Below are positions 1 to 64,000 of a stretch of DNA of 64,000 nucleotides, piece by piece; positions within the stretch are counted from its first letter, which is position 1; each line of letters opens with the position of its first letter. The notes below the pieces were generated by a model. That model was not told the origin of the DNA and did no database searches. It was given only the letters and a program-made list of their open reading frames with translations. Source of the stretch: Halobacteriales archaeon QS_6_71_20 (lineage in GTDB: Archaea > Halobacteriota > Halobacteria > Halobacteriales > Haloferacaceae); the NCBI GenBank assembly GCA_003020945.1, contig PXRU01000004.1:8222-72221 (forward strand). Reading direction: 5' to 3'. The position numbers were made by a program, and so were the translations under genes.

Positions 1-511
1 CGAGGTCGACCGGGTCGCGATCCGGGAGGCCGACCGGCCGCCAGTGAGGGTCGCCGCCCCGGAGCCAGCGGTCGCCCTCCGGCGCCCGGCCGTACTCGAC
101 GGCGTCGACGACCGGCCCGTCCCGGGTGCCCCGCCGGAGTTCGACGCGCTCGCCGCCGTTCGACAGCGACAGACCGCCGGCGACCACCCGGCCCTCGGGC
201 GGGTCGAGGGGTGCCTCGGGGTCGGCCGTCAGGACGACCGGTCCGGGGTCGTCCCGGGTGACGGTCACCGCGGACTCCCCGTCGGTCACGGTCCAGTTCC
301 CGCGAGGGAGAACGAGTCGCACGTACTCGCCGGAGTCGCCGTCGGCGACCGGGTTCGGGAGCAGCTCGACGATCCGCGGGTCGACGGCGGCGGACTCATT
401 CGACGCGCCGGACGGGGAGGCGGCGTCGGCCGCGGCGAACGCCGGCGCCGTCGCTGCCGACGAGAGCGCGAGCGCGAGCAGGGCGACGACCGGCGCGTCG
501 GGTGGCGACAC
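1..511 (-). CDS. Secreted phospholipase D/lamin-tail-like protein, N-terminal part
   Basis: The reading frame runs off the left edge, so only about 170 N-terminal residues are visible. A GTG start at 511 is followed by an alanine/leucine-rich signal peptide (SPPDAPVVALLALALSSAATAPAFA) of about 26 residues. A beta-rich domain follows, with PRIVELLPNPVADGDSGEYV, VVAGGLSLSNGGERVELR and VVDAVEYGRAPEGDRW. This pattern is typical of haloarchaeal secreted proteins that carry a lamin-tail-like domain before phospholipase D-like nuclease domains. The catalytic HKD motifs would lie outside the window, so the enzyme assignment is inferred from family layout. No in-frame ATG is available, so GTG is the best start. 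Confidence 0.6.
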   Translation of the reverse strand, partial: MSPPDAPVVALLALALSSAATAPAFAAADAASPSGASNESAAVDPRIVELLPNPVADGDSGEYVRLVLPRGNWTVTDGESAVTVTRDDPGPVVLTADPEAPLDPPEGRVVAGGLSLSNGGERVELRRGTRDGPVVDAVEYGRAPEGDRWLRGGDPHWRPVGLPDRDPVDL

Positions 512-653
512 CGCGACGGTCTGGTCGCGGGTTCGTACTTCAACCCTCGTGTCGGCTCCGACGGCATCGGCTCGGGGTGCTCGACGGCGCCGGCGGGGGT
601 CGCGACGGCACGTGCTCCGGTGCGTTTTTGCTCCGACGACCGGGCTACCGGGT

Positions 654-893
654 ATGGTCGCTCTCGCCGAGGGGATCCGCCTGACCGGGGCCGCGCTCGG
701 CGCCGTCGGCGGCGCGCTGGTCGCGCTGGAGTTCTTCCAGCTCCCGTCGTACGTCAGCTACGAGGAGGAGTGGGACAGTTACGACGTCGACATCGCGCCC
801 AAGGAGGTGACCGAACACACGAACCTGGGCCGGGTCGGCGGGCTGCTCGTCTCGCTGGGCTTTACGCTGCTGTTCTTCGGGGAACTACTGTAG
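654..893 (+). CDS. Small two-segment membrane protein, unknown function
   Basis: The 79-residue protein has a glycine/alanine-rich hydrophobic segment at about residues 8-28, a short acidic loop with tyrosines (YVSYEEEWDSYDVDIAPKEV), and a second hydrophobic segment at about 58-79. It looks like a small integral membrane protein. The ATG at 654 is chosen because residues from there on have a haloarchaeal acidic composition, whereas upstream residues in the frame are Ser/Arg-rich noise. It is divergent from the secreted protein to its left and convergent with the HEAT-repeat gene to its right. I do not recognise a named family. Confidence 0.6.
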   Translation: MVALAEGIRLTGAALGAVGGALVALEFFQLPSYVSYEEEWDSYDVDIAPKEVTEHTNLGRVGGLLVSLGFTLLFFGELL

Positions 894-977
894 TCGGATG
901 ACGTAGCGAAGGGAGGAAACGGCCACGTCGGGACAGCTGTTCGAGGGGTCGCGTCCGACGACGGGGCGCGAGCGGCG

Positions 978-2348
978 TTACGCCGTCGCCTCCGCGCCCT
1001 CGGTTTCGAGCGCGTCGCGGGCCTTCCGCGCCTCGCTCTGGACGACGAACGAGCGCTCGTCGGCGTACTCGGCGGCCGCCTCCAGCGCCGCCTCGGTGCC
1101 GATCTGTCGCAGCGCCCACAGCGCCGCGGCGCGCACGGAGTCGCTCTCGTCGTCCTCGGCGACGTCGGCCAGCGGCTCGACCGCCCGCGTGTCGCCGATC
1201 AGGCCGAGCGCGCGCGCGGCGAACGGCCTGACCTCGTCGTTGTCCATCCTCAGCTTGTCGGCCAGCGGCTGGACCGCGTCGGGGTGGCCGATCTCGCCGA
1301 GCGCCTTGAACGTCACCTTCTGCAGCGCCGGGTTCGAGTCGGTGTCGACGTACTCCACGAGCGTCTCGACCGCCCCGTCGGCACCCATCTTCCCGAGGGC
1401 GCGGATCGCCGGCCGGTCCCGCTTCCCCGCACGCTGGTGCATCTCCTCGAACGCGCCCCCGTCGTTCATCCGCGTCAGCGCGGCCAGACAGTGTTCCTCC
1501 ATGAACTCCGACTGCAGCGAGTCCAGCGCCAGCAGCACCATCTCGACGTTGCCCCGCTGTTCGTGCTCCTTCAGCGCCGCCAGCTCCGGCGGGAAGTCCT
1601 TGTAGTGACCCAGGACGTCGTAGAACCCCTGTGCCTGCAGTTGCTCGTGGGTCTGGAGGTCGTCCCACTCCTCGGCGTCCTCGACGCCGGCGGCCAGCGC
1701 GTCGGTCGCCTCAAGCAGCGCGGCGATCGTGTCGGCGTCGTCGTCGGCGTCGAGGTCGGCCGCCTCGACGGCCCCGACCGCCGCATCGAGCGCGTCCGCG
1801 AGGGAGTCGGGGTCGTCCTCGCCCGTGCGGTCCAGGTCCGTGTCGAGCGCGTCGTTCACGTCCGCGAGGAAGGCGTCGACGGCTCCGGGGAGCTCCGCCT
1901 CGCCCGCCTCCGTCCACCTTGTGTCGCGGAGCGTGGACCGAGCCGACTCGATCTCGTCGGTCACGTCCGCGGCGTAGGGGCCGCGCCGCTCGGCCACCTC
2001 GTCGCGGAGCTCCCCGATCCGGGACTCAAGTTCCTCGCGCGGGTCCGCCGCCTCGTCGTCGTCCTCGTCCGGCTCGGGGAGGTCGGCGCGTTCGAGGTCC
2101 GACTCGGCGTCGTCGAGCGCGGCCGCCACCCCGTCGAGGTCGTCCTCGGTCTCGGCGGCCTCCAGGTCCGCCTCGACCTCGTCCAGCCGCGCCTCGAGGT
2201 CCTCGGCGGACACCTCCGGGACGAGGCCCGTCTCCTCCGACCCCGAGTCCGCCTCCACGGCGTCGGTGGACTCCTCGACCTCGTCGGGTTCCTCGGCGGG
2301 GTCGGCGTCCGCGTCGCCGGCCTCCTCGGCCGGATCGTCGTTACTCAT
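978..2348 (-). CDS. HEAT-repeat protein with long acidic N-terminus
   Basis: The 456-residue protein begins with about 230 very acidic, Asp/Glu/Ala-rich residues, predicted to be disordered or coiled coil. It then has a helical-repeat half with recognisable HEAT units (for example VEMVLLALDSLQSEFMEEHC, RPAIRALGKMGADGAVETL, FKALGEIGHPDAVQPLADKL, AARALGLIGDTRAVEPLADV and ALWALRQIGTEAALEAAAEY). HEAT units of this kind form protein-binding scaffolds; the partner is not evident. The ATG at 2348 gives the acidic MSNDD start and faces the divergent nitrilase gene about 100 bases away. Length and layout resemble HEAT-repeat proteins common in haloarchaea. Confidence 0.8.
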   Translation of the reverse strand: MSNDDPAEEAGDADADPAEEPDEVEESTDAVEADSGSEETGLVPEVSAEDLEARLDEVEADLEAAETEDDLDGVAAALDDAESDLERADLPEPDEDDDEAADPREELESRIGELRDEVAERRGPYAADVTDEIESARSTLRDTRWTEAGEAELPGAVDAFLADVNDALDTDLDRTGEDDPDSLADALDAAVGAVEAADLDADDDADTIAALLEATDALAAGVEDAEEWDDLQTHEQLQAQGFYDVLGHYKDFPPELAALKEHEQRGNVEMVLLALDSLQSEFMEEHCLAALTRMNDGGAFEEMHQRAGKRDRPAIRALGKMGADGAVETLVEYVDTDSNPALQKVTFKALGEIGHPDAVQPLADKLRMDNDEVRPFAARALGLIGDTRAVEPLADVAEDDESDSVRAAALWALRQIGTEAALEAAAEYADERSFVVQSEARKARDALETEGAEATA

Positions 2349-2449
2349 GCTCGAAACTGGGAGTGTTGCCTACAAGGGCGTTTCCATATATCGGGCGACG
2401 CGACGGCGGGACCGCCGCGGTTTTTGTGGCGCTGTGAGTTCCTCCGCGC

Positions 2450-3301
2450 ATGCCGACGGTCGCCGTCCCCCAGATCACGGTCGCCGATCTCGACCCCGAG
2501 ACGAACCTCGCGACGATCGCCGATAGGCTCGAACGGCTCCCACACGATGTCGAGGTGGTGCTGTTCCCGGAGTACGAGCTCACGGGCTTCGTCGCCGACG
2601 ACCGGCTCCGAACGGTCGCGCTCGACCGCGACGGGCCCGAACTCGACGGACTGCGGTCACTCGCCGCGACCCATGACGTCGGACTGTTGGCGGGCTACGT
2701 CGAGCGCGGCGAGGAGTCCGGAGCGGGCGACGGCGATAGGACTGGAGCGGGCGACGCGGACGGGGCCGGCGAACCCCCCGCGACCGACACGGACGACCGG
2801 CCGCTTCACAACGCGCTCGCGTACGTCTCGCCGGACGGGGAGACCACCGTGTACCGGAAACGCCACCTCTGGGCAGCCGAGGCCGACCACCTCGCCCCGG
2901 GCTCGGACCGCGTGGTCGTCGAGACGCCCGTCGGAGCGACCGGGCTGGTCACCTGCTACGAACTGAACTTCGTCGCCGACAGCGCCGCCTTCGCCGCCGA
3001 CCGGGTCGACGCGCTGTTCGTCGCCGGCGCGTGGCCCGCCGCCCACGTCGAGAACTGGCGGCTGCTGCTCCGGGCGCGTGCGCTCGACGGCGTCCGGTGG
3101 GTCGTCGGCGCCGGACGGACCGGCGCGCGCGACGTCGCCGGCGCGCCCTCGACGCGGTACGCCGGGCGCTCGACGGTCGTCCGCCCCGACGGCCGCGTCG
3201 CCGCCGCGCTCGGGCGCGGGGAGCGCGACCTGGTCGTCGACCTCGACCCGGATCTGCTCGCGGAACAGCGCGAGTTCATCCCCGTCCTCGACGACGTGTA
3301 A
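2450..3301 (+). CDS. Carbon-nitrogen hydrolase (nitrilase/amidase superfamily)
   Basis: The 283-residue protein has the Glu-Lys-Cys catalytic triad of the superfamily: Glu in VVLFPEYELTGF, Lys in TTVYRKRHLWAAEA and Cys in GLVTCYELNF. It would hydrolyse a small amide or nitrile in the cytosol, but the substrate cannot be read from sequence or neighbours. There is an acidic, Gly/Asp-rich insertion (about residues 85-115) between the first beta strands, common in haloarchaeal versions. It is transcribed divergently from the HEAT-repeat gene. The ATG at 2450 starts directly with the first beta strand (MPTVAVPQITVAD), as expected for the family. Confidence 0.85.
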   Translation: MPTVAVPQITVADLDPETNLATIADRLERLPHDVEVVLFPEYELTGFVADDRLRTVALDRDGPELDGLRSLAATHDVGLLAGYVERGEESGAGDGDRTGAGDADGAGEPPATDTDDRPLHNALAYVSPDGETTVYRKRHLWAAEADHLAPGSDRVVVETPVGATGLVTCYELNFVADSAAFAADRVDALFVAGAWPAAHVENWRLLLRARALDGVRWVVGAGRTGARDVAGAPSTRYAGRSTVVRPDGRVAAALGRGERDLVVDLDPDLLAEQREFIPVLDDV

Positions 3302-3392
3302 CCGCCGTGTAACCGGACCGCGACCGCCGACGGTTACCGTACGAGAAAACAGCGTTAGGTATTCGAAAAAAGATGTTATGATAGGCATTGGA

Positions 3393-3398
3393 TTTATA
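3393..3398 (+). promoter_or_regulatory. TATA box of dpsA
   Basis: TTTATA is placed about 28-33 bases upstream of the dpsA ATG at 3427. This spacing predicts a leaderless or nearly leaderless transcript, the usual haloarchaeal arrangement. The 60 bases before it are markedly AT-richer than the surroundings, which could be an operator region for an iron- or redox-responsive regulator. That last point is inference. Confidence 0.6.
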
Positions 3399-3426
3399 CG
3401 CGTGGCACCACTACGTCCGGGTACCC

Positions 3427-3975
3427 ATGAGCACACAGAAGCGCGTGCTGAAGTCGGCCGGCGAAGTGAGCGGCTCCGACGGACTGCGGATGGACGCGGA
3501 GCGGGCCGAACAGGTCATCGACGCGCTCAACACGGATCTCGCGGCGACGTACGTCCTCTATCACCAGATCCGCAAGCACCACTGGAACGTGGAGGGTGCG
3601 GAGTTCCGCGACCTCCACCTGTTCCTCGGCGAGGCCGCCGAGAACGCTGAGGAGTTCGCCGACGAGCTCGCGGAGCGCGTGCAGGCGCTCGGCGGCGTCC
3701 CGCACGCCTCGATGTCGACGCTGGAGGCCGAGTCCCCGGTCGAGCCCGAGGACGAGGACGTGTACGACATCCGTAGCTCCCTGGAGAACGACCTGGAGAT
3801 GTACGGCGACATCATCGAGACGCTCCGTGAACACGTGGAGCTGGCCGACAGCCTCGGCGACCCCGCGACCGGCGAGATCCTCCGCACGAACCTCCTGCAG
3901 GTGGAGGAGGACGCCCACCACATCGAGCACTACCTCGAGGACGACACGCTCGTCACCGAGAGCGCGATGCAGTAA
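3427..3975 (+). CDS. dpsA: DNA-protecting ferritin-like protein DpsA
   Basis: The 182-residue protein is a Dps/ferritin-like iron-storage and DNA-protection protein, dodecameric in studied relatives. The ferroxidase signature is present in KHHWNVEGAEFRDLHLFLGE, with the conserved His, Asp and Glu. The family's C-terminal DAHHIEHYLEDDTLV is also seen. Length and sequence agree closely with the haloarchaeal DpsA family. The ATG at 3427 (MSTQK) is preferred over an in-frame start 39 bases upstream because the family begins there and a TATA box sits at the leaderless distance. It stands alone with its own promoter, consistent with stress or iron control. Confidence 0.95.
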   Translation: MSTQKRVLKSAGEVSGSDGLRMDAERAEQVIDALNTDLAATYVLYHQIRKHHWNVEGAEFRDLHLFLGEAAENAEEFADELAERVQALGGVPHASMSTLEAESPVEPEDEDVYDIRSSLENDLEMYGDIIETLREHVELADSLGDPATGEILRTNLLQVEEDAHHIEHYLEDDTLVTESAMQ

Positions 3976-4067
3976 CCCGAGGAGCGCACGCGGCGACCGC
4001 CGAGGACGACCCGGTCCGCGGCCTCGACGTTCTTTCGACCGAGAACCCGTGACAAGCAGCGGCGGCG

Positions 4068-4241
4068 CTACCGTTCGAGACCGACCGTCAGATCCGTCGA
4101 TATCCAGCCGTCGGCGTTCCCGTCCTCCGAGAACACCGTCCTGTCGGGACAGCTCCGGAGGGCGGTCACGTCGGCGTCCGGCGGCGATCTCCGATCCGTC
4201 GACCTCGTATCCGCTCGACTCCCGACCGCGTCCTGGGTCAT
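4068..4241 (-). CDS. Small haloarchaeal protein, DUF7331-like
   Basis: The 57-residue protein (MTQDAVG...) is Asp/Ser/Arg-rich and ends in a compact C-terminal stretch, DRTVFSEDGNADGWISTDLT. This resembles short haloarchaeal proteins ending in an aromatic 'xxFxDxxNxxxWI' pattern, which I associate with DUF7331 from memory. An AT-rich TATA-like sequence (4265-4273, reading TATATT on this strand) lies about 28 bases before the ATG at 4241, supporting leaderless expression from this start rather than from the TTG at 4268. Its function is unknown. It sits between the convergent dpsA and NIF3-like genes. Confidence 0.55.
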   Translation of the reverse strand: MTQDAVGSRADTRSTDRRSPPDADVTALRSCPDRTVFSEDGNADGWISTDLTVGLER

Positions 4242-4368
4242 TGACTGCCCATCATGGCCACTCCACAATATAGGTTTTGGTACCCCTAAACGGTAGGCCG
4301 ACCTAAACGACTCGGACGTTCGAACCGGCGGCGGCGACCGCGTCGAGGCGGTCGGAGCCGTCGGGGGG

Positions 4369-5205
4369 TCAGTCGTCGCGACCGATCCCGCAACCGGAGA
4401 TCGTGGTACAGTCGACGCCGCGCTCCTCCAGCGCGTCGACGAGCGCGTTCATCCCGATCGCGTCGCTGGCGACGTGGCCGGTGACGACGAGGGTTCTCTC
4501 GTCGCCGAACTCCTCGCGGAGCTCGACGGTGTCGCCGGCGTCGACGTGGATGTATAAGACCGTGTCGACGCCGTGCTCGAAGTACGCCCGGGCCACGGCG
4601 GCGCCGCCGTTCGTCCCCGCGGCGTGGTGGATCGCCACCTCGCCGAGTTCGTCGTCGCGGTCGCCGAGGCGGAGCCGAACGTCCGTCTCGGCGGCGTCGA
4701 TCTCGGGGATCTCCGCCAGCGCGTCGACGAACTCGCCCGCGGTCGCGTCGTCGTCGAGCCCGTCCGCGACCTCGCGGAACACGCGGCGGCCGTACTCGTC
4801 GGGCGCGAGGTGGGTGTTGAGGTACGGCTGGTCGAGCAGTTCGGCGACGCTCGGGTCGTGCCGGTAGTTGCTCGCGTGGGCGCCGTGGTCGACGCCGGCG
4901 CGGAGCTCCTCGACGGCCGCCTCCGCGGCCGTCTCCGGCACGCCGTGGCCGGTCATGAACGCGACCTGTCTGTCGAGCACTTCGGGGAACTCCAGGCGTG
5001 CGGCCCCGCCGGCCGGGTGGTGCGCGAGCGCGAGGTCGTAGCCGAGTTCGTTCGCGAGCCGTATCTCCGCCGACTCGACGTCGATGCCGACCAGCGCCGT
5101 CTCGACGTCCTCCCCGGGGACGTACACCGTGCTGTCGGCCGGCACGTCGCCCCAGCCGACGAGGTCGAGACTCGTGTGCATGATCTGCTCCGTCGATAGT
5201 CCCAT
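4369..5205 (-). CDS. NIF3-family metal-binding protein
   Basis: The 278-residue protein matches the NIF3 (YbgI/Ngg1p-interacting factor 3) family, which forms hexameric toroids with a di-metal centre of uncertain biochemical role. Motifs include the early VETALVGIDVESAEIRLA strand-helix, then YDLALAHHPAGG, whose double His is a metal ligand. Late in the chain are GEVAIHHAAGTNGG and RTLVVTGHVASDAIGMNAL, corresponding to the conserved C-terminal His/Glu metal-binding block. The ATG at 5205 is the start (MGLSTEQ). It is divergent from the flavin oxidoreductase gene on its right. Confidence 0.8.
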   Translation of the reverse strand: MGLSTEQIMHTSLDLVGWGDVPADSTVYVPGEDVETALVGIDVESAEIRLANELGYDLALAHHPAGGAARLEFPEVLDRQVAFMTGHGVPETAAEAAVEELRAGVDHGAHASNYRHDPSVAELLDQPYLNTHLAPDEYGRRVFREVADGLDDDATAGEFVDALAEIPEIDAAETDVRLRLGDRDDELGEVAIHHAAGTNGGAAVARAYFEHGVDTVLYIHVDAGDTVELREEFGDERTLVVTGHVASDAIGMNALVDALEERGVDCTTISGCGIGRDD

Positions 5206-5337
5206 ACGATCCCCACCGCGACCGGCGGGGAAAACCCCCGGAAAGCGGAACCGCGCCCGGCTTCGGCGGGTCCCCCGAAACTGGCAATCCACTCGGCCGT
5301 CGCCAGGGGTTTGTACCGTCGCGGTCGTGGGGTCTAC

Positions 5338-6435
5338 GTGACCGACTCCCTGTTCTCCCCGCTCACGCTCCGCGGGACGGAGATCCCGAACCGGGTGTTC
5401 GTCTCCCCGATGTGTCAGTACTCCTCGCCCGACGGCCTCGCCACCGACTGGCACCTGGTCCACCTGGGCTCGCGCGCCGTCGGCGGCGCCGGACTCGTGT
5501 TGACCGAGGCCACGGCCGTCTCGCCCGAGAGCCGGATCACGCCGCAGGACCTGGGCATCTGGAGCGACGAGCAGGCCGACGCGCTCGCGCCGATCGCCGA
5601 CTTCGTCCGCTCGCAGGGCTCCGTACCCGGGATCCAGCTCGCGCACGCGGGCCGGAAGGCGTCCACCCGTCGTCCGTGGGAGGGCGGCGACCCCATCCCG
5701 CCGGCGGAGGGCGGCTGGGAGGCGGTCGCGCCGTCGGGGCCGTACCCCCGCGACGGCGACGAACAGCCGACCGACCGCCTCTCGACCGGGGAGATCGAGG
5801 ACGTCGTCGCCGACTTCGCCGACGCCGCCGAGCGCGCGCTGGACGCCGGGTTCGAGGTCGCCGAGGTGCACGCGGCACACGGCTACCTGCTCCACGAGTT
5901 CTGCTCCCCGGTCGCCAACGACCGCGACGACGAGTACGGCGGCTCCTTCGAGAACCGCACCCGCCTGCTCCGGGAGGTGACCGGCGCGGTGCGGTCGGTC
6001 TGGCCCGACGAGAAGCCGGTGTTCGTCCGCATCTCGGCGACCGACTGGATCGACGACGGGCCCGGCTGGGACGTGGAGCAGTCGGCGCGGCTCGCGCCGA
6101 TGCTGGCCGAGGCCGGGGCGGACCTCGTCGACGTGAGCGCGGGCGGCATCTCGCCCGCCCAGGAGGTGCCGCGCGCCGGCCCGAGCTACCAGCTCCCGTA
6201 CGCCGAAGCGATCGCCGAACACGTCGCGGAGACGGACACCGACGTCGCGGTCGCCACGGTCGGCGGGATCTCCGAGCCCGAACAGGCCGCGGAGATCGTC
6301 GCGAACGACCGCGCGGACGCCGTGTTGATGGCGCGGGAGTTCCTCCGGTCGCCGTACTGGCCGCTCCACGCCGCCCACGAACTCGACGCGGAGGTCGAGT
6401 GGCCGGTGCAGTACCGACGCGCGAAGCCGGAGTAG
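5338..6435 (+). CDS. NADH:flavin oxidoreductase, Old Yellow Enzyme (YqjM-like)
   Basis: The 365-residue FMN-dependent TIM-barrel ene-reductase has the family start (LFSPLTLRGTEIPNRVFVSP) and MCQYSS with the redox-tuning Cys of YqjM-class enzymes. It also has QLAHAGRKAS for substrate/flavin contacts, HAAHGYLLHEFCSP, and the phosphate-binding VGGISEPEQA. It would reduce activated C=C bonds with NAD(P)H in the cytosol; the natural substrate is unknown. The GTG at 5338 is chosen because it immediately precedes the conserved LFSPL block; the alternative start upstream adds only basic residues. Length is normal for the class. Confidence 0.9.
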   Translation: MTDSLFSPLTLRGTEIPNRVFVSPMCQYSSPDGLATDWHLVHLGSRAVGGAGLVLTEATAVSPESRITPQDLGIWSDEQADALAPIADFVRSQGSVPGIQLAHAGRKASTRRPWEGGDPIPPAEGGWEAVAPSGPYPRDGDEQPTDRLSTGEIEDVVADFADAAERALDAGFEVAEVHAAHGYLLHEFCSPVANDRDDEYGGSFENRTRLLREVTGAVRSVWPDEKPVFVRISATDWIDDGPGWDVEQSARLAPMLAEAGADLVDVSAGGISPAQEVPRAGPSYQLPYAEAIAEHVAETDTDVAVATVGGISEPEQAAEIVANDRADAVLMAREFLRSPYWPLHAAHELDAEVEWPVQYRRAKPE

Positions 6436-6437
6436 GC

Positions 6438-6552
6438 GTCGCCGAGGGAGCCGTGCGACCGAGGCGACGGAAGACGGCGGCGAGGTCCCGAGCCGAGCCG
6501 CCGAAACGGGAGGCATCGCCGAGGGAGCCACGCGACCGAGGCGACAGGAAAC
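6438..6552. repeat. Imperfect direct repeat in the intergenic region
   Basis: A block of about 33 bases at 6438-6470 recurs at 6517-6551 with a few changes. Both copies read CGCCGAGGGAGCC, then a two-base difference, then GCGACCGAGGCGAC. They lie after the stop codon of the flavin oxidoreductase gene, before the promoter of the next gene. No coding potential is evident. Such GC-rich repeats at gene ends may be mobile or recombinogenic, but that is inference. Confidence 0.6.
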
Positions 6553-6630
6553 GCCGGATACACACCGTACCACGCCGGTCGGTCGCAGCCGAGTGAATCC
6601 TTTTCATCGGAGGCGCCCTACGGACAAGGT

Positions 6631-7593
6631 ATGGACGACTCTCACCGCGACCGCGACAGGGAGGACCTGGCTGTGCTCGTCTCCGATCTGGAAGCGACGC
6701 TTGCGGACCTCCGGGCCGAACTCGACGGACGCAACCGCAGCGCCGACGCCGCACGCGACCGCTCACCACGTCGCGACCGCCGCGACCGCGACGGCCGCCG
6801 TGTCGGCCGGACCCGGCGTGAACGGTCGGACGACACCGCGGACCGCGACCGACGGTCCCGACGGACGCTGCCGCGACCCCCGTCCGTACGCGAGCTGTTC
6901 GGCTTCACCACCGACTACACCATCCCGACGGTCGTCGCCGTGCTGGAGGCGACGATCGAGGCGCTGGAACTCCTCCGTGGCGTGCTGGAGCTGGCCGCGC
7001 CGGGCGAGCGCCCGGGGCGACGCGGCCGCGACCGCCGCGACCGCGGCCGCCGCGGCGGGGCCGCGGACCGGTCGATGCTGTCGGAGGCGCTGGCCGACGG
7101 CGTCACCACCGCGACCGACCGCGCGACGGCGGACGCGACGGACGCGCTGACGCGGCTCCGGGAGGCGCTCGCCGATGTCGACCTCCCGGAGGACGAGCGG
7201 AGTCGCGACCTCGTCGCCGACGCCAGGGAGCTCAGCGTCGAACTGGAGCGGCGGGTGGGCGAGTCGCGCGCGTCCGCCGACCGCAGGGGTCGACGGGAGC
7301 GACATGCGGACCGCCCGGCCCGCGACCGGTCCGGGCGCTCCGACGACGCTCGCGACGACGGCCCGGTCACCATCGAGGTCGGTGACCCCGGGGAGTCGGG
7401 CGACGGGAACGGCGACGATGCCGACGCCGACGGGGACGACGACCCCGAGGTGGACGTGGACGCCGAACTGGAGTCGATCAGGCGGGAGGTCGGGGATCGA
7501 CGCGACGGTCGGGCGGACGCTCGGGCGGACGACGCGGGGGGGTCCGGCGCGTCCGACTCCGACGCGTCCGAGGACGACGCCACCGACGCCTGA
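6631..7593 (+). CDS. Haloarchaeal protein with charged low-complexity tails
   Basis: The 320-residue protein has Arg/Asp-rich low-complexity segments at residues 35-80, 125-145 and from 220 to the end. They flank a structured core with FGFTTDYTIPTVVAVLEATI and helical heptad-like stretches (LELLRGVLEL, LTRLREALADVDLP, ELSVELERRVGE). The first 40 residues also look coiled coil (LAVLVSDLEATLADLRAELDG). I recognise it only as a haloarchaea-restricted type and assign no function. The ATG at 6631 is preceded by a haloarchaeal-looking AT-rich TTTTCAT. Its stop abuts that of the convergent membrane-protein gene with no spacer. Confidence 0.65.
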   Translation: MDDSHRDRDREDLAVLVSDLEATLADLRAELDGRNRSADAARDRSPRRDRRDRDGRRVGRTRRERSDDTADRDRRSRRTLPRPPSVRELFGFTTDYTIPTVVAVLEATIEALELLRGVLELAAPGERPGRRGRDRRDRGRRGGAADRSMLSEALADGVTTATDRATADATDALTRLREALADVDLPEDERSRDLVADARELSVELERRVGESRASADRRGRRERHADRPARDRSGRSDDARDDGPVTIEVGDPGESGDGNGDDADADGDDDPEVDVDAELESIRREVGDRRDGRADARADDAGGSGASDSDASEDDATDA

Positions 7594-7986
7594 TCACTCC
7601 CCTCCCTCGCGGTCGTTCAGGACCGACTCGGCGGCGCCGCCGGCGACGCCGACGAACACCACCGCGGGCCAGCCGAGCAGCACCCACCCCAGCGGCGTCG
7701 GGTCAGCGGGGGTCGGCGCCGTCGCGACGAACAGCGCCCACGTGGCGACCGCGGCCCCGAAGAACGCGACTCCCGGGACGGCCACGGGCGACACCAGCCC
7801 GCGGCTCGCGCGCGCCCAGCCGCCGACCGCGCCGGCGACGACCGCGCCGACGAGGAGGTACACCGCCGTCCCCGGGCCGGGGTCGATCACGTCGAACAGT
7901 CGCAACGCGAGCCAGACGGCCAGCAGCGACAGGAACACCCCGGCGCCGACGGCGGCTCTGACCCGGGTGCCGCGGTCTCCGGACAC
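7594..7986 (-). CDS. Four-segment membrane protein, unknown function
   Basis: The 130-residue protein has four hydrophobic segments (about residues 12-30, 40-58, 67-87 and 98-117) separated by short loops, and a short charged C-terminus. It has no motif I recognise. It lies six bases downstream of the OB-fold gene on the same strand and may be the last gene of the thiolase/OB-fold transcript. Its stop directly meets that of the convergent gene on the left. Confidence 0.65.
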   Translation of the reverse strand: MSGDRGTRVRAAVGAGVFLSLLAVWLALRLFDVIDPGPGTAVYLLVGAVVAGAVGGWARASRGLVSPVAVPGVAFFGAAVATWALFVATAPTPADPTPLGWVLLGWPAVVFVGVAGGAAESVLNDREGGE

Positions 7987-7992
7987 GGCCGC

Positions 7993-8427
7993 CTACTCCG
8001 TCGGCCGGAACCGGAACCCGTCCCACGACTGGCTCGCGGGCTCGCGGATGCCGGCCCCGGGCTCGCGAAGCTCCTCGCTGTACACCGGCTCGACCTCGTC
8101 GCCGATCTCGAGGTCCCCGGTCGTCGCCTGCCCGACGGCCCGGACCGGCTCGCCGTCGACGTCGAACTCGACGATCGCGACGTGGTTGGGCTCGCGAACC
8201 CCCGGCGGCGACGCCTGCGAGGTGGTCCAGGTGACGACCTCGGCGGTGTAATCGCGCAGGTCGACCGTCCCGACGGGCGCCTCGCCGCCGGGACCGACCG
8301 GGTGCGGGGGGTACGTGATCGACCCGTCCGGGTAGCGCGCCGCCTCGAACGTCGGGGTGGCGTCCCCGGTGTCGCCGGCGGCCTCCCTCCCGGTGTCGTC
8401 GGCCGGATCGGGCTGGCCATCGCTCAT
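7993..8427 (-). CDS. DUF35-type OB-fold acyl-CoA-associated protein
   Basis: The 144-residue protein has the OB-fold pattern of DUF35 partners of thiolases: YPDGSITYPPHPVGPGG, then VDLRDYTAEVVTWTTSQ, EPNHVAIVEFDVDGEPVRAVGQ and IGDEVEPVY. In archaea, DUF35 proteins bridge thiolase and HMG-CoA synthase or help handle acyl-CoA. Here the four cysteines of the usual N-terminal zinc ribbon are absent, so it may be OB-fold only. The start codon overlaps the stop of the preceding thiolase by four bases (ATGA), so the two are translationally coupled and probably act as a complex. Confidence 0.8.
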   Translation of the reverse strand: MSDGQPDPADDTGREAAGDTGDATPTFEAARYPDGSITYPPHPVGPGGEAPVGTVDLRDYTAEVVTWTTSQASPPGVREPNHVAIVEFDVDGEPVRAVGQATTGDLEIGDEVEPVYSEELREPGAGIREPASQSWDGFRFRPTE

Positions 8428-9581
8428 GCCTCCACCCCCTCGAAGATCGTCGTGGTGACGCAGTTCCCGAAGCCGCCGACGTTGCACGCTAGTCCCACGT
8501 CGGCGTTCACCTGTCGGTCGCCGGCGTCGCCGACGAGCTGTCGGTAGATCTCGTACGCCTGGGCGACGCCCGAGGCGCCGAGCGGGTGGCCCTTCGACTT
8601 GAGCCCGCCGGAGGTGTTGACCGGGAGCTCGCCGTCGCGGTCGGTCCGCCCCGCCTCGACGGCGCGCCACCCCTCGCCCTTCTCGGCGAAGCCGAGGTCC
8701 TCGAACTGGAGGAACTCCAGGATGGAGAACATGTCGTGGAGCTCCGCCACGTCGACGTCGTCGGGCGAGAGACCGGCCATCCCGTAGGCGCGGTCGCTCG
8801 ACTCCACGACGCCCCGCATCGTCGTGGGGTCGGCGCGCTCGTGGACGACGTGGGTGTCCGTCGCGCCGGCGACGCCGGCGACCTCGACGTACTCGTCGGC
8901 GTACTCCTCGGCGTCGGAGCGGGGGCAGAACGCGAGCGCGGCCGACCCGTCGGTGATCGGGCAGAAGTCGTACAGCCGGAGCGGGTCCGCGACGACCGGC
9001 GAGTTCAACACCGTCTCCAGGTCCACCTCCTCGCGGAACTGGGCGTGCGGGTTGTCGACGCCGTTGCGGTGGTTCTTGACGGCCACCTTGCCGAGGCTCT
9101 CGCGCGGCGCGTCGTACGCGTCGAGGTAGAGGCGGGCGGTAAGCCCGGCGAAGCTCGGCAGCGTTACCCCGTGTTTGTACTCGCAGGGGTGGGTGAGCGA
9201 CGCGATCACGTCGGTCGCCTCGGCGGTCGTCCGGTGGGTCATCTTCTCGCCGCCGACCAGCATCGTCAGGTCGGAGGCGCCCGACGCCACCGACTGCCAG
9301 GCGGCGTAGATCCCCGCCCCGCCGGACGAGGAGGTCTGGTCGATCCGGGCGGTGTAGGCCGGCAGCGCCCCGAGGTCGTGTGCGAGCGCGTTGGGCACGC
9401 CGGTCTGTCCCTCGAACTCCCCGCTGGCCATGTTCGACACGTACAGGTGCTCGACGGCGTCACCCGCGACGCCGGCGTCGTCGAGACATTCGCGGCCCGC
9501 CTCCGCCAACAGGTCGCGGATCCACCCCTCGCGCTGGCCGAACCGGGTCATCGAAGCGCCGATGACTGCGACGTCCTCCAT
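8424..9581 (-). CDS. Thiolase-family protein lacking the usual nucleophilic Cys
   Basis: The 385-residue thiolase-fold protein is close to archaeal acetyl-CoA C-acyltransferase/SCP-x-type proteins. It has VIGASMTRFG at the N-terminus, LVGGEKMTHR, then VAELHDMFSI with the catalytic His, GGLKSKGHPLGASG with the second His, and CNVGGFGNC with the C-terminal Cys. At the position of the acylated Cys (normally CASGGA) the protein reads SSSGGA, so the nucleophile is Ser. This may change the chemistry, or make the protein a structural or acyl-binding partner of the coupled DUF35 protein. The ATG at 9581 starts with MEDVAVIG. It is the first gene of a likely three-gene transcript. Confidence 0.85.
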   Translation of the reverse strand: MEDVAVIGASMTRFGQREGWIRDLLAEAGRECLDDAGVAGDAVEHLYVSNMASGEFEGQTGVPNALAHDLGALPAYTARIDQTSSSGGAGIYAAWQSVASGASDLTMLVGGEKMTHRTTAEATDVIASLTHPCEYKHGVTLPSFAGLTARLYLDAYDAPRESLGKVAVKNHRNGVDNPHAQFREEVDLETVLNSPVVADPLRLYDFCPITDGSAALAFCPRSDAEEYADEYVEVAGVAGATDTHVVHERADPTTMRGVVESSDRAYGMAGLSPDDVDVAELHDMFSILEFLQFEDLGFAEKGEGWRAVEAGRTDRDGELPVNTSGGLKSKGHPLGASGVAQAYEIYRQLVGDAGDRQVNADVGLACNVGGFGNCVTTTIFEGVEA

Positions 9582-9731
9582 ACCGGTTCCTCCGCGGGGG
9601 ACCACTTCGTCGTTCCCCTTCCCGGGGCCGGTGAGCGAGCGGCCCCACCGCGACGACCCGATGTCCTCTCCCGACCGCGCCGCCGCCGGCGGATCGCCCG
9701 GCGTTAAGTGGCCGCCCGCCCGACGTGGCGT

Positions 9732-10145
9732 ATGACCCTCGCGGACGCCGCGCCGACCGCCGGCATCGCCGCCTGCGTCGCGCTGCTGGCCGCGCTGGTG
9801 GCCCCGTTCCTGCTCATCGACGCGCCCGGAACCGGGCTCGGGGTGTACTACTCCTCGGGCACGCTGGGCGTCGGCGGCGTCGCCTTCCTCGCGGTCCTGC
9901 TCGTGGTCGTGTTCCTCTCGGGGAAACAGGAGCGCCGGTCCGGCGACACCGTCGCGGGCGTCGCCGTCGTCGCCGGGGTGGGCCTGCTCGCGCTGGCGAC
10001 GGCGTGGGCGCTTGCCGTCGACGTGCGGAACCTCTACTCGTTCCCGGCGTCGGCCGACTGGATCGTCTACCACCGCTGGCTCGTGCTCGCGCTCGCGGCG
10101 CTGGTGCCCGCGAGCGCCGGCGCGTACGCCAGGGCGGTGGTGTGA
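9732..10145 (+). CDS. Four-segment haloarchaeal membrane protein
   Basis: The 137-residue protein has four predicted transmembrane segments (about residues 8-30, 45-63, 75-95 and 112-135) with a KQERRSGD cytoplasmic loop and a DWIVYHRW motif before the last segment. I associate it with a haloarchaea-only DUF family and no known role. The ATG at 9732 is preferred over the in-frame start 24 bases earlier because that extension would be a basic leader before the first membrane segment. It is divergent from the thiolase and lies upstream of the SRP RNA. Confidence 0.65.
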   Translation: MTLADAAPTAGIAACVALLAALVAPFLLIDAPGTGLGVYYSSGTLGVGGVAFLAVLLVVVFLSGKQERRSGDTVAGVAVVAGVGLLALATAWALAVDVRNLYSFPASADWIVYHRWLVLALAALVPASAGAYARAVV

Positions 10146-10210
10146 GCCCGAACCGGAGCCCGTCGCCGTCGGCCGGTTTCGACCGCCTCGACCTCGCGGC
10201 GGACCGCAAG

Positions 10211-10219
10211 GCCCATAAG
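10211..10219 (+). promoter_or_regulatory. Probable TATA element of the SRP RNA gene
   Basis: The AT-containing stretch CCATAAG lies about 26 bases before the predicted 5' end of the SRP RNA, where an archaeal TATA box would sit. It is the only AT-rich patch in this spacer. Confidence 0.4.
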
Positions 10220-10239
10220 TCGTTCACCAGTAGAGTCGA

Positions 10240-10553
10240 ACGGACTAGGTCGGGCAGTTAGGCCCTGCTCGTCTCCCGCGATAGAGTCTTCAGCGGGGAC
10301 CGAACGCCGGACGCGTCCGGGACGCCCGCCGTGGGCCCCGGAAGCTGACGGAGAAGCCTCGTCCGCCGGGGACGACGGTCCGCCGGGACGCACCCGCAGG
10401 GGTGTTCACCCGCGGTTCGTCGGCGGAACCGGGTCAGGCGCGGAAGCGAGCAGCCCGCCGCCGGACGGTCGTCGCTCGTCGGGTCGCGGGGCGGAGTCAG
10501 CGACCGGGACTCCCCGCGGTGGGCGTCCCGGGCAACTCCGGTCCGTCCGTCAC
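10240..10553 (+). ncRNA. ffs: Signal recognition particle 7S RNA
   Basis: A 490-base stretch without protein genes contains the SRP54-binding helix 8. GTCAGG (10433-10438), a GGAA tetraloop (10442-10445) closed by CGC/GCG, and AGCAGC (10449-10454) reproduce the near-universal SRP motif. The ends pair: ACGGAC at 10240-10245 is complementary to GTCCGT at 10541-10546, giving a molecule of about 310 nucleotides, the size known for halobacterial 7S RNA. A short T-run follows at 10561-10564 and could be the terminator. The RNA scaffolds SRP19 and SRP54 for membrane targeting of proteins. The exact ends are uncertain by several bases. Confidence 0.9.
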
Positions 10554-10634
10554 TCATCCGTTTTCACCCCGCGAGCGACGGCGTCGGAGCGCCGCGACCG
10601 CAACCCCCGAGTACCTCCCGCCCCAGGGACCGAT

Positions 10635-10904
10635 ATGAGCAGCGTCGAGGCCGACGGGATCGTCGCGACCTACGAGGAACGGGAGACGGAACGCCTGCTG
10701 ACGTTCGAGCGGGACGGCCGGACCGCCGCGGTCGCACAGAACCTGGAGGGGTACGCCATGCTGAAGGTGCGGACGGCCGCCGACGGCGACGAACTGGAGC
10801 GCTACTACGGCTTCGACATGGCGCTGGACCACGCCGCCGAGCGGCTGGGCGTCTCCGTCCACGACCTCCCGGTCCCCGAGGACGCCGCCGACATGGGGAT
10901 GTGA
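10635..10904 (+). CDS. Conserved small haloarchaeal protein (DUF7111-like)
   Basis: The 89-residue soluble acidic protein has a beta-rich N-terminal half (GIVATYEERETERLLTFERD, TAAVAQNLEGYAMLKV) and a helical segment ERYYGFDMALDHAAERLGV before a short PVPEDAADMGM tail. I place it, from memory, among haloarchaea-restricted DUFs often found beside the SRP RNA, and assign no function. The ATG at 10635 lies about 70 bases after the SRP RNA terminator, so it probably has its own promoter in that gap. Confidence 0.7.
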   Translation: MSSVEADGIVATYEERETERLLTFERDGRTAAVAQNLEGYAMLKVRTAADGDELERYYGFDMALDHAAERLGVSVHDLPVPEDAADMGM

Positions 10905-10956
10905 GTCCGGGCGACGACCGAATCGGCGGTGCCGCGGGCGGTCGCGGCCGCCGCGA

Positions 10957-12351
10957 TCAGTACGCGTACTCGTCTTCCGTCAGCTGGACGTAGCGGCCGT
11001 CGCGGTTCCGGAACTTGTGCCAGCGGTACCGCAGGAGCAGCTTCGTCGCGCCCAGCCCGGCCGCGAACGTCCGCTCGAACATCCGGTAGCCCCGCTCCGG
11101 CGCGAGCATCCGCCGACCGACGCGGAAGGTGTCGTCCCAGTCGTCCGGGCCGTAGTCGCGGCACATGTCCGCGAGCGCGACGTTGCGCAGCATCTCGTCG
11201 CCGACGACCGCCTGCCACCGGTCGTTGTACGCGCCGACGTCGCCCTCGGCGGCGAGTTCGCCGGCGATGGCGCCCGTCCGGACCGCGACGTGGTCGCCCC
11301 CCTCGTGGAACGCCGAGGTGGCCCCCATCGCGCCCCCCGTCACGAGGACGCCGGCCCCGGCCGGGCTCTCGATCGGCCGCGTCGAGGAGATGGGGTACGT
11401 CTCCGTCCCCCCGGACTTCCCCGCGTCCTCGATCACCGGGAAGTCGGACTCGACGTCGTACTCGTCGCCGTACTCGCGTTCGAGGAGCCGACGGACGTAC
11501 TCCGCCCCCGAGGGGACGCGCTCGTCGTCCTCGCGCAACAGGGCGTACGCGTCGCGGTCCTCGACCTCGTCGAGGTCGAGCCCGATCGGCATCGTCAGGC
11601 CGACGCGACAGACGCGGTCAGCGTTGGGGAACACCCACGGGTAGGCGGTGTGCCCGGGCATGACGCCCCACCAGAACTTGATCGCGCCGTCGACCTCGTC
11701 GTACGCCTCCTCCGGGAAGCGGCGGTACTCCTGGTAGGCGATGTGGTTGCACCGCGTCGAGGCGAGCCGCTCGGAGGCGGCCGCCCCGTCCGGGAGGAGG
11801 TCGTCGAGCACGCGGTTCGTCACCGTGCGCTGGGGGCCGTCCGCGAGCACGAGGACGTCGGCGCCGATCGGCTCCCCGGAGCCGACTCGCAGGCGGTGGC
11901 GCGGCTCGTCGCCCCCGACGCCCGCCCGGGGGTCCGTTTCGACGCCCTTCACCGAGGTACCGACCCGGTACTCGGCGCCGGCCGCCTCGGCGCGGTCGCG
12001 GAGGAAGTCGTCGAACCGCGCGCGGTGCATCGTATAGCCGAAGCCGTCGTAGCCGGACTCGATCCCGGTCGAGCGGAGCACGCACGTCTCCTCCGGCCCG
12101 ATGAACTCCGCGCGGTCGAGGTCGTCCTGGAGGACGCCCTCCGGGAACTCGTCGGGGTGGATCCCCATGATGTCCACCCAGTAGTCGAGGATGCCGGCGG
12201 CGTCCGTCGAGTCGGGACCCGGGCGGTCCCGGTCCTCCCGGGGGACCCCCTTCTCGAGGACGAGCGCGTCGGCCCCGCGGGAGGCGGCGGCGTGACCTGC
12301 GGCCGCCCCCGCCGGCCCGCCGCCGACGACGGCGACGTCGACTCGTTGCAT
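10957..12351 (-). CDS. FAD-dependent geranylgeranyl-reductase-family protein
   Basis: The 464-residue flavoprotein begins with the FAD-binding VAVVGGGPAGAAAG and ADALVLEKG. It has a middle FAD-contact motif DVLVLADGPQRTV, the family's substrate-domain YPWVFPNADRVCRVGL, and a C-terminal VLVTGGAMGATSAFHEGG corresponding to the GD-type motif. Archaeal members reduce the isoprenoid double bonds of digeranylgeranyl phospholipids or prenylated quinones at the membrane. Several paralogues exist in each haloarchaeon, so the exact substrate is uncertain. The ATG at 12351 is immediately upstream of the first beta strand. It is divergent from the metalloprotease gene. Confidence 0.85.
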   Translation of the reverse strand: MQRVDVAVVGGGPAGAAAGHAAASRGADALVLEKGVPREDRDRPGPDSTDAAGILDYWVDIMGIHPDEFPEGVLQDDLDRAEFIGPEETCVLRSTGIESGYDGFGYTMHRARFDDFLRDRAEAAGAEYRVGTSVKGVETDPRAGVGGDEPRHRLRVGSGEPIGADVLVLADGPQRTVTNRVLDDLLPDGAAASERLASTRCNHIAYQEYRRFPEEAYDEVDGAIKFWWGVMPGHTAYPWVFPNADRVCRVGLTMPIGLDLDEVEDRDAYALLREDDERVPSGAEYVRRLLEREYGDEYDVESDFPVIEDAGKSGGTETYPISSTRPIESPAGAGVLVTGGAMGATSAFHEGGDHVAVRTGAIAGELAAEGDVGAYNDRWQAVVGDEMLRNVALADMCRDYGPDDWDDTFRVGRRMLAPERGYRMFERTFAAGLGATKLLLRYRWHKFRNRDGRYVQLTEDEYAY

Positions 12352-12480
12352 GGTACGTACCGGACCGCCATACGGTATTAAATCGCCCGAACCGTTCCGG
12401 TTCGGCCGCCGGAGGGTCGCCGCAGTCCGGACCCGCGGGGACGGGGGAAGGCCTATGCCGCCGCCTCCCGGAGTGTCGGT

Positions 12481-13470
12481 ATGGACATCCCGCGGAGCAT
12501 CCGCGCCCTCAGCGACGCCGCGGACGCCCCCGGCGGCGTCATCGACTGGTCGGCCGTCGCGGAGGCGGCGAAGGGTGGGTGCGAGCCGGGCGACGCCCGG
12601 ATGGAGCCCGCCGAGCGCGACGCGTTCGCCGCCGACGTGCGCGCCGCCCGCGACGGGCTCCGGGAGGCGTCGGGACTCGAGTTCGATCTCCCCGACAGCG
12701 TCGAGGTACAGCACCGTCACCACTGGATCGACGCCAACGTCGCCACCTTCGAGCGGGTGATGCGTCCCCTGGAGGAGCACGGCGCCGGCGTCTTCCCGGG
12801 CGTCGCCCGCTCGCTCAACAGCGGCACGATGGCGGTGACGCTCGCGTTCCTCGCGCGCAACGTCCTCGGACAGTACGACCCGCTCCTGCTGGCCGACGGC
12901 GACGACCACGGCCTCTACTTCGTCCGCCCGAACATCCGGTCGGCGGCGGTCGAACTCGACGTGGCCTACCCCCGCTTCCGCCGGTGGATCGCCTTCCACG
13001 AGGTGGCACACGCCGCCGAGTTCGGCGCCGCGCCGTGGCTCTCCGGGTACCTCGAACGGCGCGTCCGGGACGGCATCTCGAGCATGACCGACGGCACCTC
13101 GCTGCTGGACGTCGCCGCCCGGGAGGGCGGGGGACCGCGCGAGGCGTTCGCCGAGCTCAACACGGCGATGACCGCCGTCGAGGGGTACGCGGAGCTGCTG
13201 ATGGACCGGGCGTTCGACGAGGAGTACGACGACCTGCGCGAGAAGCTCGACGCCCGTCGCCGCGGCGGCGACCCGATCACGAACCTGTTCAAGCGGCTCC
13301 TCGGCTTCGGGATGAAACGCCGGCAGTACGAGCGCGGCGCGCGGTTCTTCGAGGGGGTCGCGGACGCGACGGACCTCCGGGTCGCGTCGCTGGTGTGGGA
13401 GCGCCCGGAGAACCTCCCGAGCGACGCGGAGCTGGACGACCCGCAGGCGTGGGTCCGGCGGATCGCGTAG
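12481..13470 (+). CDS. Zinc-dependent metalloprotease, zincin/DUF2342 type
   Basis: The 329-residue protein has the zincin motif HEVAHAAEF with two His ligands and the catalytic Glu. It is preceded by LDVAYPRFRRWIAF and followed by PWLSGYLERRV. A later GYAELLMDRAFD supplies a possible third acidic ligand. This matches the family sometimes labelled 'coenzyme F420 biosynthesis-associated' in actinobacteria and haloarchaea, whose substrate is not known. There is no signal peptide or membrane segment, so it is cytosolic. The ATG at 12481 gives a full-length family member. It is transcribed divergently from the geranylgeranyl-reductase gene. Confidence 0.8.
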   Translation: MDIPRSIRALSDAADAPGGVIDWSAVAEAAKGGCEPGDARMEPAERDAFAADVRAARDGLREASGLEFDLPDSVEVQHRHHWIDANVATFERVMRPLEEHGAGVFPGVARSLNSGTMAVTLAFLARNVLGQYDPLLLADGDDHGLYFVRPNIRSAAVELDVAYPRFRRWIAFHEVAHAAEFGAAPWLSGYLERRVRDGISSMTDGTSLLDVAAREGGGPREAFAELNTAMTAVEGYAELLMDRAFDEEYDDLREKLDARRRGGDPITNLFKRLLGFGMKRRQYERGARFFEGVADATDLRVASLVWERPENLPSDAELDDPQAWVRRIA

Positions 13471-13518
13471 CGGCGCCCGACGGGCGGGAACCGAGCCGGC
13501 GATGCCGGTCGTCGCCGC

Positions 13519-13740
13519 CTACCGCTTCGGCGAGAACTCCCGGAGCGTCCGCACGACGAACCAGGTGAGGACGAACCCGACGAGCAGCGAGACGGCGACG
13601 GCGACGACCAGCTGAAGGGGGGAGGGGTCGACCTGCAGCGAGACGAGCCCGCCGGAGACGCCGATCAACAGCACCAGTCCCGCCTTCAGTCTGAGGGTCG
13701 TCGCCTCCCGCTCCTCCTCGGAGAAGCTCGGTCCGACCAT
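13519..13740 (-). CDS. Small two-segment membrane protein
   Basis: The 73-residue protein has an acidic amphipathic N-terminus (SFSEEEREATTLRLKAG), two transmembrane segments (about 20-36 and 43-63) and a basic tail. Its start ATG overlaps the TGA of the upstream NTF2-like gene by one base, so they are probably co-translated. No named family is recognised. Confidence 0.65.
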   Translation of the reverse strand: MVGPSFSEEEREATTLRLKAGLVLLIGVSGGLVSLQVDPSPLQLVVAVAVSLLVGFVLTWFVVRTLREFSPKR

Positions 13741-14120
13741 CAGCGGTCCAGCTCCGTCGCCGCGGAGACGTGCATGCCGGCGAACGCCCAGCCGTCGTCG
13801 ACGGGAAGCAGCGTTCCGCTCCAGCGCGTCTCGAACGACCGCTCGGCGAACGCGTCGGTGTCGTACCACGACAGCGTCGTCTCGTCGGCGACGGCCGCGC
13901 CGCCGTCGCGCTCGACGACCCGCAGGTCGCGGCTCTCGACGGTCCAGTCCTCGGTCGTGCGGGTCTGCTCTCGAAGCCCCCGTGCGACCTCGGCGTAGCC
14001 GACGAGCCGTTCGCCGATGCCGACCTTCACCGTCGACGGCGACTCGACGAAGAAGGGCGCGAGCGCCTCGCCGGCACGGAGGGCGTCGTAGTACGATCGG
14101 ACCGTCTCCTCGGGTGTCAT
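13740..14120 (-). CDS. NTF2-like (SnoaL-type fold) protein
   Basis: The 126-residue protein has the layout of the cone-shaped NTF2-like fold. A helical start (TPEETVRSYYDALRAGEALAP) is followed by the strands STVKVGIGERLVGYAEVAR, WTVESRDLRVVERDGGAAVA, TRWSGTLLPVDDGWAFAGMH. Members act as enzymes, binding domains or accessory proteins, and nothing here fixes the role. The ATG at 14120 removes an upstream Arg/Pro-rich extension. It is coupled to the downstream small membrane protein gene. Confidence 0.75.
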   Translation of the reverse strand: MTPEETVRSYYDALRAGEALAPFFVESPSTVKVGIGERLVGYAEVARGLREQTRTTEDWTVESRDLRVVERDGGAAVADETTLSWYDTDAFAERSFETRWSGTLLPVDDGWAFAGMHVSAATELDR

Positions 14121-14250
14121 CGGGCGGACGGACGGTCGGCGGGGGCTTGAAATCGGCGTTCCCGACCGGCCGCCCGGAGCCGATCCGACGCGAGTCGCGG
14201 TCGCGGCCGGCCGCCGACAGCCCGAAGTGGCGCGAACGTCTGTGATCGGC

Positions 14251-14637
14251 ATGGGCTATCCGGTCACGTACTACTGTCCCCGCTGCGAGACGCTCGTCGA
14301 ACTGGAGCGCGACGGCTACCTCTCCGACAAGGCGGTGACGCCGTACCCGTTCGAGGGCTGGGAGTACGCCGAGCCGGACCAGCCGTTCGAGGACGGCGAA
14401 GCCGACGGCGTCGCGATGGTCTGTGGCGAGCGGCCGCCCCCCGCGGACGCGGACGGCGAGGGCTGTGGCGAGCGCTTCTACCTCTCGTTTCTCCGCTTCG
14501 AGGACGGCGAGGAGGTCGACCCTCGCCGACCCGAGTCGGACGGTGAGACGGTCCGGCTGAGCGACGACGGGGCCGACTCCACGCGCGGCCCGCCGACCAC
14601 CGACGGCCCCTCGGGACCGACCGGCGGCTTCTACTGA
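14251..14637 (+). CDS. Zinc-ribbon protein of haloarchaea
   Basis: The 128-residue protein starts with YYCPRCETLVELERDGYLSD, a CxxC knuckle. A second Cys pair lies further on (AMVCGERPPP... GEGCGERFYLSF), so a single zinc ribbon is likely. The C-terminal 40 residues are acidic and low-complexity. It is probably a cytosolic nucleic-acid or protein adaptor; no specific function is known to me. The ATG at 14251 is preferred because it directly precedes the first ribbon strand. Confidence 0.65.
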   Translation: MGYPVTYYCPRCETLVELERDGYLSDKAVTPYPFEGWEYAEPDQPFEDGEADGVAMVCGERPPPADADGEGCGERFYLSFLRFEDGEEVDPRRPESDGETVRLSDDGADSTRGPPTTDGPSGPTGGFY

Positions 14638-14795
14638 CCGCTCCCCCCGTCGGGAGGTGGGACCGGCGCGGGAAAGGGTTCAAATACGAAGCCGGGGCCA
14701 CTGTCGCCGTGACCTGACGGTCGCCACGGCGCGTCAGCGGGTGTGCGACGCCGCGTGTCGTGGATCGGACGGCGGCGTCGCCTGTCAGCCCCGAA

Positions 14796-17753
14796 TCAGC
14801 CCTTGATATTGCACACCGGGAAGGTGCGGGCGACTCTGTCGCCGATGCCGAGCGCGTCGCTCACGCGGACCACCTCGTCGACGTCCTTGTAGACGCCCGG
14901 CGCCTCCTCGGCGACCGTCGCGCCCGACTGCGCCTTCACGTAGATGTGGTCCTGGTCCGCCAGCTCGTCGCGGACGGTCTCCCCCCAGTACTCCTGTTTC
15001 GCGGCGGTCCGGCTCATCGTCCGGCCGGCGCCGTGGGCCGTCGAGCCGAACGTCTCGGCCATCGACTCCTCGCCCCCGACGAGGACGTAGCTCCCGGCGC
15101 CCATGCTCCCGGGGATGATCACCGGCTGGCCGACGTCGCGGTACGCCGCCGGCACCTCCTCGCGTCCGGCGGGGAACGCCCGCGTCGCGCCCTTGCGGTG
15201 GACGTACAGCTCGCGCTTCTCGCGGTCGACCGCACGCTCCGCGGCGACGGGTGCGCCGTCCGCGTCGACGCCGACGTCGTGAACCTCCCGCTTCGCGATG
15301 TTGTGGGCGACGTCGTACAGCAGCTCCATCCCCAGCTCGTCGGCGTCCGCGCGGAACACCCGCTCGAAGACGCGCCGGGTCCGGTGGGTGATGAGCTGTC
15401 GGTTCACCCACGCGAAGTTGATCGCCGCACACATGGCGCCGTAGTACTCCTCGGCCAGCTCCGAGCCCGCGGGCGCGGCGGCCAGCTCCTTGTCGGGGAG
15501 CTCCGACAGCAGGTCGTCGTGTTCCCGCTCGATCTCCCGGAGGTAGTCCGTGCAGACCTGATGGCCCAGCCCGCGCGAGCCGCAGTGAACGAGCACGACG
15601 ATCCGATCCTCGGACAGGCCGAACGAGTCGGCCACGGCCTCGTCGAACACGTCGGTCACGCGCTGGACCTCGAGGAAGTGGTTGCCCGAGCCGAGGCTTC
15701 CGAGCTGGTTTTTCCCCCTGTCTTTCGCCTTCCGGGAGACGTACTCCGGGCGGGCGTCCGGCCGCCGCCCCTCGTCCTCACAGCGGGCGAGGTCGCTCTC
15801 GTGGGCGTACCCCTCCTCTAGCGCCCACTCGACGCCGCGCTCCAGCACTGCCTCGACGGTGTCGATCCCGCTCTCGACGATGCCGCCGCCGCCGAGTCCC
15901 GAGGGGACGTTCGCGAACAGGCTGTCCACCAGTTCCTCCTCCCTGCCACGGAGGTCGTCGTAGGTGAGGTCGGTCCGGACCATCCGAACGCCGCAGTTCG
16001 AGACGACGAACCCGTTCGCGGCGAAGACGTGCGCGTCGTGTGAGACGCCGATGTCGAACACCGTCCGCTCCCCGAGTTCGGTGACGTCGGCGACCTCCGT
16101 TCGAACCGCGCCGTCCCCTCGGACGTCCGTTCGGTCACGGAACTCCTCGTAATCGGGGAAGTCGGCCGGCGGCCGGGGTCGGCCGTCGCGCCCGCCGTAC
16201 ACGCTCCGCTCGACGTATCGGTCGTTCACGGCGTCGGTCTCCGCGAACCGGCGCTTGATCTCGGCCGTCGACGTCCCGCCGTCCGAGAGCGCGCGCGCCT
16301 CCTCGGCGGTCCGAGCGCGTTCCTCAATGACCCGCCGCTTTCGCTGTAGGTACGCGGCGACGGCCGCCGCCTCCCGTCGCTTTCGACGGTTGTATCGGTA
16401 CCCGACCGTCGTCAGGAACTCGACGAGGTTCGACGCCTCGCTGGAGACGCCGAACCGGAACCGAACCGTCTCGCCCGCCGTCGTCGTCGTTCGCTCGACG
16501 ACTTCGAGCTCGTTCGTTCCGATCCCGAGCTCGTTCAGGTGACGCATCAGGCCCCGCATGAACTCCGCTCCCGCCTCCCGTTCGTCCGCGAGACGACTGT
16601 GTGACACCGACGGCGCGTAGAAGTTCTTCGCGCTCAGGTTCGTCGGCGTGCTCATCTCCGCCCCGAAGAACGCCGAGAGGTACAGGGCCACCTGCCAGTC
16701 GGCGAGCCGGTCGAGATAGCTCGGCAGCGTGAACTCCGAGGCCGTCTTGCGTCCGTCCGGCGCACCGAGCCGGACGAGCAGCTGTTTGAACGCGTTCGAT
16801 CCGGACTTCACGCTGTACTCGGTTCGGTCGAACTCCGTGCCGTCGATCTCGTGTTCGCGCGACCGCTCGTACACCTTCGACGGCGTGAACCCGAGCGCCT
16901 CGATGTCCGCGCGGATCGACTCGAGGTCCTCCGGGTCGCCGTAGAACCACGTCGTCGTGTCGGCGAAAGCCCCGTCGCCGGTGTGGTACCCGACCAACTT
17001 CAGGAGTCTGGCGAACGCGTCGTCGGTGGAACGGAGCGGGAGCAGGTCCCGGTCGCGCAACGCGTCGACGAGCTGGGAGTCCTCCGCCGAGAGATCCGAC
17101 TCGTCCAGGACGGTGAACTCCGGCGGCGTCTCGTTCGGGAGTCCTCGGAACGGGCGAACGTACACCTCGTCCCCGGCGGAGATGTCACGGAGCGGCACCG
17201 ACCCGTCCGACGTCTCGAACCGGTGATCCGCCGTCGCCTCGATCGTGGCTCCGGTGGCGGTTTCGACCTCGTAAACGATCTCTCCGTCGGTTTCTGTGAA
17301 CAGTCGGATACCCGCCGGGACGGCCTCCGTCCCGGTCGGAACGACCGCGTTCTCGCGCTCGAACCCCTCGCCGAGCTCCCGGATCGGACAGCGCCGACCG
17401 AACCGAAGCGCGACCTCGCTGTCCCCAGAAAGGCAGTTGATGTCGTAGCCGACCGCTCCGGGCGAGATGCAGCCGTCGGTCGCGTCGGTCGCGCCGACGC
17501 CGCCGACGGGGAAGCCGTACCCCTGGTGTCCGTCCGGCATACACAGGGCGTGGGTGGTGATACCCGGGAGGTGCGTCGAGTTCCGAAGCTGTCGGAGCGT
17601 CTCGTCGTCGCCGATCTGCTCCAGCAGCGCGTCGCTGGCGAGCACCCGCGCGGGGGCGTTCATCTCCCCCTCGCGCGGGATCTCCCAGACGAACTCCCGG
17701 ACCTTCCGGAGTTCGACCCCGTCGAACTCGCGCGTCTCCGGTGTCTCTGTCAC
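14796..17753 (-). CDS. rtcB: tRNA-splicing ligase RtcB, intein-containing precursor
   Basis: The 985-residue precursor consists of an RtcB ligase of about 505 residues interrupted by a 480-residue intein. RtcB joins 2',3'-cyclic phosphate and 5'-OH RNA ends with GTP and Mn2+ after tRNA intron removal. Ligase motifs are MPDGHQGYGFPVGG, the metal Cys in DIN-C-GVRM at the splice junction, LGSGNHFLEVQ, LVHCGSRGLGHQ and TAHGAGRTMSR with the guanylylated His. The intein sits exactly before the metal-binding Cys, so no active ligase exists until splicing. The GTG at 17753 (V-TETPETREFDG) is the start. Archease is encoded about 1.2 kb upstream on the same strand. Confidence 0.95.
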   Translation of the reverse strand: MTETPETREFDGVELRKVREFVWEIPREGEMNAPARVLASDALLEQIGDDETLRQLRNSTHLPGITTHALCMPDGHQGYGFPVGGVGATDATDGCISPGAVGYDINCLSGDSEVALRFGRRCPIRELGEGFERENAVVPTGTEAVPAGIRLFTETDGEIVYEVETATGATIEATADHRFETSDGSVPLRDISAGDEVYVRPFRGLPNETPPEFTVLDESDLSAEDSQLVDALRDRDLLPLRSTDDAFARLLKLVGYHTGDGAFADTTTWFYGDPEDLESIRADIEALGFTPSKVYERSREHEIDGTEFDRTEYSVKSGSNAFKQLLVRLGAPDGRKTASEFTLPSYLDRLADWQVALYLSAFFGAEMSTPTNLSAKNFYAPSVSHSRLADEREAGAEFMRGLMRHLNELGIGTNELEVVERTTTTAGETVRFRFGVSSEASNLVEFLTTVGYRYNRRKRREAAAVAAYLQRKRRVIEERARTAEEARALSDGGTSTAEIKRRFAETDAVNDRYVERSVYGGRDGRPRPPADFPDYEEFRDRTDVRGDGAVRTEVADVTELGERTVFDIGVSHDAHVFAANGFVVSNCGVRMVRTDLTYDDLRGREEELVDSLFANVPSGLGGGGIVESGIDTVEAVLERGVEWALEEGYAHESDLARCEDEGRRPDARPEYVSRKAKDRGKNQLGSLGSGNHFLEVQRVTDVFDEAVADSFGLSEDRIVVLVHCGSRGLGHQVCTDYLREIEREHDDLLSELPDKELAAAPAGSELAEEYYGAMCAAINFAWVNRQLITHRTRRVFERVFRADADELGMELLYDVAHNIAKREVHDVGVDADGAPVAAERAVDREKRELYVHRKGATRAFPAGREEVPAAYRDVGQPVIIPGSMGAGSYVLVGGEESMAETFGSTAHGAGRTMSRTAAKQEYWGETVRDELADQDHIYVKAQSGATVAEEAPGVYKDVDEVVRVSDALGIGDRVARTFPVCNIKG
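15996..17435 (-). other. Intein with LAGLIDADG endonuclease domain inside RtcB
   Basis: The intein runs from Cys1 of CLSGDSEVALRFG (precursor residue 107) to the Asn of GFVVSN (residue 586), followed by extein Cys+1. Splicing blocks are visible: A (CLSGDSEV), B (ATADHRFETSDG with the Thr-x-x-His pattern), F (VFDIGVSHDAHVFAANG) and G (VVSN-C). Two LAGLIDADG-type endonuclease blocks, LLKLVGYHTGDG and LYLSAFFGAEMS, keep their acidic residues, so the homing endonuclease could be active. The penultimate residue is Ser rather than the usual His. Confidence 0.93.
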
Positions 17754-17788
17754 GGGCGTACCTCCCGCAGGAAGACGGAATAGCGTTA

Positions 17789-18949
17789 CTACCGGTCGGC
17801 GTCGGCGGCGGTGCCGGTGTCGCCCGACGGCGTCGTCCCTCCGACGGCCTCTCCCCCGGTTTCGGGCGTTCCCATCTCGTTGGGCGCCCGGAACACGGCC
17901 GTGTCGACCGCCATCGGCCCCGCCCCGGTGACGAGCAGGGCCGACACCAGTCCGAACAGCGAGATATGGGCGAGCACGGGGTCGTCGGCGAGACCGAACA
18001 GCGTCGTCGTGAACACGACGAACGCGGCCGCGGAGGAGGCGCGGGTGAAGAAGCCGAGCACCAGCAACACCCCGAGGAACAGCTCCGTGAGAGAGGCGCC
18101 CAGCACCCACAGCTCCGGCGGCACCGGAACCACCGTCGACAGGCCGTACTTCTCGACGACCGCCAGCGCCTGTGCCGGCGCCAGCAGCTTCTCGGCGAAC
18201 GCGAGGTACGCGAACACGATCCCCATCCCCACCCGGAGCACCGTGGGGACGAACTTGCGGTACGGGTCGATGCGCTCGCCGACCGGGACGGCGATCCGGC
18301 GGTAGAACGGGTCGAACCGCGAGTAGAGGGTTTCCTCGTTGGCGGCCATCCGCGCGATGACGTGGTCGGCGCTGGGTCGCCCGCCGCCCACGAGCACGAT
18401 GGCGAGCAGCCCCGCGAGGTACTCGAACGCGAAGAACAGCTGCGGATGCGACGGCAGCAACACGAGGTACGACAGCACCGTCAGGCCCGCGACGAGCCGC
18501 GTCGCCAACCCGAACAGCAGCAGAAACCCCACGGCGACGCCGAACAGCCTGATCGGGACGACCGTGTCGGCGTTCGTCAGAAGCGGCGTGAACAGGTAGC
18601 CGGCGAACCCCGCACCGAGCATCGGCAGGCCGATGGCGAGCCGGAGCAGCCACGGCAGGAGGTCCGTGTAGTCGGCCAGCGCCCGTCTGAACGCCCTCGC
18701 GTCCGACCGAACCGGCCGGAGGCGGAGGTACGCCGCCATCGTCCCGAGGAGGACGACGCCCCCGCCCCCCAGCGCGACGAGGACGGCCGGCTCGGACAGC
18801 GCGGCCCGCATGAACGCGACGGGGTCGCCACGCTCGCTCGTGTCGGTCACGTACTCGACGTGTGCGGCGGCGACGCCGGTCGCCGCGAGCACGGTCCCGA
18901 CCGCGACCGCCGCCGCCCGCACCGCCGCCGTCGATCTGTGGGATCGCAT
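17789..18949 (-). CDS. DoxX/TQO-like membrane protein
   Basis: The 386-residue protein has an N-terminal signal-like segment, an extracytoplasmic stretch (AHVEYVTDTSERGDP) and about eight to nine hydrophobic segments. Two DoxX-like repeats are visible (LRLAIGLPMLGAGFAGYLFTP and LRVGMGIVFAYLAFAEKLLAP), each followed by an FLGVLLVLGFFTR-like segment. DoxX proteins are linked to quinone and thiol redox systems, but the role of this one is unknown. It lies between archease and rtcB on the same strand, 35 bases before the rtcB start, so these may form one transcript. The ATG at 18949 is chosen because it begins the signal-like segment. Confidence 0.75.
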   Translation of the reverse strand: MRSHRSTAAVRAAAVAVGTVLAATGVAAAHVEYVTDTSERGDPVAFMRAALSEPAVLVALGGGGVVLLGTMAAYLRLRPVRSDARAFRRALADYTDLLPWLLRLAIGLPMLGAGFAGYLFTPLLTNADTVVPIRLFGVAVGFLLLFGLATRLVAGLTVLSYLVLLPSHPQLFFAFEYLAGLLAIVLVGGGRPSADHVIARMAANEETLYSRFDPFYRRIAVPVGERIDPYRKFVPTVLRVGMGIVFAYLAFAEKLLAPAQALAVVEKYGLSTVVPVPPELWVLGASLTELFLGVLLVLGFFTRASSAAAFVVFTTTLFGLADDPVLAHISLFGLVSALLVTGAGPMAVDTAVFRAPNEMGTPETGGEAVGGTTPSGDTGTAADADR

Positions 18950-19001
18950 CACACCGCATACCGAGGGCACGAGGGTAAGTTCTGTCCTCCCGGCGACGCG
19001 G

Positions 19002-19463
19002 TCAGACATCGAACACTACGTACGCCCGCCACCCGTCGGCCGTCTCCGACAGCTCCATCTCGGAGTAGGTCACCGCCTTCACGTCCCTCGCGGTCACGTC
19101 GGCCAGCGGCACCCCCCGGGCCGACGCCTCGACCACCCAGTCGCCGTCGACGGTGCGGACGCTCGCACGATGGTCGGTCGGGAGCACGAGTCGGACGTCG
19201 CGCTCGTAGATGCACTCGTCGAGGTAGTCGAACAGCGCCGCCTCCGGCGACTCGGACCGGACGTCGATCGGGAACCGCTCGCCCCCGTCCGGAACCGCCT
19301 CACACATCGCCGCGGTCAGCCCGTCCGCGACCGCGGCGAACACGCCCCCCGGCGAACCGGCGGTCGCCGCGACGGCGACGTCGGCGGTGTGGTCGCGCAG
19401 CTCGAACCCCCCCCGGGTGCGGTCGGTCCGGCGTCGACCGCCGCTCGCGTCGTCGTCGGTCAC
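19002..19463 (-). CDS. Archease, RtcB activator
   Basis: The 153-residue protein matches archease, which accelerates guanylylation and gives multiple turnover to RtcB. Seen in sequence are the N-terminal GFELRDHTADVAVAATAGS with the metal-binding Asp/His cluster, EAALFDYLDECIYERDV, and the C-terminal ARDVKAVTYSEMELSE. The first 15 residues are a basic/acidic low-complexity leader. It is 52 bases upstream of the DoxX-like gene and on the same strand as rtcB, so ligase and activator are clustered with one intervening gene. Confidence 0.9.
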   Translation of the reverse strand: MTDDDASGGRRRTDRTRGGFELRDHTADVAVAATAGSPGGVFAAVADGLTAAMCEAVPDGGERFPIDVRSESPEAALFDYLDECIYERDVRLVLPTDHRASVRTVDGDWVVEASARGVPLADVTARDVKAVTYSEMELSETADGWRAYVVFDV

Positions 19464-19724
19464 TGTCCGGGGCGGCCTTCGACGCGACGAGGGTTAACCT
19501 ATCCGTCGTGGTCGGCCGACTCCACTCCCTCACACCCTCGTCGGGATGACCGGCGACTCCGCCGCGGTGAGCATCGACCCGGTCGTCCGCGACCCGGGAC
19601 CTATCCGCCCGTGTCGTCGGTGCCGCCCCGAACGGATCGGAGTCGCCGTGGCGGAGAGGCGGCGAGCGGGCGGCTCCGACGCCGACGGTGGAATTAAATG
19701 TCCCTCAGGTCTATCGAAGGTGTA

Positions 19725-20198
19725 GTGAGTGTCAACGTCGAGAAGCGCGTGAACCCCCCGGGCAACGCCACCCACGCCGAGGCCGCCTGGGCGCTGAAAG
19801 AGGAGATCCGGGCGACAGACGGGGTGCTCAAGCAGCGCCGCGGCTTCTTCGTGGACGCCTACCGTCGCGCCGACTGTCACCTCCTCGTCGAGGACGACGA
19901 GCTCGTCGGCTTCGCCGCCGCCCGACGCGACGGCTACATCCTCTTTCTGGCCGTCGCGCCCGACGCCCGCGGCCGCGGGTACGGAAAGCGGCTGGTCGCG
20001 GAGGTCGCCGAGGAGAACCGCTCGGTGTCGTGTCACGCGCGGACGACGAACGAGGCGGCGCTGTCGTTCTACGAGCACATCGACTTCGAGGTCGTCCGCC
20101 GCATCGACGACTACTACGAGGACGGCGGCGACGCCTACTACCTGAAGCTCGGCGACGACTCCTCGCTCACCGACCGGCTCTCGGAGTTCCTCCGGTAG
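19725..20198 (+). CDS. GNAT-family N-acetyltransferase
   Basis: The 157-residue protein has the acetyl-CoA-binding core of the GNAT fold: YILFLAVAPDARGRGYGKRLVAEVA with the Q/RxxGxG/A-type loop, then TTNEAALSFYEHIDFEVVRRI. The N-terminal half has GVLKQRRGFFVDAYRRADCH. The acceptor substrate is not evident. The GTG at 19725 (V-SVNVEKRV) is chosen over the ATG at 19698 because an ATTAAAT TATA-like sequence at 19693-19699 lies 27 bases before the GTG, which fits a leaderless message, and the longer start would overlap that promoter. Confidence 0.85.
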   Translation: MSVNVEKRVNPPGNATHAEAAWALKEEIRATDGVLKQRRGFFVDAYRRADCHLLVEDDELVGFAAARRDGYILFLAVAPDARGRGYGKRLVAEVAEENRSVSCHARTTNEAALSFYEHIDFEVVRRIDDYYEDGGDAYYLKLGDDSSLTDRLSEFLR

Positions 20199-20764
20199 CG
20201 GTTTGTACCGCAGCGGCGTAGCCCCGGGTGCGCGCCTTCAGTCCCCGCCCCAGTACACCCGTCAGGGTGCGATGACGGCGCGGAGAACCCGGGCGCGCGA
20301 CACACGGCCCGCCGCGAGCCGCGGTCGCGGCCGCCCGGCACGAGGGTTTCCCGGCCGACGCGGCACGCCGCCACGGGATGACGCCGGCTCGTTAGTGTCC
20401 CGGGCGCACACCTTCGGACGGACCCGACCGCGTGAGCCGGCGGTCCGTCCGCGAGGACGCCCCTCCGTCGGCAGGCAGAACCCCTGATCCGCGGAGGGCG
20501 TTCGGTTCGGCCGGTGTCGCACCACATTTCCGTCGACGACCGTCGCCAGCGACCCGCAACGGCACCCGGGACGCGAGGGGGGGATCGTCCATGACCGACC
20601 GGAAACGAGCGTGGGGACGGCGTCGTGCGGGCGGCGATCCGTCGCGGGCCGAACACGCGGAGGGCGGCCGGACGAGACGGGCCGCCGAGGCGGCTGTCGG
20701 CGGCACCCTCCCGGTCGCGGGTCTCCGCCACCGCTCGGCCTCGGCCTCGCCCGGGGCCGGGGCG
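20199..20764. other. 566-base spacer between convergent genes, no protein gene seen
   Basis: No frame here has the acidic composition of the neighbouring genes; the open frames translate to Arg/Pro/Gly-rich products. A perfect nine-base inverted repeat is present: GGACGGACC at 20416-20424 pairs with GGTCCGTCC at 20442-20450, with a 17-base loop. The spacer is unusually long for this gene-dense window and could encode a structured RNA, but it matches no RNA family that I can recognise. Confidence 0.4.
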
Positions 20765-21874
20765 CTACAGGCCGGCGACGTCCTCGATCGCGTCGGTCAG
20801 CCGGCGAATCGAGTCAACGTCGTGTTCGCCCATGTGCCCGATCCGGAACGTCTCCTCGCCGAGCCGGGAGCCGTAGCCGTTCGAGAACACCATGTCGTAC
20901 TCCTCGGACACCGCCTCGATCGTCCCGGCGACGTCGATCCCCCGGGTGTTCTCGATGCACGCGACCGTCCGCGACTCGTACCCCTCCTCGGGGAACACGT
21001 CGAAGTGGTCGCGCGCCCACTCGCGGGTGTACTCGGCCATCTCGCGGTGGCGCCGCGAGCGCTCCCGGTGGCCCTCCCGGAGCATGTGCTTCATCTGCTC
21101 GCGGTACGCCAGCATGATCGGGATCGCCGGCGTCGAGTGGGTCTGTCCCTTCCGGTCGTAGTAGTCCAGCGCGCGCCGGAAGCCGCCGTACCAGGAGGCG
21201 GAGTCGGACGCCGACTCGCGCTCGTACGCCTCGTCGCTCACGACACACACCGCCAGCCCCGGCGGCATCGCGAACGCCTTCTGGGTGGAGTTGAAGATGA
21301 CGTCGATGCCGTGGCCGTCGATGTCGACGTAGTCGCCGCCCAGCGACGACACCGCGTCGACCACGAAGCAGGTGTCCGGGTACTCGTCGACGACGTCGCC
21401 GATCGCCTCGATCGGGTTGCGGACGCCGGTGGAGCTCTCGTTCATCACGCAGCCCACGACGTCGTAGCCGGTCTCGCCGGACTCGATCGCCTCGCGCACG
21501 TCCTCGGGCTTGATCGCCTTCCCCCAGTCGTACTCCAGGCGGTCGACGTCCTTCCCGAGCCGGTCGCCCACGTTCGCGAACCGCTCGCTGAAGCTCCCCG
21601 ACGTCGCCACGAGCATGTCGTCCTCGACGAGGTTCAGCGCGGCGGCCTCCCAGAACTCCGTCCCCGAGGCGGTGAGGATCATCACGTCGTGGTCGGTGTC
21701 GAGGAACTCCCGCGTGTCCTCGACGATGGTCGTGTACAGGTCCGTCATCCGGTCCGTGCGGTGGCCGAACATCGGCTGTGCCATCGCCTCGATCACCGGC
21801 TCGCGCACCTCGGTCGGCCCCGGGATGAACAGCTCCTTCTCCGGGTAGTCCGTGTACTCGCGTTGCTTGCTCAC
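20765..21874 (-). CDS. Alanine-glyoxylate/serine-pyruvate-type aminotransferase
   Basis: The 369-residue class V PLP aminotransferase has the family start ELFIPGPTEVREPV, then MFGHRTDRMTDLY and LTASGTEFWEAAALNLV. The pyridoxal Lys is in FNSTQKAFAMPPG, preceded by the Asp of FVVDAVSSLGGDYVDIDG. It likely moves amino groups between Ala or Ser and glyoxylate or pyruvate in the cytosol; phosphoserine or other variants cannot be excluded. The GTG at 21874 (V-SKQREYTDYPEKE) is used because the family motif begins 15 residues later and no ATG is suitably placed. It is divergent from the cystathionine gamma-synthase-family gene. Confidence 0.85.
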   Translation of the reverse strand: MSKQREYTDYPEKELFIPGPTEVREPVIEAMAQPMFGHRTDRMTDLYTTIVEDTREFLDTDHDVMILTASGTEFWEAAALNLVEDDMLVATSGSFSERFANVGDRLGKDVDRLEYDWGKAIKPEDVREAIESGETGYDVVGCVMNESSTGVRNPIEAIGDVVDEYPDTCFVVDAVSSLGGDYVDIDGHGIDVIFNSTQKAFAMPPGLAVCVVSDEAYERESASDSASWYGGFRRALDYYDRKGQTHSTPAIPIMLAYREQMKHMLREGHRERSRRHREMAEYTREWARDHFDVFPEEGYESRTVACIENTRGIDVAGTIEAVSEEYDMVFSNGYGSRLGEETFRIGHMGEHDVDSIRRLTDAIEDVAGL

Positions 21875-22018
21875 AGAACCCACCTGATGCGTGCCACTGC
21901 GCGGCGTGTCGGCATGGGACTTGTGATTCGCCCGACGCCGCCGTCGGGACGTCCGCCGGGTCGTCCCGTCCTGCATGGGATGGCAAGAATCACACCGGCG
22001 GGAGCCGTCGGTCCGGCC

Positions 22019-23191
22019 ATGACCGACTACGGCGACGAGGGGCGTCGCATCGAGACGACCGCGATCCACGCCGGCCAGGAGCCGGACGAGGGGACGGGCG
22101 CGCTGATGACGCCCATCCACGCCAACTCCACGTACGAGCAGGACGCGCCGGGCGACCACCGGGGGTACGAGTACAACCGGACGGGCAACCCCACCCGGAC
22201 GGACCTGGAGGCGAACGTCGCGGCCCTGGAGGGCGGCGAGTACGGCCGCGCGTTCTCCTCGGGGATGGGGTCGATCAACACCGTGTTGAACCTGCTGTCG
22301 GCGGGCGATCACGTCGTCACCGGCGACGACGTGTACGGCGGCACCCACCGCATCTTCACGCAGGTGTACGAGGAGTACGACCTGGCGTTCGACTTCGTCG
22401 ACACGACCGACCACGACGCCGTCCGCGACGCGATGACCGAGTCCACCGAACTGCTGTGGGTCGAGACGCCGACCAACCCCCTAATGCGGGTCAACGACAT
22501 CGGCGCGCTCGCGGACGTCGCCCACGAGTACGACGCGCTGTGTGCCGTCGACAACACGTTCGCGACGCCGTACCTCCAGCGCCCGCTGGAGCACGGCGCC
22601 GACGTCGTGAGCCACTCGCTGACGAAGTACCTCGGCGGCCACTCCGACGTCGTCGGCGGCGCGCTCGTCACCGACGACGCCGACCTCGACGAGCGGCTCG
22701 GCTTCTATCAGAACTCCGTCGGCGCGACACCGTCGCCGTTCGACTGCTTCCTCGTGCTCCGGGGGACGAAGACCCTCCCGGTCCGGATGGACCGTCACTG
22801 CGAGAACGCCCGCACCCTCGCCTCGTGGCTCGACGACCACGAGGCCGTCTCGCGGGTGTACTACCCGGGTCTGGACTCCCACCCGCAACACGACCTCGCC
22901 GCCGAGCAGATGGACGACTTCGGCGGGATGCTCTCGTTCGAGTTCGACGGCACGCTGGAGCAGGCGAGCACGGTCGTCGAGGAGACGGAGGTGTTCACCC
23001 TCGCGGAGAGCCTCGGCGGCGTCGAGAGCCTCATCGAACAGCCGGCCGCGATGACCCACGCCGCCATCCCCGCCGAGGAGCGCGAGGCCGCCGGCCTCAC
23101 CGACGGGCTGATCCGCGTCTCCGTCGGCGTCGAACACGTCGACGACATGCGGGCCGACCTCGACGCCGCGTTCGACGCGGCCGCCGAGTAG
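22019..23191 (+). CDS. Cystathionine gamma-synthase/lyase family enzyme
   Basis: The 390-residue PLP enzyme of the trans-sulfuration family has RRIETTAIHAGQEPDEGTGA, YEYNRTGNPTRTDLE and the phosphate-binding AFSSGMGSINTVLNLL. It also has WVETPTNPLMRVNDI, AVDNTFATPYLQRPL and the PLP Lys in SHSLTKYLGGHSDVVGG. The synthase, lyase and O-acetylhomoserine sulfhydrylase activities cannot be separated by sequence alone. The asd gene downstream (homoserine/methionine branch) supports a role in sulfur amino acid metabolism. The ATG at 22019 begins the conserved N-terminus (MTDYGDEG). Confidence 0.9.
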   Translation: MTDYGDEGRRIETTAIHAGQEPDEGTGALMTPIHANSTYEQDAPGDHRGYEYNRTGNPTRTDLEANVAALEGGEYGRAFSSGMGSINTVLNLLSAGDHVVTGDDVYGGTHRIFTQVYEEYDLAFDFVDTTDHDAVRDAMTESTELLWVETPTNPLMRVNDIGALADVAHEYDALCAVDNTFATPYLQRPLEHGADVVSHSLTKYLGGHSDVVGGALVTDDADLDERLGFYQNSVGATPSPFDCFLVLRGTKTLPVRMDRHCENARTLASWLDDHEAVSRVYYPGLDSHPQHDLAAEQMDDFGGMLSFEFDGTLEQASTVVEETEVFTLAESLGGVESLIEQPAAMTHAAIPAEEREAAGLTDGLIRVSVGVEHVDDMRADLDAAFDAAAE

Positions 23192-23368
23192 TCGCCGCAG
23201 TTCGGCCCGGGACGTCACGGACGCCGAGGATCCGCCGCCGACGGCGCCGCGGATCCGACTGTTCGTCGCCGAGCGGTCGCGTCCGACGGCGCCTCGCGGC
23301 CGCGGCAAACCTCGCCGCCCGGTCCCGCATCCGAAGGGTCTTATTCGCCTGTGCCACAGGACCACACC

Positions 23369-24409
23369 ATGTCCCATCGAGTCGGCGTCCTCGGCGCGAC
23401 CGGCGCCGTAGGCCAGCGGTTCATCCGACTGCTCGACGACCACCCCGAGTTCGAGATCGCGTGTCTCACCGCCAGCGACGCCTCCGCGGGCGAGCCGTAC
23501 GGCGAGGCCGCCAAGTGGCGCCTCGACACGCCGATCCCGGACGAGGTGGGCGAGATCACCGTCCGGGCGACCGACCCCGCCGAGATCCCCGACGACGTCG
23601 ACCTGCTGTTCTCGTCGCTCCCCTCGGACGTCGCCGCGGAGATCGAACCCGACCTGTGTGCGGCGGGCTACGTCGTCTCCTCGAACTCCTCGAACGACCG
23701 CCTCGCCGACGACGTGCCGCTGACGATCCCCGAGATCAACCCGGACCACCTCGACCTGATCGAAGTGCAGCGCGACGAGCGCGGGTGGGACGGCGCCCTG
23801 GTGAAAAACCCCAACTGCTCGACGATCACGATGGTGCCGACGCTGGCCGCGCTGACGGAGTTCGGGCTCGAACGCGTGCAGGTGTCGACGCTGCAGGCCG
23901 TCTCCGGCGCGGGCTACTCCGGCGTCACGTCGATGGAGATCCTCGACAACGCCGTCCCGCACATCGGCGGCGAGGAGGAGAAGATGGAGACGGAGAGCCG
24001 GAAGCTGCTCGGCGAGTTCGACGGCGCCGAGCTGTCGCAGCACCCGGCCGACGTGGCCGCCTCCTGCAACCGCATCCCGACGCTGGACGGCCACCTGGAG
24101 AACGTGTTCGCGGAGTTCGCCGACGACCCGAGCCCGGGGGCGGTCCGCGAGGCGATGGCGTCGGCCCCGAGCGCGGACCTGCCGTCCTCGCCCGACCCGC
24201 TGATCCACGTGTTCGGCGAGGACCGCCCCGAGCGCCCGCAGCCCCGGATGGACCGGATGCGCGGCGACGGGATGCGGATCGTCGCCGGCGGGGTCCAGTC
24301 CACCGCCGAGGGTGTGAAGTACGACTGCCTCGCGCACAATACGATCCGCGGCGCCGCCGGGGCCTCGCTGCTCAACGGGGAGCTGTTGGCGAACGAGGGC
24401 TGGATCTGA
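23369..24409 (+). CDS. asd: Aspartate-semialdehyde dehydrogenase
   Basis: The 346-residue enzyme reduces aspartyl phosphate to aspartate semialdehyde with NADPH, feeding lysine, threonine and methionine synthesis. Motifs include VGVLGATGAVGQRFIRLL (NADP binding), VVSSNSSNDRL, and VKNPNCSTITMVPTL with the catalytic Cys. VSGAGYSGVTSMEILDN and VAASCNRIPTLDGHLENVFAEF belong to the archaeal/fungal-type branch. The ATG at 23369 is preferred to the upstream start because the family begins at SHRVGVLG. It follows the cystathionine gamma-synthase-family gene on the same strand after about 180 bases. Confidence 0.93.
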   Translation: MSHRVGVLGATGAVGQRFIRLLDDHPEFEIACLTASDASAGEPYGEAAKWRLDTPIPDEVGEITVRATDPAEIPDDVDLLFSSLPSDVAAEIEPDLCAAGYVVSSNSSNDRLADDVPLTIPEINPDHLDLIEVQRDERGWDGALVKNPNCSTITMVPTLAALTEFGLERVQVSTLQAVSGAGYSGVTSMEILDNAVPHIGGEEEKMETESRKLLGEFDGAELSQHPADVAASCNRIPTLDGHLENVFAEFADDPSPGAVREAMASAPSADLPSSPDPLIHVFGEDRPERPQPRMDRMRGDGMRIVAGGVQSTAEGVKYDCLAHNTIRGAAGASLLNGELLANEGWI

Positions 24410-24457
24410 GCCGACGGCGGGAGGACTCCGCACTCGGGCCCCGACCGGGGCCGTCGC

Positions 24458-24637
24458 TCATTCCAGCAGCGCCGCGTCCGTCAGCCGCATGTACCCGAAC
24501 ACCGCGAGCAGGGCGCCCAGCGCGATCGCCGGCCGGTAGACCCCCTCCGCGAGGAGCCGCATGACGACCAGGACCGTGCCGACGAGGATCGTCCGGTGGA
24601 GGACGACGCCGAGCAGCCGGCTTGCGGGGTCGAACAC
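24458..24637 (-). CDS. Small two-segment membrane protein
   Basis: The 59-residue protein reads V-FDPASRLLGVVLHRTI followed by two hydrophobic segments (about 17-32 and 36-54). The GTG at 24637 is preferred over longer starts because the upstream extension is basic and runs through an AT-rich, promoter-like stretch. No function is recognised. It is convergent with asd. Confidence 0.5.
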   Translation of the reverse strand: MFDPASRLLGVVLHRTILVGTVLVVMRLLAEGVYRPAIALGALLAVFGYMRLTDAALLE

Positions 24638-24818
24638 GGACGGATAACGGAACCGACGGTCAAAAACACACGGTCTGTGAGCGAGCGTCCCACTATACTG
24701 CCGACCAGTCCAAGGCGTTCCGTCCACGGCGTTCTGCTCGGTCCATAACGTCCCGCTTCGTCTACGGCGTCCCGTTCAGTCCGCGCCGTCCCTCGGGTCC
24801 GTCTCGACGACCGGGCGC

Positions 24819-25142
24819 TCACTCGGCACGCCAGGTGACCAGCCCCAGCGCGACGAGCACCGCCCCGGCGGCGACGAGCACGGGGCCGATCCCCCCGCTC
24901 GACCCGACGCCGCCGGCGGCGGCGTCCGCCGTTCGCGGGTCGGTCAACAGCAGCAGCGCCTTGTCCTGCGGGAGCGCCGCGGGGTAGGTCGTCCCCTCGG
25001 GAACCTGGAAGAACCGAACGAACGACGGCGTCGCGCCCGCGGAGCCGGAGACGATCCCGGCGGAGGCACCGATCCCCGCCACGATCACGCCCAGCAGCGC
25101 GACGTCGAGCCCGCTTCCGCGTACGGATGAGAGGTCGGCCAT
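24819..25142 (-). CDS. Two-segment membrane protein with extracytoplasmic loop
   Basis: The 107-residue protein has an N-terminal hydrophobic segment (about 13-33), a central loop of roughly 45 residues containing ATPSFVRFFQVPEGTTYPAA, and a second hydrophobic segment near the C-terminus (about 83-102). It has no recognised family. The ATG at 25142 (MADLSSVRG) is the start; it is divergent from the CFI-box gene. Confidence 0.6.
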   Translation of the reverse strand: MADLSSVRGSGLDVALLGVIVAGIGASAGIVSGSAGATPSFVRFFQVPEGTTYPAALPQDKALLLLTDPRTADAAAGGVGSSGGIGPVLVAAGAVLVALGLVTWRAE

Positions 25143-25306
25143 CGTCCCTCGTACGCGGTCGAGCGTGGTACGTGTTTCGGGTGTGTTCGGCCCGAAACAC
25201 GGGCGTTCGGCCGTCGAGCGGCGTTCGGGATCGGTGTCTCCAGGGACGGGCACCGACCCGCCTCCGTGCCGGGGGTTTTTGACACGCTGTGTGGTACCGG
25301 AGCGTG

Positions 25307-25999
25307 ATGGACGACGGCACGGTGGACCGACCGATCGACGAGGAGGCGCCGAGCTCCGGGTCGGCCGACGACGGCGCGGCGCCGGACCCCGGCCCGGGGG
25401 CGACCGGGTCGACGGCGTCCGACGACGAGCCGGCGCCGCTGGCCGAGGAGGCGGTCGGCGACGGCCGCCGGAAGTACGTCGAGGTGGTGACGGCCGACGG
25501 CGACCGGCACGAGCACGGGGACTCGTACCTCCGCGAGACGGAGGCGGCGTTCCTCGTCTCGACGGCCCCCGGCTTCCCGCGGGGGGAGACGGTCACCTAC
25601 GGGAAGGACGACCTCGCGCGGGTCTCCGTCGAACAGCATCACAGCTCCTGTTTCATCACCACGGCCGTCGCCGGCGAGGAGGAGACGCTGGCGGCGCTGC
25701 GGGGGTTCAGGGACGACGCGCTCGCCCCGTCGCCGGCCGGCCGGCCGCTCGTGACGCTGTACGAGGCGGTGTCGCCGCCGATCGCGGCGACGCTGGCGGC
25801 CAGACCCGACGGCGCCACTGCACGGGCGGTGCGCCGGCTCGTGCGGACGTGTGCGCGACTGGCACGGCGGCGGGAGCGAGCCGCGCCCCCGAGGTCGGCG
25901 GCGATCGGGGCGCTGCTGGTTGCGATCTACGCGGTCGGTCTGGTCGTCGCCTCAGTCGGCCACGTGCTCGCGGCCGTCGGCGTCGGCGACTCCGAGTGA
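25307..25999 (+). CDS. CFI-box domain protein with C-terminal membrane segment
   Basis: The 230-residue protein has an acidic low-complexity N-terminus (about 1-50) and a small beta domain (KYVEVVTADGDRHEHGDSYL). A CFI box follows, SSCFITTAVAGEEETLAALR then GFRDDALAPSPAGRPLVTLY. After a basic Arg-rich linker comes a C-terminal transmembrane segment (GALLVAIYAVGLVVASVG). The CFI box is found near the C-terminus of proteins of unknown processing in bacteria and archaea, and its Cys is invariant. The ATG at 25307 is preferred to the start 18 bases upstream. The role is unknown; surface anchoring or processing is an inference. Confidence 0.7.
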   Translation: MDDGTVDRPIDEEAPSSGSADDGAAPDPGPGATGSTASDDEPAPLAEEAVGDGRRKYVEVVTADGDRHEHGDSYLRETEAAFLVSTAPGFPRGETVTYGKDDLARVSVEQHHSSCFITTAVAGEEETLAALRGFRDDALAPSPAGRPLVTLYEAVSPPIAATLAARPDGATARAVRRLVRTCARLARRRERAAPPRSAAIGALLVAIYAVGLVVASVGHVLAAVGVGDSE

Positions 26000-26023
26000 C
26001 CGGCTCGCGACGGCGGTCGCCGC

Positions 26024-26575
26024 TCAGCCGAAGAAGCGGTCGAGACTCTCCCGCGGTCTGTACCCCAGCCCGGACTCCGAGACCACGTCGAAGCCGCGCT
26101 CCTCGCCGAGCGCGGTCAGCTCGTCGACGAACGCGTCGGCATCGAACCCGTCGTCGTGGATCCGGTAGGCGTGGGAATCGCCCGCCTCGGGGTACAGCCC
26201 CACGCGGGCGTTGCCCAGCCGCCCGCCGTCGCTGACGACGACGCGGTCGAGCGTGTCGTACGAGAGCCACGTCACCGCGTCGGCGCGCGCGAGCACCTCG
26301 TCGATGCCGTAGCGGTCCAGCAGCTCCACCATCGCGGCGGCCTCCCGCTCGTGTTTGCCGACGCCCAGCCCGAACAGCGGCGTGATCATGCCGTACTCCG
26401 CGAGGTGGACGCCGTCGGACGCGAAGAACAGCTCACAGATCCGCAGCGGGAACGACCCCGTCATGCCGAAGTGGCCGTGTACCTCGACCTCGATCCCGGA
26501 GTCGCCGATCTCCTCGCCCGTGTCGTCGTCGGTCGAGTCGGGCGCCTCCGGCCCTTCGGCGGTGCCGGAGCTCAC
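26024..26575 (-). CDS. Haloarchaeal protein of unknown function
   Basis: The 183-residue acidic soluble protein has a disordered N-terminus (about 1-27) and a beta-rich domain (IEVEVHGHFGMTGSFPLRIC, ELFFASDGVHLAEYGMITPL). Helices with KHEREAAAMVELLDRYGIDE follow, then a mixed C-terminal domain. I do not recognise a named fold. Its ATG overlaps the TGA of the upstream membrane-protein gene by four bases, so the pair is translationally coupled and may work together at the membrane. Confidence 0.65.
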   Translation of the reverse strand: MSSGTAEGPEAPDSTDDDTGEEIGDSGIEVEVHGHFGMTGSFPLRICELFFASDGVHLAEYGMITPLFGLGVGKHEREAAAMVELLDRYGIDEVLARADAVTWLSYDTLDRVVVSDGGRLGNARVGLYPEAGDSHAYRIHDDGFDADAFVDELTALGEERGFDVVSESGLGYRPRESLDRFFG

Positions 26576-27030
26576 CCGTCACCCCAGTCGCTCTCGTACG
26601 CGAGGTACGCGAACAGATACGAGCCGCCGACGAACAGGACGCCGCCGACCCGCGACATCTCCAGGGCGACGTACACGCCGACCGCGAGCCCGAGCACCGC
26701 CGCGGCGACCGCGACCCGCGTGCGGAGCGGGTAGCCGCCGTCGGACGACTCGGCGGCCGAGCCGTCCGCTCCCGTCGCGCCCCGCGTCGTCGGGGGAGCG
26801 TCGACGCGACGCTCGGAGAGGTACGTGACGGTCATCAGCGCCACCACGGCGACCGTGAGGGCCGCCCGCACCGAGGTCGGCGTCGTCACCCCCGCGACGG
26901 CCTGCAGCGCCAGGGGGGCGCCGATGACGGCGAGGCCGCCGAAGTAGACGAGGAGCCGGTAGCCGACGAGCAGCGCGGCGACGTCGTCCAGGTCCTCCAC
27001 GTCGCCGGGCGCGTCGATGTCGTTGGTCAT
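26572..27030 (-). CDS. Four-segment membrane protein
   Basis: The 152-residue protein has an acidic N-terminus (TNDIDAPGDVEDLDDVAALL) and hydrophobic segments at about 24-45, 55-72, 105-122 and 126-146, with an acidic loop between the second and third. The ATG at 27030 is preferred over the start 24 bases upstream on composition. It is coupled by an ATGA overlap to the following unknown gene, and lies downstream of the Nramp-like transporter gene on the same strand. Confidence 0.6.
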   Translation of the reverse strand: MTNDIDAPGDVEDLDDVAALLVGYRLLVYFGGLAVIGAPLALQAVAGVTTPTSVRAALTVAVVALMTVTYLSERRVDAPPTTRGATGADGSAAESSDGGYPLRTRVAVAAAVLGLAVGVYVALEMSRVGGVLFVGGSYLFAYLAYESDWGDG

Positions 27031-27123
27031 GGTCGTGTCCGGTGTTCCGCGCATGTGTGAAATGCGTGCGGGGATCCCGCGGTCGGTCGTCTGTCGATAC
27101 GGCCCGGCGACGGGACGGGGGCG

Positions 27124-28851
27124 TCAGGCCAGCAGACCCGTCGCCTCCTCGGCGTTGTCCACCGTGTCGCTCGACTGCATCTTGCCCTGTGCCGAGCGGT
27201 ACATGGTGTACACCTGCACTCCGAGCGCGAACAGCCAGAGCGCGTAGCCGCCGGGGGCGCTCCCGACGACGCCGACCGTCGTCTCGAAGACGTCGAGGCC
27301 GAACCGGCCGACCAGCTGGCTGCTGATGAGCAGCACGCTGAAGAAGCCGAAAAAGCCCGTTGCCCACCACATCGCGACGACGCGCGCCCAGCCGGGCTCG
27401 GTGTGCTCGGGGAGCCGCGTCGTGTTGAGGATGGTGACCAGCGCGTTGTACGGCCACATCATCACGCCGGCGACCGCCGCGCCCAGCACGAGCAGGATCC
27501 ACGGCTGCTGGAGCTGCAGGCCGATGATGACGATCCCCCACAGCGTGAACCCGGTGAGCAGGCCGATGAACACCTTGTTCAGGTCCCAGCCGGCGCTGCG
27601 CCCGTACATCTCGTACACGATGTCGACGCTGTTCCTGACGAACGCCTCGAGAATGGCGTACTGCGTCGAGAACAGCGCGATGAACAGGACGACGAACAGG
27701 ATCGCCGCGCTCACCGGCCCGACGGCCGGGATCACGACGTCGATCCACATGTCGATGGCGCCGACCTCGGTGCCAGCCGCGAACTCCGCGGTGATCGTCA
27801 TCGCGACGGTCGCGACGACGAGCAGGCCGATGACGAACGTGAGGAAGTGCTCCTGCTGACAGATCTTCCACCACGCCTTCCAGCGCCGCATGTTCGTGTC
27901 GGTCGGCTCGAAGGTGAAGCCGCTCTCGTGGACGGTCTCGACGTCGCCCTCGCCGGTCTGGAGCGGGTTGAGGACGCGCCCCTGGTAGGTGGCCATCCCG
28001 TACCCCTTCTCGCGGGCCCACACGCCCTGCGAGAGGTTGATGTACCCGCCGGCGCCGGCGTACGCCAGTCCGCCGAGGAACACCGCGATGTCCATGTCCT
28101 GCGGGAGCGCGCCGAAGTTTATCGCCCCGCCGGGGACGCTCGTCAGTTGACCGACCGACCCCACGATGAAGATGAGCACGACCGCGCCGGCGATCGCGAC
28201 GAACATCAGCGCGACCTGTGCCTTCTCGATGATGTTGTACACGATCGGGCCGGCCTGGTACGACAGCCAGATGAGGACCATCAGCCCGATGCCGATCACG
28301 GGCCAGTTGCCCCGGTCGACGCCGATGCCGGCCGCGAACATCTCCGCGGCCCCGGCCGCCCACCCCGGCCAGCCGACGTGGACGAACCCCGCGACGAGGA
28401 AGAACCAGGGCCAGAAGGAACTCAGCCGCTCGAACGCCCGGAAGATGCTCTCCCCGGTGGCGATCGTCCACCGCTGGAGCTCGGTGTTGATGAAGAACTG
28501 CGTGATGACGCCGACCCAGAACGCCCAGTACAGGCCCCAGCCGTTCTGTGCGATCAGCGTCGGCCAGAACATCGTCTCCCCGCTGCCGAGCGAGGCGCCG
28601 AGCATGATCGCGCTCGGGCCGACGATGTGGGACACCTTCGGCACCTTCGGGAGGTCCGCCAGCCTGAACCGGCCCTTCCCGTCCGTGTTCGGGTACTCGG
28701 CCGTCTCCGGCGCCGACTCCAGCGAGTCGTAGTCGATATCGCGATACACGGTATCGCGGTACTGTTCCCCGACCTCGTCCTCCGCGAAGACGTCCGCGTC
28801 CTTCCCGGTGGAGGTGACTCCGCCGTCCGTGCGTGTGTCGTCAGCGTCCAT
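27124..28851 (-). CDS. Nramp-fold membrane transporter, substrate unknown
   Basis: The 575-residue membrane protein has about 12 hydrophobic segments after a 70-residue acidic N-terminus. The pattern GPSAIMLGASLGSGETMFWP in the first segment and LGGLAYAGAGGYINLSQGVW in the sixth fits the LeuT/Nramp (COG1914-related) fold. The metal-binding DPGN of segment 1 and MPH of segment 6 are both absent, so it is unlikely to be a standard Mn/Fe transporter. It lies directly downstream of a large FAD/Fe-S dehydrogenase gene on the same strand, separated by about 215 bases with its own promoter. A linked substrate (for example an organic acid) is inference. Confidence 0.75.
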   Translation of the reverse strand: MDADDTRTDGGVTSTGKDADVFAEDEVGEQYRDTVYRDIDYDSLESAPETAEYPNTDGKGRFRLADLPKVPKVSHIVGPSAIMLGASLGSGETMFWPTLIAQNGWGLYWAFWVGVITQFFINTELQRWTIATGESIFRAFERLSSFWPWFFLVAGFVHVGWPGWAAGAAEMFAAGIGVDRGNWPVIGIGLMVLIWLSYQAGPIVYNIIEKAQVALMFVAIAGAVVLIFIVGSVGQLTSVPGGAINFGALPQDMDIAVFLGGLAYAGAGGYINLSQGVWAREKGYGMATYQGRVLNPLQTGEGDVETVHESGFTFEPTDTNMRRWKAWWKICQQEHFLTFVIGLLVVATVAMTITAEFAAGTEVGAIDMWIDVVIPAVGPVSAAILFVVLFIALFSTQYAILEAFVRNSVDIVYEMYGRSAGWDLNKVFIGLLTGFTLWGIVIIGLQLQQPWILLVLGAAVAGVMMWPYNALVTILNTTRLPEHTEPGWARVVAMWWATGFFGFFSVLLISSQLVGRFGLDVFETTVGVVGSAPGGYALWLFALGVQVYTMYRSAQGKMQSSDTVDNAEEATGLLA

Positions 28852-28872
28852 GATCCGTCCGTCGTGTTCCGA

Positions 28873-28894
28873 CGTCCCGCGATAGCACGGGACG
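28873..28894 (-). promoter_or_regulatory. Perfect hairpin/operator before the Nramp-like gene
   Basis: CGTCCCG (28873-28879) and CGGGACG (28888-28894) form a seven-base perfect inverted repeat around an eight-base centre, 22 bases before the start codon. A TATA-like TTATTTG on the minus strand (28949-28955) lies upstream, so the hairpin would be in the transcript leader or act as an operator. Confidence 0.4.
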
Positions 28895-29066
28895 CGACCC
28901 ATGTCAACGTTCCACGTGCGATGCGGAGGCATGTCCATCTGCGGAACACAAATAACTGTCGGTGAATTGACTGCAGGCGGAGGGGTTAGGTCGACGGACG
29001 GCGCGGTGGCGCGTCGCCGAGGCGAGCGGGGGCCGCCGCCCCGGGTGATCGGGCGGCGCCGACCGG

Positions 29067-32000
29067 TCAGCGGGGCAGCGCCTCGGCCACCTTCTCGATG
29101 GGGTGAGGCGGCTGCTCGCCGACACCCTCGCGGTCGCCCAGCTGCGACCGGCAGGAGGCGCCGGGCGCGGTGACGTCCTCGGCCGGGCTCTCGTCGACGG
29201 CCTCGAACAGCAGCGAGCCGATCGCCTTCGACAGCTCGTAGTGTTCGGCTTCGTAGCCGAAGCTCCCGGCCATGCCGCAGCAGGTGGTGTCCAGCGGGTC
29301 GACCTCGTAGCCGGCCCGCCGGAGCACGCCGACGGCGTGGTGGTCCTTGTTCAGCGACTTCTGGTTGCAGTGGCCGTGGTACGCCAGCGCCTCCCCGGCC
29401 GCGTCGCCGAACCCGATGGCCTCGTCGAGCCGGGCGACGTCGACGTACTCCAGCACGCCGTAGCTGGCGGCCGAGACCGCGTCGACGGCCTCGCCGTCGA
29501 GCAGTTCGAGGTACTCGTCCTGGAACATCACCGCGTCGGACGGCTCGACGAACACGACGGAGTAGCCGTCCTCGACGAGCGGCTGCAACCGCCGGACGTT
29601 CTCGGCCGCGCGGTCGCGCGCCTTCCCGAGGAATCCCGTCGAGAACGCGGCGCGGCCGGACGCCGACAGGTCGTCGGGCACCCGGACGTGAACGTTCGCC
29701 GCCTCCAGCACCTCGACGGCCGCCATCCCCGCGCCGGGCATGCTGTAGTTCGTGTACGTGTCGGGGAACAGCACGACCTTCGCCTCGGCCGCCGACTCGC
29801 CGACCTGCGCGCCGCCGCGACGCTCCCACCGCTTGCGGAACGTGTCCCGCGTGAACGAGGGCAGCTCGCGGTCGCTGGCGATGCCGAGCGTTCGCTCCAT
29901 GGCCGCCCGCGCGCCGGGCACCTTCGTCGCGGCGTTGGCGACCGGCGCCAGCGCGCTCCCGATCCGGCTCGCCGTGTCGATCTCCGAGAACAGCCGCTCG
30001 CGCAGCCCCGCGCCCTCGGTCTCGTGGTGCTCGTGTTTCACCTCGGCTTTCAGCTTCGCCAGGTCGACGCCCGTGGGACAGTCGGACATACAGCCCTTAC
30101 AGCCGATACAAAGGCCCAACACCTCCTCCTGGAAGCGCTCGGAGTGGATCTCCTCCTCCGAGAGGTCGCCGGAGATGGCCGCCCGGAGCATGTTCGCCCG
30201 GCCGCGCGTCGTCTGGACCTCCTCCTTGGAGACGCGGTACGTCGGACACATCACGTCGCCGTCGGTCTCCCGGCAGGTGCCGCAGCCGTTACACAGCTCG
30301 ACGAGATCCGAGAAGCCGCCCTCCTCGGAGAAGTCGAGCGCGGTCTGCGGCTCCAGCGACTGGTACTGCGCGCCGTAACGGAGGTTCTCCCGCATGTCCG
30401 TCTCGGCCGCGGAGTCGGGGTACCCACGCTCGTCGGCCGTCTCGCCGTCGACGTAGACGACCTTCCCCGGGTTCATCCGCCACTCGGGGTCGAACGCCGA
30501 CTTGAGCTCCTGGAACGCGCTCCAGAGCTGCTCCCCGTACATCTCGGGGTTGAACTCGGTCCGCGCGAGGCCGTCGCCATGCTCGCCCGAGAACGAGCCG
30601 TAGTGGTCGAGCACGAGGTCGGTGACGTCGTCGGTGATCGAGTGCATCTTCTCGACGCCCTCGTCCCGCTTCAGGTTGAGGATCGGCCGAATGTGGAGCG
30701 TGCCCGAGCCCGCGTGCGCGAAGTAGGCGGCGGAGGTGTCGTGGTCGGCGAGCACCTCCTCGAACTCCCCGACGTATTCGGCCAGCTCCTCGGGCGGCAC
30801 CGTCGCGTCCTCGATGAACGGGTACGGCTTCGGGTCGCCCTGCAGGCTCATCAGAAGCGGGATGGCCGCCTTCCGGAGCTTCCAGAGGTCCTCCTGCGCC
30901 TCCTCGGTGTACGCCTCCAGCACGTCGAACGCCGCGCCGTCGGCGACGAACTCCTCGGTCGTGTCGGCGATCGCCGCCCCGAAGTCGTCCACGATCTCGG
31001 AGTCCCACTCCAGCATCAGCGCCGCCTCGGAGCCGTCGGGGATCGGCTCCTCGTACTGGGCGTACTCCGTCGACTCGCGCGCGAGCCGGAACACCTCGTC
31101 GTCCATCAGCTCGACCGCGCTGACGGGGTACTCAAGCGCCACCGGCACGGCCTCCATCGCCTCGACGAGGTCGTCGAAGCAGTACAGCGCCAGCGCCGTC
31201 TCCTCGGGCTTGGTGACCAGCGAGACGGTCGCCTCGACGATCGTCCCCAGCGTCCCCTCGGCGCCGACGAACAGCTTCGAGAGGTTGATCACCTCCTCGC
31301 CGTCCTCGTTCTCGTAGATGACTTTGTGGAGGTTGTACCCCGACACCGACCGCTTCAGGTCGGGGTACTTCTCGTCGATCTCCTCGCCGTTCTCGTCGAC
31401 GAGGCGGCGGACCGTCCGGTACAGCTCCGCCTCGATGCCGTCGCCGTCGACGATCGCCTCGTACTCGGGGGAGTCAAGGACGACCTCGCGGGTGTGGATC
31501 CGCGTTCCGTCGGCCAGCACGACGTCCAACTCCTCGGTGTAGGCGTCGGTGATGCCGTAGCGCACCGAGTGGGCGCCCGTGGAGTTGTTGCCGATGCCGC
31601 CGACGACGGTCGCGCGCCCCGAGGACGCGGGGTCGGGCGCGAACTTCAGCCCGTCCTCGGCGAGGCGGTCGTCGAGGCGGTCCTGGACCACGCCCGGCCG
31701 GATCGTCGCCTCCTGCGCCTCCGGGTCGACGTCGACGATCTCGTCCATGTGCTTCGTGGTGTCGAGCACGACACAGCCCGGGCCGACGGACTGGCCCGCG
31801 AGCGACGAGCCGGTCCCGCGGGGAAGCACCGACACGCCGTGGTCGGCGGCGACCTCGTGGGTCGCGACCACGTCGTCGGCGTCGCGCGGGCAGACGACGC
31901 CCGCGGGCTTGGCGCTGTAGACGGAGCCGTCGGTCGAGTACAACACCTGCGCGTACTCGTCGAACTCGACGTCGCCGGCGATGCGGTCGCGGAGGTCGGA

Positions 32001-32099
32001 CGCGAGCGCCGCGTACGCCGGCACGTCGGGTCTGTCGTGCCCCAGGGAGGCCGCGGAGGTGTCCCAATGGGCCGCCGGATCGGATTCCTGCGTTGCCAT
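29067..32099 (-). CDS. FAD and Fe-S D-lactate dehydrogenase-like oxidoreductase
   Basis: The 1010-residue fusion has an N-terminal FAD-binding domain of the vanillyl-alcohol oxidase type (AGVVCPRDADDVVATHEVA, VLPRGTGSSLAGQSVGPGC, GGIGNNSTGAHSVRYG, LFVGAEGTLGTIVEA). The substrate domain includes HAGSGTLHIRPILNL and GSFSGEHGDGLART. A ferredoxin-like pair of 4Fe-4S motifs follows (CNGCGTCRE, then CIGCKGCMSDCP), and a C-terminal GlpC-like CCG domain (GHCNQKS, DTTCCGMAGSFGYE). This layout oxidises D-lactate or a related 2-hydroxyacid and passes electrons to the quinone pool. A TATA-like TTTTTAC (about 32127-32133) lies 28 bases before the ATG at 32099. Confidence 0.88.
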   Translation of the reverse strand: MATQESDPAAHWDTSAASLGHDRPDVPAYAALASDLRDRIAGDVEFDEYAQVLYSTDGSVYSAKPAGVVCPRDADDVVATHEVAADHGVSVLPRGTGSSLAGQSVGPGCVVLDTTKHMDEIVDVDPEAQEATIRPGVVQDRLDDRLAEDGLKFAPDPASSGRATVVGGIGNNSTGAHSVRYGITDAYTEELDVVLADGTRIHTREVVLDSPEYEAIVDGDGIEAELYRTVRRLVDENGEEIDEKYPDLKRSVSGYNLHKVIYENEDGEEVINLSKLFVGAEGTLGTIVEATVSLVTKPEETALALYCFDDLVEAMEAVPVALEYPVSAVELMDDEVFRLARESTEYAQYEEPIPDGSEAALMLEWDSEIVDDFGAAIADTTEEFVADGAAFDVLEAYTEEAQEDLWKLRKAAIPLLMSLQGDPKPYPFIEDATVPPEELAEYVGEFEEVLADHDTSAAYFAHAGSGTLHIRPILNLKRDEGVEKMHSITDDVTDLVLDHYGSFSGEHGDGLARTEFNPEMYGEQLWSAFQELKSAFDPEWRMNPGKVVYVDGETADERGYPDSAAETDMRENLRYGAQYQSLEPQTALDFSEEGGFSDLVELCNGCGTCRETDGDVMCPTYRVSKEEVQTTRGRANMLRAAISGDLSEEEIHSERFQEEVLGLCIGCKGCMSDCPTGVDLAKLKAEVKHEHHETEGAGLRERLFSEIDTASRIGSALAPVANAATKVPGARAAMERTLGIASDRELPSFTRDTFRKRWERRGGAQVGESAAEAKVVLFPDTYTNYSMPGAGMAAVEVLEAANVHVRVPDDLSASGRAAFSTGFLGKARDRAAENVRRLQPLVEDGYSVVFVEPSDAVMFQDEYLELLDGEAVDAVSAASYGVLEYVDVARLDEAIGFGDAAGEALAYHGHCNQKSLNKDHHAVGVLRRAGYEVDPLDTTCCGMAGSFGYEAEHYELSKAIGSLLFEAVDESPAEDVTAPGASCRSQLGDREGVGEQPPHPIEKVAEALPR

Positions 32100-32311
32100 A
32101 GTTAACCCCAAGGAACAACCGTGTAAAAACGCTTTGTCAAGTGTTGCCACGTGACTCGTCGTCCCTCCGGTCATCCCCGGCCGCTCGGGGGATCGGTGGC
32201 TCCGACGTATCGCGTGGAGGCCAACGGTTATCGAATTTGTGGCAGGCTCCGTTCTTCAGCGTGCGGAGGATGTCGTACGTGAAACTTCAGCATTAATTCC
32301 GCCCCAAAAAC

Positions 32312-32320
32312 TTATTTTAT
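32312..32320 (+). promoter_or_regulatory. TATA box of the lipoprotein gene
   Basis: The AT-rich TTATTTTAT is centred about 24 bases upstream of the ATG at 32339, the distance expected for a leaderless archaeal transcript. The region from about 32280 to 32340 is much more AT-rich than the neighbouring genome. Confidence 0.5.
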
Positions 32321-32338
32321 CACCGTAATAGATGCACT

Positions 32339-32764
32339 ATGGAACGATCAAGGAGAAAAGTGCTCGGTATGTGTGCGTTAGCATCTGTGACTTTAACGGG
32401 TTGTCTCTCAGAAGAATCTTCATCAGACCCGTCACGGATCGGTTCGGTAGTAGTGCATAATTTCGACCGGGAATCCCATGTTGTACACGTTACGGTCCGA
32501 AATAGTGATGAGAATGTAATCTATGAAAATTTAGTATCGATAGCGGCTGGAGGTCCACAAGATCCAAGTGGTTTAATAATTGAAGAATTTCCTGATAATC
32601 CGCAAGAAGGGACGCTTCTTGTTCAAGTCGATGGATCATCCGAAGGTGAACAGGTAACAAAATCCCTCGAATTTGAATTAGAATGTGTTGAACTGAATAT
32701 AAAATTAGGCAATTATAACAGGGCGAATAAAAACCCGTCAATATTCATAGGAAGATGTATATGA
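32339..32764 (+). CDS. Tat-exported lipoprotein in an AT-rich patch
   Basis: The 141-residue protein begins MERSRRKVLGMCALASVTLT then a GC lipobox. This is a twin-arginine signal (SRRKVLG) with a lipid-attachment Cys, the usual route for haloarchaeal lipoproteins. The mature part is beta-rich (SVVVHNFDRESHVVHVTVRN) and resembles small haloarchaeal surface lipoproteins of unknown function, with three further cysteines near the C-terminus. The gene is strikingly AT-rich with A/T-ending codons, unlike all its neighbours, which suggests recent acquisition. It lies between two GC-rich genes with long AT-rich flanks. Confidence 0.75.
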   Translation: MERSRRKVLGMCALASVTLTGCLSEESSSDPSRIGSVVVHNFDRESHVVHVTVRNSDENVIYENLVSIAAGGPQDPSGLIIEEFPDNPQEGTLLVQVDGSSEGEQVTKSLEFELECVELNIKLGNYNRANKNPSIFIGRCI

Positions 32765-32832
32765 TTCGATTCGTCAGGAGATGGTTTATATCGACGTTCA
32801 CGTATCTATTATATTCGATTATCGGCAGTTGA
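32761..32832 (+). CDS. Possible 23-residue hydrophobic microprotein
   Basis: An ATG overlapping the lipoprotein stop codon (ATGA at 32761-32764) opens a short frame MIRFVRRWFISTFTYLLYSI ending IGS. It has a basic N-terminus followed by one membrane-length hydrophobic stretch. The four-base overlap suggests translational coupling, but the frame is short enough to be chance. Confidence 0.25.
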   Translation: MIRFVRRWFISTFTYLLYSIIGS

Positions 32833-33146
32833 ATCGCCTCCTGGTGGTATCATCCGACACCGTACCAGTTCACCGATCCGTGAGTTACCCGAGCCGTCTC
32901 GACCCGGTCGCATACTCATGGCGCACAGTGATCGAGGCCGGTCGCCTCAGTGCATGAACACGGTCTCGTCGTGTGGTATTGTCCTATCCGTTTGCACTCG
33001 TTTTCGTTATAACGATCGATAAGAAAACACGATCACGCGGATCGTAGTGGATGTAATAAACGCGTTCTCGTACCCTGTCCCGTTCGCGTGTAACTGATGG
33101 TTTAGCTCCGAACTTATTTATCCATGGTCGGACCGATATATCGGGC
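32833..33146. other. 314-base spacer, AT-rich, promoter at its right end only
   Basis: No convincing gene is seen. GC content rises and falls irregularly, and the segment includes AT-rich stretches such as TTTTCGTTATAACGATC near 33000 (containing CGTTATAACG, a 10-base perfect palindrome at 33005-33014). The last 35 bases carry the glyoxalase promoter and a palindrome. Confidence 0.4.
33114..33144 (+). promoter_or_regulatory. TATA box and palindromic operator of the glyoxalase gene
   Basis: TTATTTAT (33114-33121) lies about 29 bases before the GTG at 33147. Between them is a perfect 12-base palindrome, CCGATATATCGG (33133-33144), ending three bases before the start codon. A protein bound there would cover the transcription start, so repression is a reasonable inference. 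Confidence 0.5.
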
Positions 33147-33518
33147 GTGACGTTCATCCACGTCTGTCTCGACGTCGCCGACGCGGAGGAGGCGGCCGAC
33201 TGGTACGCGGAGAACCTCGGGTTCGAGCGCTCCTGGGAGTTCACCACCCCGGACGGCGACACGCGAAACGTGTACGTCGCCGACGACGACGGGGTCGAAC
33301 TGCAGCTGTCCGACACCGACGGGGAGGACACCTTCGAGGAGGGGACCGCCTACGACCACTTCGCCGTGAAGGTGGACGATGTCGACGCCGCCTTCGAGCG
33401 GATCGACGACCACGGCGTCGTGTCGGAGCCGAGCGACCAGCCCGCGGCGGGCGCCCGGACCGCCTTCCTGAAGGACCCGGACGGCCACACGGTCGAACTG
33501 GTTCAGCCGCTGGAGTGA
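33147..33518 (+). CDS. Glyoxalase/bleomycin-resistance (VOC) family protein
   Basis: The 123-residue single VOC-fold protein resembles lactoylglutathione lyase-type enzymes. It has TFIHVCLDVADAEEAADWYA, LGFERSWEFTTPDGDTRNVY, VELQLS, YDHFAVKVDDVDAAFERI and TAFLKDPDGHTVELVQP. Metal-ligand candidates (His5, Glu51, His76 and Glu119 region) are present. It may detoxify methylglyoxal or act on another small metabolite. The GTG at 33147 is supported by the TATA box 29 bases upstream. It precedes aceB by about 100 bases, but aceB has its own promoter. Confidence 0.85.
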   Translation: MTFIHVCLDVADAEEAADWYAENLGFERSWEFTTPDGDTRNVYVADDDGVELQLSDTDGEDTFEEGTAYDHFAVKVDDVDAAFERIDDHGVVSEPSDQPAAGARTAFLKDPDGHTVELVQPLE

Positions 33519-33582
33519 CGCCCGACGGTCGTCCGGCCCTGCGCGACGCCGTCGCGCGGGCGTACTGCGCCCGGGACGAACG

Positions 33583-33613
33583 TTTATCACACTTCCGAGA
33601 CACCACGGAAGGT
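33583..33613 (+). promoter_or_regulatory. aceB promoter with inverted repeat
   Basis: TTTATC (33583-33588) is a TATA-like box about 32 bases before the aceB ATG. It is followed by ACTTCCG (33591-33597) and CGGAAGGT (33606-33613), a near-perfect inverted repeat spanning the predicted transcription start. This is a plausible operator for a carbon-source regulator (inference). Confidence 0.4.
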
Positions 33614-33619
33614 GCATAC

Positions 33620-34924
33620 ATGACCGTACAACGCAATTACGAACGCGAGTTCGTCCGGACGTTCTTCACCTCTCCGACGGCCGTGGAGGGCGAGGACGAC
33701 TCCGCGAAGATGCTGCGCAGCGCGGCGGGACTGCGCGGGATGCGGGCGGCCGACGTCTGGATCCCGGACAACGAGGACGCGACCGCTCCCTCGATGCGCG
33801 ACGAGGGGGTCCGGAACATCATCGAGGTCGTCGCCGAGCACGGCGCCGACTTCCCCGGCGAGATCCACCCGCGGGTCGTCTGGCACCGCGAGGACCCGTC
33901 GAAGCGGTACGACGGCCTCCGGTACATGATGGAGATCGCCGACCCCGACAACGGCGCCGTCGACAATATCGATGGCTTCGTGATCCCGGAGGTCGGCGAC
34001 ATCGACGACTGGAAGAAGGCCGACGAGTTCTTCACCATCGTCGAGAGCGAGCACGGCCTGGAGGAGGGGAGCCTCTCGATGTCGGTCATCGTCGAGAGCG
34101 GCGAGGCCGAGGTCGCCCTGAACCGCATCCGCGACGAGATGGGAAAGCCGTCGAACAACCTCGAACGGATGTTCATGCTCGTCGACGGCGAGGTCGACTA
34201 CACGAAGGACATGCGGGCGATGACGCCGACCGGGGAGCTCCCCGAGTGGCCCGAACTCCGCCACAACACCTCGAAGGGAGCGAGCGCGGCCGGTCTCGTC
34301 GCCGTCGACGGCCCGTACGACAACATCCGTGACGTCGAGGGGTACAGGGAGCGAATGGAGGCGAACCGCGCGAAGGGGATGACCGGCATCTGGTCGCTCA
34401 CCCCCGAGCAGGTCGAGGTGGCGAACACGGCGCCGCTGCCGCCGCGGACCGGCACGTGGCTGCTCGACGTCGGCGACGGGGCGGTCGAACTCGCGTCCGA
34501 GGACGGCGCCGAGGTGTACGACGGCGACGAGGTGTCGCTGTCCGCCGAGGGCGACACCTACCGTCTCTCGATCGACGGCGACGACCACGAACTGAGCGAG
34601 GACGAACTCCGCGAGGTTCTGCTCGACCGGACCTCCTACGTCCCGAGCATGGACGACATCGTCGAGTCGATGGAGGAGTTCGAGGCGGCCAAGGAGGCCG
34701 GCAAGGGCGCCATCGCGATGACGCGGTCGGCGACGCTGTCCATCGACGGCGTCGAGGTCGACCTCAGCGAGGATCGCATGTGGGACGAGGCGACGTACCA
34801 GGCGGCCCAGACGCCGATCACGCTGTTCCAAGACGTGTACGAGCACCGGCCGGACCAGCACGAGGAGCTGGAGGAGATGTACGGCGCGGACGTCGTCGAG
34901 CGGGCGACGAGCGTCGGGTTCTGA
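33620..34924 (+). CDS. aceB: Archaeal-type malate synthase
   Basis: The 434-residue protein closely follows the haloarchaeal malate synthase AceB, a CitE-like TIM-barrel enzyme unlike bacterial malate synthases A/G. It condenses glyoxylate and acetyl-CoA to malate in the glyoxylate cycle. Seen in sequence are FVRTFFTSPTAVEGEDDSAK, DVWIPDNEDATAPSMRDEG, FVIPEVGDIDDWKKADEFF, NLERMFMLVDGEVDYTKDMR, HNTSKGASAAGLVAVDGPYD, and LFQDVYEHRPDQHEELEEMY. The ATG at 33620 matches the family N-terminus. Isocitrate lyase, often adjacent in relatives, is not in this window. Confidence 0.93.
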   Translation: MTVQRNYEREFVRTFFTSPTAVEGEDDSAKMLRSAAGLRGMRAADVWIPDNEDATAPSMRDEGVRNIIEVVAEHGADFPGEIHPRVVWHREDPSKRYDGLRYMMEIADPDNGAVDNIDGFVIPEVGDIDDWKKADEFFTIVESEHGLEEGSLSMSVIVESGEAEVALNRIRDEMGKPSNNLERMFMLVDGEVDYTKDMRAMTPTGELPEWPELRHNTSKGASAAGLVAVDGPYDNIRDVEGYRERMEANRAKGMTGIWSLTPEQVEVANTAPLPPRTGTWLLDVGDGAVELASEDGAEVYDGDEVSLSAEGDTYRLSIDGDDHELSEDELREVLLDRTSYVPSMDDIVESMEEFEAAKEAGKGAIAMTRSATLSIDGVEVDLSEDRMWDEATYQAAQTPITLFQDVYEHRPDQHEELEEMYGADVVERATSVGF

Positions 34925-35011
34925 GCGGGCGTCCGCTCGCGCCCCGGCCCGCCCGCCCCCGACCGCACCGGACCGTCGCCCTTTTTCGGACTCGGCCGCG
35001 CAGTCGGCCTC

Positions 35012-35728
35012 GTGCGACTCGCACGCGCCCGGACCGACGACGGCGTCCGCGAGGGGGAGTACCGTGACGGCGAACTCGTGACCGACGACGGCGAGTACGC
35101 GGTCGAGGAGACCGACCTGCTCGCGCCCTGTGAGCCGGACGCGCTGTTTTGCGTCGGGCGGAACTACGCGGCCACGCTCGACCAGATGGACTACGAGCGC
35201 CCCGAGGAGCCCGACTTCTTCCTCAAGCCGCCCCACTCGGTCGTCGGCCACCGCGATCCGATCCCGTACCCCGACTGGGCCGAGGAGCTCACCTACGCCG
35301 GCGAGCTGGTCGCCGTCATCGACGAGCCCTGCGGCGACCTCTCGCCGTCGGAGGTGCCCGAGGTGGTCCGCGGCTACACCCTGCTCAACGACGTCGACAC
35401 GCTCGACCAGCAGGGGCGAACCGCCCGGAAGGCGTTCACGGCTTCGGGGCCGCTCGGCCCCTGGATCGAGACGGAGGTCGACCCCACCGACGTGGAGATG
35501 TACACGGACGTGGGCGGCGAGCGTCGCCAGGAGGCGAACACGGAGCTGATGCTGTTCGACCCCCACGAGGTCGTCTCCTTCCTCTCGAAGCGGTTCCGGC
35601 TCCGCCCCGGCGACTGCGTCGCGTTCGGCTCCCCCGCGAACCCGGGGCTCGTCGAGCCCGGGGAGTCCGTCGAGATCACCTACGAGGGCGTGGGGACGCT
35701 CGCGAACGAGGTCGTCGACCCGCGCTGA
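35012..35728 (+). CDS. Fumarylacetoacetate hydrolase family protein
   Basis: The 238-residue FAH-superfamily protein has LFCVGRNYAATLDQMDYERP, DFFLKPPHSVVGHRDPIPYP and the metal-binding acidic residues in LTYAGELVAVID (shifted from the usual ExE) and YTLLNDVDTLDQQ. It also has the late GDCVAFGSPANPGLVEPGESVE. The family covers 2-hydroxyhepta-diene-dioate isomerases, acylpyruvases and oxaloacetate decarboxylases; the activity here is unknown. GTG at 35012 starts the family (V-RLARARTDDG). It lies between aceB and a 2-hydroxyacid dehydrogenase gene, suggesting organic acid metabolism. Confidence 0.85.
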   Translation: MRLARARTDDGVREGEYRDGELVTDDGEYAVEETDLLAPCEPDALFCVGRNYAATLDQMDYERPEEPDFFLKPPHSVVGHRDPIPYPDWAEELTYAGELVAVIDEPCGDLSPSEVPEVVRGYTLLNDVDTLDQQGRTARKAFTASGPLGPWIETEVDPTDVEMYTDVGGERRQEANTELMLFDPHEVVSFLSKRFRLRPGDCVAFGSPANPGLVEPGESVEITYEGVGTLANEVVDPR

Positions 35729-35799
35729 GGCCGCCGCCGCGACGGCTCGTCCGGACGCCGGCAGCGACCGTCGGCGGCGACACGGTCCGGTGCTCCGGC

Positions 35800-36747
35800 G
35801 TCGTTAAGTGGCGCCAGAAGATCCACGGGCACCCCGCCGCGGAGCTGGCCGAGAAGGTCCGGGCTCGGCTTCCCGACCACGAGGTGGTCCTCGCGGACAC
35901 CCCCGAACGGGAGCGGGAGGCGCTGTGCACCGCCGACGTCGCCGCCGGCGAGGGCGTCGCGGTCGAGCAGCACCTCGATGCGGCGGAGTCGCTGCGGCTG
36001 TTCGCGGGCGTGTACGCCGGCACCGGACACCTCGACCTCGACGCCTTCGAGGCGGCCGACGTCGCCGTCACGAACGCCTCGGGCGTCCACGGGCCCAACG
36101 TCTCCGAGTACGTCGCGGGCGCGCTCGTCTCGATGGCCCGCGACTTCCGCCGGGCGACCCGCCAGCAGGACCGCCGCGAGTGGCGGGCCTACCGCACGAG
36201 GGAGCTGTACGACTCCACGGTGACGGTGGTCGGGCTCGGCGCCATCGGGACGGCGGTCGTCGAGGGGCTGGAGCCGTTCGGCGTCGAGACGCTGGGCGTC
36301 CGCTACACCCCCGAGAAGGGCGGGCCGACCGACGAGGTGTTCGGCTTCGACGAGCTTCACGACGCGCTCGCGCGCACGGACCACCTCGTGCTCGCGTGCC
36401 CGCTGACCGACGCGACCGAGGGGTTGATCGACCGGACGGCGCTGCGGACGCTCCCCCCGGACGCGACGCTGGTGAACGTCGCCCGCGGCCCCGTCGTCGA
36501 CACCGACGACCTCGTGTACGCGCTCCGGTGGAACCGGATCCGGGGGGCGTTCCTCGACGTGACCGACCCCGAGCCGCTGCCGGAGGACCACCCCCTGTGG
36601 GGGCTCGACGACGTCCGCATCACGCCGCACAACGCCGGCCACACGCCGCGGTACTTCGACCGGGTGGCCGAGATGCTCGCGGGAAACGTCGCCCGGCTCG
36701 CGAGCGCCGACGGGGACGTCCCCGAACTGGAGAACCGGGTCGTCTGA
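35800..36747 (+). CDS. D-2-hydroxyacid dehydrogenase; start codon unclear
   Basis: This NAD-dependent dehydrogenase of the PGDH/FDH type has ASGVHGPNVSEYVAGALV, the dinucleotide motif VVGLGAIGTAVVEGLEPFG, NVARGPVVDTDDLV with the catalytic Arg, DVTDPEPLPEDHPLW with Glu, and ITPHNAGHTPRYF with the catalytic His. The family-like N-terminus (WRQKIHGHPAAELAEKV) begins near 35800, but no ATG, GTG or TTG exists in frame between there and the end of the preceding gene. The first usable start is GTG at 35884, which would remove the first strand and helix. Either a rare start, a one-base error near 35790-35806, or a truncated enzyme is implied. Confidence 0.8.
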   Translation, partial: VVKWRQKIHGHPAAELAEKVRARLPDHEVVLADTPEREREALCTADVAAGEGVAVEQHLDAAESLRLFAGVYAGTGHLDLDAFEAADVAVTNASGVHGPNVSEYVAGALVSMARDFRRATRQQDRREWRAYRTRELYDSTVTVVGLGAIGTAVVEGLEPFGVETLGVRYTPEKGGPTDEVFGFDELHDALARTDHLVLACPLTDATEGLIDRTALRTLPPDATLVNVARGPVVDTDDLVYALRWNRIRGAFLDVTDPEPLPEDHPLWGLDDVRITPHNAGHTPRYFDRVAEMLAGNVARLASADGDVPELENRVV

Positions 36748-36884
36748 GGAGCGTGCGACACCCCGCGGGGCAGTCGAGCCCCGCGGCGGCCGTCGGCCGA
36801 CCGCCGCGCCGTGCCGTGCCGTCGCGGAACGGAGGCGTCCGGACCGGCACACGGTTTTAATCGCTCGGGCGAGTAGCCGGGGGC

Positions 36885-37415
36885 ATGGCCAAGTACTCCA
36901 CCGGAAGCGGCGGTGGCGACGGATCGGGGGACGCCTGCGAGCTGTGCGGGCGCGAGGACGCCTCCCTCTCCCGGGCGAACGTCGCCGGCGCCGAACTGCA
37001 GGTCTGTTCGGACTGCACGCCCCACGACGACGGCCGTGGAGGCGGTCGCGGCGGGGGCGGCTCCGGCGGCCGGTCCGGTACCCGCGACGACGAGGAGCCG
37101 AGCCGCAGGAAGCGCGCGGCACGGAACGTCGCGAAGGCGATGGACGCCTCCACGGGCGACTCGCGCCGCTGGGAGGAGGAGGGCACCGACTACGAGGACG
37201 ACCGCCTCCCGTACCTCGTGGACGGCTACGGCGACGTAGCGACCGAGGCGCGGCAGGACGCCGGGCAGACCGTCGAGGCGCTCGCGAACACGGTCGAGGC
37301 GGACGTCGAGGACGTTCACGCGGTCGAGGAGGGACGGGCCGCCCGCGCCGACGTCGGCGGCTCCGTCGTTCGGGCGATCGAGGCGGAACTCGACGTGACG
37401 CTCGTCGACGAGTAG
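36885..37415 (+). CDS. Multiprotein bridging factor aMBF1
   Basis: The 176-residue protein joins an N-terminal zinc ribbon (CELCGRE... LQVCSDC) to a Gly/Arg/Asp-rich linker (about 45-75) and a C-terminal Cro/C1-type helix-turn-helix domain (LPYLVDGYGDVATEARQDAG, VEALANTVEADVEDVHAVEE, VVRAIEAELDVTLVDE). This is the archaeal MBF1 layout; the protein binds ribosomes or TBP in different models. A TTTTAAT sequence at 36855-36861 lies 25-30 bases before the ATG at 36885, giving a leaderless message. Tandem repeats follow its stop codon. Confidence 0.9.
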   Translation: MAKYSTGSGGGDGSGDACELCGREDASLSRANVAGAELQVCSDCTPHDDGRGGGRGGGGSGGRSGTRDDEEPSRRKRAARNVAKAMDASTGDSRRWEEEGTDYEDDRLPYLVDGYGDVATEARQDAGQTVEALANTVEADVEDVHAVEEGRAARADVGGSVVRAIEAELDVTLVDE

Positions 37416-37474
37416 CGCGGGGCCGACCGAAGGGAGGCCCCGAAGTCGCCGCGGCGAGGTCGTGTGGCCGAGCC

Positions 37475-37606
37475 GCGCATCGGACGAACGCGACTGACCG
37501 GGGGGAGGACCCGAAGTCGCGCATCGGACGAACGCGACTGACCGGGGGGAGGACCCGAAGTCGCGCATCGGACGAACGCGACTGATCGGAGGAAAGTCCC
37601 GAAGTC
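37475..37606. repeat. Three tandem 44-bp repeats downstream of aMBF1
   Basis: Exactly adjacent 44-base units lie at 37475-37518, 37519-37562 and 37563-37606. The first two are identical (start GCGCATCGGACGAACGCGAC). The third differs in its second half (GATCGGAGGAAAGTCCC in place of GACCGGGGGGAGGACCC). A decayed partial copy of the unit's end precedes them at about 37423-37446 (GACCGAAGGGAGGCCCCGAA). The unit is not a multiple of three and lies between two genes on the same strand. Confidence 0.9.
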
Positions 37607-37711
37607 GCGCGCGGGGAACCCGACCGATCGCCACGGGCGACGGCGGCCGAGGACCGCGGCGCCGCGGCGCGCAGGCGGACGACTTTTGCTCCCCCGATGC
37701 CACCCGATCCC

Positions 37712-38920
37712 ATGAGCGACTCGCTCGCCCCGGCGGAGCCGGGCGTCCAGGAGTTCGAGGCGACGGTCGAATCGATCGACGGACGGGCGGTCACCCTCTC
37801 GGAGACGTACTTCTACCCGGAGGGCGGGGGACAGCCGGCCGACCGCGGCACGCTCGGCGGCGTCCCCGTCGAGGACGTCCAGGCCGGCGCGGACGCGGTC
37901 GTCCACACGCTCGCCGACGCGCCGGGGTTCGGCGTCGGCGACGAGGTCGCGGGCGTCGTCGACGACGACTTCCGCACCTACTGCATGCGGGCCCACACCG
38001 CCAGCCACGTGCTGTACGGCGCCGGAAGACGCCTGCTCGATGACCTGGGGTACGGGGGGTTCGGGATCACCCCGGAGAAGGTCCGCGTCGACTTCGAGAC
38101 GACGACCGCGATCGACGACGGCGTGCTCGTCGACCTGGAGCGGCTGGTGAACCGTACGGTGTGGGACTCTCGCGCCGTCTCGTGGGAGCAGGTGCCGGTC
38201 GAGGAGGCCCGCGCCGACGGCGACGTCGCGTTCAACACGCGAACCGAGGAGGGGGTGATGGCCGACGCCGAGACCGTCCGCGTCGTCGCCATCGACGGGT
38301 GGGACACCGCCGCCTGCGGCGGCACACACGTCTCGAACACCCGGGAGATCGGCCCCGTGACCGTCCTCGACCGCTCGAACCCCGGCGAGGGGCTCACCCG
38401 CGTGGAGTTCGCCGTCGGCTCGGGCGGCATCGACCGCCGCGCCGACACCCACCGCGCCGCGCGCTCGGCCGCCGCCGAACTGGGCGTCGCCGTCGACGAC
38501 CTCCCGGACGCCGCCGGCCGGGTGGCCGACGAGCGCGACGAACTCGCCGACCGAGTCGCGTCGCTGCGGGAGGAACTGCTCGTCGGTCGGCTCCGAGCGC
38601 TCCCGGCGGTCGAGCGCGACGGCGACCGCTGGCTCGTCGGCGACGTCTCCGGGTTCGACGCGAACGCCGTCGGCGAGGCCGCGCAGTCGCTCGTCGCCGA
38701 CGCGGGCGGCCCGGACGCTCCGGCGACGGTCGCGGCGGTCGGCGCGGGCGACGCCCCGTTCGTGGTCGTCGCCTCCGACGGCGGCGTCGACGCCGGCGAC
38801 GTGGTCGACCGGGTCACCGACGAGTTCGGCGGCGGCGGCGGCGGGTCGCCCCGGTTCGCCCAGGGCGGCGGCCTTCAGGGCGACCCCGAGTCCGTCGTCT
38901 CGTTCCTCCGGGACGGGTAG
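37712..38920 (+). CDS. Alanyl-tRNA editing protein, AlaX-L type with DHHA1 domain
   Basis: The 402-residue protein lacks the AlaRS catalytic core but has the editing domain: TYFYPEGGGQPADRGTL, the zinc motif MRAHTASHVLYG (HxxxH) and WDTAACGGTHVSNTREIG (CxxxH). A coiled coil follows (ADERDELADRVASLREELL), and a C-terminal DHHA1 domain ends GGGGGGSPRFAQGGG. It hydrolyses mischarged Ser-tRNA(Ala) or Gly-tRNA(Ala) in trans, as known for AlaX. The ATG at 37712 (MSDSLAPAEP) is preferred over 37697. It starts about 105 bases after the tandem repeats. Confidence 0.88.
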   Translation: MSDSLAPAEPGVQEFEATVESIDGRAVTLSETYFYPEGGGQPADRGTLGGVPVEDVQAGADAVVHTLADAPGFGVGDEVAGVVDDDFRTYCMRAHTASHVLYGAGRRLLDDLGYGGFGITPEKVRVDFETTTAIDDGVLVDLERLVNRTVWDSRAVSWEQVPVEEARADGDVAFNTRTEEGVMADAETVRVVAIDGWDTAACGGTHVSNTREIGPVTVLDRSNPGEGLTRVEFAVGSGGIDRRADTHRAARSAAAELGVAVDDLPDAAGRVADERDELADRVASLREELLVGRLRALPAVERDGDRWLVGDVSGFDANAVGEAAQSLVADAGGPDAPATVAAVGAGDAPFVVVASDGGVDAGDVVDRVTDEFGGGGGGSPRFAQGGGLQGDPESVVSFLRDG

Positions 38921-38948
38921 CGACCGCCAGCGCCCTACCGGCGGTCAG

Positions 38949-40262
38949 TCATTTCCCGGACCGACCGGCGCGGCGGACGGCGAGCCCGGCGAACGCGACG
39001 AGCGCCAGCAGCACCGTCACGGGGGTGAAGCCGGGGAAGCTGACGCCCGTCGTCGGCTCCGTGGTTGTCCGCTCGGTCGCCGTCGCGGTGGGGGTCGGCG
39101 AGGCGGTGGGAGTCGCGGTCGGCGTCCGCTCCTCGACCGCGCGGATCGTCAGTTCCCCGGACGTTCGGCCGTCGGTCTCGGCGACGACGGCGTGCTCGCC
39201 GGGCTCCTCGAACCGGATCGCCAGCGTTCCGTCGCCGCCGGTCGTGCCCGCCGCCTGCCCGTCGACGCGGACGGTCGCGTCCGCCACGGGGTCGCCGTAG
39301 GCGTCGACGACCGTCACGACCGTCCGCTCGCCGACGAGCATCCGGTTACTGGTCGTGGAAACGTTCAACTCGGGCGTCCGGCTGATCGAGAGCTCGACGG
39401 TCGTCGCCGACTCGCCCACCTCCAGGGTCCGCGTGACCGTCTCGTACCCCTCCTTCGCCAGCTCCAGGTCGAGATCGGCGTTCACCGGCACCTGCGCGGT
39501 CGCCTCGCCGTCCTGAAGCGTGGTGAAGCTCCCCGCCGTCTCCAGGGTGATCTGCGCGCCGGAGACGGGCTCGGGTGGGTCGAACCGGTCGTCCGTGACG
39601 ACGAATGAGACGGTGACGGACCCGCGCTCGATCGACGTCGTCCGCCGCGTCGCCTCCCCGACGGTCACCTCGTCGCTCGATCGGTAGTACCCCTCCTTGA
39701 CCACGCTGAGGCTGTAGTCCCGTTGCTCGACCGCCCCGGTCGAGAAGCTCCCGTCGGCGTTGGTCCGGCCGCTGACGACGACGGCTCCGCTCTCGCGCAG
39801 GACGACCTGAGCGTTGCGCACGGGGTCGCCGCGGTCGTCCTCGACCTGGACGGTGAGGCCGCCGCGCTCGCGGACGGTGAGTTCGACGGTCCGCTCGGCG
39901 GCCTCCTCGACGGTGTACACGTCGTTCCGCATGTAGTCGGGATGGTCGACCGACAGCTCGACGGCGACGCCGGCCGGCACGTCGAGCAGCGCGCGGCCGT
40001 TGCTCGCGGTCGTCGCGGAGGCGGACCCGTTCTCCCACGACGCCGTGATCTCGGCGTCGTCGACCGGGTCGCCGTCGGCGGTCTCAACGGCGACGGTGAG
40101 CGTGACGTCGTCCTGCTGTGTCACGGCGGCCGTCCCGCCGGCGCCCGCGTCCGCCGACGCGCCGAGGGCGGACGCATCGGCCGCGGCGACGGCTCCGCCG
40201 ACGGGCGCGAGGAGCAGTACGACTACCGTTACGAGGACCGGCGCTCGGATGCGGGCACGCAT
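38949..40262 (-). CDS. Secreted PGF-CTERM protein with carboxypeptidase-regulatory-like repeats
   Basis: The 437-residue surface protein has a Sec signal (RAPVLVTVVVLLLAPVGGAVA). Tandem Ig-like or carboxypeptidase regulatory-like domains follow, for example VTLTVAVETADGDPVDDAEI, LTVQVEDDRGDPVRNAQVVL, VTVSFVVTDDRFDPPEPVSG and ERTVVTVVDAYGDPVADATV. A Thr/Pro-rich, probably O-glycosylated, stretch leads to the PGF-CTERM sorting signal (VSFPGFTPVTVLLALVAFAG then RRAGRSGK). PGF-CTERM proteins are processed by archaeosortase A and lipid-anchored. The ATG at 40262 begins the signal peptide. It is divergent from the acyl-CoA dehydrogenase gene. Confidence 0.87.
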   Translation of the reverse strand: MRARIRAPVLVTVVVLLLAPVGGAVAAADASALGASADAGAGGTAAVTQQDDVTLTVAVETADGDPVDDAEITASWENGSASATTASNGRALLDVPAGVAVELSVDHPDYMRNDVYTVEEAAERTVELTVRERGGLTVQVEDDRGDPVRNAQVVLRESGAVVVSGRTNADGSFSTGAVEQRDYSLSVVKEGYYRSSDEVTVGEATRRTTSIERGSVTVSFVVTDDRFDPPEPVSGAQITLETAGSFTTLQDGEATAQVPVNADLDLELAKEGYETVTRTLEVGESATTVELSISRTPELNVSTTSNRMLVGERTVVTVVDAYGDPVADATVRVDGQAAGTTGGDGTLAIRFEEPGEHAVVAETDGRTSGELTIRAVEERTPTATPTASPTPTATATERTTTEPTTGVSFPGFTPVTVLLALVAFAGLAVRRAGRSGK

Positions 40263-40400
40263 TTCGGAGGCGTACAGGAGCTCCGCGCTGAAAGGTACGA
40301 ACGACCTTCTCGGCGGCAGGGAGGCGCTAACCCGGCGGACCCACCGGGACGAAACCCGGGCGTCAGTCACGCTTAACCGCCGGGCGCCGAAGGGGTTCGT

Positions 40401-41564
40401 ATGACGAACGCGAACCCGGGAGCGTACGGCCACTCCCCGTCCGCGCTCTCTGAGGAGGAACGCGCCATCCGCGAGGTGGTGCGGGAGGTCGCCGTCGAGG
40501 AGCTCCGGCCGGGCGCCCGCGAGGCCGACGAGACGGAGACGTTCCCGGAGGACGCCTGGGACGAGCTCGCCGACCTGGACCTGACGGGGCTGACGACGCC
40601 GGGGGCGTACGGCGGCTTCGACGCGGACCGCTCGACGTACGCCCTCGTCAACGAGGAGCTCGCGTACGGCGACCTCGCCGTGGCGACCGCGCTCTCCGTC
40701 CACTGTCTGGCGACGTCGTGTATCGCGAACTTCGGCACCGAGTCGGTGTGCGAGGAGTGGCTCCCGGAGATGGTCGACGGCCGGCCGGTGGGCGCGTTCT
40801 GCCTCTCCGAGCCGGACGCGGGGTCGAACCCCGCACAGATGAGCACGACGGCCGCCCGCGACGGCGACGGGTACGTGCTGAACGGCGAGAAGCAGTGGAT
40901 CACGAACGGCGAGCGCGCCGGCGTCTACGTGGTCTTCGCGAAGACGGACCCGGACGACGACGGCTCGATCACCCAGTTCCTCGTCCCGGCGGACCTCGAC
41001 GGGGTCGAAGTGGGCAAGAAGGAGGAGAAGCTGGGACTGCGTGCCTCGGACACGGTTGGGATGCAGTTCTCGGACGTGCGGGTGCCGGCGGAGTACCGAC
41101 TCACCGAGGAGGGGAAGGGGCTGTCGGCGGCGCTGTCGACGCTCACCGGCGGCCGGATCGCCATCGCGGCACAGGCCGTCGGCCTCGCGCAGGCCGCGTT
41201 CGACGAGGCCCGCGAGTACGCCCACGAGCGCGAGCAGTTCGGCGAGCCGATCGCGGAGATCCAGTCGATCCGACACAAGCTCGCCGAGATGGCCACGCGG
41301 ACGCAGGCGTCACGCCTGCTCGTCCGCGAGGCGGCCCGGCAGGCCGACGCCGGCGAGGACCCCAGACTCGCGGCGTCGATGGCGAAGTACGTCGCCAGCG
41401 AGTCGGCGGTCGACGTGGCCGACGAGGCGGTCCAGATCCACGGCGGGTACGGCTACATGAGCGAGTTCGACGTGGAGCGGTTCTACCGCGACTCGAAGAT
41501 CACGACCATCTACGAGGGGACGACCGAGATCCAGAAGACGATCATCGCGCGGGAGCTGCTGTGA
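40401..41564 (+). CDS. Acyl-CoA dehydrogenase
   Basis: The 387-residue FAD enzyme performs the first beta-oxidation step on an acyl-CoA. Motifs are GAFCLSEPDAGSNPAQM, LNGEKQWITNGERAGVYVVF, KLGLRASDTVGMQFSDVRVP, GRIAIAAQAVGLAQAAFDEA, YAHEREQFGEPIAEIQSI, IHGGYGYMSEFDVERFYRDS and TTIYEGTTEIQKTIIARELL. The Glu in TTIYEGTTE is at the usual catalytic position of this class. The ATG at 40401 begins the chain; the stop overlaps the start of the HAD gene by four bases (GTGA), so both are in one transcript. Confidence 0.93.
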   Translation: MTNANPGAYGHSPSALSEEERAIREVVREVAVEELRPGAREADETETFPEDAWDELADLDLTGLTTPGAYGGFDADRSTYALVNEELAYGDLAVATALSVHCLATSCIANFGTESVCEEWLPEMVDGRPVGAFCLSEPDAGSNPAQMSTTAARDGDGYVLNGEKQWITNGERAGVYVVFAKTDPDDDGSITQFLVPADLDGVEVGKKEEKLGLRASDTVGMQFSDVRVPAEYRLTEEGKGLSAALSTLTGGRIAIAAQAVGLAQAAFDEAREYAHEREQFGEPIAEIQSIRHKLAEMATRTQASRLLVREAARQADAGEDPRLAASMAKYVASESAVDVADEAVQIHGGYGYMSEFDVERFYRDSKITTIYEGTTEIQKTIIARELL

Positions 41565-42118
41565 CCGCCGCCGACGCGGACACCGACCCGGAAGCCGCCG
41601 ACTACGACGGCTACGGGGCGGTCGTGTTCGACCTCGACGGCACCCTCGTCCGGCTGGCGGTCGACTGGGACGCGGCCGCCGCCGACGCCGTCGCGCTGTT
41701 CGAACGGAACGGTCACGACGCCGCGGGCGCCGGACTGTGGGAACTCCTCGAACGCGCCGACGAGGTCGGCCTCCGGGCGGAGCTGGAGTCGGTGCTCTCG
41801 GACCACGAGGTCCGCGGTGCGGAGACGTCCGACCGACTGCCCCACGCGGACCGACTGCCGCTGTCCGTGCCGATCGGCGTCTGCTCGCTCAACTGCGAGG
41901 CGGCGTGCCGCGCCGCCCTCCACCGACACGCCCTCGCGGCACACGTCGACAGCGTGATCGGTCGTGACTCGGTGGCGACGTACAAGCCGGACCCGGAGCC
42001 GCTCCTGGCGTCGCTGCGGGAGCTGGGGGTCGATCCCGACGACGCGCTGTTCGTGGGCGATTCCGAACGCGACGGGGTGACGGCCGACCGAGCCGGCGTC
42101 GACTTCCGTCGGGTGTAG
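41561..42118 (+). CDS. HAD-superfamily hydrolase
   Basis: The 185-residue phosphatase-like protein has motif I VVFDLDGTLVRL (both Asp residues), motif II in VPIGVCSLNCEAAC (Ser/Cys replacing the usual Thr/Ser position), the Lys motif VATYKPDPEPLLASL, and motif IV LFVGDSERDGVTADRAGV. It resembles phosphoglycolate phosphatase-type HADs, with a small cap. The substrate is unknown. The GTG at 41561 overlaps the acyl-CoA dehydrogenase stop (GTGA). Confidence 0.85.
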   Translation: MTAADADTDPEAADYDGYGAVVFDLDGTLVRLAVDWDAAAADAVALFERNGHDAAGAGLWELLERADEVGLRAELESVLSDHEVRGAETSDRLPHADRLPLSVPIGVCSLNCEAACRAALHRHALAAHVDSVIGRDSVATYKPDPEPLLASLRELGVDPDDALFVGDSERDGVTADRAGVDFRRV

Positions 42119-42142
42119 CCCGCGACCGCCGTCGGACGGGCC

Positions 42143-42376
42143 TCACACGCGGTATCGCTTCTCGTAGTAGAACGCGCCGAGTGCGGTGACGACCCATATC
42201 GCGGCGCCGACGCGGATCGCGAACTCGGCGCGCGACCCCCAGGTGGGCAGCGTAACGAACGCCGACAGCGCCGCGACGACGCCCGCGCCGAGCGTCACCG
42301 TCACGGCGAACGTCACCTGCATCACCCAGCCGTAGTCGACCCCCTCGGGATCGGTCGTCTCGACGCGCTCCGGCAC
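42143..42376 (-). CDS. Two-segment membrane protein (DUF5822-like)
   Basis: The 77-residue protein starts V-PERVETTDPEGVDYGWVM and has two hydrophobic segments (about 20-43 and 52-69) and a basic tail (YYEKRYRV). The N-terminal acidic patch followed by YGWVMQ is typical of a haloarchaea-only family that I associate with DUF5822. The start is GTG at 42376. It is convergent with the HAD gene and divergent from panB. Confidence 0.6.
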   Translation of the reverse strand: MPERVETTDPEGVDYGWVMQVTFAVTVTLGAGVVAALSAFVTLPTWGSRAEFAIRVGAAIWVVTALGAFYYEKRYRV

Positions 42377-42486
42377 GGTCGAGCGTTCGGTCGGACCCGT
42401 TAAGCGATGTCGGTTTCGGCGGGGTCGTCCGACGCCGGCCGACGCACCCCGACCTCGTGGCGGCGACTGGTTCGACGGATCACACG

Positions 42487-42493
42487 AATTAAT
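42487..42493 (+). promoter_or_regulatory. TATA box of panB
   Basis: AATTAAT in an otherwise GC-rich spacer lies 25-31 bases before the panB ATG at 42518, predicting a leaderless transcript. Confidence 0.5.
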
Positions 42494-42517
42494 CGGGGAC
42501 GACCCGAACGTCGGTAC

Positions 42518-43330
42518 ATGGTGACCACGCGCGACCTCCGCGAGCGTGCGGGCGACGAACCCATCACGATGCTCACCGCGTACGACGCGCCGACCGCGTC
42601 CGTCGTGGACGAGGCGGGGATCGACGCGATCCTCGTCGGCGACTCGATGGGCAACGCCGTGCTCGGCCACGACTCCACGCTTCCGGTCACCCTGGCGGAG
42701 GTACGGAGCCGGACCGCGGCCGTCGCTCGCGCGACCGAGGACGCGCTCGTCGTCGCGGACATGCCGTTCCTCTCGTTCGGCGTCGACGAGGCCGAGAGCG
42801 TGGAGAACGCCGGCCGGATGCTGAAGGAGGCCGACGCCGACGCCGTGAAGCTCGAATCCGGCCCCCACACCGTTGAGCTGACGCGTCGGCTCTCGGAGCT
42901 CGGGATCCCGGTGATGGCGCACCTCGGCTTGACCCCCCAGCACGTGAACCGGACCGGCGGGTACCGGCGTCAGGGGACCGACCCGGACGAGGCCGAGCGG
43001 CTGTTGGAGCTCGCGCGCGATCACGAGGCCGCCGGCGCGTTCGCGCTGGTGCTGGAGCACGTCCCGGCGAACCTCGCGGCGCAGGTGACCGCGGCGCTGG
43101 ACGTCCCGACGGTCGGCATCGGCGCCGGCCCCGACACCGACGGGCAGGTGCTCGTGATCACCGACGTGCTCGGCCTCGACGACTGGTCGCCCCCGTTCTC
43201 GGAGCAGTACGCCGACCTCCGCGGGGAGATGGCGGAGGCGGTGACGGCGTTCAGGGAGGAGGTCGAGGACGGCTCGTTCCCCGCCGAGGAACACAGCCAC
43301 GTCGAGGACGACGTCGACGGCGTGTACTGA
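42518..43330 (+). CDS. panB: 3-methyl-2-oxobutanoate hydroxymethyltransferase
   Basis: The 270-residue enzyme makes ketopantoate from 2-oxoisovalerate and methylene-THF or -tetrahydropterin on the way to coenzyme A. Motifs are PITMLTAYDAPTASVVDEAG, LVGDSMGNAVLGHDSTLPVT, VVADMPFLSFGVDEAE, VKLESG, VMAHLGLTPQHVN, FALVLEHVP and TVGIGAGPDTDGQVLVITD. All are standard for PanB, with the Mg-binding Asp in GDS. The ATG at 42518 is favoured over the upstream start because a TATA box sits 27 bases away and the upstream extension is basic. It stands alone. Confidence 0.95.
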   Translation: MVTTRDLRERAGDEPITMLTAYDAPTASVVDEAGIDAILVGDSMGNAVLGHDSTLPVTLAEVRSRTAAVARATEDALVVADMPFLSFGVDEAESVENAGRMLKEADADAVKLESGPHTVELTRRLSELGIPVMAHLGLTPQHVNRTGGYRRQGTDPDEAERLLELARDHEAAGAFALVLEHVPANLAAQVTAALDVPTVGIGAGPDTDGQVLVITDVLGLDDWSPPFSEQYADLRGEMAEAVTAFREEVEDGSFPAEEHSHVEDDVDGVY

Positions 43331-43484
43331 GCGGCGCTCGCCGATCGCTGACAGGCGACTCGCTTCAACCCCCGGGACGACGAGTCGCGCAACCGCTGCC
43401 CGCCCCGGGGCGGCTCAGTCGGGCACGGGGACGGTGGTCCCGCCCTCGGATTTGAACCTTCGTCCGACCCGCCCGGCCGAGGGA

Positions 43485-44167
43485 TTACAGGTCGTCGAGG
43501 AACGCGTCGACGGCGTCGGCGAACGCGTCCGGCCGTTCCATCATCGTGAGGTGCGCCGCGCGGTCGACGACGGCGAGTCGGCAGTCGGGGAGCTCCCCGG
43601 CGAGATACTCGTGGTACCGCGGGGGGGTCAGCCCGTCGTGTTCGCCGACGACGGCCAGCGCCGGCGCGTCGATCCCGTCCAGTCGGTGGCGAACGTCGAA
43701 CCCGTGGCAGGTGCGGAAGTCGCGCTCGACGGTGGCGCGGCCGACCTCGCGCATAGTCTCTCGCGAGCGGGCCAGCGTGTCCTCGTCGGCGTCGTGGAAC
43801 AGGCGGTCGCGCTCGTGGAGGAACGAGAGCGCGCGCTCGAAGTCGTCGCGGAGCCACACGAGGAGGTCATCGAGCACGGTGAGCCTCGCGCCCGTGCCCG
43901 CCAGCACCAGTCCGTCGAGGTCGATATCCCGCTCCAGCGCGACCCATATCGCGACCGCCCCTCCGAGGGAACTCCCGACGAGCACCGACGCGCCGGTCGC
44001 CTCCGCGACGGCGACCACGTCGTCGGCGTACGCCTCCAGCGCGTCCGGGCCGGACTCGGCGGGGCTGTGCCGCCGCTCCCGTGGACGCACAGCAGACCCG
44101 GGCCGTCACCGTCCCGGTCCCGAACCCTGTAGGCGATCCCTCGCCCGTGGTGTTCGATCGTGTTCAT
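43485..44167 (-). pseudogene. Alpha/beta hydrolase broken by internal deletion
   Basis: The 5' part reads MNTIEHHGRGIAYRVRDRDG then GLLCVHGSGG, a normal hydrolase N-terminus with the oxyanion HGxGG. At about 44068-44074 the frame shifts and continues as SPAESGPDALEAYADDVVAV then VLVGSSLGGAVAIWVAL, with the Ser elbow, and VVGEHDGLTPP and RAAHLTMME supplying Asp and His. Roughly 33-36 residues normally found between the oxyanion loop and this point (including the strand ending in a GHGxS-like motif) are missing. A deletion plus frame change, rather than a one-base error, best explains it. The right part alone could be translated from an internal start but would lack the oxyanion loop. Confidence 0.75.
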
Positions 44168-44299
44168 GTACTCCTGTCGCCGCCGCGGAGTCATAAAACG
44201 GCCGACAGTCCACCTCGGTCCTCGGGACGACCGCTGTGAACCACCACACAATCTGTCGGTTTCGATCCCGAAGCCTTCTTGCGATCGGTCGGCGACAAG

Positions 44300-44307
44300 T
44301 TTATATA
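44300..44307 (+). promoter_or_regulatory. Strong TATA box of the Hsp20-like/CDC48 operon
   Basis: TTTATATA lies about 32-39 bases upstream of the ATG at 44339, predicting a leader of about ten bases. It is the clearest TATA box in the window, consistent with strong expression of the operon. Confidence 0.6.
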
Positions 44308-44338
44308 CGTAAGCGTGTTACCTCTGGTTAGGAACGAT

Positions 44339-44587
44339 ATGATTCAACGACACACCACGGACCGGCGCGGGCGGTTCCTCCGCCGGTACGACTACGACGA
44401 CGGGACCGTCATCGCGGCGGACCTGAACGCGGCCGACGAGGACGTGACCGTCGACACGGTCGACGGCACGGCGATCGTCGTCGTCGAGCGCGACGACGAC
44501 GACGACGAGGAGTTCGAGTTCGAGCTCCCCGGCTCGGCCGCAAGCGTTGACATCGAGAACGGCGTACTCACGATCACTGTCGCATGA
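44339..44587 (+). CDS. Small Hsp20-like protein (DUF7127-like) ahead of CDC48
   Basis: The 82-residue protein is beta-rich with an acidic run ([19 protein letters not shown]) and ends [14 protein letters not shown], which matches the last strands of the alpha-crystallin/Hsp20 fold. It begins [19 protein letters not shown]. Its stop overlaps the start of the CDC48 gene by four bases (ATGA), so the two are translationally coupled. A chaperone or adaptor role for the ATPase is an inference from fold and coupling. The ATG at 44339 is chosen over the start 60 bases earlier by spacing from the TATA box. Confidence 0.8.
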
Positions 44588-46842
44588 AACTCACCGTCAA
44601 GCCACTGAAGCAGAAGGACGCGGGTCGCCGCCTCGCCGCGATCGACCGCGTCGCCGCCGACGAGCTCGACCTCTCCGGCGGCGACTATATCAGGATCGAG
44701 GGCGAGTCCACGGCCATCGCACGCGTGTGGCCCGGCTACCCCGAGGACGACAACACCGGCGTCGCCCGCATCGACGGCCAGCTCCGGCAGGAGGCGGGCG
44801 TGGGCATCGACGACCGCATCGCCGTCGAGGCGGCGGACGTGGAGCCGGCCGAGCGGATCACCATTGCGCTGCCCCAGCAGTTCGGGATCCGCGGCAACGT
44901 CGGCTCGATCATCCGCGACAAGCTCTCCGGCCAGCCCGTCACGCAGGGCCAGACCATCCGGTTCCCCCTCGGATTAGGCCTCATGGGCGGCGGCTCCCAG
45001 GCCGTCCCCCTGAAGATCGCGTCGACCCAGCCGTCCGGCACCGTCGTGATCACCGACGCCACGGAGGTCGACATCTCGGAGCAGCCCGCCGAGCAGATCG
45101 CCGAGTCCGCCGGCGGCGGCGCCGAGACGCCCGACGTCGCCTACGAGGACATCGGCGGCCTCGACGAGGAGCTCGAACAGGTCCGCGAGATGATCGAGCT
45201 GCCGATGCGGCACCCGGAGCTGTTCAAGCGGCTCGGCATCGAGCCCCCGAAGGGCGTGCTGTTGCACGGCCCGCCGGGCACCGGGAAGACGCTCATCGCG
45301 AAGGCCGTCGCCAACGAGATCGACGCGCACTTCCAGACGCTCTCGGGCCCCGAGATCATGTCGAAGTACTACGGGGAAAGCGAGGAGCAGCTCCGCGAGG
45401 TGTTCGAGGAGGCGTCGGAGAACGCCCCCGCGATCATCTTCATGGACGAGCTGGACTCCATCGCGCCCAAGCGCGAGGAGGCCGGCGGCGACGTGGAGCG
45501 CCGCGTCGTGGCCCAACTGCTCTCGCTGATGGACGGGCTGGAGGAGCGCGGCGAGGTGGTCGTCATCGGGGCGACCAACCGCGTCGACGCGATCGACCCG
45601 GCGCTGCGCCGCGGCGGCCGCTTCGACCGCGAGATCGAGATCGGCGTCCCCGACCGGGACGGCCGCAAGGAGATCCTCCAGGTCCACACCCGGAACATGC
45701 CGCTTGCCGAGGAGATCGACATCGACGAGTACGCCGAGACGACCCACGGCTTCGTCGGCGCCGACATCGCCAGCCTCGCGAAGGAGGCCGGCATGAACGC
45801 CATCCGTCGCATCCGGCCGCGGATCGACCTCGACGAGGAGGAGATCGACGCGGAGATCCTCGAGTCCATCGAGATCACGAGCCGCGACATGCGGGAGGCG
45901 CTCAAGGGCATCGAGCCGTCCGCGCTGCGGGAGGGGTTCGTCGAGGTGCCCGACGTCACGTGGGCCGACGTCGGCGGGCTCGACGACACGAAAGAGCGCC
46001 TCCGCGAGACGATCCAGTGGCCCCTCGACTACCCGGAGGTGTTCGAGGCGATGGACATGGAGTCCGCGAAGGGCGTGCTCATGTACGGCCCGCCGGGCAC
46101 CGGGAAGACGCTGCTGGCGAAGGCCGTCGCCAACGAGTCAGAGTCCAACTTCATCTCCGTGAAGGGACCGGAGCTGCTCGACAAGTACGTCGGGGAGTCC
46201 GAGAAGGGGGTCCGCGAGATCTTCAGCAAGGCCCGCGAGAACGCCCCCACCGTCATCTTCTTCGACGAGATCGACGCGATCGCCACCGAGCGGGGCAGCA
46301 ACACCGGCGACTCCGGCGTCAGCGAGCGCGTCGTTTCCCAACTGCTGACGGAGCTCGACGGGCTGGAGACGCTGGAGGACGTGGTCGTCATCGCGACGAC
46401 CAACCGCCCGGACCTCATCGACAGCGCGCTGTTGCGCCCGGGGCGACTCGACAGGCACGTCCACGTGCCCGTCCCCGACGAGGACGGCCGCCGGAAGGTC
46501 TTCGAGGTCCACACCCAGCACAAGCCGCTGGCCGACGACGTCGACCTCGAGACGCTCGCCCGGAGGACGGACGGCTACGTCGGCGCCGACATCGAGGCGG
46601 TGATCCGCGAGGCGTCGATGAACGCCTCCCGCGAGTTCGTCCGGTCCGTCTCTCCCGAGGAGGTCGGCGACTCGCTGGGCAACGTCCGCGTGACGATGGC
46701 CCACTTCGAGCGGGCGCTGGAGGCGGTCAACCCCTCCGTCACGGAGGAGACCAGGGAGCGCTACGAGGAGATCGAACGGCGGTTCCAGCGCAGCGAGCCC
46801 CGCGACGAGGGGCGGGGCGAACTGGGTCGGACGTTCCAGTGA
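44584..46842 (+). CDS. CDC48/VCP-type AAA ATPase
   Basis: The 752-residue protein has the CDC48 N-domain ([38 protein letters not shown]) and two AAA modules. D1 has [36 protein letters not shown] and the Arg-finger region [16 protein letters not shown]2 has [36 protein letters not shown] and [15 protein letters not shown]. Both Walker A and B motifs are intact. It unfolds proteins, probably feeding the archaeal proteasome in the cytosol. It starts within the stop codon of the Hsp20-like gene and has no stop-proximal partner. Confidence 0.95.
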
Positions 46843-46926
46843 CCCTCGTTTAACGGGGGGCATGTCCTCGCAGGCGGCGAAGCCGCCCGCTATGACCGGA
46901 CCGCCGTCAAACCCCCGTTCATCTCG

Positions 46927-46974
46927 TCGGATTCCGAAGCAATCCGACTACTGATCAGACGCCTCTGGCGTCTG
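46927..46974. repeat. Two adjacent perfect hairpins downstream of CDC48
   Basis: TCGGATT (46927-46933) pairs with AATCCGA (46941-46947), and CAGACGCC (46956-46963) pairs with GGCGTCTG (46967-46974) around a three-base loop. They sit in the 205-base spacer after the CDC48 stop, with a shorter GGCGGC-AA-GCCGCC hairpin at 46873-46887. They could help mRNA termination or stability, or be a small non-coding repeat. Confidence 0.6.
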
Positions 46975-47047
46975 GTGATGCCGAATCGCCGCTCGCTCGG
47001 GCCGTCGACCCTCGCTCGCGGTACTGACGCCAGTGACCTCGGATCCT

Positions 47048-47335
47048 CTACTCCCGCTTCAGCCCGCCGCGCTCCTTGATCTGCATGATCCGTCGGACGT
47101 TCAGGTAGATCTCCTGCGGGGAGGTGTCTTCCTCGGGGTCGTACAGGTCCGAAACCCGGTAGAGGATCGCTGAGAGCTGTTTCGACTCGCCGGAGTCGCC
47201 GCGGACGTCCTCGGCGATCTCCCGGAGGAGTTTCCGGCGCTCGGGCTCGGGCGGGAACTCCTCCTCGGCGTCCGGCGCGGGCCGCCGGTCGGGGTCGTCG
47301 CCCGCGGCCTCGGCGGTGTCTGTGTCGTCGCTCAT
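47048..47335 (-). CDS. Conserved small acidic protein, unknown function
   Basis: The 95-residue protein has a disordered acidic N-terminus (about 1-30) and a helical region PEPERRKLLREIAEDVRGDS then LSAILYRVSDLYDPEEDTSP and IYLNVRRIMQIKERGG. The charged helical pattern suggests a small protein-interaction domain. I know no function. The ATG at 47335 gives the acidic MSDD start. It is convergent with CDC48 and divergent from the zinc-ribbon gene. Confidence 0.6.
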   Translation of the reverse strand: MSDDTDTAEAAGDDPDRRPAPDAEEEFPPEPERRKLLREIAEDVRGDSGESKQLSAILYRVSDLYDPEEDTSPQEIYLNVRRIMQIKERGGLKRE

Positions 47336-47498
47336 ACCGACCGTTCGACGCGCCCGCGGCTAATCCCTTTCTGACTCGTGACGCGGCCGGATGCGCCGGC
47401 ACCTACGCCAAGACGTCGCCGGACTGCTGTTTTTCGCGGAGGCGACACCTCCTACGAGGACGATAGATTGAAGTCGGTGTGAGCAGGTTCCGGGCACG

Positions 47499-47717
47499 AT
47501 GTCTGCATACAGCTTCTCACGGGGCTACAAGTGTCCACGATGTGACGGCGAGACGGAGATCTTCTACGATCGGGGGGAGACGGTTCGCTGCGGGTGGGTC
47601 TGTCCGAAGGACGACTGCCACGCGATCGGGTTCGGGTTCCGGGGGCGCCGGAGCGCCAGGATCGGACTCCGGGAGTTCCGAGAGGAGGTGGCGAACGAAC
47701 ACCGGGAGTATCGCTGA
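47499..47717 (+). CDS. Small zinc-ribbon protein
   Basis: The 72-residue protein has YKCPRCDGETEIFYDRG and VRCGWVCPKDDCHAIGF, a CxxC plus C-x4-C-x4-C pattern forming a zinc ribbon. A basic helical tail follows (RRSARIGLREFREEVANEH). It may be a nucleic-acid-binding or ribosome-associated adaptor; no specific function is known. The ATG at 47499 (MSAYSFSRG) is preceded by an AT-rich GATAGATTGAA about 30 bases upstream. Confidence 0.65.
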   Translation: MSAYSFSRGYKCPRCDGETEIFYDRGETVRCGWVCPKDDCHAIGFGFRGRRSARIGLREFREEVANEHREYR

Positions 47718-47829
47718 GGAGGGCTTCAGTCGACGACCGGATGTCGCTCGCTCCGGGTCGGGAGCGGACCGTTCGCGGGACGGTCGCGGCGCTCTCGGGT
47801 GGGTGAGCGAACCGAACAACAGCCGCGAG

Positions 47830-48900
47830 TCACTGTGCGGGCGTGTCGCGTCCCGCGCGTCGGCCGGCCTTCCGCCGCCTGACGACGCCGACGTTGTTCG
47901 CGACGTTCTCGGTGACGAGCCGGAACGCGTCGCCCACCGAGTCGTCCCGGTCGCGGACGACCGGTCCGCCGTCCTCGCCGCCCGTCCGCACCGACGGGTC
48001 CAGCGGGACGCCGCCGAGGAACGGGAGGTCGTTGTCGGCGGCGAACTGCTTGCCGCCGCCCTTGCCGAAGACCTCGTGTTCGCCGCCGCAGTCCGGACAG
48101 ACGAACCCCGACATGTTCTCGACGATGCCGAGCACGTTCGTGTCGTGTTTGCCGAACATCCGCAGCCCCTTGTTGGCGTCGTCGAGCGCGACCTCCTCAG
48201 GGGTGGTGACGATCACCGCACCTGTGAGGGGGAGCGTCTGGAGGATGGTGAGCTGCGTGTCGCCGGTGCCCGGCGGCAGGTCGAGCACGAGGTAGTCGAG
48301 CTCGCCCCAGTCGACGTCCTCGACGAGCTGGGTGATCAGCTTGTGGACCATCGGCCCCCGCCAGATGACCGGGTCGTCCTCGCCGACGAGAAAGGCCATG
48401 CTCATCAGCCTCATCCCGAACTTCTGGGGCGGGACGATCGTCTCGTCCTCGGTCGCGTGGGGCGCCTCGTCGGCGTCGACCATCCGCGGGACGTTCGGCC
48501 CGTAGATGTCCGCGTCGAACAGGCCGACCTTCGCGCCCAGTTCCGAGAGGCCGGCCGCCAGGTTCACCGCCACCGTCGACTTGCCGACGCCGCCCTTCCC
48601 GGAGGCGACCGCGATGACGTTCTTCACGTTCGGCAGCACCTCCTCGCCGGCGGAGAGTTCGGACTGCACGTCGGCGGCGATGTCGAGCGCGTAGTCGACG
48701 TCGGCGAGCGCGTCGCGCACCGCCTCGGCGATCGCGGTTTCGTTCGGCGCGTACGGCGCGCCCAGCGCGAGCGACACCCGGACGACGCCCTCGGCGTCGT
48801 CGACCTGTACCGCGTTCACGAGACCGAGCGAGACGATGTCCTCGCCGAGGTCCGGGTCCTCGACGCCCGCGAGTCGCTCGCGTACGGCGGCTTCGTCCAT
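47830..48900 (-). CDS. Mrp/NBP35-type P-loop Fe-S carrier
   Basis: The 356-residue protein has an N-terminal DUF59/MIP18-like domain (MDEAAVRERLAGVEDPDLGE, about residues 1-75). The Mrp ATPase domain has the deviant Walker A ASGKGGVGKSTVAVNLAAGL, switch DADIYGPNVPRM, LDLPPGTGDTQ, and the cluster-binding CPDCGGE in the ENMSGFVCPDCGG loop. Such proteins bind and hand on [4Fe-4S] clusters. The ATG at 48900 gives the family N-terminus; the upstream start would add a poorly conserved leader. It is divergent from moaA, which needs Fe-S clusters. Confidence 0.93.
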   Translation of the reverse strand: MDEAAVRERLAGVEDPDLGEDIVSLGLVNAVQVDDAEGVVRVSLALGAPYAPNETAIAEAVRDALADVDYALDIAADVQSELSAGEEVLPNVKNVIAVASGKGGVGKSTVAVNLAAGLSELGAKVGLFDADIYGPNVPRMVDADEAPHATEDETIVPPQKFGMRLMSMAFLVGEDDPVIWRGPMVHKLITQLVEDVDWGELDYLVLDLPPGTGDTQLTILQTLPLTGAVIVTTPEEVALDDANKGLRMFGKHDTNVLGIVENMSGFVCPDCGGEHEVFGKGGGKQFAADNDLPFLGGVPLDPSVRTGGEDGGPVVRDRDDSVGDAFRLVTENVANNVGVVRRRKAGRRAGRDTPAQ

Positions 48901-49069
48901 GTCCGCCCTCGGCGATCCCCCCGAATAAGGGTTTCCCACCCGGCGACGGCCCCCGCCGCGCCCGGGATCGCTGTACCGAACTCGACCCGTCGGATGTAAT
49001 TACTATGAGTTACGATATTCGGGGTGAACCCCACAGATTCAAGTACGCGCGAACGGATCCAGCGACACA

Positions 49070-50056
49070 ATGGCGACTCCGCTGGTCGACGACTTCGGCC
49101 GGGAGGTGACGGGCGTTCGCGTCTCGCTCACCGACCGGTGTAACTTCGACTGCGTCTACTGCCACAACGAGGGGCTGGGCGACACGCGCGGACCCATGGA
49201 CCCGCGGGACGACGAGATGTCGACCGACGACGTCGTCCGCTTCCTGAGGGTCGCCGCCGACTTCGGTGTCGACGCGGTGAAGTTCACCGGCGGGGAGCCG
49301 ATGCTCCGGGACGACCTCGAGGAGATCGTCCGCCGGACCCCCGACTCCATGGAGACCTCCATGACGACCAACGGGACGTACCTGCCGGGCCGCGCGGAGG
49401 CCCTCGTCGACGCCGGGCTCGACCGCGTGAACGTCTCCCAGGACGCGCTCGACCCCGACGAGTTCGCCGAGATCACGAACTCCGGCGCCTACGAGGCGGT
49501 GCTCGAGGGGGTGCGCTGTGCCGTCGACGCCGGGCTCGACCCGGTGAAGCTCAACATGGTCGTGTTCGAGCACACCGCCGGCTTCGTCGAGGGGATGGTC
49601 GACCACGTCGCCGAGAACGAGGGGCTCCAGCTCCAGCTCATCGAGTACATGCCGGAGCTGACGGGTCGCCCGGAGTGGAACATCGACATCCAGCGGGTCC
49701 ACGACTGGCTCGCCGACGTCGCCGACCGCGTCGAGCACCGCGAGATGCACGACCGGAAGCGCTACTTCGTCGGCGAGGACGGCGACGGGGACGGCGGCAT
49801 GGTGGAGATCGTCGACCCGGTCGAGAACGCCGGTTTCTGTGCGAACTGCGGTCGCGTCCGCGTCACCCACGAGGGGTATCTGAAGGGCTGTCTGAACCGC
49901 AACGATGACCTGAAGTCGATGGGGGAGATGACCGAGCCCGAGATCCGCGAGGCGTTCCGCGAGGTCGTCGACGACCGCGTCCCCTACTACGGGGAGTACC
50001 TCGTCGAGAACGATCGCGGCGAGTGGGAGATCGACGAGGAGTACATCGGCGCGTAA
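49070..50056 (+). CDS. moaA: GTP 3',8-cyclase MoaA
   Basis: The 328-residue radical-SAM enzyme makes the first molybdopterin intermediate from GTP. The N-terminal cluster motif is [20 protein letters not shown] (CxxxCxxC), followed by [14 protein letters not shown] and SMTTNGTYL. The C-terminal cluster is [20 protein letters not shown] with the later Cys in GCLNRND. The usual Gly-Gly C-terminus is here EYIGA, a variation to note. The ATG at 49070 follows an AT-rich ATTCAAGTA at about -27. It is divergent from the Mrp carrier gene. Confidence 0.93.
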
Positions 50057-50116
50057 CCCGGCGGGCCGCCTGCCGAGATCGCCACCGCTTTTCGCTCCGC
50101 AGTCGTCGGCTTCCCC

Positions 50117-50844
50117 GTGCTCGGAACCGCGCCGATCGTCGGCGGCGCCGTCGGCGTCCGCCACGCGTTCGAGGCCGACCACGTCGCGGCCGTCGCCGCC
50201 CTCGTCGGGGAGAGCGACCGCCCCGGCTCGACGGGGTCGCGTGGGGGATCGGTCACTCGGCGCCGATCCTGCTGGTGGGCGGCTCCGTCCTCGCACTCGG
50301 CGTCGACGTCCCCCCGGCGGTCGAGGCCGCGTTCGAAGCGCTCGTCGGCGTCGTGCTCGTCGCCCTCGGCGTTCGGGCGCTGCTCGGCTCCCCGTCGGTC
50401 GGGCGCGCCGCGCTCCACGGGGTCGGTCTCGGCGGGAGCGACCGCGACGTCGGCGGCGACTCCGACCGCGACGGTAGCGCCGAACGACGGGGCGACCGCG
50501 AGCCCGGAGCGGGTCACGGCCACCTGCGGGTCCTCGGGCACGAGGTCGCCCCGGCGCACGTCCACGCCGACCGCGAGTCGTTCGGCGTCGGCGTCGTCCA
50601 CGGGTTCGCGGGCAGCGGCGGCGTGTTCGTCGCGCTCGCGGCGACCGCGGCGAGTCCGGTCGACGGCGCCGCCTTCCTCGGCGGGTTCGCCGTCGCGACG
50701 GTCGGGTCGATGGCGGCGGCGTCGTGGGGGCTCGACCGCGCGGCGGGGTACGCCGACGCCGTCCGGCTGTTCGGCGGGGCGGCGAGCGTCCTCGTGGGCC
50801 TCCTGGTCCTGGCGGAGTCGGCGGGCGTCGCGACGGGACTGTAG
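50117..50844 (+). pseudogene. NicO/UreH-like nickel transporter, frameshifted
   Basis: From GTG at 50117 the chain reads V-LGTAPIVGGAVGVRHAFEA then DHVAAVAALVGESDRPGS, the RHAxxADH motif of NicO/UreH-type transporters. The continuation GVAWGIGHSAPILLVGGSVL, a His-rich loop (GHGHLRVLGHEVAPAHVHAD) and VVHGFAGSGGVFVALAATAA is in another frame. The switch is around 50223-50236 near CCCCGGCTCGACGGGG. Adding one base there restores an uninterrupted protein of about 240 residues with six hydrophobic segments. It follows moaA by about 60 bases. A single-base deletion or a sequencing error are both possible. Confidence 0.7.
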
Positions 50845-50932
50845 CTCCCGCCCCGTTGTTCGACGCCCGCCGGACGCGGGCGGCCGTGTGAACCCGGCGC
50901 ATCCGGGAGTCGGAACGCGGGGTTTATACCCG

Positions 50933-50938
50933 AGACGG
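50933..50938 (+). promoter_or_regulatory. TATA box of rpl21e
   Basis: TTTATA lies about 20-25 bases before the rpl21e ATG at 50958, slightly closer than usual for leaderless haloarchaeal genes. Before the insertion it would have driven rpl21e and rpoF together. Confidence 0.55.
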
Positions 50939-50957
50939 CTGAACTGTCGCCACAACT

Positions 50958-51251
50958 ATGCCGAGCTCCAACGGCCCCCTTCACGGCACGCGCGGAACGC
51001 TCTCGAACGACCCCCGCGACCGGGGGACGTCGCCGCCCCAGCGCTCGATCGCCGAGTTCGACGAGGGGCAGAAGGTCCACCTGAACATCGACCCGTCGGT
51101 GAACGACGGCCGCTTCCACCCGCGGTTCAACGGCCACACCGGCACCGTGCGGGGCACCCAGGGCTCCGCGTTCAAGGTGGAGATCGTCGACGGCGACACG
51201 GCGAAGACGATCATCGCCAAGCCCGCACACCTGTCCGCCCAGACCGAGTGA
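50958..51251 (+). CDS. rpl21e: 50S ribosomal protein L21e
   Basis: The 97-residue protein has the family pattern [60 protein letters not shown] and TIIAKPAHL of eukaryotic/archaeal L21e, a large-subunit protein. It is the first gene of the archaeal cluster rpl21e-rpoF-DUF655-ksgA-hemK. Four bases after its TGA lies an orphaned ATG (51256) which is the severed original start of rpoF, now followed by an integrated element. Confidence 0.97.
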
Positions 51252-51255
51252 CGCG

Positions 51256-51275
51256 ATGACGATCTTCAAGACGAA
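51256..51275 (+). repeat. Left attachment site: severed rpoF start
   Basis: The sequence ATGACGATCTTCAAGACGAA encodes MTIFKTN and stops at the next codon (TAG). Eleven bases (TTCAAGACGAA, 51265-51275) are identical to the right end, with three mismatches in the nine bases before. A 13-base inverted repeat, CACTGG-T-CCAGTG (51299-51311), lies just inside and could be an integrase arm site. Confidence 0.85.
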
Positions 51276-51366
51276 TTAGCGCGTAACTTATCGAAATTCA
51301 CTGGTCCAGTGGTTATACAGCGACAGCCACGAAGATTATTTTAGAGTACAGTCATATCAAGACTTG

Positions 51367-51561
51367 ATGATAGAACGAGCTATTGAGGGATTGGTTTCGG
51401 CTATACTACTCGTAATTGCTGGTGCTGTCATCGCAACTGTTCTTGGTGCTAATACAGGTACTGTGACAGGTATATCTACTTTTCTTGTTGACATTATAGT
51501 TAGAGTTGGTGTCATCGTGATAATTGGTACCATGATTATTGGAATAGTAAAAAACTTGTAA
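51367..51561 (+). CDS. Small hydrophobic protein of the integrated element
   Basis: The 64-residue protein has an N-terminal amphipathic start (MIERAIEGLVSAILLVIAGA) and two transmembrane segments (about 7-30 and 38-61) rich in Ile, Val and Gly. It is AT-rich in codon use, unlike the host genes. Its stop is one base before the ATG of the next small membrane protein, so they form an operon. ATG at 51367 is preferred over the TTG just upstream. It could be a membrane anchor or pore component; this is inference. Confidence 0.6.
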   Translation: MIERAIEGLVSAILLVIAGAVIATVLGANTGTVTGISTFLVDIIVRVGVIVIIGTMIIGIVKNL

Positions 51562-51562
51562 T

Positions 51563-51847
51563 ATGGACAGAGATGTTCTATCAGAAATTCAGTCCAGATT
51601 AAGCAGATACCTTGCAGACGTGAGAAGCGAATTGGATAAAGATTCGATGGATCTCATTGAGCAGGTGGTTGTTTTAATCACGGGCGGCGTTTTAGGCGGT
51701 GAAGCGCACAATATCGCTCAATCGTCTGGACCAATCTGGATTGAGCTTCTCGGGTTCATAGTGCTCTTGCTAACTGGAATAATGACAGTCGGAGCGATGC
51801 ATATCACGGTGGCTACTGCACGTGTATCAGCAGAAACCGACGACTGA
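51563..51847 (+). CDS. Small membrane protein of the integrated element
   Basis: The 94-residue protein has a helical charged N-terminus (VLSEIQSRLSRYLADVRSEL) followed by two hydrophobic segments (about 34-52 and 57-83) and an acidic tail. It begins one base after the preceding gene and shares its AT-rich codon use. No named family is recognised. Confidence 0.6.
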   Translation: MDRDVLSEIQSRLSRYLADVRSELDKDSMDLIEQVVVLITGGVLGGEAHNIAQSSGPIWIELLGFIVLLLTGIMTVGAMHITVATARVSAETDD

Positions 51848-52285
51848 GCGTTCGCACCCCGCCCCGTCGAAAGTAGCGAACGGACGGGTACGTGGGAACT
51901 GGGGTGAGGGCATCCCCCGTGCCATGCACACGGCCCGCTCGTTCGAGCGTACATGGCTATCAGTGGGCGCAGAATCCGCTTAGGACGGACTCCATCGAAT
52001 ACGCCCCAACACACTCACAAGACCGTAGAGGCGAAGCAGACCTACGTGAGCTGGGACACACGAGCGATAGCGCCCGACTTTGAAGTACACCGAGGGGCAG
52101 CCACCTCGCGAACGAGTGGGGTCGATACAAACCTAACGTGTGGTCCGACCGTGGCGACGCACACACGCACGCACGTGCATAGAAGCCGACAGTCAAAGAT
52201 AATTCAATGCACATGTATGCACAGAAGTGGTCAGGTATGTCCCCGTGACGCACGGCGATTGGTGCCTATCCCTCTTCGTAGTCTA
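51848..52285. other. 438-base spacer with repeats; possible replication origin
   Basis: No reading frame has the acidic composition expected of this genome. Short alternating CA/CG tracts (ACACACGCACGCACGTGCAT, about 52159-52178) and a partly palindromic GTGCAT...AATGCACATGTATGCAC arrangement (52175-52221) occur beside the 3' end of the rep gene. Rolling-circle plasmids carry a double-strand origin with a hairpin near rep, so this is a candidate. Confidence 0.35.
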
Positions 52286-53308
52286 TCATTCGTCGGGGAA
52301 GCCGTGTGAAAACGATACGGACGCTTTTGATGACGCGAACGTCCATGTCGCCGTCGCCCACGCGCACCTTTCGGCTGACCCTTCGCCACGGATGGGATCG
52401 GCAATGGCGACACGGGGTATCTGCGTGGCGACGTAGGTTGTTGCCCTGGTTGGGGGGAGTTTGAACGCGCCGCCTTCAGAAGCGTATCCAAGAGACGTTT
52501 CCGTGGCGAGAGGCGGGTCGTGTTCAACTCGGACAGCGCCGTCGTTCCCGTCGGGGCTATACTCGTGCGCTTTCTCTGTCACGTGATCGCCGTGTGTCTC
52601 GACGTGGTCGTCCACGAGCGCATCAAACCACATAGGCTCGACGGCGTCGGCGGGGTCGTCGACGATCACGAGCAAATGCATGTGCGGAGTGGCGAACGGC
52701 GTCTCCGTTCCCGCAACTACTTTCGCGTATTCATACGCGAAACCACGCTTACGCCTCAGCTGGTAGCGCAAACGCTTACTCACTGACTCCCACGACGCTG
52801 AGAGATTGTCTCGTAGTGTCATCGGGGTGAACAAACCCCCGTCGGGACGAATGGGTGACTGTCGAAGCGTGATCAGTGCGATAGTGGCGTCGTCGTATTC
52901 GTCGCGCAGTCGACGGTCCCCGTCCAAGAGGCGCGCATACGTGCCCATCTTACGGTCGAGACGAAGGCCAGCATGGTCGCCTTGATCTGTGCCCCGAACA
53001 AGCCTCTGTACCGTCCCCCGTGCTTCACATACAGTCGGGACACGGGGCTTTGGGCACCAGTCGGCGATGTCGCTTTCTTCGTCGCGACATCCGCCACAGC
53101 CGCACGCGACCAGTGGGCCTGCATCGAGGGCTTCCACCGAAGGGGCCAGTGGGCGGGTAGATGCATTTTCGCAAAGTAGGCCATAGTCGTCATGGCTTCG
53201 AGGGACGGGGTCGCCCCCAATGTGGTCGGCGCTGTCAGAGAGGTTCCACCTGAAGGCACTGCTCGTCGTATACTTGGACTCGGTCGTGGTTGTAGAGGGC
53301 GCGAGCAT
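52286..53308 (-). CDS. Rolling-circle replication initiator (HUH Rep)
   Basis: The 340-residue protein has the metal-binding HUH motif (His209-Met-His211 in TPHMHLLVIVDDP) and a later Tyr motif (Tyr292 in TTYVATQIPRV) that would attack DNA at the origin. The N-terminal third has five cysteines (positions 69, 71, 74, 85 and 94) that may bind zinc, and KRLRYQLRRKRGFAYEYAKV lies before the HUH motif. This matches the Rep proteins of small haloarchaeal plasmids. A TATA-like sequence at 53349-53355 (CTATATCC on this strand) lies about 41 bases upstream of the ATG at 53308. Confidence 0.8.
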   Translation of the reverse strand: MLAPSTTTTESKYTTSSAFRWNLSDSADHIGGDPVPRSHDDYGLLCENASTRPLAPSVEALDAGPLVACGCGGCRDEESDIADWCPKPRVPTVCEARGTVQRLVRGTDQGDHAGLRLDRKMGTYARLLDGDRRLRDEYDDATIALITLRQSPIRPDGGLFTPMTLRDNLSASWESVSKRLRYQLRRKRGFAYEYAKVVAGTETPFATPHMHLLVIVDDPADAVEPMWFDALVDDHVETHGDHVTEKAHEYSPDGNDGAVRVEHDPPLATETSLGYASEGGAFKLPPTRATTYVATQIPRVAIADPIRGEGSAERCAWATATWTFASSKASVSFSHGFPDE

Positions 53309-53715
53309 GGTCGTAGCCCGCGAGGTCTACGCAGACGCGACGAGAGGGGATATAGACGAAGCTACGTCCGTGAGAGGAACGCAAGCTTCAAGTGGACGGG
53401 AACCGTAGGAACAACCGAGTAGCGGAGTTCCACGGCGACGTGCTGTCACACGTCTTGCCCACCCATCCTTCTTCGACGGTCGATGTGCAGAGCCTCGCTC
53501 AGAGTCAAGGAACGGCCGCGCACGGATAGTTGTTTTTACAATGTGTCAGACAGTGTGAACTTGCACTGAGGTCGATATATCAGAAGTATGCGCGTCACCT
53601 CAGGGAAAGATTCTAATCCCTGTTGATCCTACTATAATCGCTATCAGTCCCTAATCTTCGGGGTGAAATTCCCTTGTCAACAAAATCACCACGGACTGAC
53701 AGTAGCGACGACAGA
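53309..53715. other. 407-base spacer with rep promoter and inverted repeats
   Basis: This AT-richer region between rep and the integrase contains the divergent rep promoter. It also has a TACTATAATCGCTAT stretch (about 53629-53643) and an ATTCTAATCCCTG...AGTCCCTAATCTTC pair (about 53609-53660). The repeats could be operators or the plasmid's incompatibility region. I see no convincing gene before the 29-codon frame at its right end. Confidence 0.35.
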
Positions 53716-53805
53716 ATGCCCGAAATCACGGAAGCCGACGTTCAACTACTACGCGAGCGGGGAAATCCCCTTGCGGATGTTGCTGAGGTGTTGGCGTCGA
53801 TGTGA
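53716..53805 (+). CDS. Possible 29-residue protein of the integrated element
   Basis: A short frame reads MPEITEADVQLLRERGNPLA then DVAEVLASM. It is acidic and predicted to form two helices separated by a turn, like half of a helix-turn-helix. A TATA-like CAAAATC at 53681-53687 lies about 29 bases before the ATG, at the leaderless distance. It ends ten bases before the integrase stop on the other strand. The composition and promoter favour expression, but the size leaves chance possible. Confidence 0.4.
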   Translation: MPEITEADVQLLRERGNPLADVAEVLASM

Positions 53806-53814
53806 GTTCGGGCG

Positions 53815-55146
53815 CTACTCGTCGTTCAACAGTGCGTCAATGACCGCCTCCCGAGCCTCAGGATCGCTGTCCAATCGTTCCTTGATGCGACGGATGGCGT
53901 CGCGTTCCTCGTCGCCGCTGGCTTGTAAGGCTGCTTCGGTCACGTTGCTTTGGATACGATCCTGGGCCGATGCAGCATCGGGTGTGAGTGCAGCTCCGCA
54001 TCGTGGACACGCTTTCGCGTTGTCTGTCGGCAAGGGTTCGTCGCATCGCGGACAGTAATCGGGAGTGAGAGAACTTTCTTCCTCAGGCATACGCAGTCCT
54101 GCGGCCTCTTGAGCGTTCTTTCTGAAGTCCTCGGCGGAGAGGTGAGAATACGTACTTTCCATGACAGTTGAGTCAGACTCGTGGCCGATGAGGAACTTCA
54201 CGTTCTGATCATCAAGACCGTATTCTTTCTTCGCAAGCGTGACGAAATTATGGCGGAGAGCGTGGGGGTGAAGCGGCTTATCGATGTCTGCGCTCTCTTT
54301 CGCCGACTTTGTGACACGTTCTATCGTTCGATGGGCGACAGGCTCGTGTGGATCAGGATTTCCGTACTTCGGTTTGCCCATGATTAGATATGCGTCATCA
54401 TCGTCGGAGGCGGGATGATAATTCAACCAGTCACGCACCGCCCCAGCGGCTCCAAGAAGGGGGCGTTCGGCATTCGGCTTTGCAATATCCTTCAGCCCCT
54501 CCGCGTCCGTGTTGAATCGGAACACGCCGCCGTCATCACGGTGTGGATCGACATCTCCGACTCGAAGCGTTCGTAGGGCCGTGTTGCGCATCCCTGTGTA
54601 CAACAGGATGTCGATGATCGCTTGGTCCCGCGGGTGTTCGGGGGCCGCACGGAGTCGTTCGATCTCCTCGGATGTGAGCATATCATCGGGGTTGACCTTC
54701 GGGTCTTCCTGCTCGAACACCACTATCTCACCGTGTTCTGCTGGCAGGTCGCCGTGATAACGGTAGAAGATACGGACCGTATTCTGATAGGCCCGAACGC
54801 TACCTTTTGTCAACCCCCTGTCTTTGACACCCTCAAGTTCACCGTGTAGCATCTGCTCGCTGATGTGATTGATGTCGAATGCATCAGCAGACGACAGTTC
54901 CGTGTGTCGAGCATACCGAGTCAAATGCCCACACCAATTCGAGAGCGTCGACGCCGAACGTGGCTTCTCCAAATGACTGGGGGCGTCGGGCCAGGAAGGC
55001 GGCGTCACCGTCGGACGGCCCTCGTCGAATGCGAACGTCAATTCTCGGATGCGATTCGCGTCTTCTTTTGATACCTCTCCTTCGTCAGCGGCTTCCGACA
55101 GGTTTTCGCGCTTGCGCCTCAAGTCGGATTCATAGTCCCGTGACAT
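53815..55146 (-). CDS. Tyrosine integrase with C-terminal zinc ribbon
   Basis: The 443-residue protein has a core-binding domain (about 60-145: TLSNWCGHLTRYARHTELSS, KGSVRAYQNTVRIFYRYHGD) and a catalytic domain with Arg187 (LLYTGMRNTALRTL), His295-x-x-Arg298 (HPHALRHNFVT), His322 (GHES) and the nucleophile Tyr333 (ESTYSHLS). A C-terminal zinc ribbon follows (CPRCDEPLPTDNAKACPRCG, Cys365-383). It should integrate and excise the element at the rpoF start. Its ATG at 55146 faces the right attachment site 65 bases away, the usual place for an integrase gene. Confidence 0.9.
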   Translation of the reverse strand: MSRDYESDLRRKRENLSEAADEGEVSKEDANRIRELTFAFDEGRPTVTPPSWPDAPSHLEKPRSASTLSNWCGHLTRYARHTELSSADAFDINHISEQMLHGELEGVKDRGLTKGSVRAYQNTVRIFYRYHGDLPAEHGEIVVFEQEDPKVNPDDMLTSEEIERLRAAPEHPRDQAIIDILLYTGMRNTALRTLRVGDVDPHRDDGGVFRFNTDAEGLKDIAKPNAERPLLGAAGAVRDWLNYHPASDDDDAYLIMGKPKYGNPDPHEPVAHRTIERVTKSAKESADIDKPLHPHALRHNFVTLAKKEYGLDDQNVKFLIGHESDSTVMESTYSHLSAEDFRKNAQEAAGLRMPEEESSLTPDYCPRCDEPLPTDNAKACPRCGAALTPDAASAQDRIQSNVTEAALQASGDEERDAIRRIKERLDSDPEAREAVIDALLNDE

Positions 55147-55182
55147 CGTCTACTCCATCCCCCATGTCAAACGTATCGAGGG

Positions 55183-55188
55183 TAAATG
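55183..55188 (+). promoter_or_regulatory. Element-borne promoter now driving rpoF
   Basis: TAAATG within GGTAAATGTA lies about 25 bases before the rpoF ATG at 55211, the leaderless distance. Since rpl21e is now 4 kb away, this sequence between the integrase gene and the right attachment site is the best candidate for rpoF expression. It is a weak match to the consensus. Confidence 0.4.
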
Positions 55189-55210
55189 TACTCGTGAATC
55201 TCGACAACCA

Positions 55211-55230
55211 ATGAGCATATTCAAGACGAA
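55211..55230 (+). repeat. Right attachment site: restored rpoF start
   Basis: ATGAGCATATTCAAGACGAA is the start of the intact rpoF gene (MSIFKTK). It differs from the left copy at three positions in the first nine bases and matches over the last eleven (55220-55230). The crossover must lie in or near the identical 11 bases. Confidence 0.85.
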
Positions 55231-55567
55231 GCTCGACGAGGAGTACCTCACCGTCTCCCAGACGAAGGAGCTGCTGGGGAGAGTCGAGGACGAGCGCGCG
55301 GTCGACGAGGAGCGGGAGATGCGCTACGAGCTGGCGCGCGCGCTCGACCACATCAACCGCTTCGCGTTCCTCGGCCCCGAGGAGTCGATGGACCTCGTCG
55401 AGGAGCTGCTGGAGCTCGAGAAGGTCGACGAGCCCCAGGCGTACAAGATCGCCGACCTCCTCCCCCGGGACCGGACGGAGCTGCGCGCGGTGTACGCCCA
55501 GGAGCGGTACGCCCTCGACGGCGACGAGCTGGACGAGGTGCTGAACGTCGTCGCGAAGTACGTCTGA
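55211..55567 (+). CDS. rpoF: RNA polymerase subunit F (Rpb4 homologue)
   Basis: The 118-residue protein is the archaeal Rpb4-like subunit, forming the RNA polymerase stalk with subunit E. Seen are LDEEYLTVSQTKELLGRVED, YELARALDHINRFAFLGPEE, LVEELLELEKVDEPQAYKIA and DLLPRDRTELRAVYAQERYA. Codons 1-7 (MSIFKTK) come from the integrated element; the severed original began MTIFKT. The protein differs from the original only at residue 2, so the subunit should be functional. Confidence 0.95.
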   Translation: MSIFKTKLDEEYLTVSQTKELLGRVEDERAVDEEREMRYELARALDHINRFAFLGPEESMDLVEELLELEKVDEPQAYKIADLLPRDRTELRAVYAQERYALDGDELDEVLNVVAKYV

Positions 55568-55659
55568 GCGCTCGCCGAAACTCGCGGGCTCGGCGCCCCG
55601 TCACCGGGACGCAGTCACGGCGACGACCTTTTATCACCTCCGGTGACCTATCGGCTGGT

Positions 55660-56316
55660 ATGACCGACGAGCACGCCGCCGGAGGGACCGACTCCCCCGA
55701 CGCCGGAACCGACGACGCGGCGACGGGCGACAGCGACGGCGAGGCGCGGACGGTCCACGCCTTCGTGCTCGAGTACCTCCCGCACGGACGCGCCGACGAC
55801 GACCGGCCCCAGCACCGCCGGCCCGCGGTCGCGTACGGGCTCGGCGGGCGCGATTTCCGGCTGTTCGAGTTCGAACTGACCGACGACGCGGAGTTCGGCA
55901 TCGACGACCGCGTGCGGATCGAGCCGGAGACGGCCGACGGGATCGAGCGGGCCCGCCGGGTGGACTACGACGACCTGAACCGCGGCGCGCGCCAGGAGCT
56001 GGAGTACGTCGTCGAGGAGATCGTCGAGACGAACGAGCGGCGGTTCGTCGACTTCTACAACGACGCCGAGCCGATCAGCCTCCGGCTCCACCAGCTCAAC
56101 CTCCTGCCGGGGATCGGAAAGACGCTCCGCAACAACGTGCTCGACGAGCGCAAGCGGGGGCCGTTCGAGTCGTTCGAGGAGCTCGGCGAGCGCGTCTCCG
56201 GGCTCCACGACCCCACGGGGACGCTCGTGGAGCGCGTGATGGAGGAGCTGCGCGACGACGACCTCAAGTACCGGATCTTCGTCGGCGTCGACGCCCCGAC
56301 CGCCGACAAGTCGTAA
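55660..56316 (+). CDS. DUF655 nucleic-acid-binding protein
   Basis: The 218-residue protein has an acidic leader (about 1-30). An OB-like domain follows (HAFVLEYLPHGRADDDRPQH, VAYGLGGRDFRLFEFELTDD), then a DUF655 core ending in helix-hairpin-helix signatures (LRLHQLNLLPGIGKTLRNNV, SFEELGERVSGLHDPTGTLV). DUF655 is an archaeal family with a predicted RNA/DNA-binding role, always next to rpoF and ksgA. The ATG at 55660 starts a haloarchaeal acidic tail. An IS element begins right after its stop. Confidence 0.88.
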   Translation: MTDEHAAGGTDSPDAGTDDAATGDSDGEARTVHAFVLEYLPHGRADDDRPQHRRPAVAYGLGGRDFRLFEFELTDDAEFGIDDRVRIEPETADGIERARRVDYDDLNRGARQELEYVVEEIVETNERRFVDFYNDAEPISLRLHQLNLLPGIGKTLRNNVLDERKRGPFESFEELGERVSGLHDPTGTLVERVMEELRDDDLKYRIFVGVDAPTADKS

Positions 56317-56320
56317 ACTA

Positions 56321-56370
56321 CCCCACCCTACTCCCTCGGCGCATACGCGCCTCGGTCCTTGAGGGTGGGG
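56321..56370 (-). ncRNA. IS right-end stem-loop and probable omega RNA 3' end
   Basis: CCCCACCCT (56321-56329) and AGGGTGGGG (56362-56370) form a perfect nine-base stem, with an inner hairpin GGCGC-ATAC-GCGCC (56338-56351). In IS605-family elements this end also forms the 3' part of the omega RNA that guides TnpB, with the guide taken from sequence just outside the element. Here that would be the 3' end of the DUF655 gene. Confidence 0.6.
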
Positions 56371-56392
56371 TTTTGATATGGACTCCCAGCGA

Positions 56393-57700
56393 TCAATCTC
56401 CGGCAACAGGCCGGTGACTCTCGCCGTTCAGCGTCCCACCATTCACACGCACGTCTACTGGTGCGTCTCCGCTCCCCGACTTGGGCGAGGAACGGAGTCT
56501 GTGTATTCGCTTTCGGGCGTACCGTAGCCCGATGTTTTTCGCGGCGTTGTAGTCCGCGTTCACTTCGTACCCACACTTCTGGCACTCAAACTGCTTGCCG
56601 TGGCGGTTATGGTCGTGGGTGAACCCACAGTCCGTCCGAGAACAGCGTTGGGACGTGTGGTTCGGCTCGACTTGCTCCACGGAGACACCGCGCTCAGGAG
56701 CCTTGTAGGAGACGTACTCAAACAAGCGTCGAAACGCCCAGACGTGGTGCCACTTCGCTTGCGGGAGCCGCTCTCGAATGTCGGTCAGGCCCTCAAACAC
56801 GATAGCGTCGCAGTCGTGTTCAACGGCTTCCGTGACGATTTCGTTGGCGACTGTGTGGATGTACTGTTTCCGCCACGCTTCTTCGCGTTTCCCGAGGCGG
56901 AGCAGGGCGTTGTGGGCGGCTTGCGTGCCGCACTGTTGCATCTCGCCACGTCGCTTCTCAAACTCGCGGCACCAGTGGTCGTAGTCGTCGCCCTGCCAGA
57001 ACGTGCCGGTTGAGGCGACGGCGAGACTGTTGACGCCGAGGTCGATACCGAGGACCGTTTGGCTGGGGTGCTCGGTATCTGACGAAACCTCCGCGCCGTC
57101 GTCCCCAGAACGCTTCGCGTTCTGGTGTGCGAACGAGACGCTTCGCGTCTCGTCAACGCCGTCGATCCGCCGAGTCGAAATGTTAAGGTAAAACTCGTCG
57201 GTCGCCGCGTCGTATCGAAGCGTACTCTCACGGAACTCGTAGTCCTCGGAGAGTACGTACCACTCGTAGGGCGTCGGGCTGTCTGCCGGGAGAACGAACG
57301 ACGGTTCGACCCGCCCCTCAACGGTTGCCAACGAAACTTTGTTCCGGTAGAAAGTCGCGCTCCGCGTGTCATAGTCCATTGTTTCGGCGGTGAACGTCGG
57401 ACAAGAGACACGCTGTCCCTTCTTCCACCGCTCGACAACGCTCTTGATGGCTTCGACGGCGCGACGAATCGCGGCTTGGACGAGTTGTGCTTGTAGCTCC
57501 GTCTCCTCACGGAGGTCGGAGTATAGGGAGTCACGAACCTGCCGTTTGTTGGTCTTGCATTCGGTGTACGAGGTGTCGGACCAACAGTAGTCGGCGGTTC
57601 GATTCGCGCAGTACAGGTACTGGCCGGCGGTTCGGTGGAGTGCGTCGCGGTGCTCGTCGGAAACATCGAGTTTCACGACGGCAGTTCGACGCACGTCCAT
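56393..57700 (-). CDS. tnpB: RNA-guided endonuclease TnpB
   Basis: The 435-residue protein has the split RuvC nuclease: Asp220 (VLGIDLGVNS), Glu303 (AIVFEGLTDI) and Asp383 (EVNADYNAAKNIGL). The zinc finger lies between the last two (Cys353, Cys358, Cys373, Cys376). All catalytic residues are intact, so it could be an active guide-RNA-directed nuclease. The N-terminal half carries the helical and beta regions that hold the omega RNA. The ATG at 57700 (MDVRRTAVVKLDVSDEHRDA) is typical. Confidence 0.93.
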   Translation of the reverse strand: MDVRRTAVVKLDVSDEHRDALHRTAGQYLYCANRTADYCWSDTSYTECKTNKRQVRDSLYSDLREETELQAQLVQAAIRRAVEAIKSVVERWKKGQRVSCPTFTAETMDYDTRSATFYRNKVSLATVEGRVEPSFVLPADSPTPYEWYVLSEDYEFRESTLRYDAATDEFYLNISTRRIDGVDETRSVSFAHQNAKRSGDDGAEVSSDTEHPSQTVLGIDLGVNSLAVASTGTFWQGDDYDHWCREFEKRRGEMQQCGTQAAHNALLRLGKREEAWRKQYIHTVANEIVTEAVEHDCDAIVFEGLTDIRERLPQAKWHHVWAFRRLFEYVSYKAPERGVSVEQVEPNHTSQRCSRTDCGFTHDHNRHGKQFECQKCGYEVNADYNAAKNIGLRYARKRIHRLRSSPKSGSGDAPVDVRVNGGTLNGESHRPVAGD

Positions 57701-57785
57701 ACTTCAGATAGCACCCGACGGTACCTATACGTCTGGGAACCGGTCGGTCGCAATATGTCGATTACGTCGTACCGTGTCGGTTTCC

Positions 57786-57830
57786 TCTCCGGTCTACTCG
57801 CTCCCTTCGGTCGCTTCTTGAGGCCGGAGA
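57786..57830 (-). repeat. Solitary stem-loop resembling an IS605 right end
   Basis: TCTCCGG (57786-57792) pairs with CCGGAGA (57824-57830). On the minus strand the interior reads CCTCAAG then GAAGGGAGCGAGTAG, the same order of elements (CTCAAG, inner stem, GGGAG...TAG, closing stem) as the right end of the neighbouring TnpB element. It stands about 90 bases upstream of the TnpB gene and about 120 before the ksgA start, without its own TnpB. It may be the relic of another insertion or a solo guide RNA. Confidence 0.5.
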
Positions 57831-57952
57831 CTCCATCTTGTATTCTGCTGAACGGGACCGGGAGCGACGACGCCGCTCGTCGCCCGTCGCCGGTCCTCGG
57901 GGACTCGTCACGCATGGACGCATTTACGGCCGCCGGCCGCCAACCCCGGCCA

Positions 57953-58813
57953 ATGACCGACTCCGCCCGGGAGTTCCGTGACCCGGACGAGCTCCGCCGG
58001 CGCGCGGGCGTCCGGGGCGATCCCGACCGCGACCAGCACTTCCTCGTCGACGACCGCGTGCTCGACCGCCTGCCCGACTACCTGCCCGACGCGGTCGACC
58101 GCTCGCACCTGCTCGAGATCGGCGGCGGGACGGGCGCGCTCACCGACCGCCTGCTCGCCGCCGGCGACCGCGTCACCGTCGTCGAGCGCGACCGCGAGCT
58201 GGCGGCGTTCGTCCGCGAGGAGTTCGCCGACGCCGTCGCGGACGGGACGCTGACCGTGATCGAGGGCGACGCGCTCGGGGCCGACCTCCCGGCGTTCACC
58301 GCCTCGGTGTCGAACCTCCCGTACGGCGTCTCCTCGGAGGTGGCGTTCCGGCTGCTCCCGCCGGGGCGGCCGCTCGTGTTGATGTTCCAGGCGGAGTTCG
58401 CCGACCGGATGGTCGCCGAGCCCGGGACCTCGGAGTACGGCCGGCTGTCGGTGTCGACTCAGCACTACGCCGACGTGGAGGTCGTCGAGCGGGTCCCGCC
58501 GGAGGCGTTCGACCCGCAGCCCCGCGTCGACAGCGCCGTCGTCCGGTGTCTCCCCCGCGACCCCGACTACGAGGTCGACGACGAGGCGTTCCTCCTCCGG
58601 TTCGTGAAGGCGCTGTTCACCCAGCGCCGCAAGACCGTCCGGAACGCGGTCCGCAACACCGCGCACATCTCGGGGCTGGCGGACGCCGACGCCGTGGTCG
58701 AGGCGGCCGACGAGGAGCTGCTGTCGCGGCGCCCCGACGAGCTCCCCCCGGCGTCGTTCGCGGCGCTGGCGGAGCTGGCGCGCGAGACGAGCGACGTCGG
58801 GCCGGGACAGTGA
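57953..58813 (+). CDS. ksgA: 16S rRNA dimethyladenosine transferase KsgA/Dim1
   Basis: The 286-residue SAM-dependent enzyme dimethylates two adjacent adenines near the 3' end of 16S rRNA. Motifs: DQHFLVDDRVLDRLPDYLPD, LLEIGGGTGALTDRLLAAGD, VVERDRELAAFVREEF, SVSNLPYGVSSEVAFRLLPP (NLPY) and MFQAEFADRMVAEPGTSEYG. The chosen ATG at 57953 begins MTDSAREF; an upstream ATG at 57914 would add 13 residues. Normally preceded directly by DUF655, it is now separated from it by the TnpB element. Its stop overlaps the next start by four bases. Confidence 0.95.
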   Translation: MTDSAREFRDPDELRRRAGVRGDPDRDQHFLVDDRVLDRLPDYLPDAVDRSHLLEIGGGTGALTDRLLAAGDRVTVVERDRELAAFVREEFADAVADGTLTVIEGDALGADLPAFTASVSNLPYGVSSEVAFRLLPPGRPLVLMFQAEFADRMVAEPGTSEYGRLSVSTQHYADVEVVERVPPEAFDPQPRVDSAVVRCLPRDPDYEVDDEAFLLRFVKALFTQRRKTVRNAVRNTAHISGLADADAVVEAADEELLSRRPDELPPASFAALAELARETSDVGPGQ

Positions 58814-60063
58814 CGCAGACGACGCCCGACGGCGCCGCGACGACGCCGCCGCCGGTCCCTGGGGGCGACGCCGTGGCGTCGGCCGCCTCGACCATCGTCG
58901 AGGCGATCCAGGCGGCGTTCCCGAGCGCCGCCGCCCAGCTGGTGGGGACCGTTCTCGGCCTCGCGGCGCTGGGGCTGCTGGCGGTCGCGGTGCGGAAGGT
59001 CGGCCCGCTGCTGAAGGGGCGCAGCGACGACCACGACCTGCTGATAGAGACGGCTCAGGCGTCGGTCATCACCACGTGGGTCGTCGTCTACCTGCTGTTC
59101 CTGATCGTCGTCTGGCGGGGGACCGGACTGGTAGTGCGGGCCGTCCCGACGGATCTCGTCACCGGGCGGACGGTCGCCCGGACCGTCCTGTCGGTGTTGA
59201 TCCTGCTCGGGGCGGGGCTGTTGACCCGGCTCACGAAGCGCGGGATCCGGGACGTCGGCCGGAACCGCAGCGCGCTGTCGGACCACCACACGGAGATCAC
59301 CCACCACGTCGTCCAGGTGGCCGTCTACGGGGTCTCCCTGTTCGTCGTGTTCGCCGTCTGGGGCGTTAACCCCGCGAACCTGCTCGTGGGCGCCGGCTTC
59401 GCGGGGATCGTCCTCGGGCTCGCGGCCCGCCAGACGCTGGGCGCGGTGCTTGCGGGGTTCGTGGTGCTGTTCTCGCGGCCGTTCGAGCTGGGCGACTGGG
59501 TCGTCATCGGCGACCAGGAGGGGGTCGTCACCGACATCACGATCGTCAACACGCAGATCCGCACGTTCGACGACGAGTACGTGATGGTGCCCAACGACCG
59601 GGTCACCGACTCGAACGTCGTGAACCGGTCCCGGGAGGGGCGGCTCCGACTCAACCTCGACGTCGGCGTCGACTACGGGACGGACGTCGAGGAGGCGATC
59701 GCGATCGCGACCGAGGCGATGGCGGACCACGACCTCGTGCTCGCGCGCCCCGAGCCGCACGTCGTGATCACGGGGTTCGGCGACTCCTCGATCGGGCTCC
59801 GGCTCCGCTTCCACATCGACACGCCCAGCGCCCGCAAGATGTGGCAGGCGCGGACGCGCGTCACCCTCGCGGTGAAGCGTGCCTTCGACGAGGCGGGAAT
59901 CGAGATCCCGTTCCCCCAGCGGGCGCTGTCGGAGCGGACCGACCGCGACGGCGTCCGCGTCGGCGACGACGGCGTGACCGTCGAGTCCGGCGGCGGGACC
60001 GGCGACGGGGCGGGGACGGACGGGGAGGCGACCGACGGCCGCGCCGGGGGCGACGGTGCCTGA
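58810..60063 (+). CDS. MscS-family mechanosensitive channel
   Basis: The 417-residue protein has about five transmembrane segments. The last, pore-lining one is typical (NLLVGAGFAGIVLGLAARQT then GAVLAGFVVLFSRPFELGDW), followed by the MscS beta domain (VVIGDQEGVVTDITIVNTQI, YVMVPNDRVTDSNVVNRS) and a C-terminal alpha/beta domain (VITGFGDSSIGLRLRFHID). An acidic Gly/Asp tail follows. It opens under membrane tension to release solutes. GTG at 58810 overlaps the ksgA stop (GTGA). Confidence 0.9.
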   Translation: MTQTTPDGAATTPPPVPGGDAVASAASTIVEAIQAAFPSAAAQLVGTVLGLAALGLLAVAVRKVGPLLKGRSDDHDLLIETAQASVITTWVVVYLLFLIVVWRGTGLVVRAVPTDLVTGRTVARTVLSVLILLGAGLLTRLTKRGIRDVGRNRSALSDHHTEITHHVVQVAVYGVSLFVVFAVWGVNPANLLVGAGFAGIVLGLAARQTLGAVLAGFVVLFSRPFELGDWVVIGDQEGVVTDITIVNTQIRTFDDEYVMVPNDRVTDSNVVNRSREGRLRLNLDVGVDYGTDVEEAIAIATEAMADHDLVLARPEPHVVITGFGDSSIGLRLRFHIDTPSARKMWQARTRVTLAVKRAFDEAGIEIPFPQRALSERTDRDGVRVGDDGVTVESGGGTGDGAGTDGEATDGRAGGDGA

Positions 60064-60700
60064 CCCCGCCGACTCGGCCGACGGCGACGATGGCGCGGGC
60101 GCGGGCACCGAGACGCGCGACGCGCTCGCCGAGCGCCGCGGGCTCGGGACGCCCGTGTACGACCCCGCGGAGGACTCGGGTCTGCTGGCCGACGCGGCCG
60201 TCGAGCACGCACACGGGCTGACCCTGGAGGTGGGCACCGGCTCGGGCTGGGTCGCCGAGCGCGTCGCCGCGGAGGGGGAGGCGACCCGCGTGGTCGGAAG
60301 CGACGTGAACCCGCACGCCTGCGCGCGAGCCCGCGACCGCGGCGTCGAGGCGGCGCGGGCGGACCTGCTCGCCCCGTTCCGCGCCGACGCCGTCGACACG
60401 GTGCTTTTCAACCCGCCGTACCTGCCGACGGACCCGGACAACGACTGGGACGACTGGCAGGAGACGGCGCTGTCGGGCGGGGAGTCCGGCCGCGAACTCG
60501 TCGACCCGTTCCTCGACGACCTCCCCCGAGTGCTCGCTCCTGACGGCGTCGCCCTCCTGGTGGTCTCCTCGCTCACGGGGTTCGTCGACGTCGTGGCGTA
60601 CGCGGTCGAGCGCGGCCTCGCGGCCGAGACCGTCCGCGAGGAGTCGTACCCGTTCGAGACGCTGTCGGTGCTTGCGCTGCGCCCCCGCGGCGACGGGTGA
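60056..60700 (+). CDS. HemK/PrmC-class methyltransferase
   Basis: The 214-residue protein has the SAM-binding LTLEVGTGSGWVAERVAAEG and the signature VLFNPPYLPTDPDND (NPPY) used to methylate Gln or similar side chains. Archaeal members of this cluster modify the translation release factor aRF1, so this is the likely role (family knowledge). It begins with GTG at 60056, overlapping the MscS gene by eight bases, and closes the rpl21e cluster. Confidence 0.88.
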   Translation: MPDPADSADGDDGAGAGTETRDALAERRGLGTPVYDPAEDSGLLADAAVEHAHGLTLEVGTGSGWVAERVAAEGEATRVVGSDVNPHACARARDRGVEAARADLLAPFRADAVDTVLFNPPYLPTDPDNDWDDWQETALSGGESGRELVDPFLDDLPRVLAPDGVALLVVSSLTGFVDVVAYAVERGLAAETVREESYPFETLSVLALRPRGDG

Positions 60701-60730
60701 TTACCTCAGGACATTAACTCGAACGGCAAG

Positions 60731-60737
60731 TATTATG
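60731..60737 (+). promoter_or_regulatory. TATA box of the methionine synthase operon
   Basis: TATTATG lies 25-31 bases before the ATG at 60762, in an AT-rich patch after the HemK-like gene, consistent with an independent leaderless promoter. Confidence 0.5.
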
Positions 60738-60761
60738 CCGCGGCATTTCGTACGCGGTGGT

Positions 60762-61775
60762 ATGACCGACATAGTCGCCACCACGCCGGGGCTGTATCCG
60801 CTCCCGGACCGGGCGAAGGGGGACCTGTCAGACCTGAAGGGCCACCAGAAGCACGACCTCATCGACGGGGAGGAGGGGTCGGCCGTCACCGACGCCTACG
60901 ACCGCGTTCGCGAGGAGCTCGTCGCCGACCAGCGCGAGGCCGGCCTTGACCGGATCGTCGAGGGGCAGGGTCGCTGGGACGACATGCTCGCGCACCCGCT
61001 CACGGTCCACGACAGCGTGGAGACGGGCGGCATCGTACGCTACTACGACAACAACAACTTCTACCGCGACCCGCAGGTGGTCGGCGAGCTGACCGCCACC
61101 GGCGACGTCGCCGCGGAGCTGGCAGCGGCGGCCGAGCTGCTCGGCGACGACCCCCTCCAGGCGACGCTGCCGGGGCCGTACACGCTCGCGGCGCTGGCGA
61201 CCGACGACCACTACGGCGACGAGGCGGCGTTTCTCGACGCCGTCGCGGAGTTGCTCGTCGGCGAGGTCGAGGCGTTCCCCGCACACGAGACGCTGTTCCT
61301 GCTGGAGCCGTCGTACGTGACGGACCCGCCCGCGGACGACGCCGGCGAGCGCGCCGCGGAGGCGATCGACCGCGTCGCGGCCGCGACCGACGCCGACGTC
61401 GTCGTACAGACGTACTGGGAGGCGTTCGAGGAGACGGCGTACGCCCACCTGATGGACGCCGACGTCGACGCCGTCGGCTTCGACTTCGTCGTCGCCGACC
61501 GCGAGGCGAACCTGGAGTGCATCAACGAGTACGGCACGAAAGGCGACGTCGCGCTCGGCCTCGTCGACGGGCAGAACACCCTCGTCGAGGACGCCGAGAC
61601 GGTCGCCGAGCGGGTGGACTGGGTCCACGACCGGATCCCCGCCCAGACGTTCGAGACGACGTACGTGACCACCAACACCGAGCCGTTCTACCTGCCCGTG
61701 AACAGACACCGAGCGAAGCTGTCCGTCCTCGCGGAGGCCGCCGAGATCGCCGCGAGCGAGGAGGTGGAGGCGTGA
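60762..61775 (+). CDS. MetE-like methionine synthase, first subunit
   Basis: The 337-residue protein has the UROD/MetE TIM-barrel pattern: TTPGLYPLPDRAKGDLSDLK, AGLDRIVEGQGRWDDMLAHP, LQATLPGPYTLAALATDDHY, VVVQTYWEAFEETAYAHLMD and VALGLVDGQNTLVEDAETVA. In haloarchaea, methionine synthesis without B12 uses two adjacent MetE-like proteins; this is the less conserved partner. It overlaps the second gene by four bases (GTGA). The start is the ATG at 60762. Confidence 0.85.
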   Translation: MTDIVATTPGLYPLPDRAKGDLSDLKGHQKHDLIDGEEGSAVTDAYDRVREELVADQREAGLDRIVEGQGRWDDMLAHPLTVHDSVETGGIVRYYDNNNFYRDPQVVGELTATGDVAAELAAAAELLGDDPLQATLPGPYTLAALATDDHYGDEAAFLDAVAELLVGEVEAFPAHETLFLLEPSYVTDPPADDAGERAAEAIDRVAAATDADVVVQTYWEAFEETAYAHLMDADVDAVGFDFVVADREANLECINEYGTKGDVALGLVDGQNTLVEDAETVAERVDWVHDRIPAQTFETTYVTTNTEPFYLPVNRHRAKLSVLAEAAEIAASEEVEA

Positions 61776-62854
61776 GCCGGAACCCCGACAACCGCGAGCA
61801 GTTCCGCCCGGACGACCACGACAACGACCACTTCCTGCTGACGACGGTGGTCGGCTCCTACCCCAAGCCGAAGTGGCTCAACCGCGCCCGCGACGACTAC
61901 GAGGACGGGGCGTTCGGCGAGTCCGAGTGGACGGAGGCGACCGACGACGCCTCCCGCGTGATCACCCGCGAGCACGAGGACGCGGGCCTCGATACGGTCG
62001 TCGACGGCGAGATGCGCCGCGAGGAGATGGTGGAGTTCTTCGCCGAGCGCATCGACGGCTACGAGTTCAACGGGCCCGTGAAGGTGTGGGGCCACAACTA
62101 CTTCGACAAGCCGTCGGTCGTCGAGGACGTCGAGTACGACGAGCCGTGGCTCGTCGACGAGTTCGAGTTCGTCGACGACGTCGCCGAGCGCCCGGTGAAG
62201 GTGCCGATCACCGGGCCGTACACGCTCGCCAACTGGACGTTCAACGAGTCGTACGACGACGACGAGGCGCTGGCGTACGACCTCGCGGACCTGGTGAACG
62301 AGGAGGTCGAGAAGCTGGTCGCGGCGGGCGCCCGCTACGTCCAGATCGACGAGCCCGCGCTCGCGACGACGCCGGACGACCACGCCATCGTCGGCGAGTG
62401 TCTCGAACGGATCGTCGCCGACATCCCCGAGGAGGTCCGCATCGGCCTCCACGTCTGTTACGGCGACTACTCGCGCGTCTACCCCGAGGTCAACGAGTTC
62501 CCGATCGACGAGATCGACGTGGAGCTCGCGAACGACGAGTACGAGCAGATCGGCGTCTTCGCCGACGGCGACTTCCGGCCGGACCTCGCGCTGGGCGTGG
62601 TCGACGCCCACGTCGCCGACGTGGAGTCGGTCGAGCAGATCAAACGGAACATCCGGGAGGGGCTGAAGGTCGTCCCGCCGGAGAAGCTGACCGTCAGCCC
62701 GGACTGCGGGCTGAAGCTGTTGCCCCGCGAGGCCGCCTACGCGAAGATGGAGAACATGGTGCGGGCCGCCCGCGAGGTGGAGGCGGAGCTCGACGCCGGC
62801 GAGATCGGCGTGCCCGCCGTCGAGGACACCGACGCCGCCCCCGCCGACGACTGA
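61772..62854 (+). CDS. metE: Methionine synthase MetE, catalytic subunit
   Basis: The 360-residue protein has the zinc-binding residues of B12-independent methionine synthase: RIGLHVCYGDYSRVYPEVNE (His and Cys), with PDCGLKLLPREAAYAKMENM supplying the second Cys. The N-terminal half has LTTVVGSYPKPKWLNRARDD and DGEMRREEMVEFFAERIDGY; VKVPITGPYTLANWTFNESY also fits. It transfers a methyl group to homocysteine in the cytosol. GTG at 61772 overlaps the upstream gene. Confidence 0.93.
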   Translation: MSRNPDNREQFRPDDHDNDHFLLTTVVGSYPKPKWLNRARDDYEDGAFGESEWTEATDDASRVITREHEDAGLDTVVDGEMRREEMVEFFAERIDGYEFNGPVKVWGHNYFDKPSVVEDVEYDEPWLVDEFEFVDDVAERPVKVPITGPYTLANWTFNESYDDDEALAYDLADLVNEEVEKLVAAGARYVQIDEPALATTPDDHAIVGECLERIVADIPEEVRIGLHVCYGDYSRVYPEVNEFPIDEIDVELANDEYEQIGVFADGDFRPDLALGVVDAHVADVESVEQIKRNIREGLKVVPPEKLTVSPDCGLKLLPREAAYAKMENMVRAAREVEAELDAGEIGVPAVEDTDAAPADD

Positions 62855-62987
62855 GCCTCCCGATCAGGCCGGCACCCCCTCCGTCGTTTCTCGACCGTGT
62901 CCGAGCGAGAGCGCGGGGCGGGTCGTTCGCCGTCCCTGACCTGCCGCGCGCGAAAGGCTTGAGTACCGTCGTGTGCTAACAGGTACC

Positions 62988-63386
62988 ATGCAGTCCGGGT
63001 CAGGTGTGGTCTCGGAGGAACTGGCGGAGCAGTTACGCCGAGCGGCACGCACGGCCGCCGGCGAACGCCTCCGGAGTCTCACGTACTTCACCGACGAGGC
63101 CCACGAACAGGTGTACCTCCGGTCGGATCTCGACGCGGACGCGAACCTCTCGGCGTTCGTCGCGCGCGCCCGCGACGGCTTCGACGCCGACGACGCCTAC
63201 CGCGGGTCCGAGCTGGGCGAGTACCGGTACACCATCCGGCGGTTCGAACACGGCTGCGTGGTCCGGGTGACGGTCCGGGAGACGGGCGCGATCGCGACCG
63301 CCGAGGGGCTGACCGTCGAGCGCGGCGAGGAGATCGCCAGCGCGCTCGACTCGGTGCTGGCCTCGGAGGCGGCCCTGAAGGCCTGA
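62988..63386 (+). CDS. Conserved haloarchaeal protein (DUF7522-like)
   Basis: The 132-residue protein has a helical start (VSEELAEQLRRAARTAAGER) and a beta-rich middle (LRSLTYFTDEAHEQVYLRSD, LGEYRYTIRRFEHGCVVRVT) followed by a helix. It looks like the PAS-like small folded proteins common beside haloarchaeal sensors. I place it by memory in a DUF family and assign no function. ATG at 62988 is preferred to the upstream start because the first five residues there are not conserved-looking. Confidence 0.65.
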   Translation: MQSGSGVVSEELAEQLRRAARTAAGERLRSLTYFTDEAHEQVYLRSDLDADANLSAFVARARDGFDADDAYRGSELGEYRYTIRRFEHGCVVRVTVRETGAIATAEGLTVERGEEIASALDSVLASEAALKA

Positions 63387-63478
63387 AAGCTCGTGGTCGT
63401 CGGGGACCGTGCGACCGCGCGGCGGGTCCGCCGCAGCACGCCCCCGTCTTTACCGTCGCCCCGCCGGAACGCGCGGTC

Positions 63479-64000
63479 GTGATCCGCTACGACCTGACGG
63501 GCGAGGTGGCGACGGTGACGCTCGACCGGCCGGAGAAGCGCAACGCGCTGACGCTCGACGGGCTCGCGGCGTTCCGCGAGGTGCTGGACCGGGGCACCGA
63601 GCAGGCGCGCGCGGTCGTGCTCCGCGGCGCCGGCGACGCGTTCTGTGCCGGCGACGACATCGCCTCCGTCGCGGGGCTCGGCGGGGAGGTGGCGCCCGCG
63701 ACGCTGGCGACCCGGCTGTACGACGCGCTGTTCGGCCCCGAGCGGGTCGAAGTCCCAGTCGTCGCCGCCGTCGACGGCCCGGCGTACGGCGGCGGCTTCG
63801 AACTCGTCGCCGCGGCCGACCTCGCGGTCGCCGCCGAGGGGTCGACGTTCGCGCTCCCGGAGGCGACGGTCGGCGCGTACCCGCCGTACGCCGTCGCGCG
63901 CGTCGCCGAAACCTGCGGCCGGAAGCGCCTGCTCGAACTCGCGCTCACCGGGGAGCCGGTGGACGCCGCCACCGCCGAGTCGTGGGGGCTGTGCAACCGC
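63479..64000 (+). CDS. Enoyl-CoA hydratase/isomerase family, 5' part
   Basis: The first 174 residues are visible before the right edge. They show LTGEVATVTLDRPEKRNALT, AVVLRGAGDAFCAGDDIASV with the oxyanion loop, and VVAAVDGPAYGGGFELVAAA with the second oxyanion and substrate site, all typical of crotonases. The enzyme hydrates or isomerises an enoyl-CoA. GTG at 63479 begins V-IRYDLTGE. Confidence 0.88.
   Translation, partial: MIRYDLTGEVATVTLDRPEKRNALTLDGLAAFREVLDRGTEQARAVVLRGAGDAFCAGDDIASVAGLGGEVAPATLATRLYDALFGPERVEVPVVAAVDGPAYGGGFELVAAADLAVAAEGSTFALPEATVGAYPPYAVARVAETCGRKRLLELALTGEPVDAATAESWGLCNR

Follow-up and report, generated by a model that had tools for sequence, protein, structure and literature searches.

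Capture of the start codon, and probable replacement of the promoter, of rpoF by an integrative element in a haloarchaeon

The window, a 64,000-nucleotide stretch of DNA from Halobacteriales archaeon QS_6_71_20, contains the haloarchaeal gene cluster in the order rpl21e, rpoF, DUF655 and rRNA dimethylase. Between the end of rpl21e (51251) and the start of rpoF (55211) lies an insert of low GC content, 0.42-0.61 as against about 0.70 in the host flanks. The features of the region are listed below. Promoter scores are those of a core-promoter matrix of 14 positions, trained on 234 upstream regions from the window and related haloarchaeal genomes, which recovers the BRE and the TTTAT motif.

50916-50929, plus strand: promoter-like site of rpl21e, CGCGGGGTTTATAC, 7.68 bits
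50958-51251, plus strand: rpl21e, first gene of the native operon (Pfam Ribosomal_L21e, 3.7e-27)
51256-51279, plus strand: attL, the displaced native start of rpoF, now a dead minigene MTIFKTN* (ATGACGATCTTCAAGACGAATTAG)
51265-51275, plus strand: attL core TTCAAGACGAA, identical to 55220-55230 as a direct repeat
51276-55219, no strand: body of the element, from the core-to-core period of 3955 bp and the GC shift
51364-51561, plus strand: small membrane-protein-like ORF of 65 aa, no Pfam family, promoter-like ACGAAGATTATTTT at 51329
51563-51847, plus strand: small membrane-protein-like ORF of 94 aa, no Pfam family above the cut-off
52286-53308, minus strand: Rep-like protein with the HUH motif HMHLLVI (Pfam DUF1424, 2.2e-8)
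53815-55146, minus strand: tyrosine integrase of 443 aa with a C-terminal zinc ribbon (Pfam Phage_integrase, 2.6e-21)
55096-55109, plus strand: best-scoring plus-strand promoter-like site ahead of rpoF, CGACAGGTTTTCGC, inside the 5' end of the integrase gene, 8.78 bits
55147-55210, no strand: element-derived intergenic region from integrase to rpoF, 64 bp by coordinates
55183-55188, plus strand: TAAATG, weak TATA-like, 2.4 bits
55211-55219, plus strand: element-supplied start codon and codons 2-3 of rpoF, ATG AGC ATA, from comparison with native starts
55211-55567, plus strand: rpoF (Rpo4) in a restored reading frame that opens ATGAGCATATTCAAGACGAAgctc / ATGAGCATATTCAAGACGAAGCTC (Pfam RNA_pol_Rpb4, 1.2e-15)
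55220-55230, plus strand: attR core TTCAAGACGAA, identical to the attL core

The cargo of the element is the tyrosine integrase, the DUF1424 HUH Rep and the two small ORFs. The rep and int genes are located between rpl21e and rpoF and run antisense to both. The DUF1424 match of Rep spans profile positions 76-216 of 329 only, and the protein has a 37% match in Natronobacterium, the replication protein of a plasmid of 2.5 kb. A DUF1424-family HUH Rep is a feature of the small rolling-circle plasmids of haloarchaea; the Rep match, together with the size of the element, makes a plasmid-like nature the likely reading. The integrase gene is whole after integration, and its catalytic R-HxxR-H-Y set is intact, with R187, H295, R298, H322 and Y333 invariant in the integrase alignment. 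No RNA families were found in the region, and no tRNA gene in the window.

The element sits within the first codons of rpoF, and the recombination core corresponds to codons 4-7. The stop of rpl21e is followed by CGCG and then by the relic rpoF start ATGACGATCTTCAAGACGAAttag at 51256. The 25 nt of attL, GAGTGACGCGATGACGATCTTCAAG, are identical to the uninterrupted rpoF starts of the same genus. The two rpoF starts of the window have the 11-bp core in common and are identical at 17 of 20 nt. When the host flanks are joined (655 nt), they align over 650-655 nt with 10/10 same-genus genomes at 84-87% identity, ungapped or with one gap base, and the joined gene reads MTIFKTKLDEEY. The locus thus has two further features of a tyrosine-recombinase integrative element, direct-repeat att cores (51265 and 55220) and an empty site in relatives. 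A single match to rpoF was obtained in the genome, which makes the gene single copy.

Native RpoF begins with MTIFKEK in 68 of 80 Halobacteria genomes and with MTIFKTK in one; Ser-2 occurs in none (0/80). Since native starts are of the MTIFK type and lack Ser-2, the ATG and the next two codons of the present rpoF are element-borne, as is its whole immediate 5' flank. Codon 6 (ACG) may be the native or the element copy. A start codon and 5' flank taken from the element are characteristic of promoter-replacing 5'-end integrants, the behaviour known from dusA.

The initial annotation had held that uninterrupted rpoF is co-transcribed with rpl21e, starting four bases after its stop. The relatives bear this out: the two genes are uninterrupted and spaced by -4 to 12 nt in 80/80 Halobacteria genomes (10 of the same genus), a sample drawn mostly from the best-scoring rpoF matches, in which distant lineages are under-represented. 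The spacing suggests that translation of rpoF is natively coupled to that of rpl21e. The median promoter score in the 80 relatives is 7.7 upstream of native rpl21e versus 0.6 upstream of native rpoF, and therefore only rpl21e has a recognisable promoter in front of it in the native operon. Because the element lies in between, 4 kb of DNA including two antisense genes now part rpoF from this promoter.

The region left to rpoF had been correctly measured as 64 bases from the integrase start (55146, minus strand) to the rpoF ATG, and TAAATG had been proposed as its TATA-like box. The position of this hexamer fits: it occupies positions -28 to -23 relative to the ATG and is centred about 25 nt upstream, and the AT peak of the 234 upstream regions is found at -29 to -26, as expected of leaderless genes. 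The score does not fit, being equalled by 31% of background shuffles and by 60% of shuffles of the same 64-bp region, with a dinucleotide-preserving P of 0.73. As a proven rpoF promoter TAAATG is ruled out on this chance-level score (P about 0.3-0.7). The CGACAGGTTTTCGC site has a predicted start near 55132 and a leader of about 79 nt, and is not significant (P 0.12 in 300 nt). The best signals of the 64-bp region are on the minus strand, GAGTACATTTACCC with 7.2 bits and CGATACGTTTGACA with 6.5 bits; these candidate integrase promoters are not significant locally (P 0.15). The reverse strand of TAAATG, CATTTA, forms part of the better one, GAGTACATTTACCC. The AT tract at 55183-55188 would read better as a candidate integrase promoter on the minus strand than as an rpoF box, and its place there is the sole hint in the sequence at a linkage of excision with host transcription.

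Many real start sites of Haloferax have no recognisable elements (PMC4983044), so rpoF may have a promoter even though no clear box is seen. Leaderless transcripts amount to 72% in Haloferax volcanii (PMC4983044), and a leader is therefore not required for rpoF. TAAATG itself is no evidence for a promoter. The earlier proposal that both the promoter and the start codon of rpoF are replaced thus stands for the start codon, the 5' flank and the 4-kb separation; no significant promoter was located, and the general claim of promoter replacement is likely right.

It is quite probable that the element-borne upstream region replaces the operon promoter without any need to assume regulation by the element. 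A 3,955-bp plasmid-like integrative element entered rpoF through tyrosine-integrase recombination at the 11-bp core, which lies in codons 4-7. Because the attP of the element imitates the 5' end of rpoF (ATGAGCATATTCAAGACGAA), attR rebuilds a complete RpoF on the element ATG, and the native start is left at attL as a minigene of 7 codons. Comparison with the relatives shows that rpoF is split in this way both from the rpl21e promoter and from its probable translational coupling to rpl21e. Transcription of rpoF would most likely come from the last 64-120 bp of the element and yield a leaderless or short-leader mRNA, and excision would put the gene back in its operon.

Homologous integrases are present in 71/392 Halobacteria genomes, the closest 51% identical to that of the element. 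They include the haloarchaeal zinc-ribbon tyrosine integrases (HRTV-27, about 70 genomes), whose better relatives are 35-51% identical. Related loci sought with the integrase in genome contigs and viral contigs, and with rpoF in viral contigs, gave no matches. The recognised targets of the related integrases, in other clades, are mostly gene 3' ends or interiors, unlike that of the rpoF element. An automatic att search over 20 loci of related integrases gave clear pairs at two 3'-end targets only, owing to the shortness of the cores (about 9-11 bp). No other element at rpoF was found among the related-integrase loci and genomes examined. No relative of Rep was found in the other integrase loci, and the integrases therefore travel on different elements.

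In another genus a related integrase, 43% identical, has entered RPA at its start codon; RPA is a DNA-replication gene, named from its sequence as a single-strand DNA-binding protein. Two genomes of this genus, G298 and G055, have integrases that are 80% identical to each other, with the integrase about 55 nt divergent from the RPA start. Most of 30 other RPA loci have a native promoter motif of the CGCTTAAGC / CCTTATGC type just before the gene; G298 and G055 have none directly upstream. In G055 the native promoter, GACAACGCTTAAGCGC...ATGGGTGCG|GTTTAG, lies 6.3 kb off, at the opposite end of the insertion; at attR element sequence is followed by ATGGGTGCG|ATAGAGG and the remainder of RPA. The far end of the G298 element was sought and not found, and displacement of the native promoter is proven in G055 only. 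The RPA insertion in G055 is, like that at rpoF, start-codon capture with displacement of the native promoter, and it gives the rpoF case independent support.

In the integrase tree, in which the branch of the rpoF integrase is long, the rpoF and RPA integrases fall into different groups; the group on the rpoF side excludes the RPA pair with support 100/99. The habit of start-codon capture therefore probably arose twice. It is doubtful that several lineages have independently captured the start codons of essential information-processing genes, as at rpoF and RPA, and placed them behind a promoter region that also serves the integrase, so coupling the state of the element to the transcription or replication capacity of the host.

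Integrase clades were seen to track target sites: the clade of loci L005-L013 adjoins a displaced 3' end that codes for ...NKQSGIADFM*, and its integrase genes are preceded by a conserved GGAATTnnnCAnAGGTCA-like tract. The integrases closest to that of the window (about 47-51%; L003, L004 and L072) lie inside an apparent glutathione S-transferase-like gene (HTHFMCN...). Two further related integrases (L117 and L118) lie divergent from two ORFs, one peptidase-like and one thioesterase-like, about 190-200 nt from their starts; these are possible 5'-end targets.

Expression of rpoF could be accounted for in other ways. Read-through from the rpl21e promoter, or from a plus-strand promoter of the element before 51364, would give an RNA that covers rep and int in antisense over about 3-4 kb before it reaches rpoF. 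The rpl21e promoter is good at 7.68 bits and the plus-strand site at 51329 scores 7.63 bits, but such an RNA has two full antisense genes to cross, translational coupling is lost at the stop of MTIFKTN*, and at RPA the displaced native promoter is likewise several kilobases off; this explanation is unlikely. Still less is to be expected of a regulatory switch, in which one AT tract (55183-55188) serves both the integrase promoter and the rpoF promoter, the two genes are expressed in a mutually exclusive manner, and excision alters the level of RpoF, as with SpyCI and mutL. The best minus-strand integrase promoter candidate does use that tract and SpyCI provides a precedent (PMC3430984); however, the P values of the minus-strand and plus-strand candidates in this region are 0.15 and 0.73, and no regulator gene was recognised in the element.

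An equally small probability is given to the view that expression of the integrated copy is of little consequence, either because polyploid cells hold excised copies with an intact operon or because low RpoF is tolerated. The integrase looks intact, and Haloferax volcanii is polyploid, with about 20 chromosome copies (PMC11276520). Against this, a complete restored frame with an element-borne start codon would be expected to come under selection only where the integrated copy is in use, and the genome assembly contains the integrated form only. Replacement of the operon promoter by the upstream region of the element is the preferred reading.

Integration that replaces a promoter has been described before, in dusA islands, pTN3-type tRNA integrants and SpyCI/mutL; here it would concern protein-coding information-processing genes in haloarchaea. 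In dusA-associated genomic islands and prophages the integrase acts at the 5' end of the gene and supplies a new 5' end and a putative new promoter (PMC4482086). As at rpoF, the 5' end of a coding gene is replaced by element sequence. The dusA islands, however, are bacterial, larger, of a different integrase family and directed at a tRNA-modification gene, whereas the rpoF element is archaeal and its target is an RNA polymerase subunit within a ribosomal-protein operon. By analogy the rpoF case would work like the dusA islands, with no implication of membership in the dusA integrase family.

Archaeal integrants of the pTN3 type target the 5' half of a tRNA, which is expressed from the integrase promoter (PMC8371274). 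They also integrate at the 5' part of the target, but the target is a tRNA and the integrase is split (suicidal). The rpoF element is ruled out as an integrant of this type, its integrase being whole and its target rpoF. In Streptococcus pyogenes, SpyCI integrates between operon genes and severs mutL from its promoter; strain Manfredo has a promoter within int that rescues mutL (PMC3430984). The downstream operon gene is cut off from its promoter in both systems; SpyCI, which is growth-regulated, normally silences mutL, whereas the reading frame of rpoF is restored. Thaumarchaeal integrated elements also have protein-coding targets, but at 3'-distal regions in 14/14 cases (PMC6563490), unlike the 5' end entered at rpoF. 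Literature searches on rpoF and integrases, haloarchaeal proviruses and archaeal integrases turned up no integration at rpoF.

The rpoF case shows that a core RNA polymerase subunit can survive the takeover of its start codon and translation context, and probably of its promoter as well, by an archaeal mobile element. Takeovers of this kind have happened in two or more distinct integrase clades, as seen at rpoF and RPA. To the archaeal integrases, known chiefly from insertions at tRNA genes and at the 3' ends of genes, this adds a mode that targets start codons. Integrated and excised rpoF form a natural testable pair for the effect of RpoF level on haloarchaeal transcription, and the case bears on how leaderless promoters arise from mobile DNA.

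A TnpB-like gene is found at 56393-57700 of the window on the minus strand (Cas12f1-like TNB 2.6e-21, OrfB_IS605 2e-8). It sits between DUF655 and rRNA dimethylase, with a hairpin-rich 3' flank near 56317-56380, and is thus a second mobile insertion in the same operon region.
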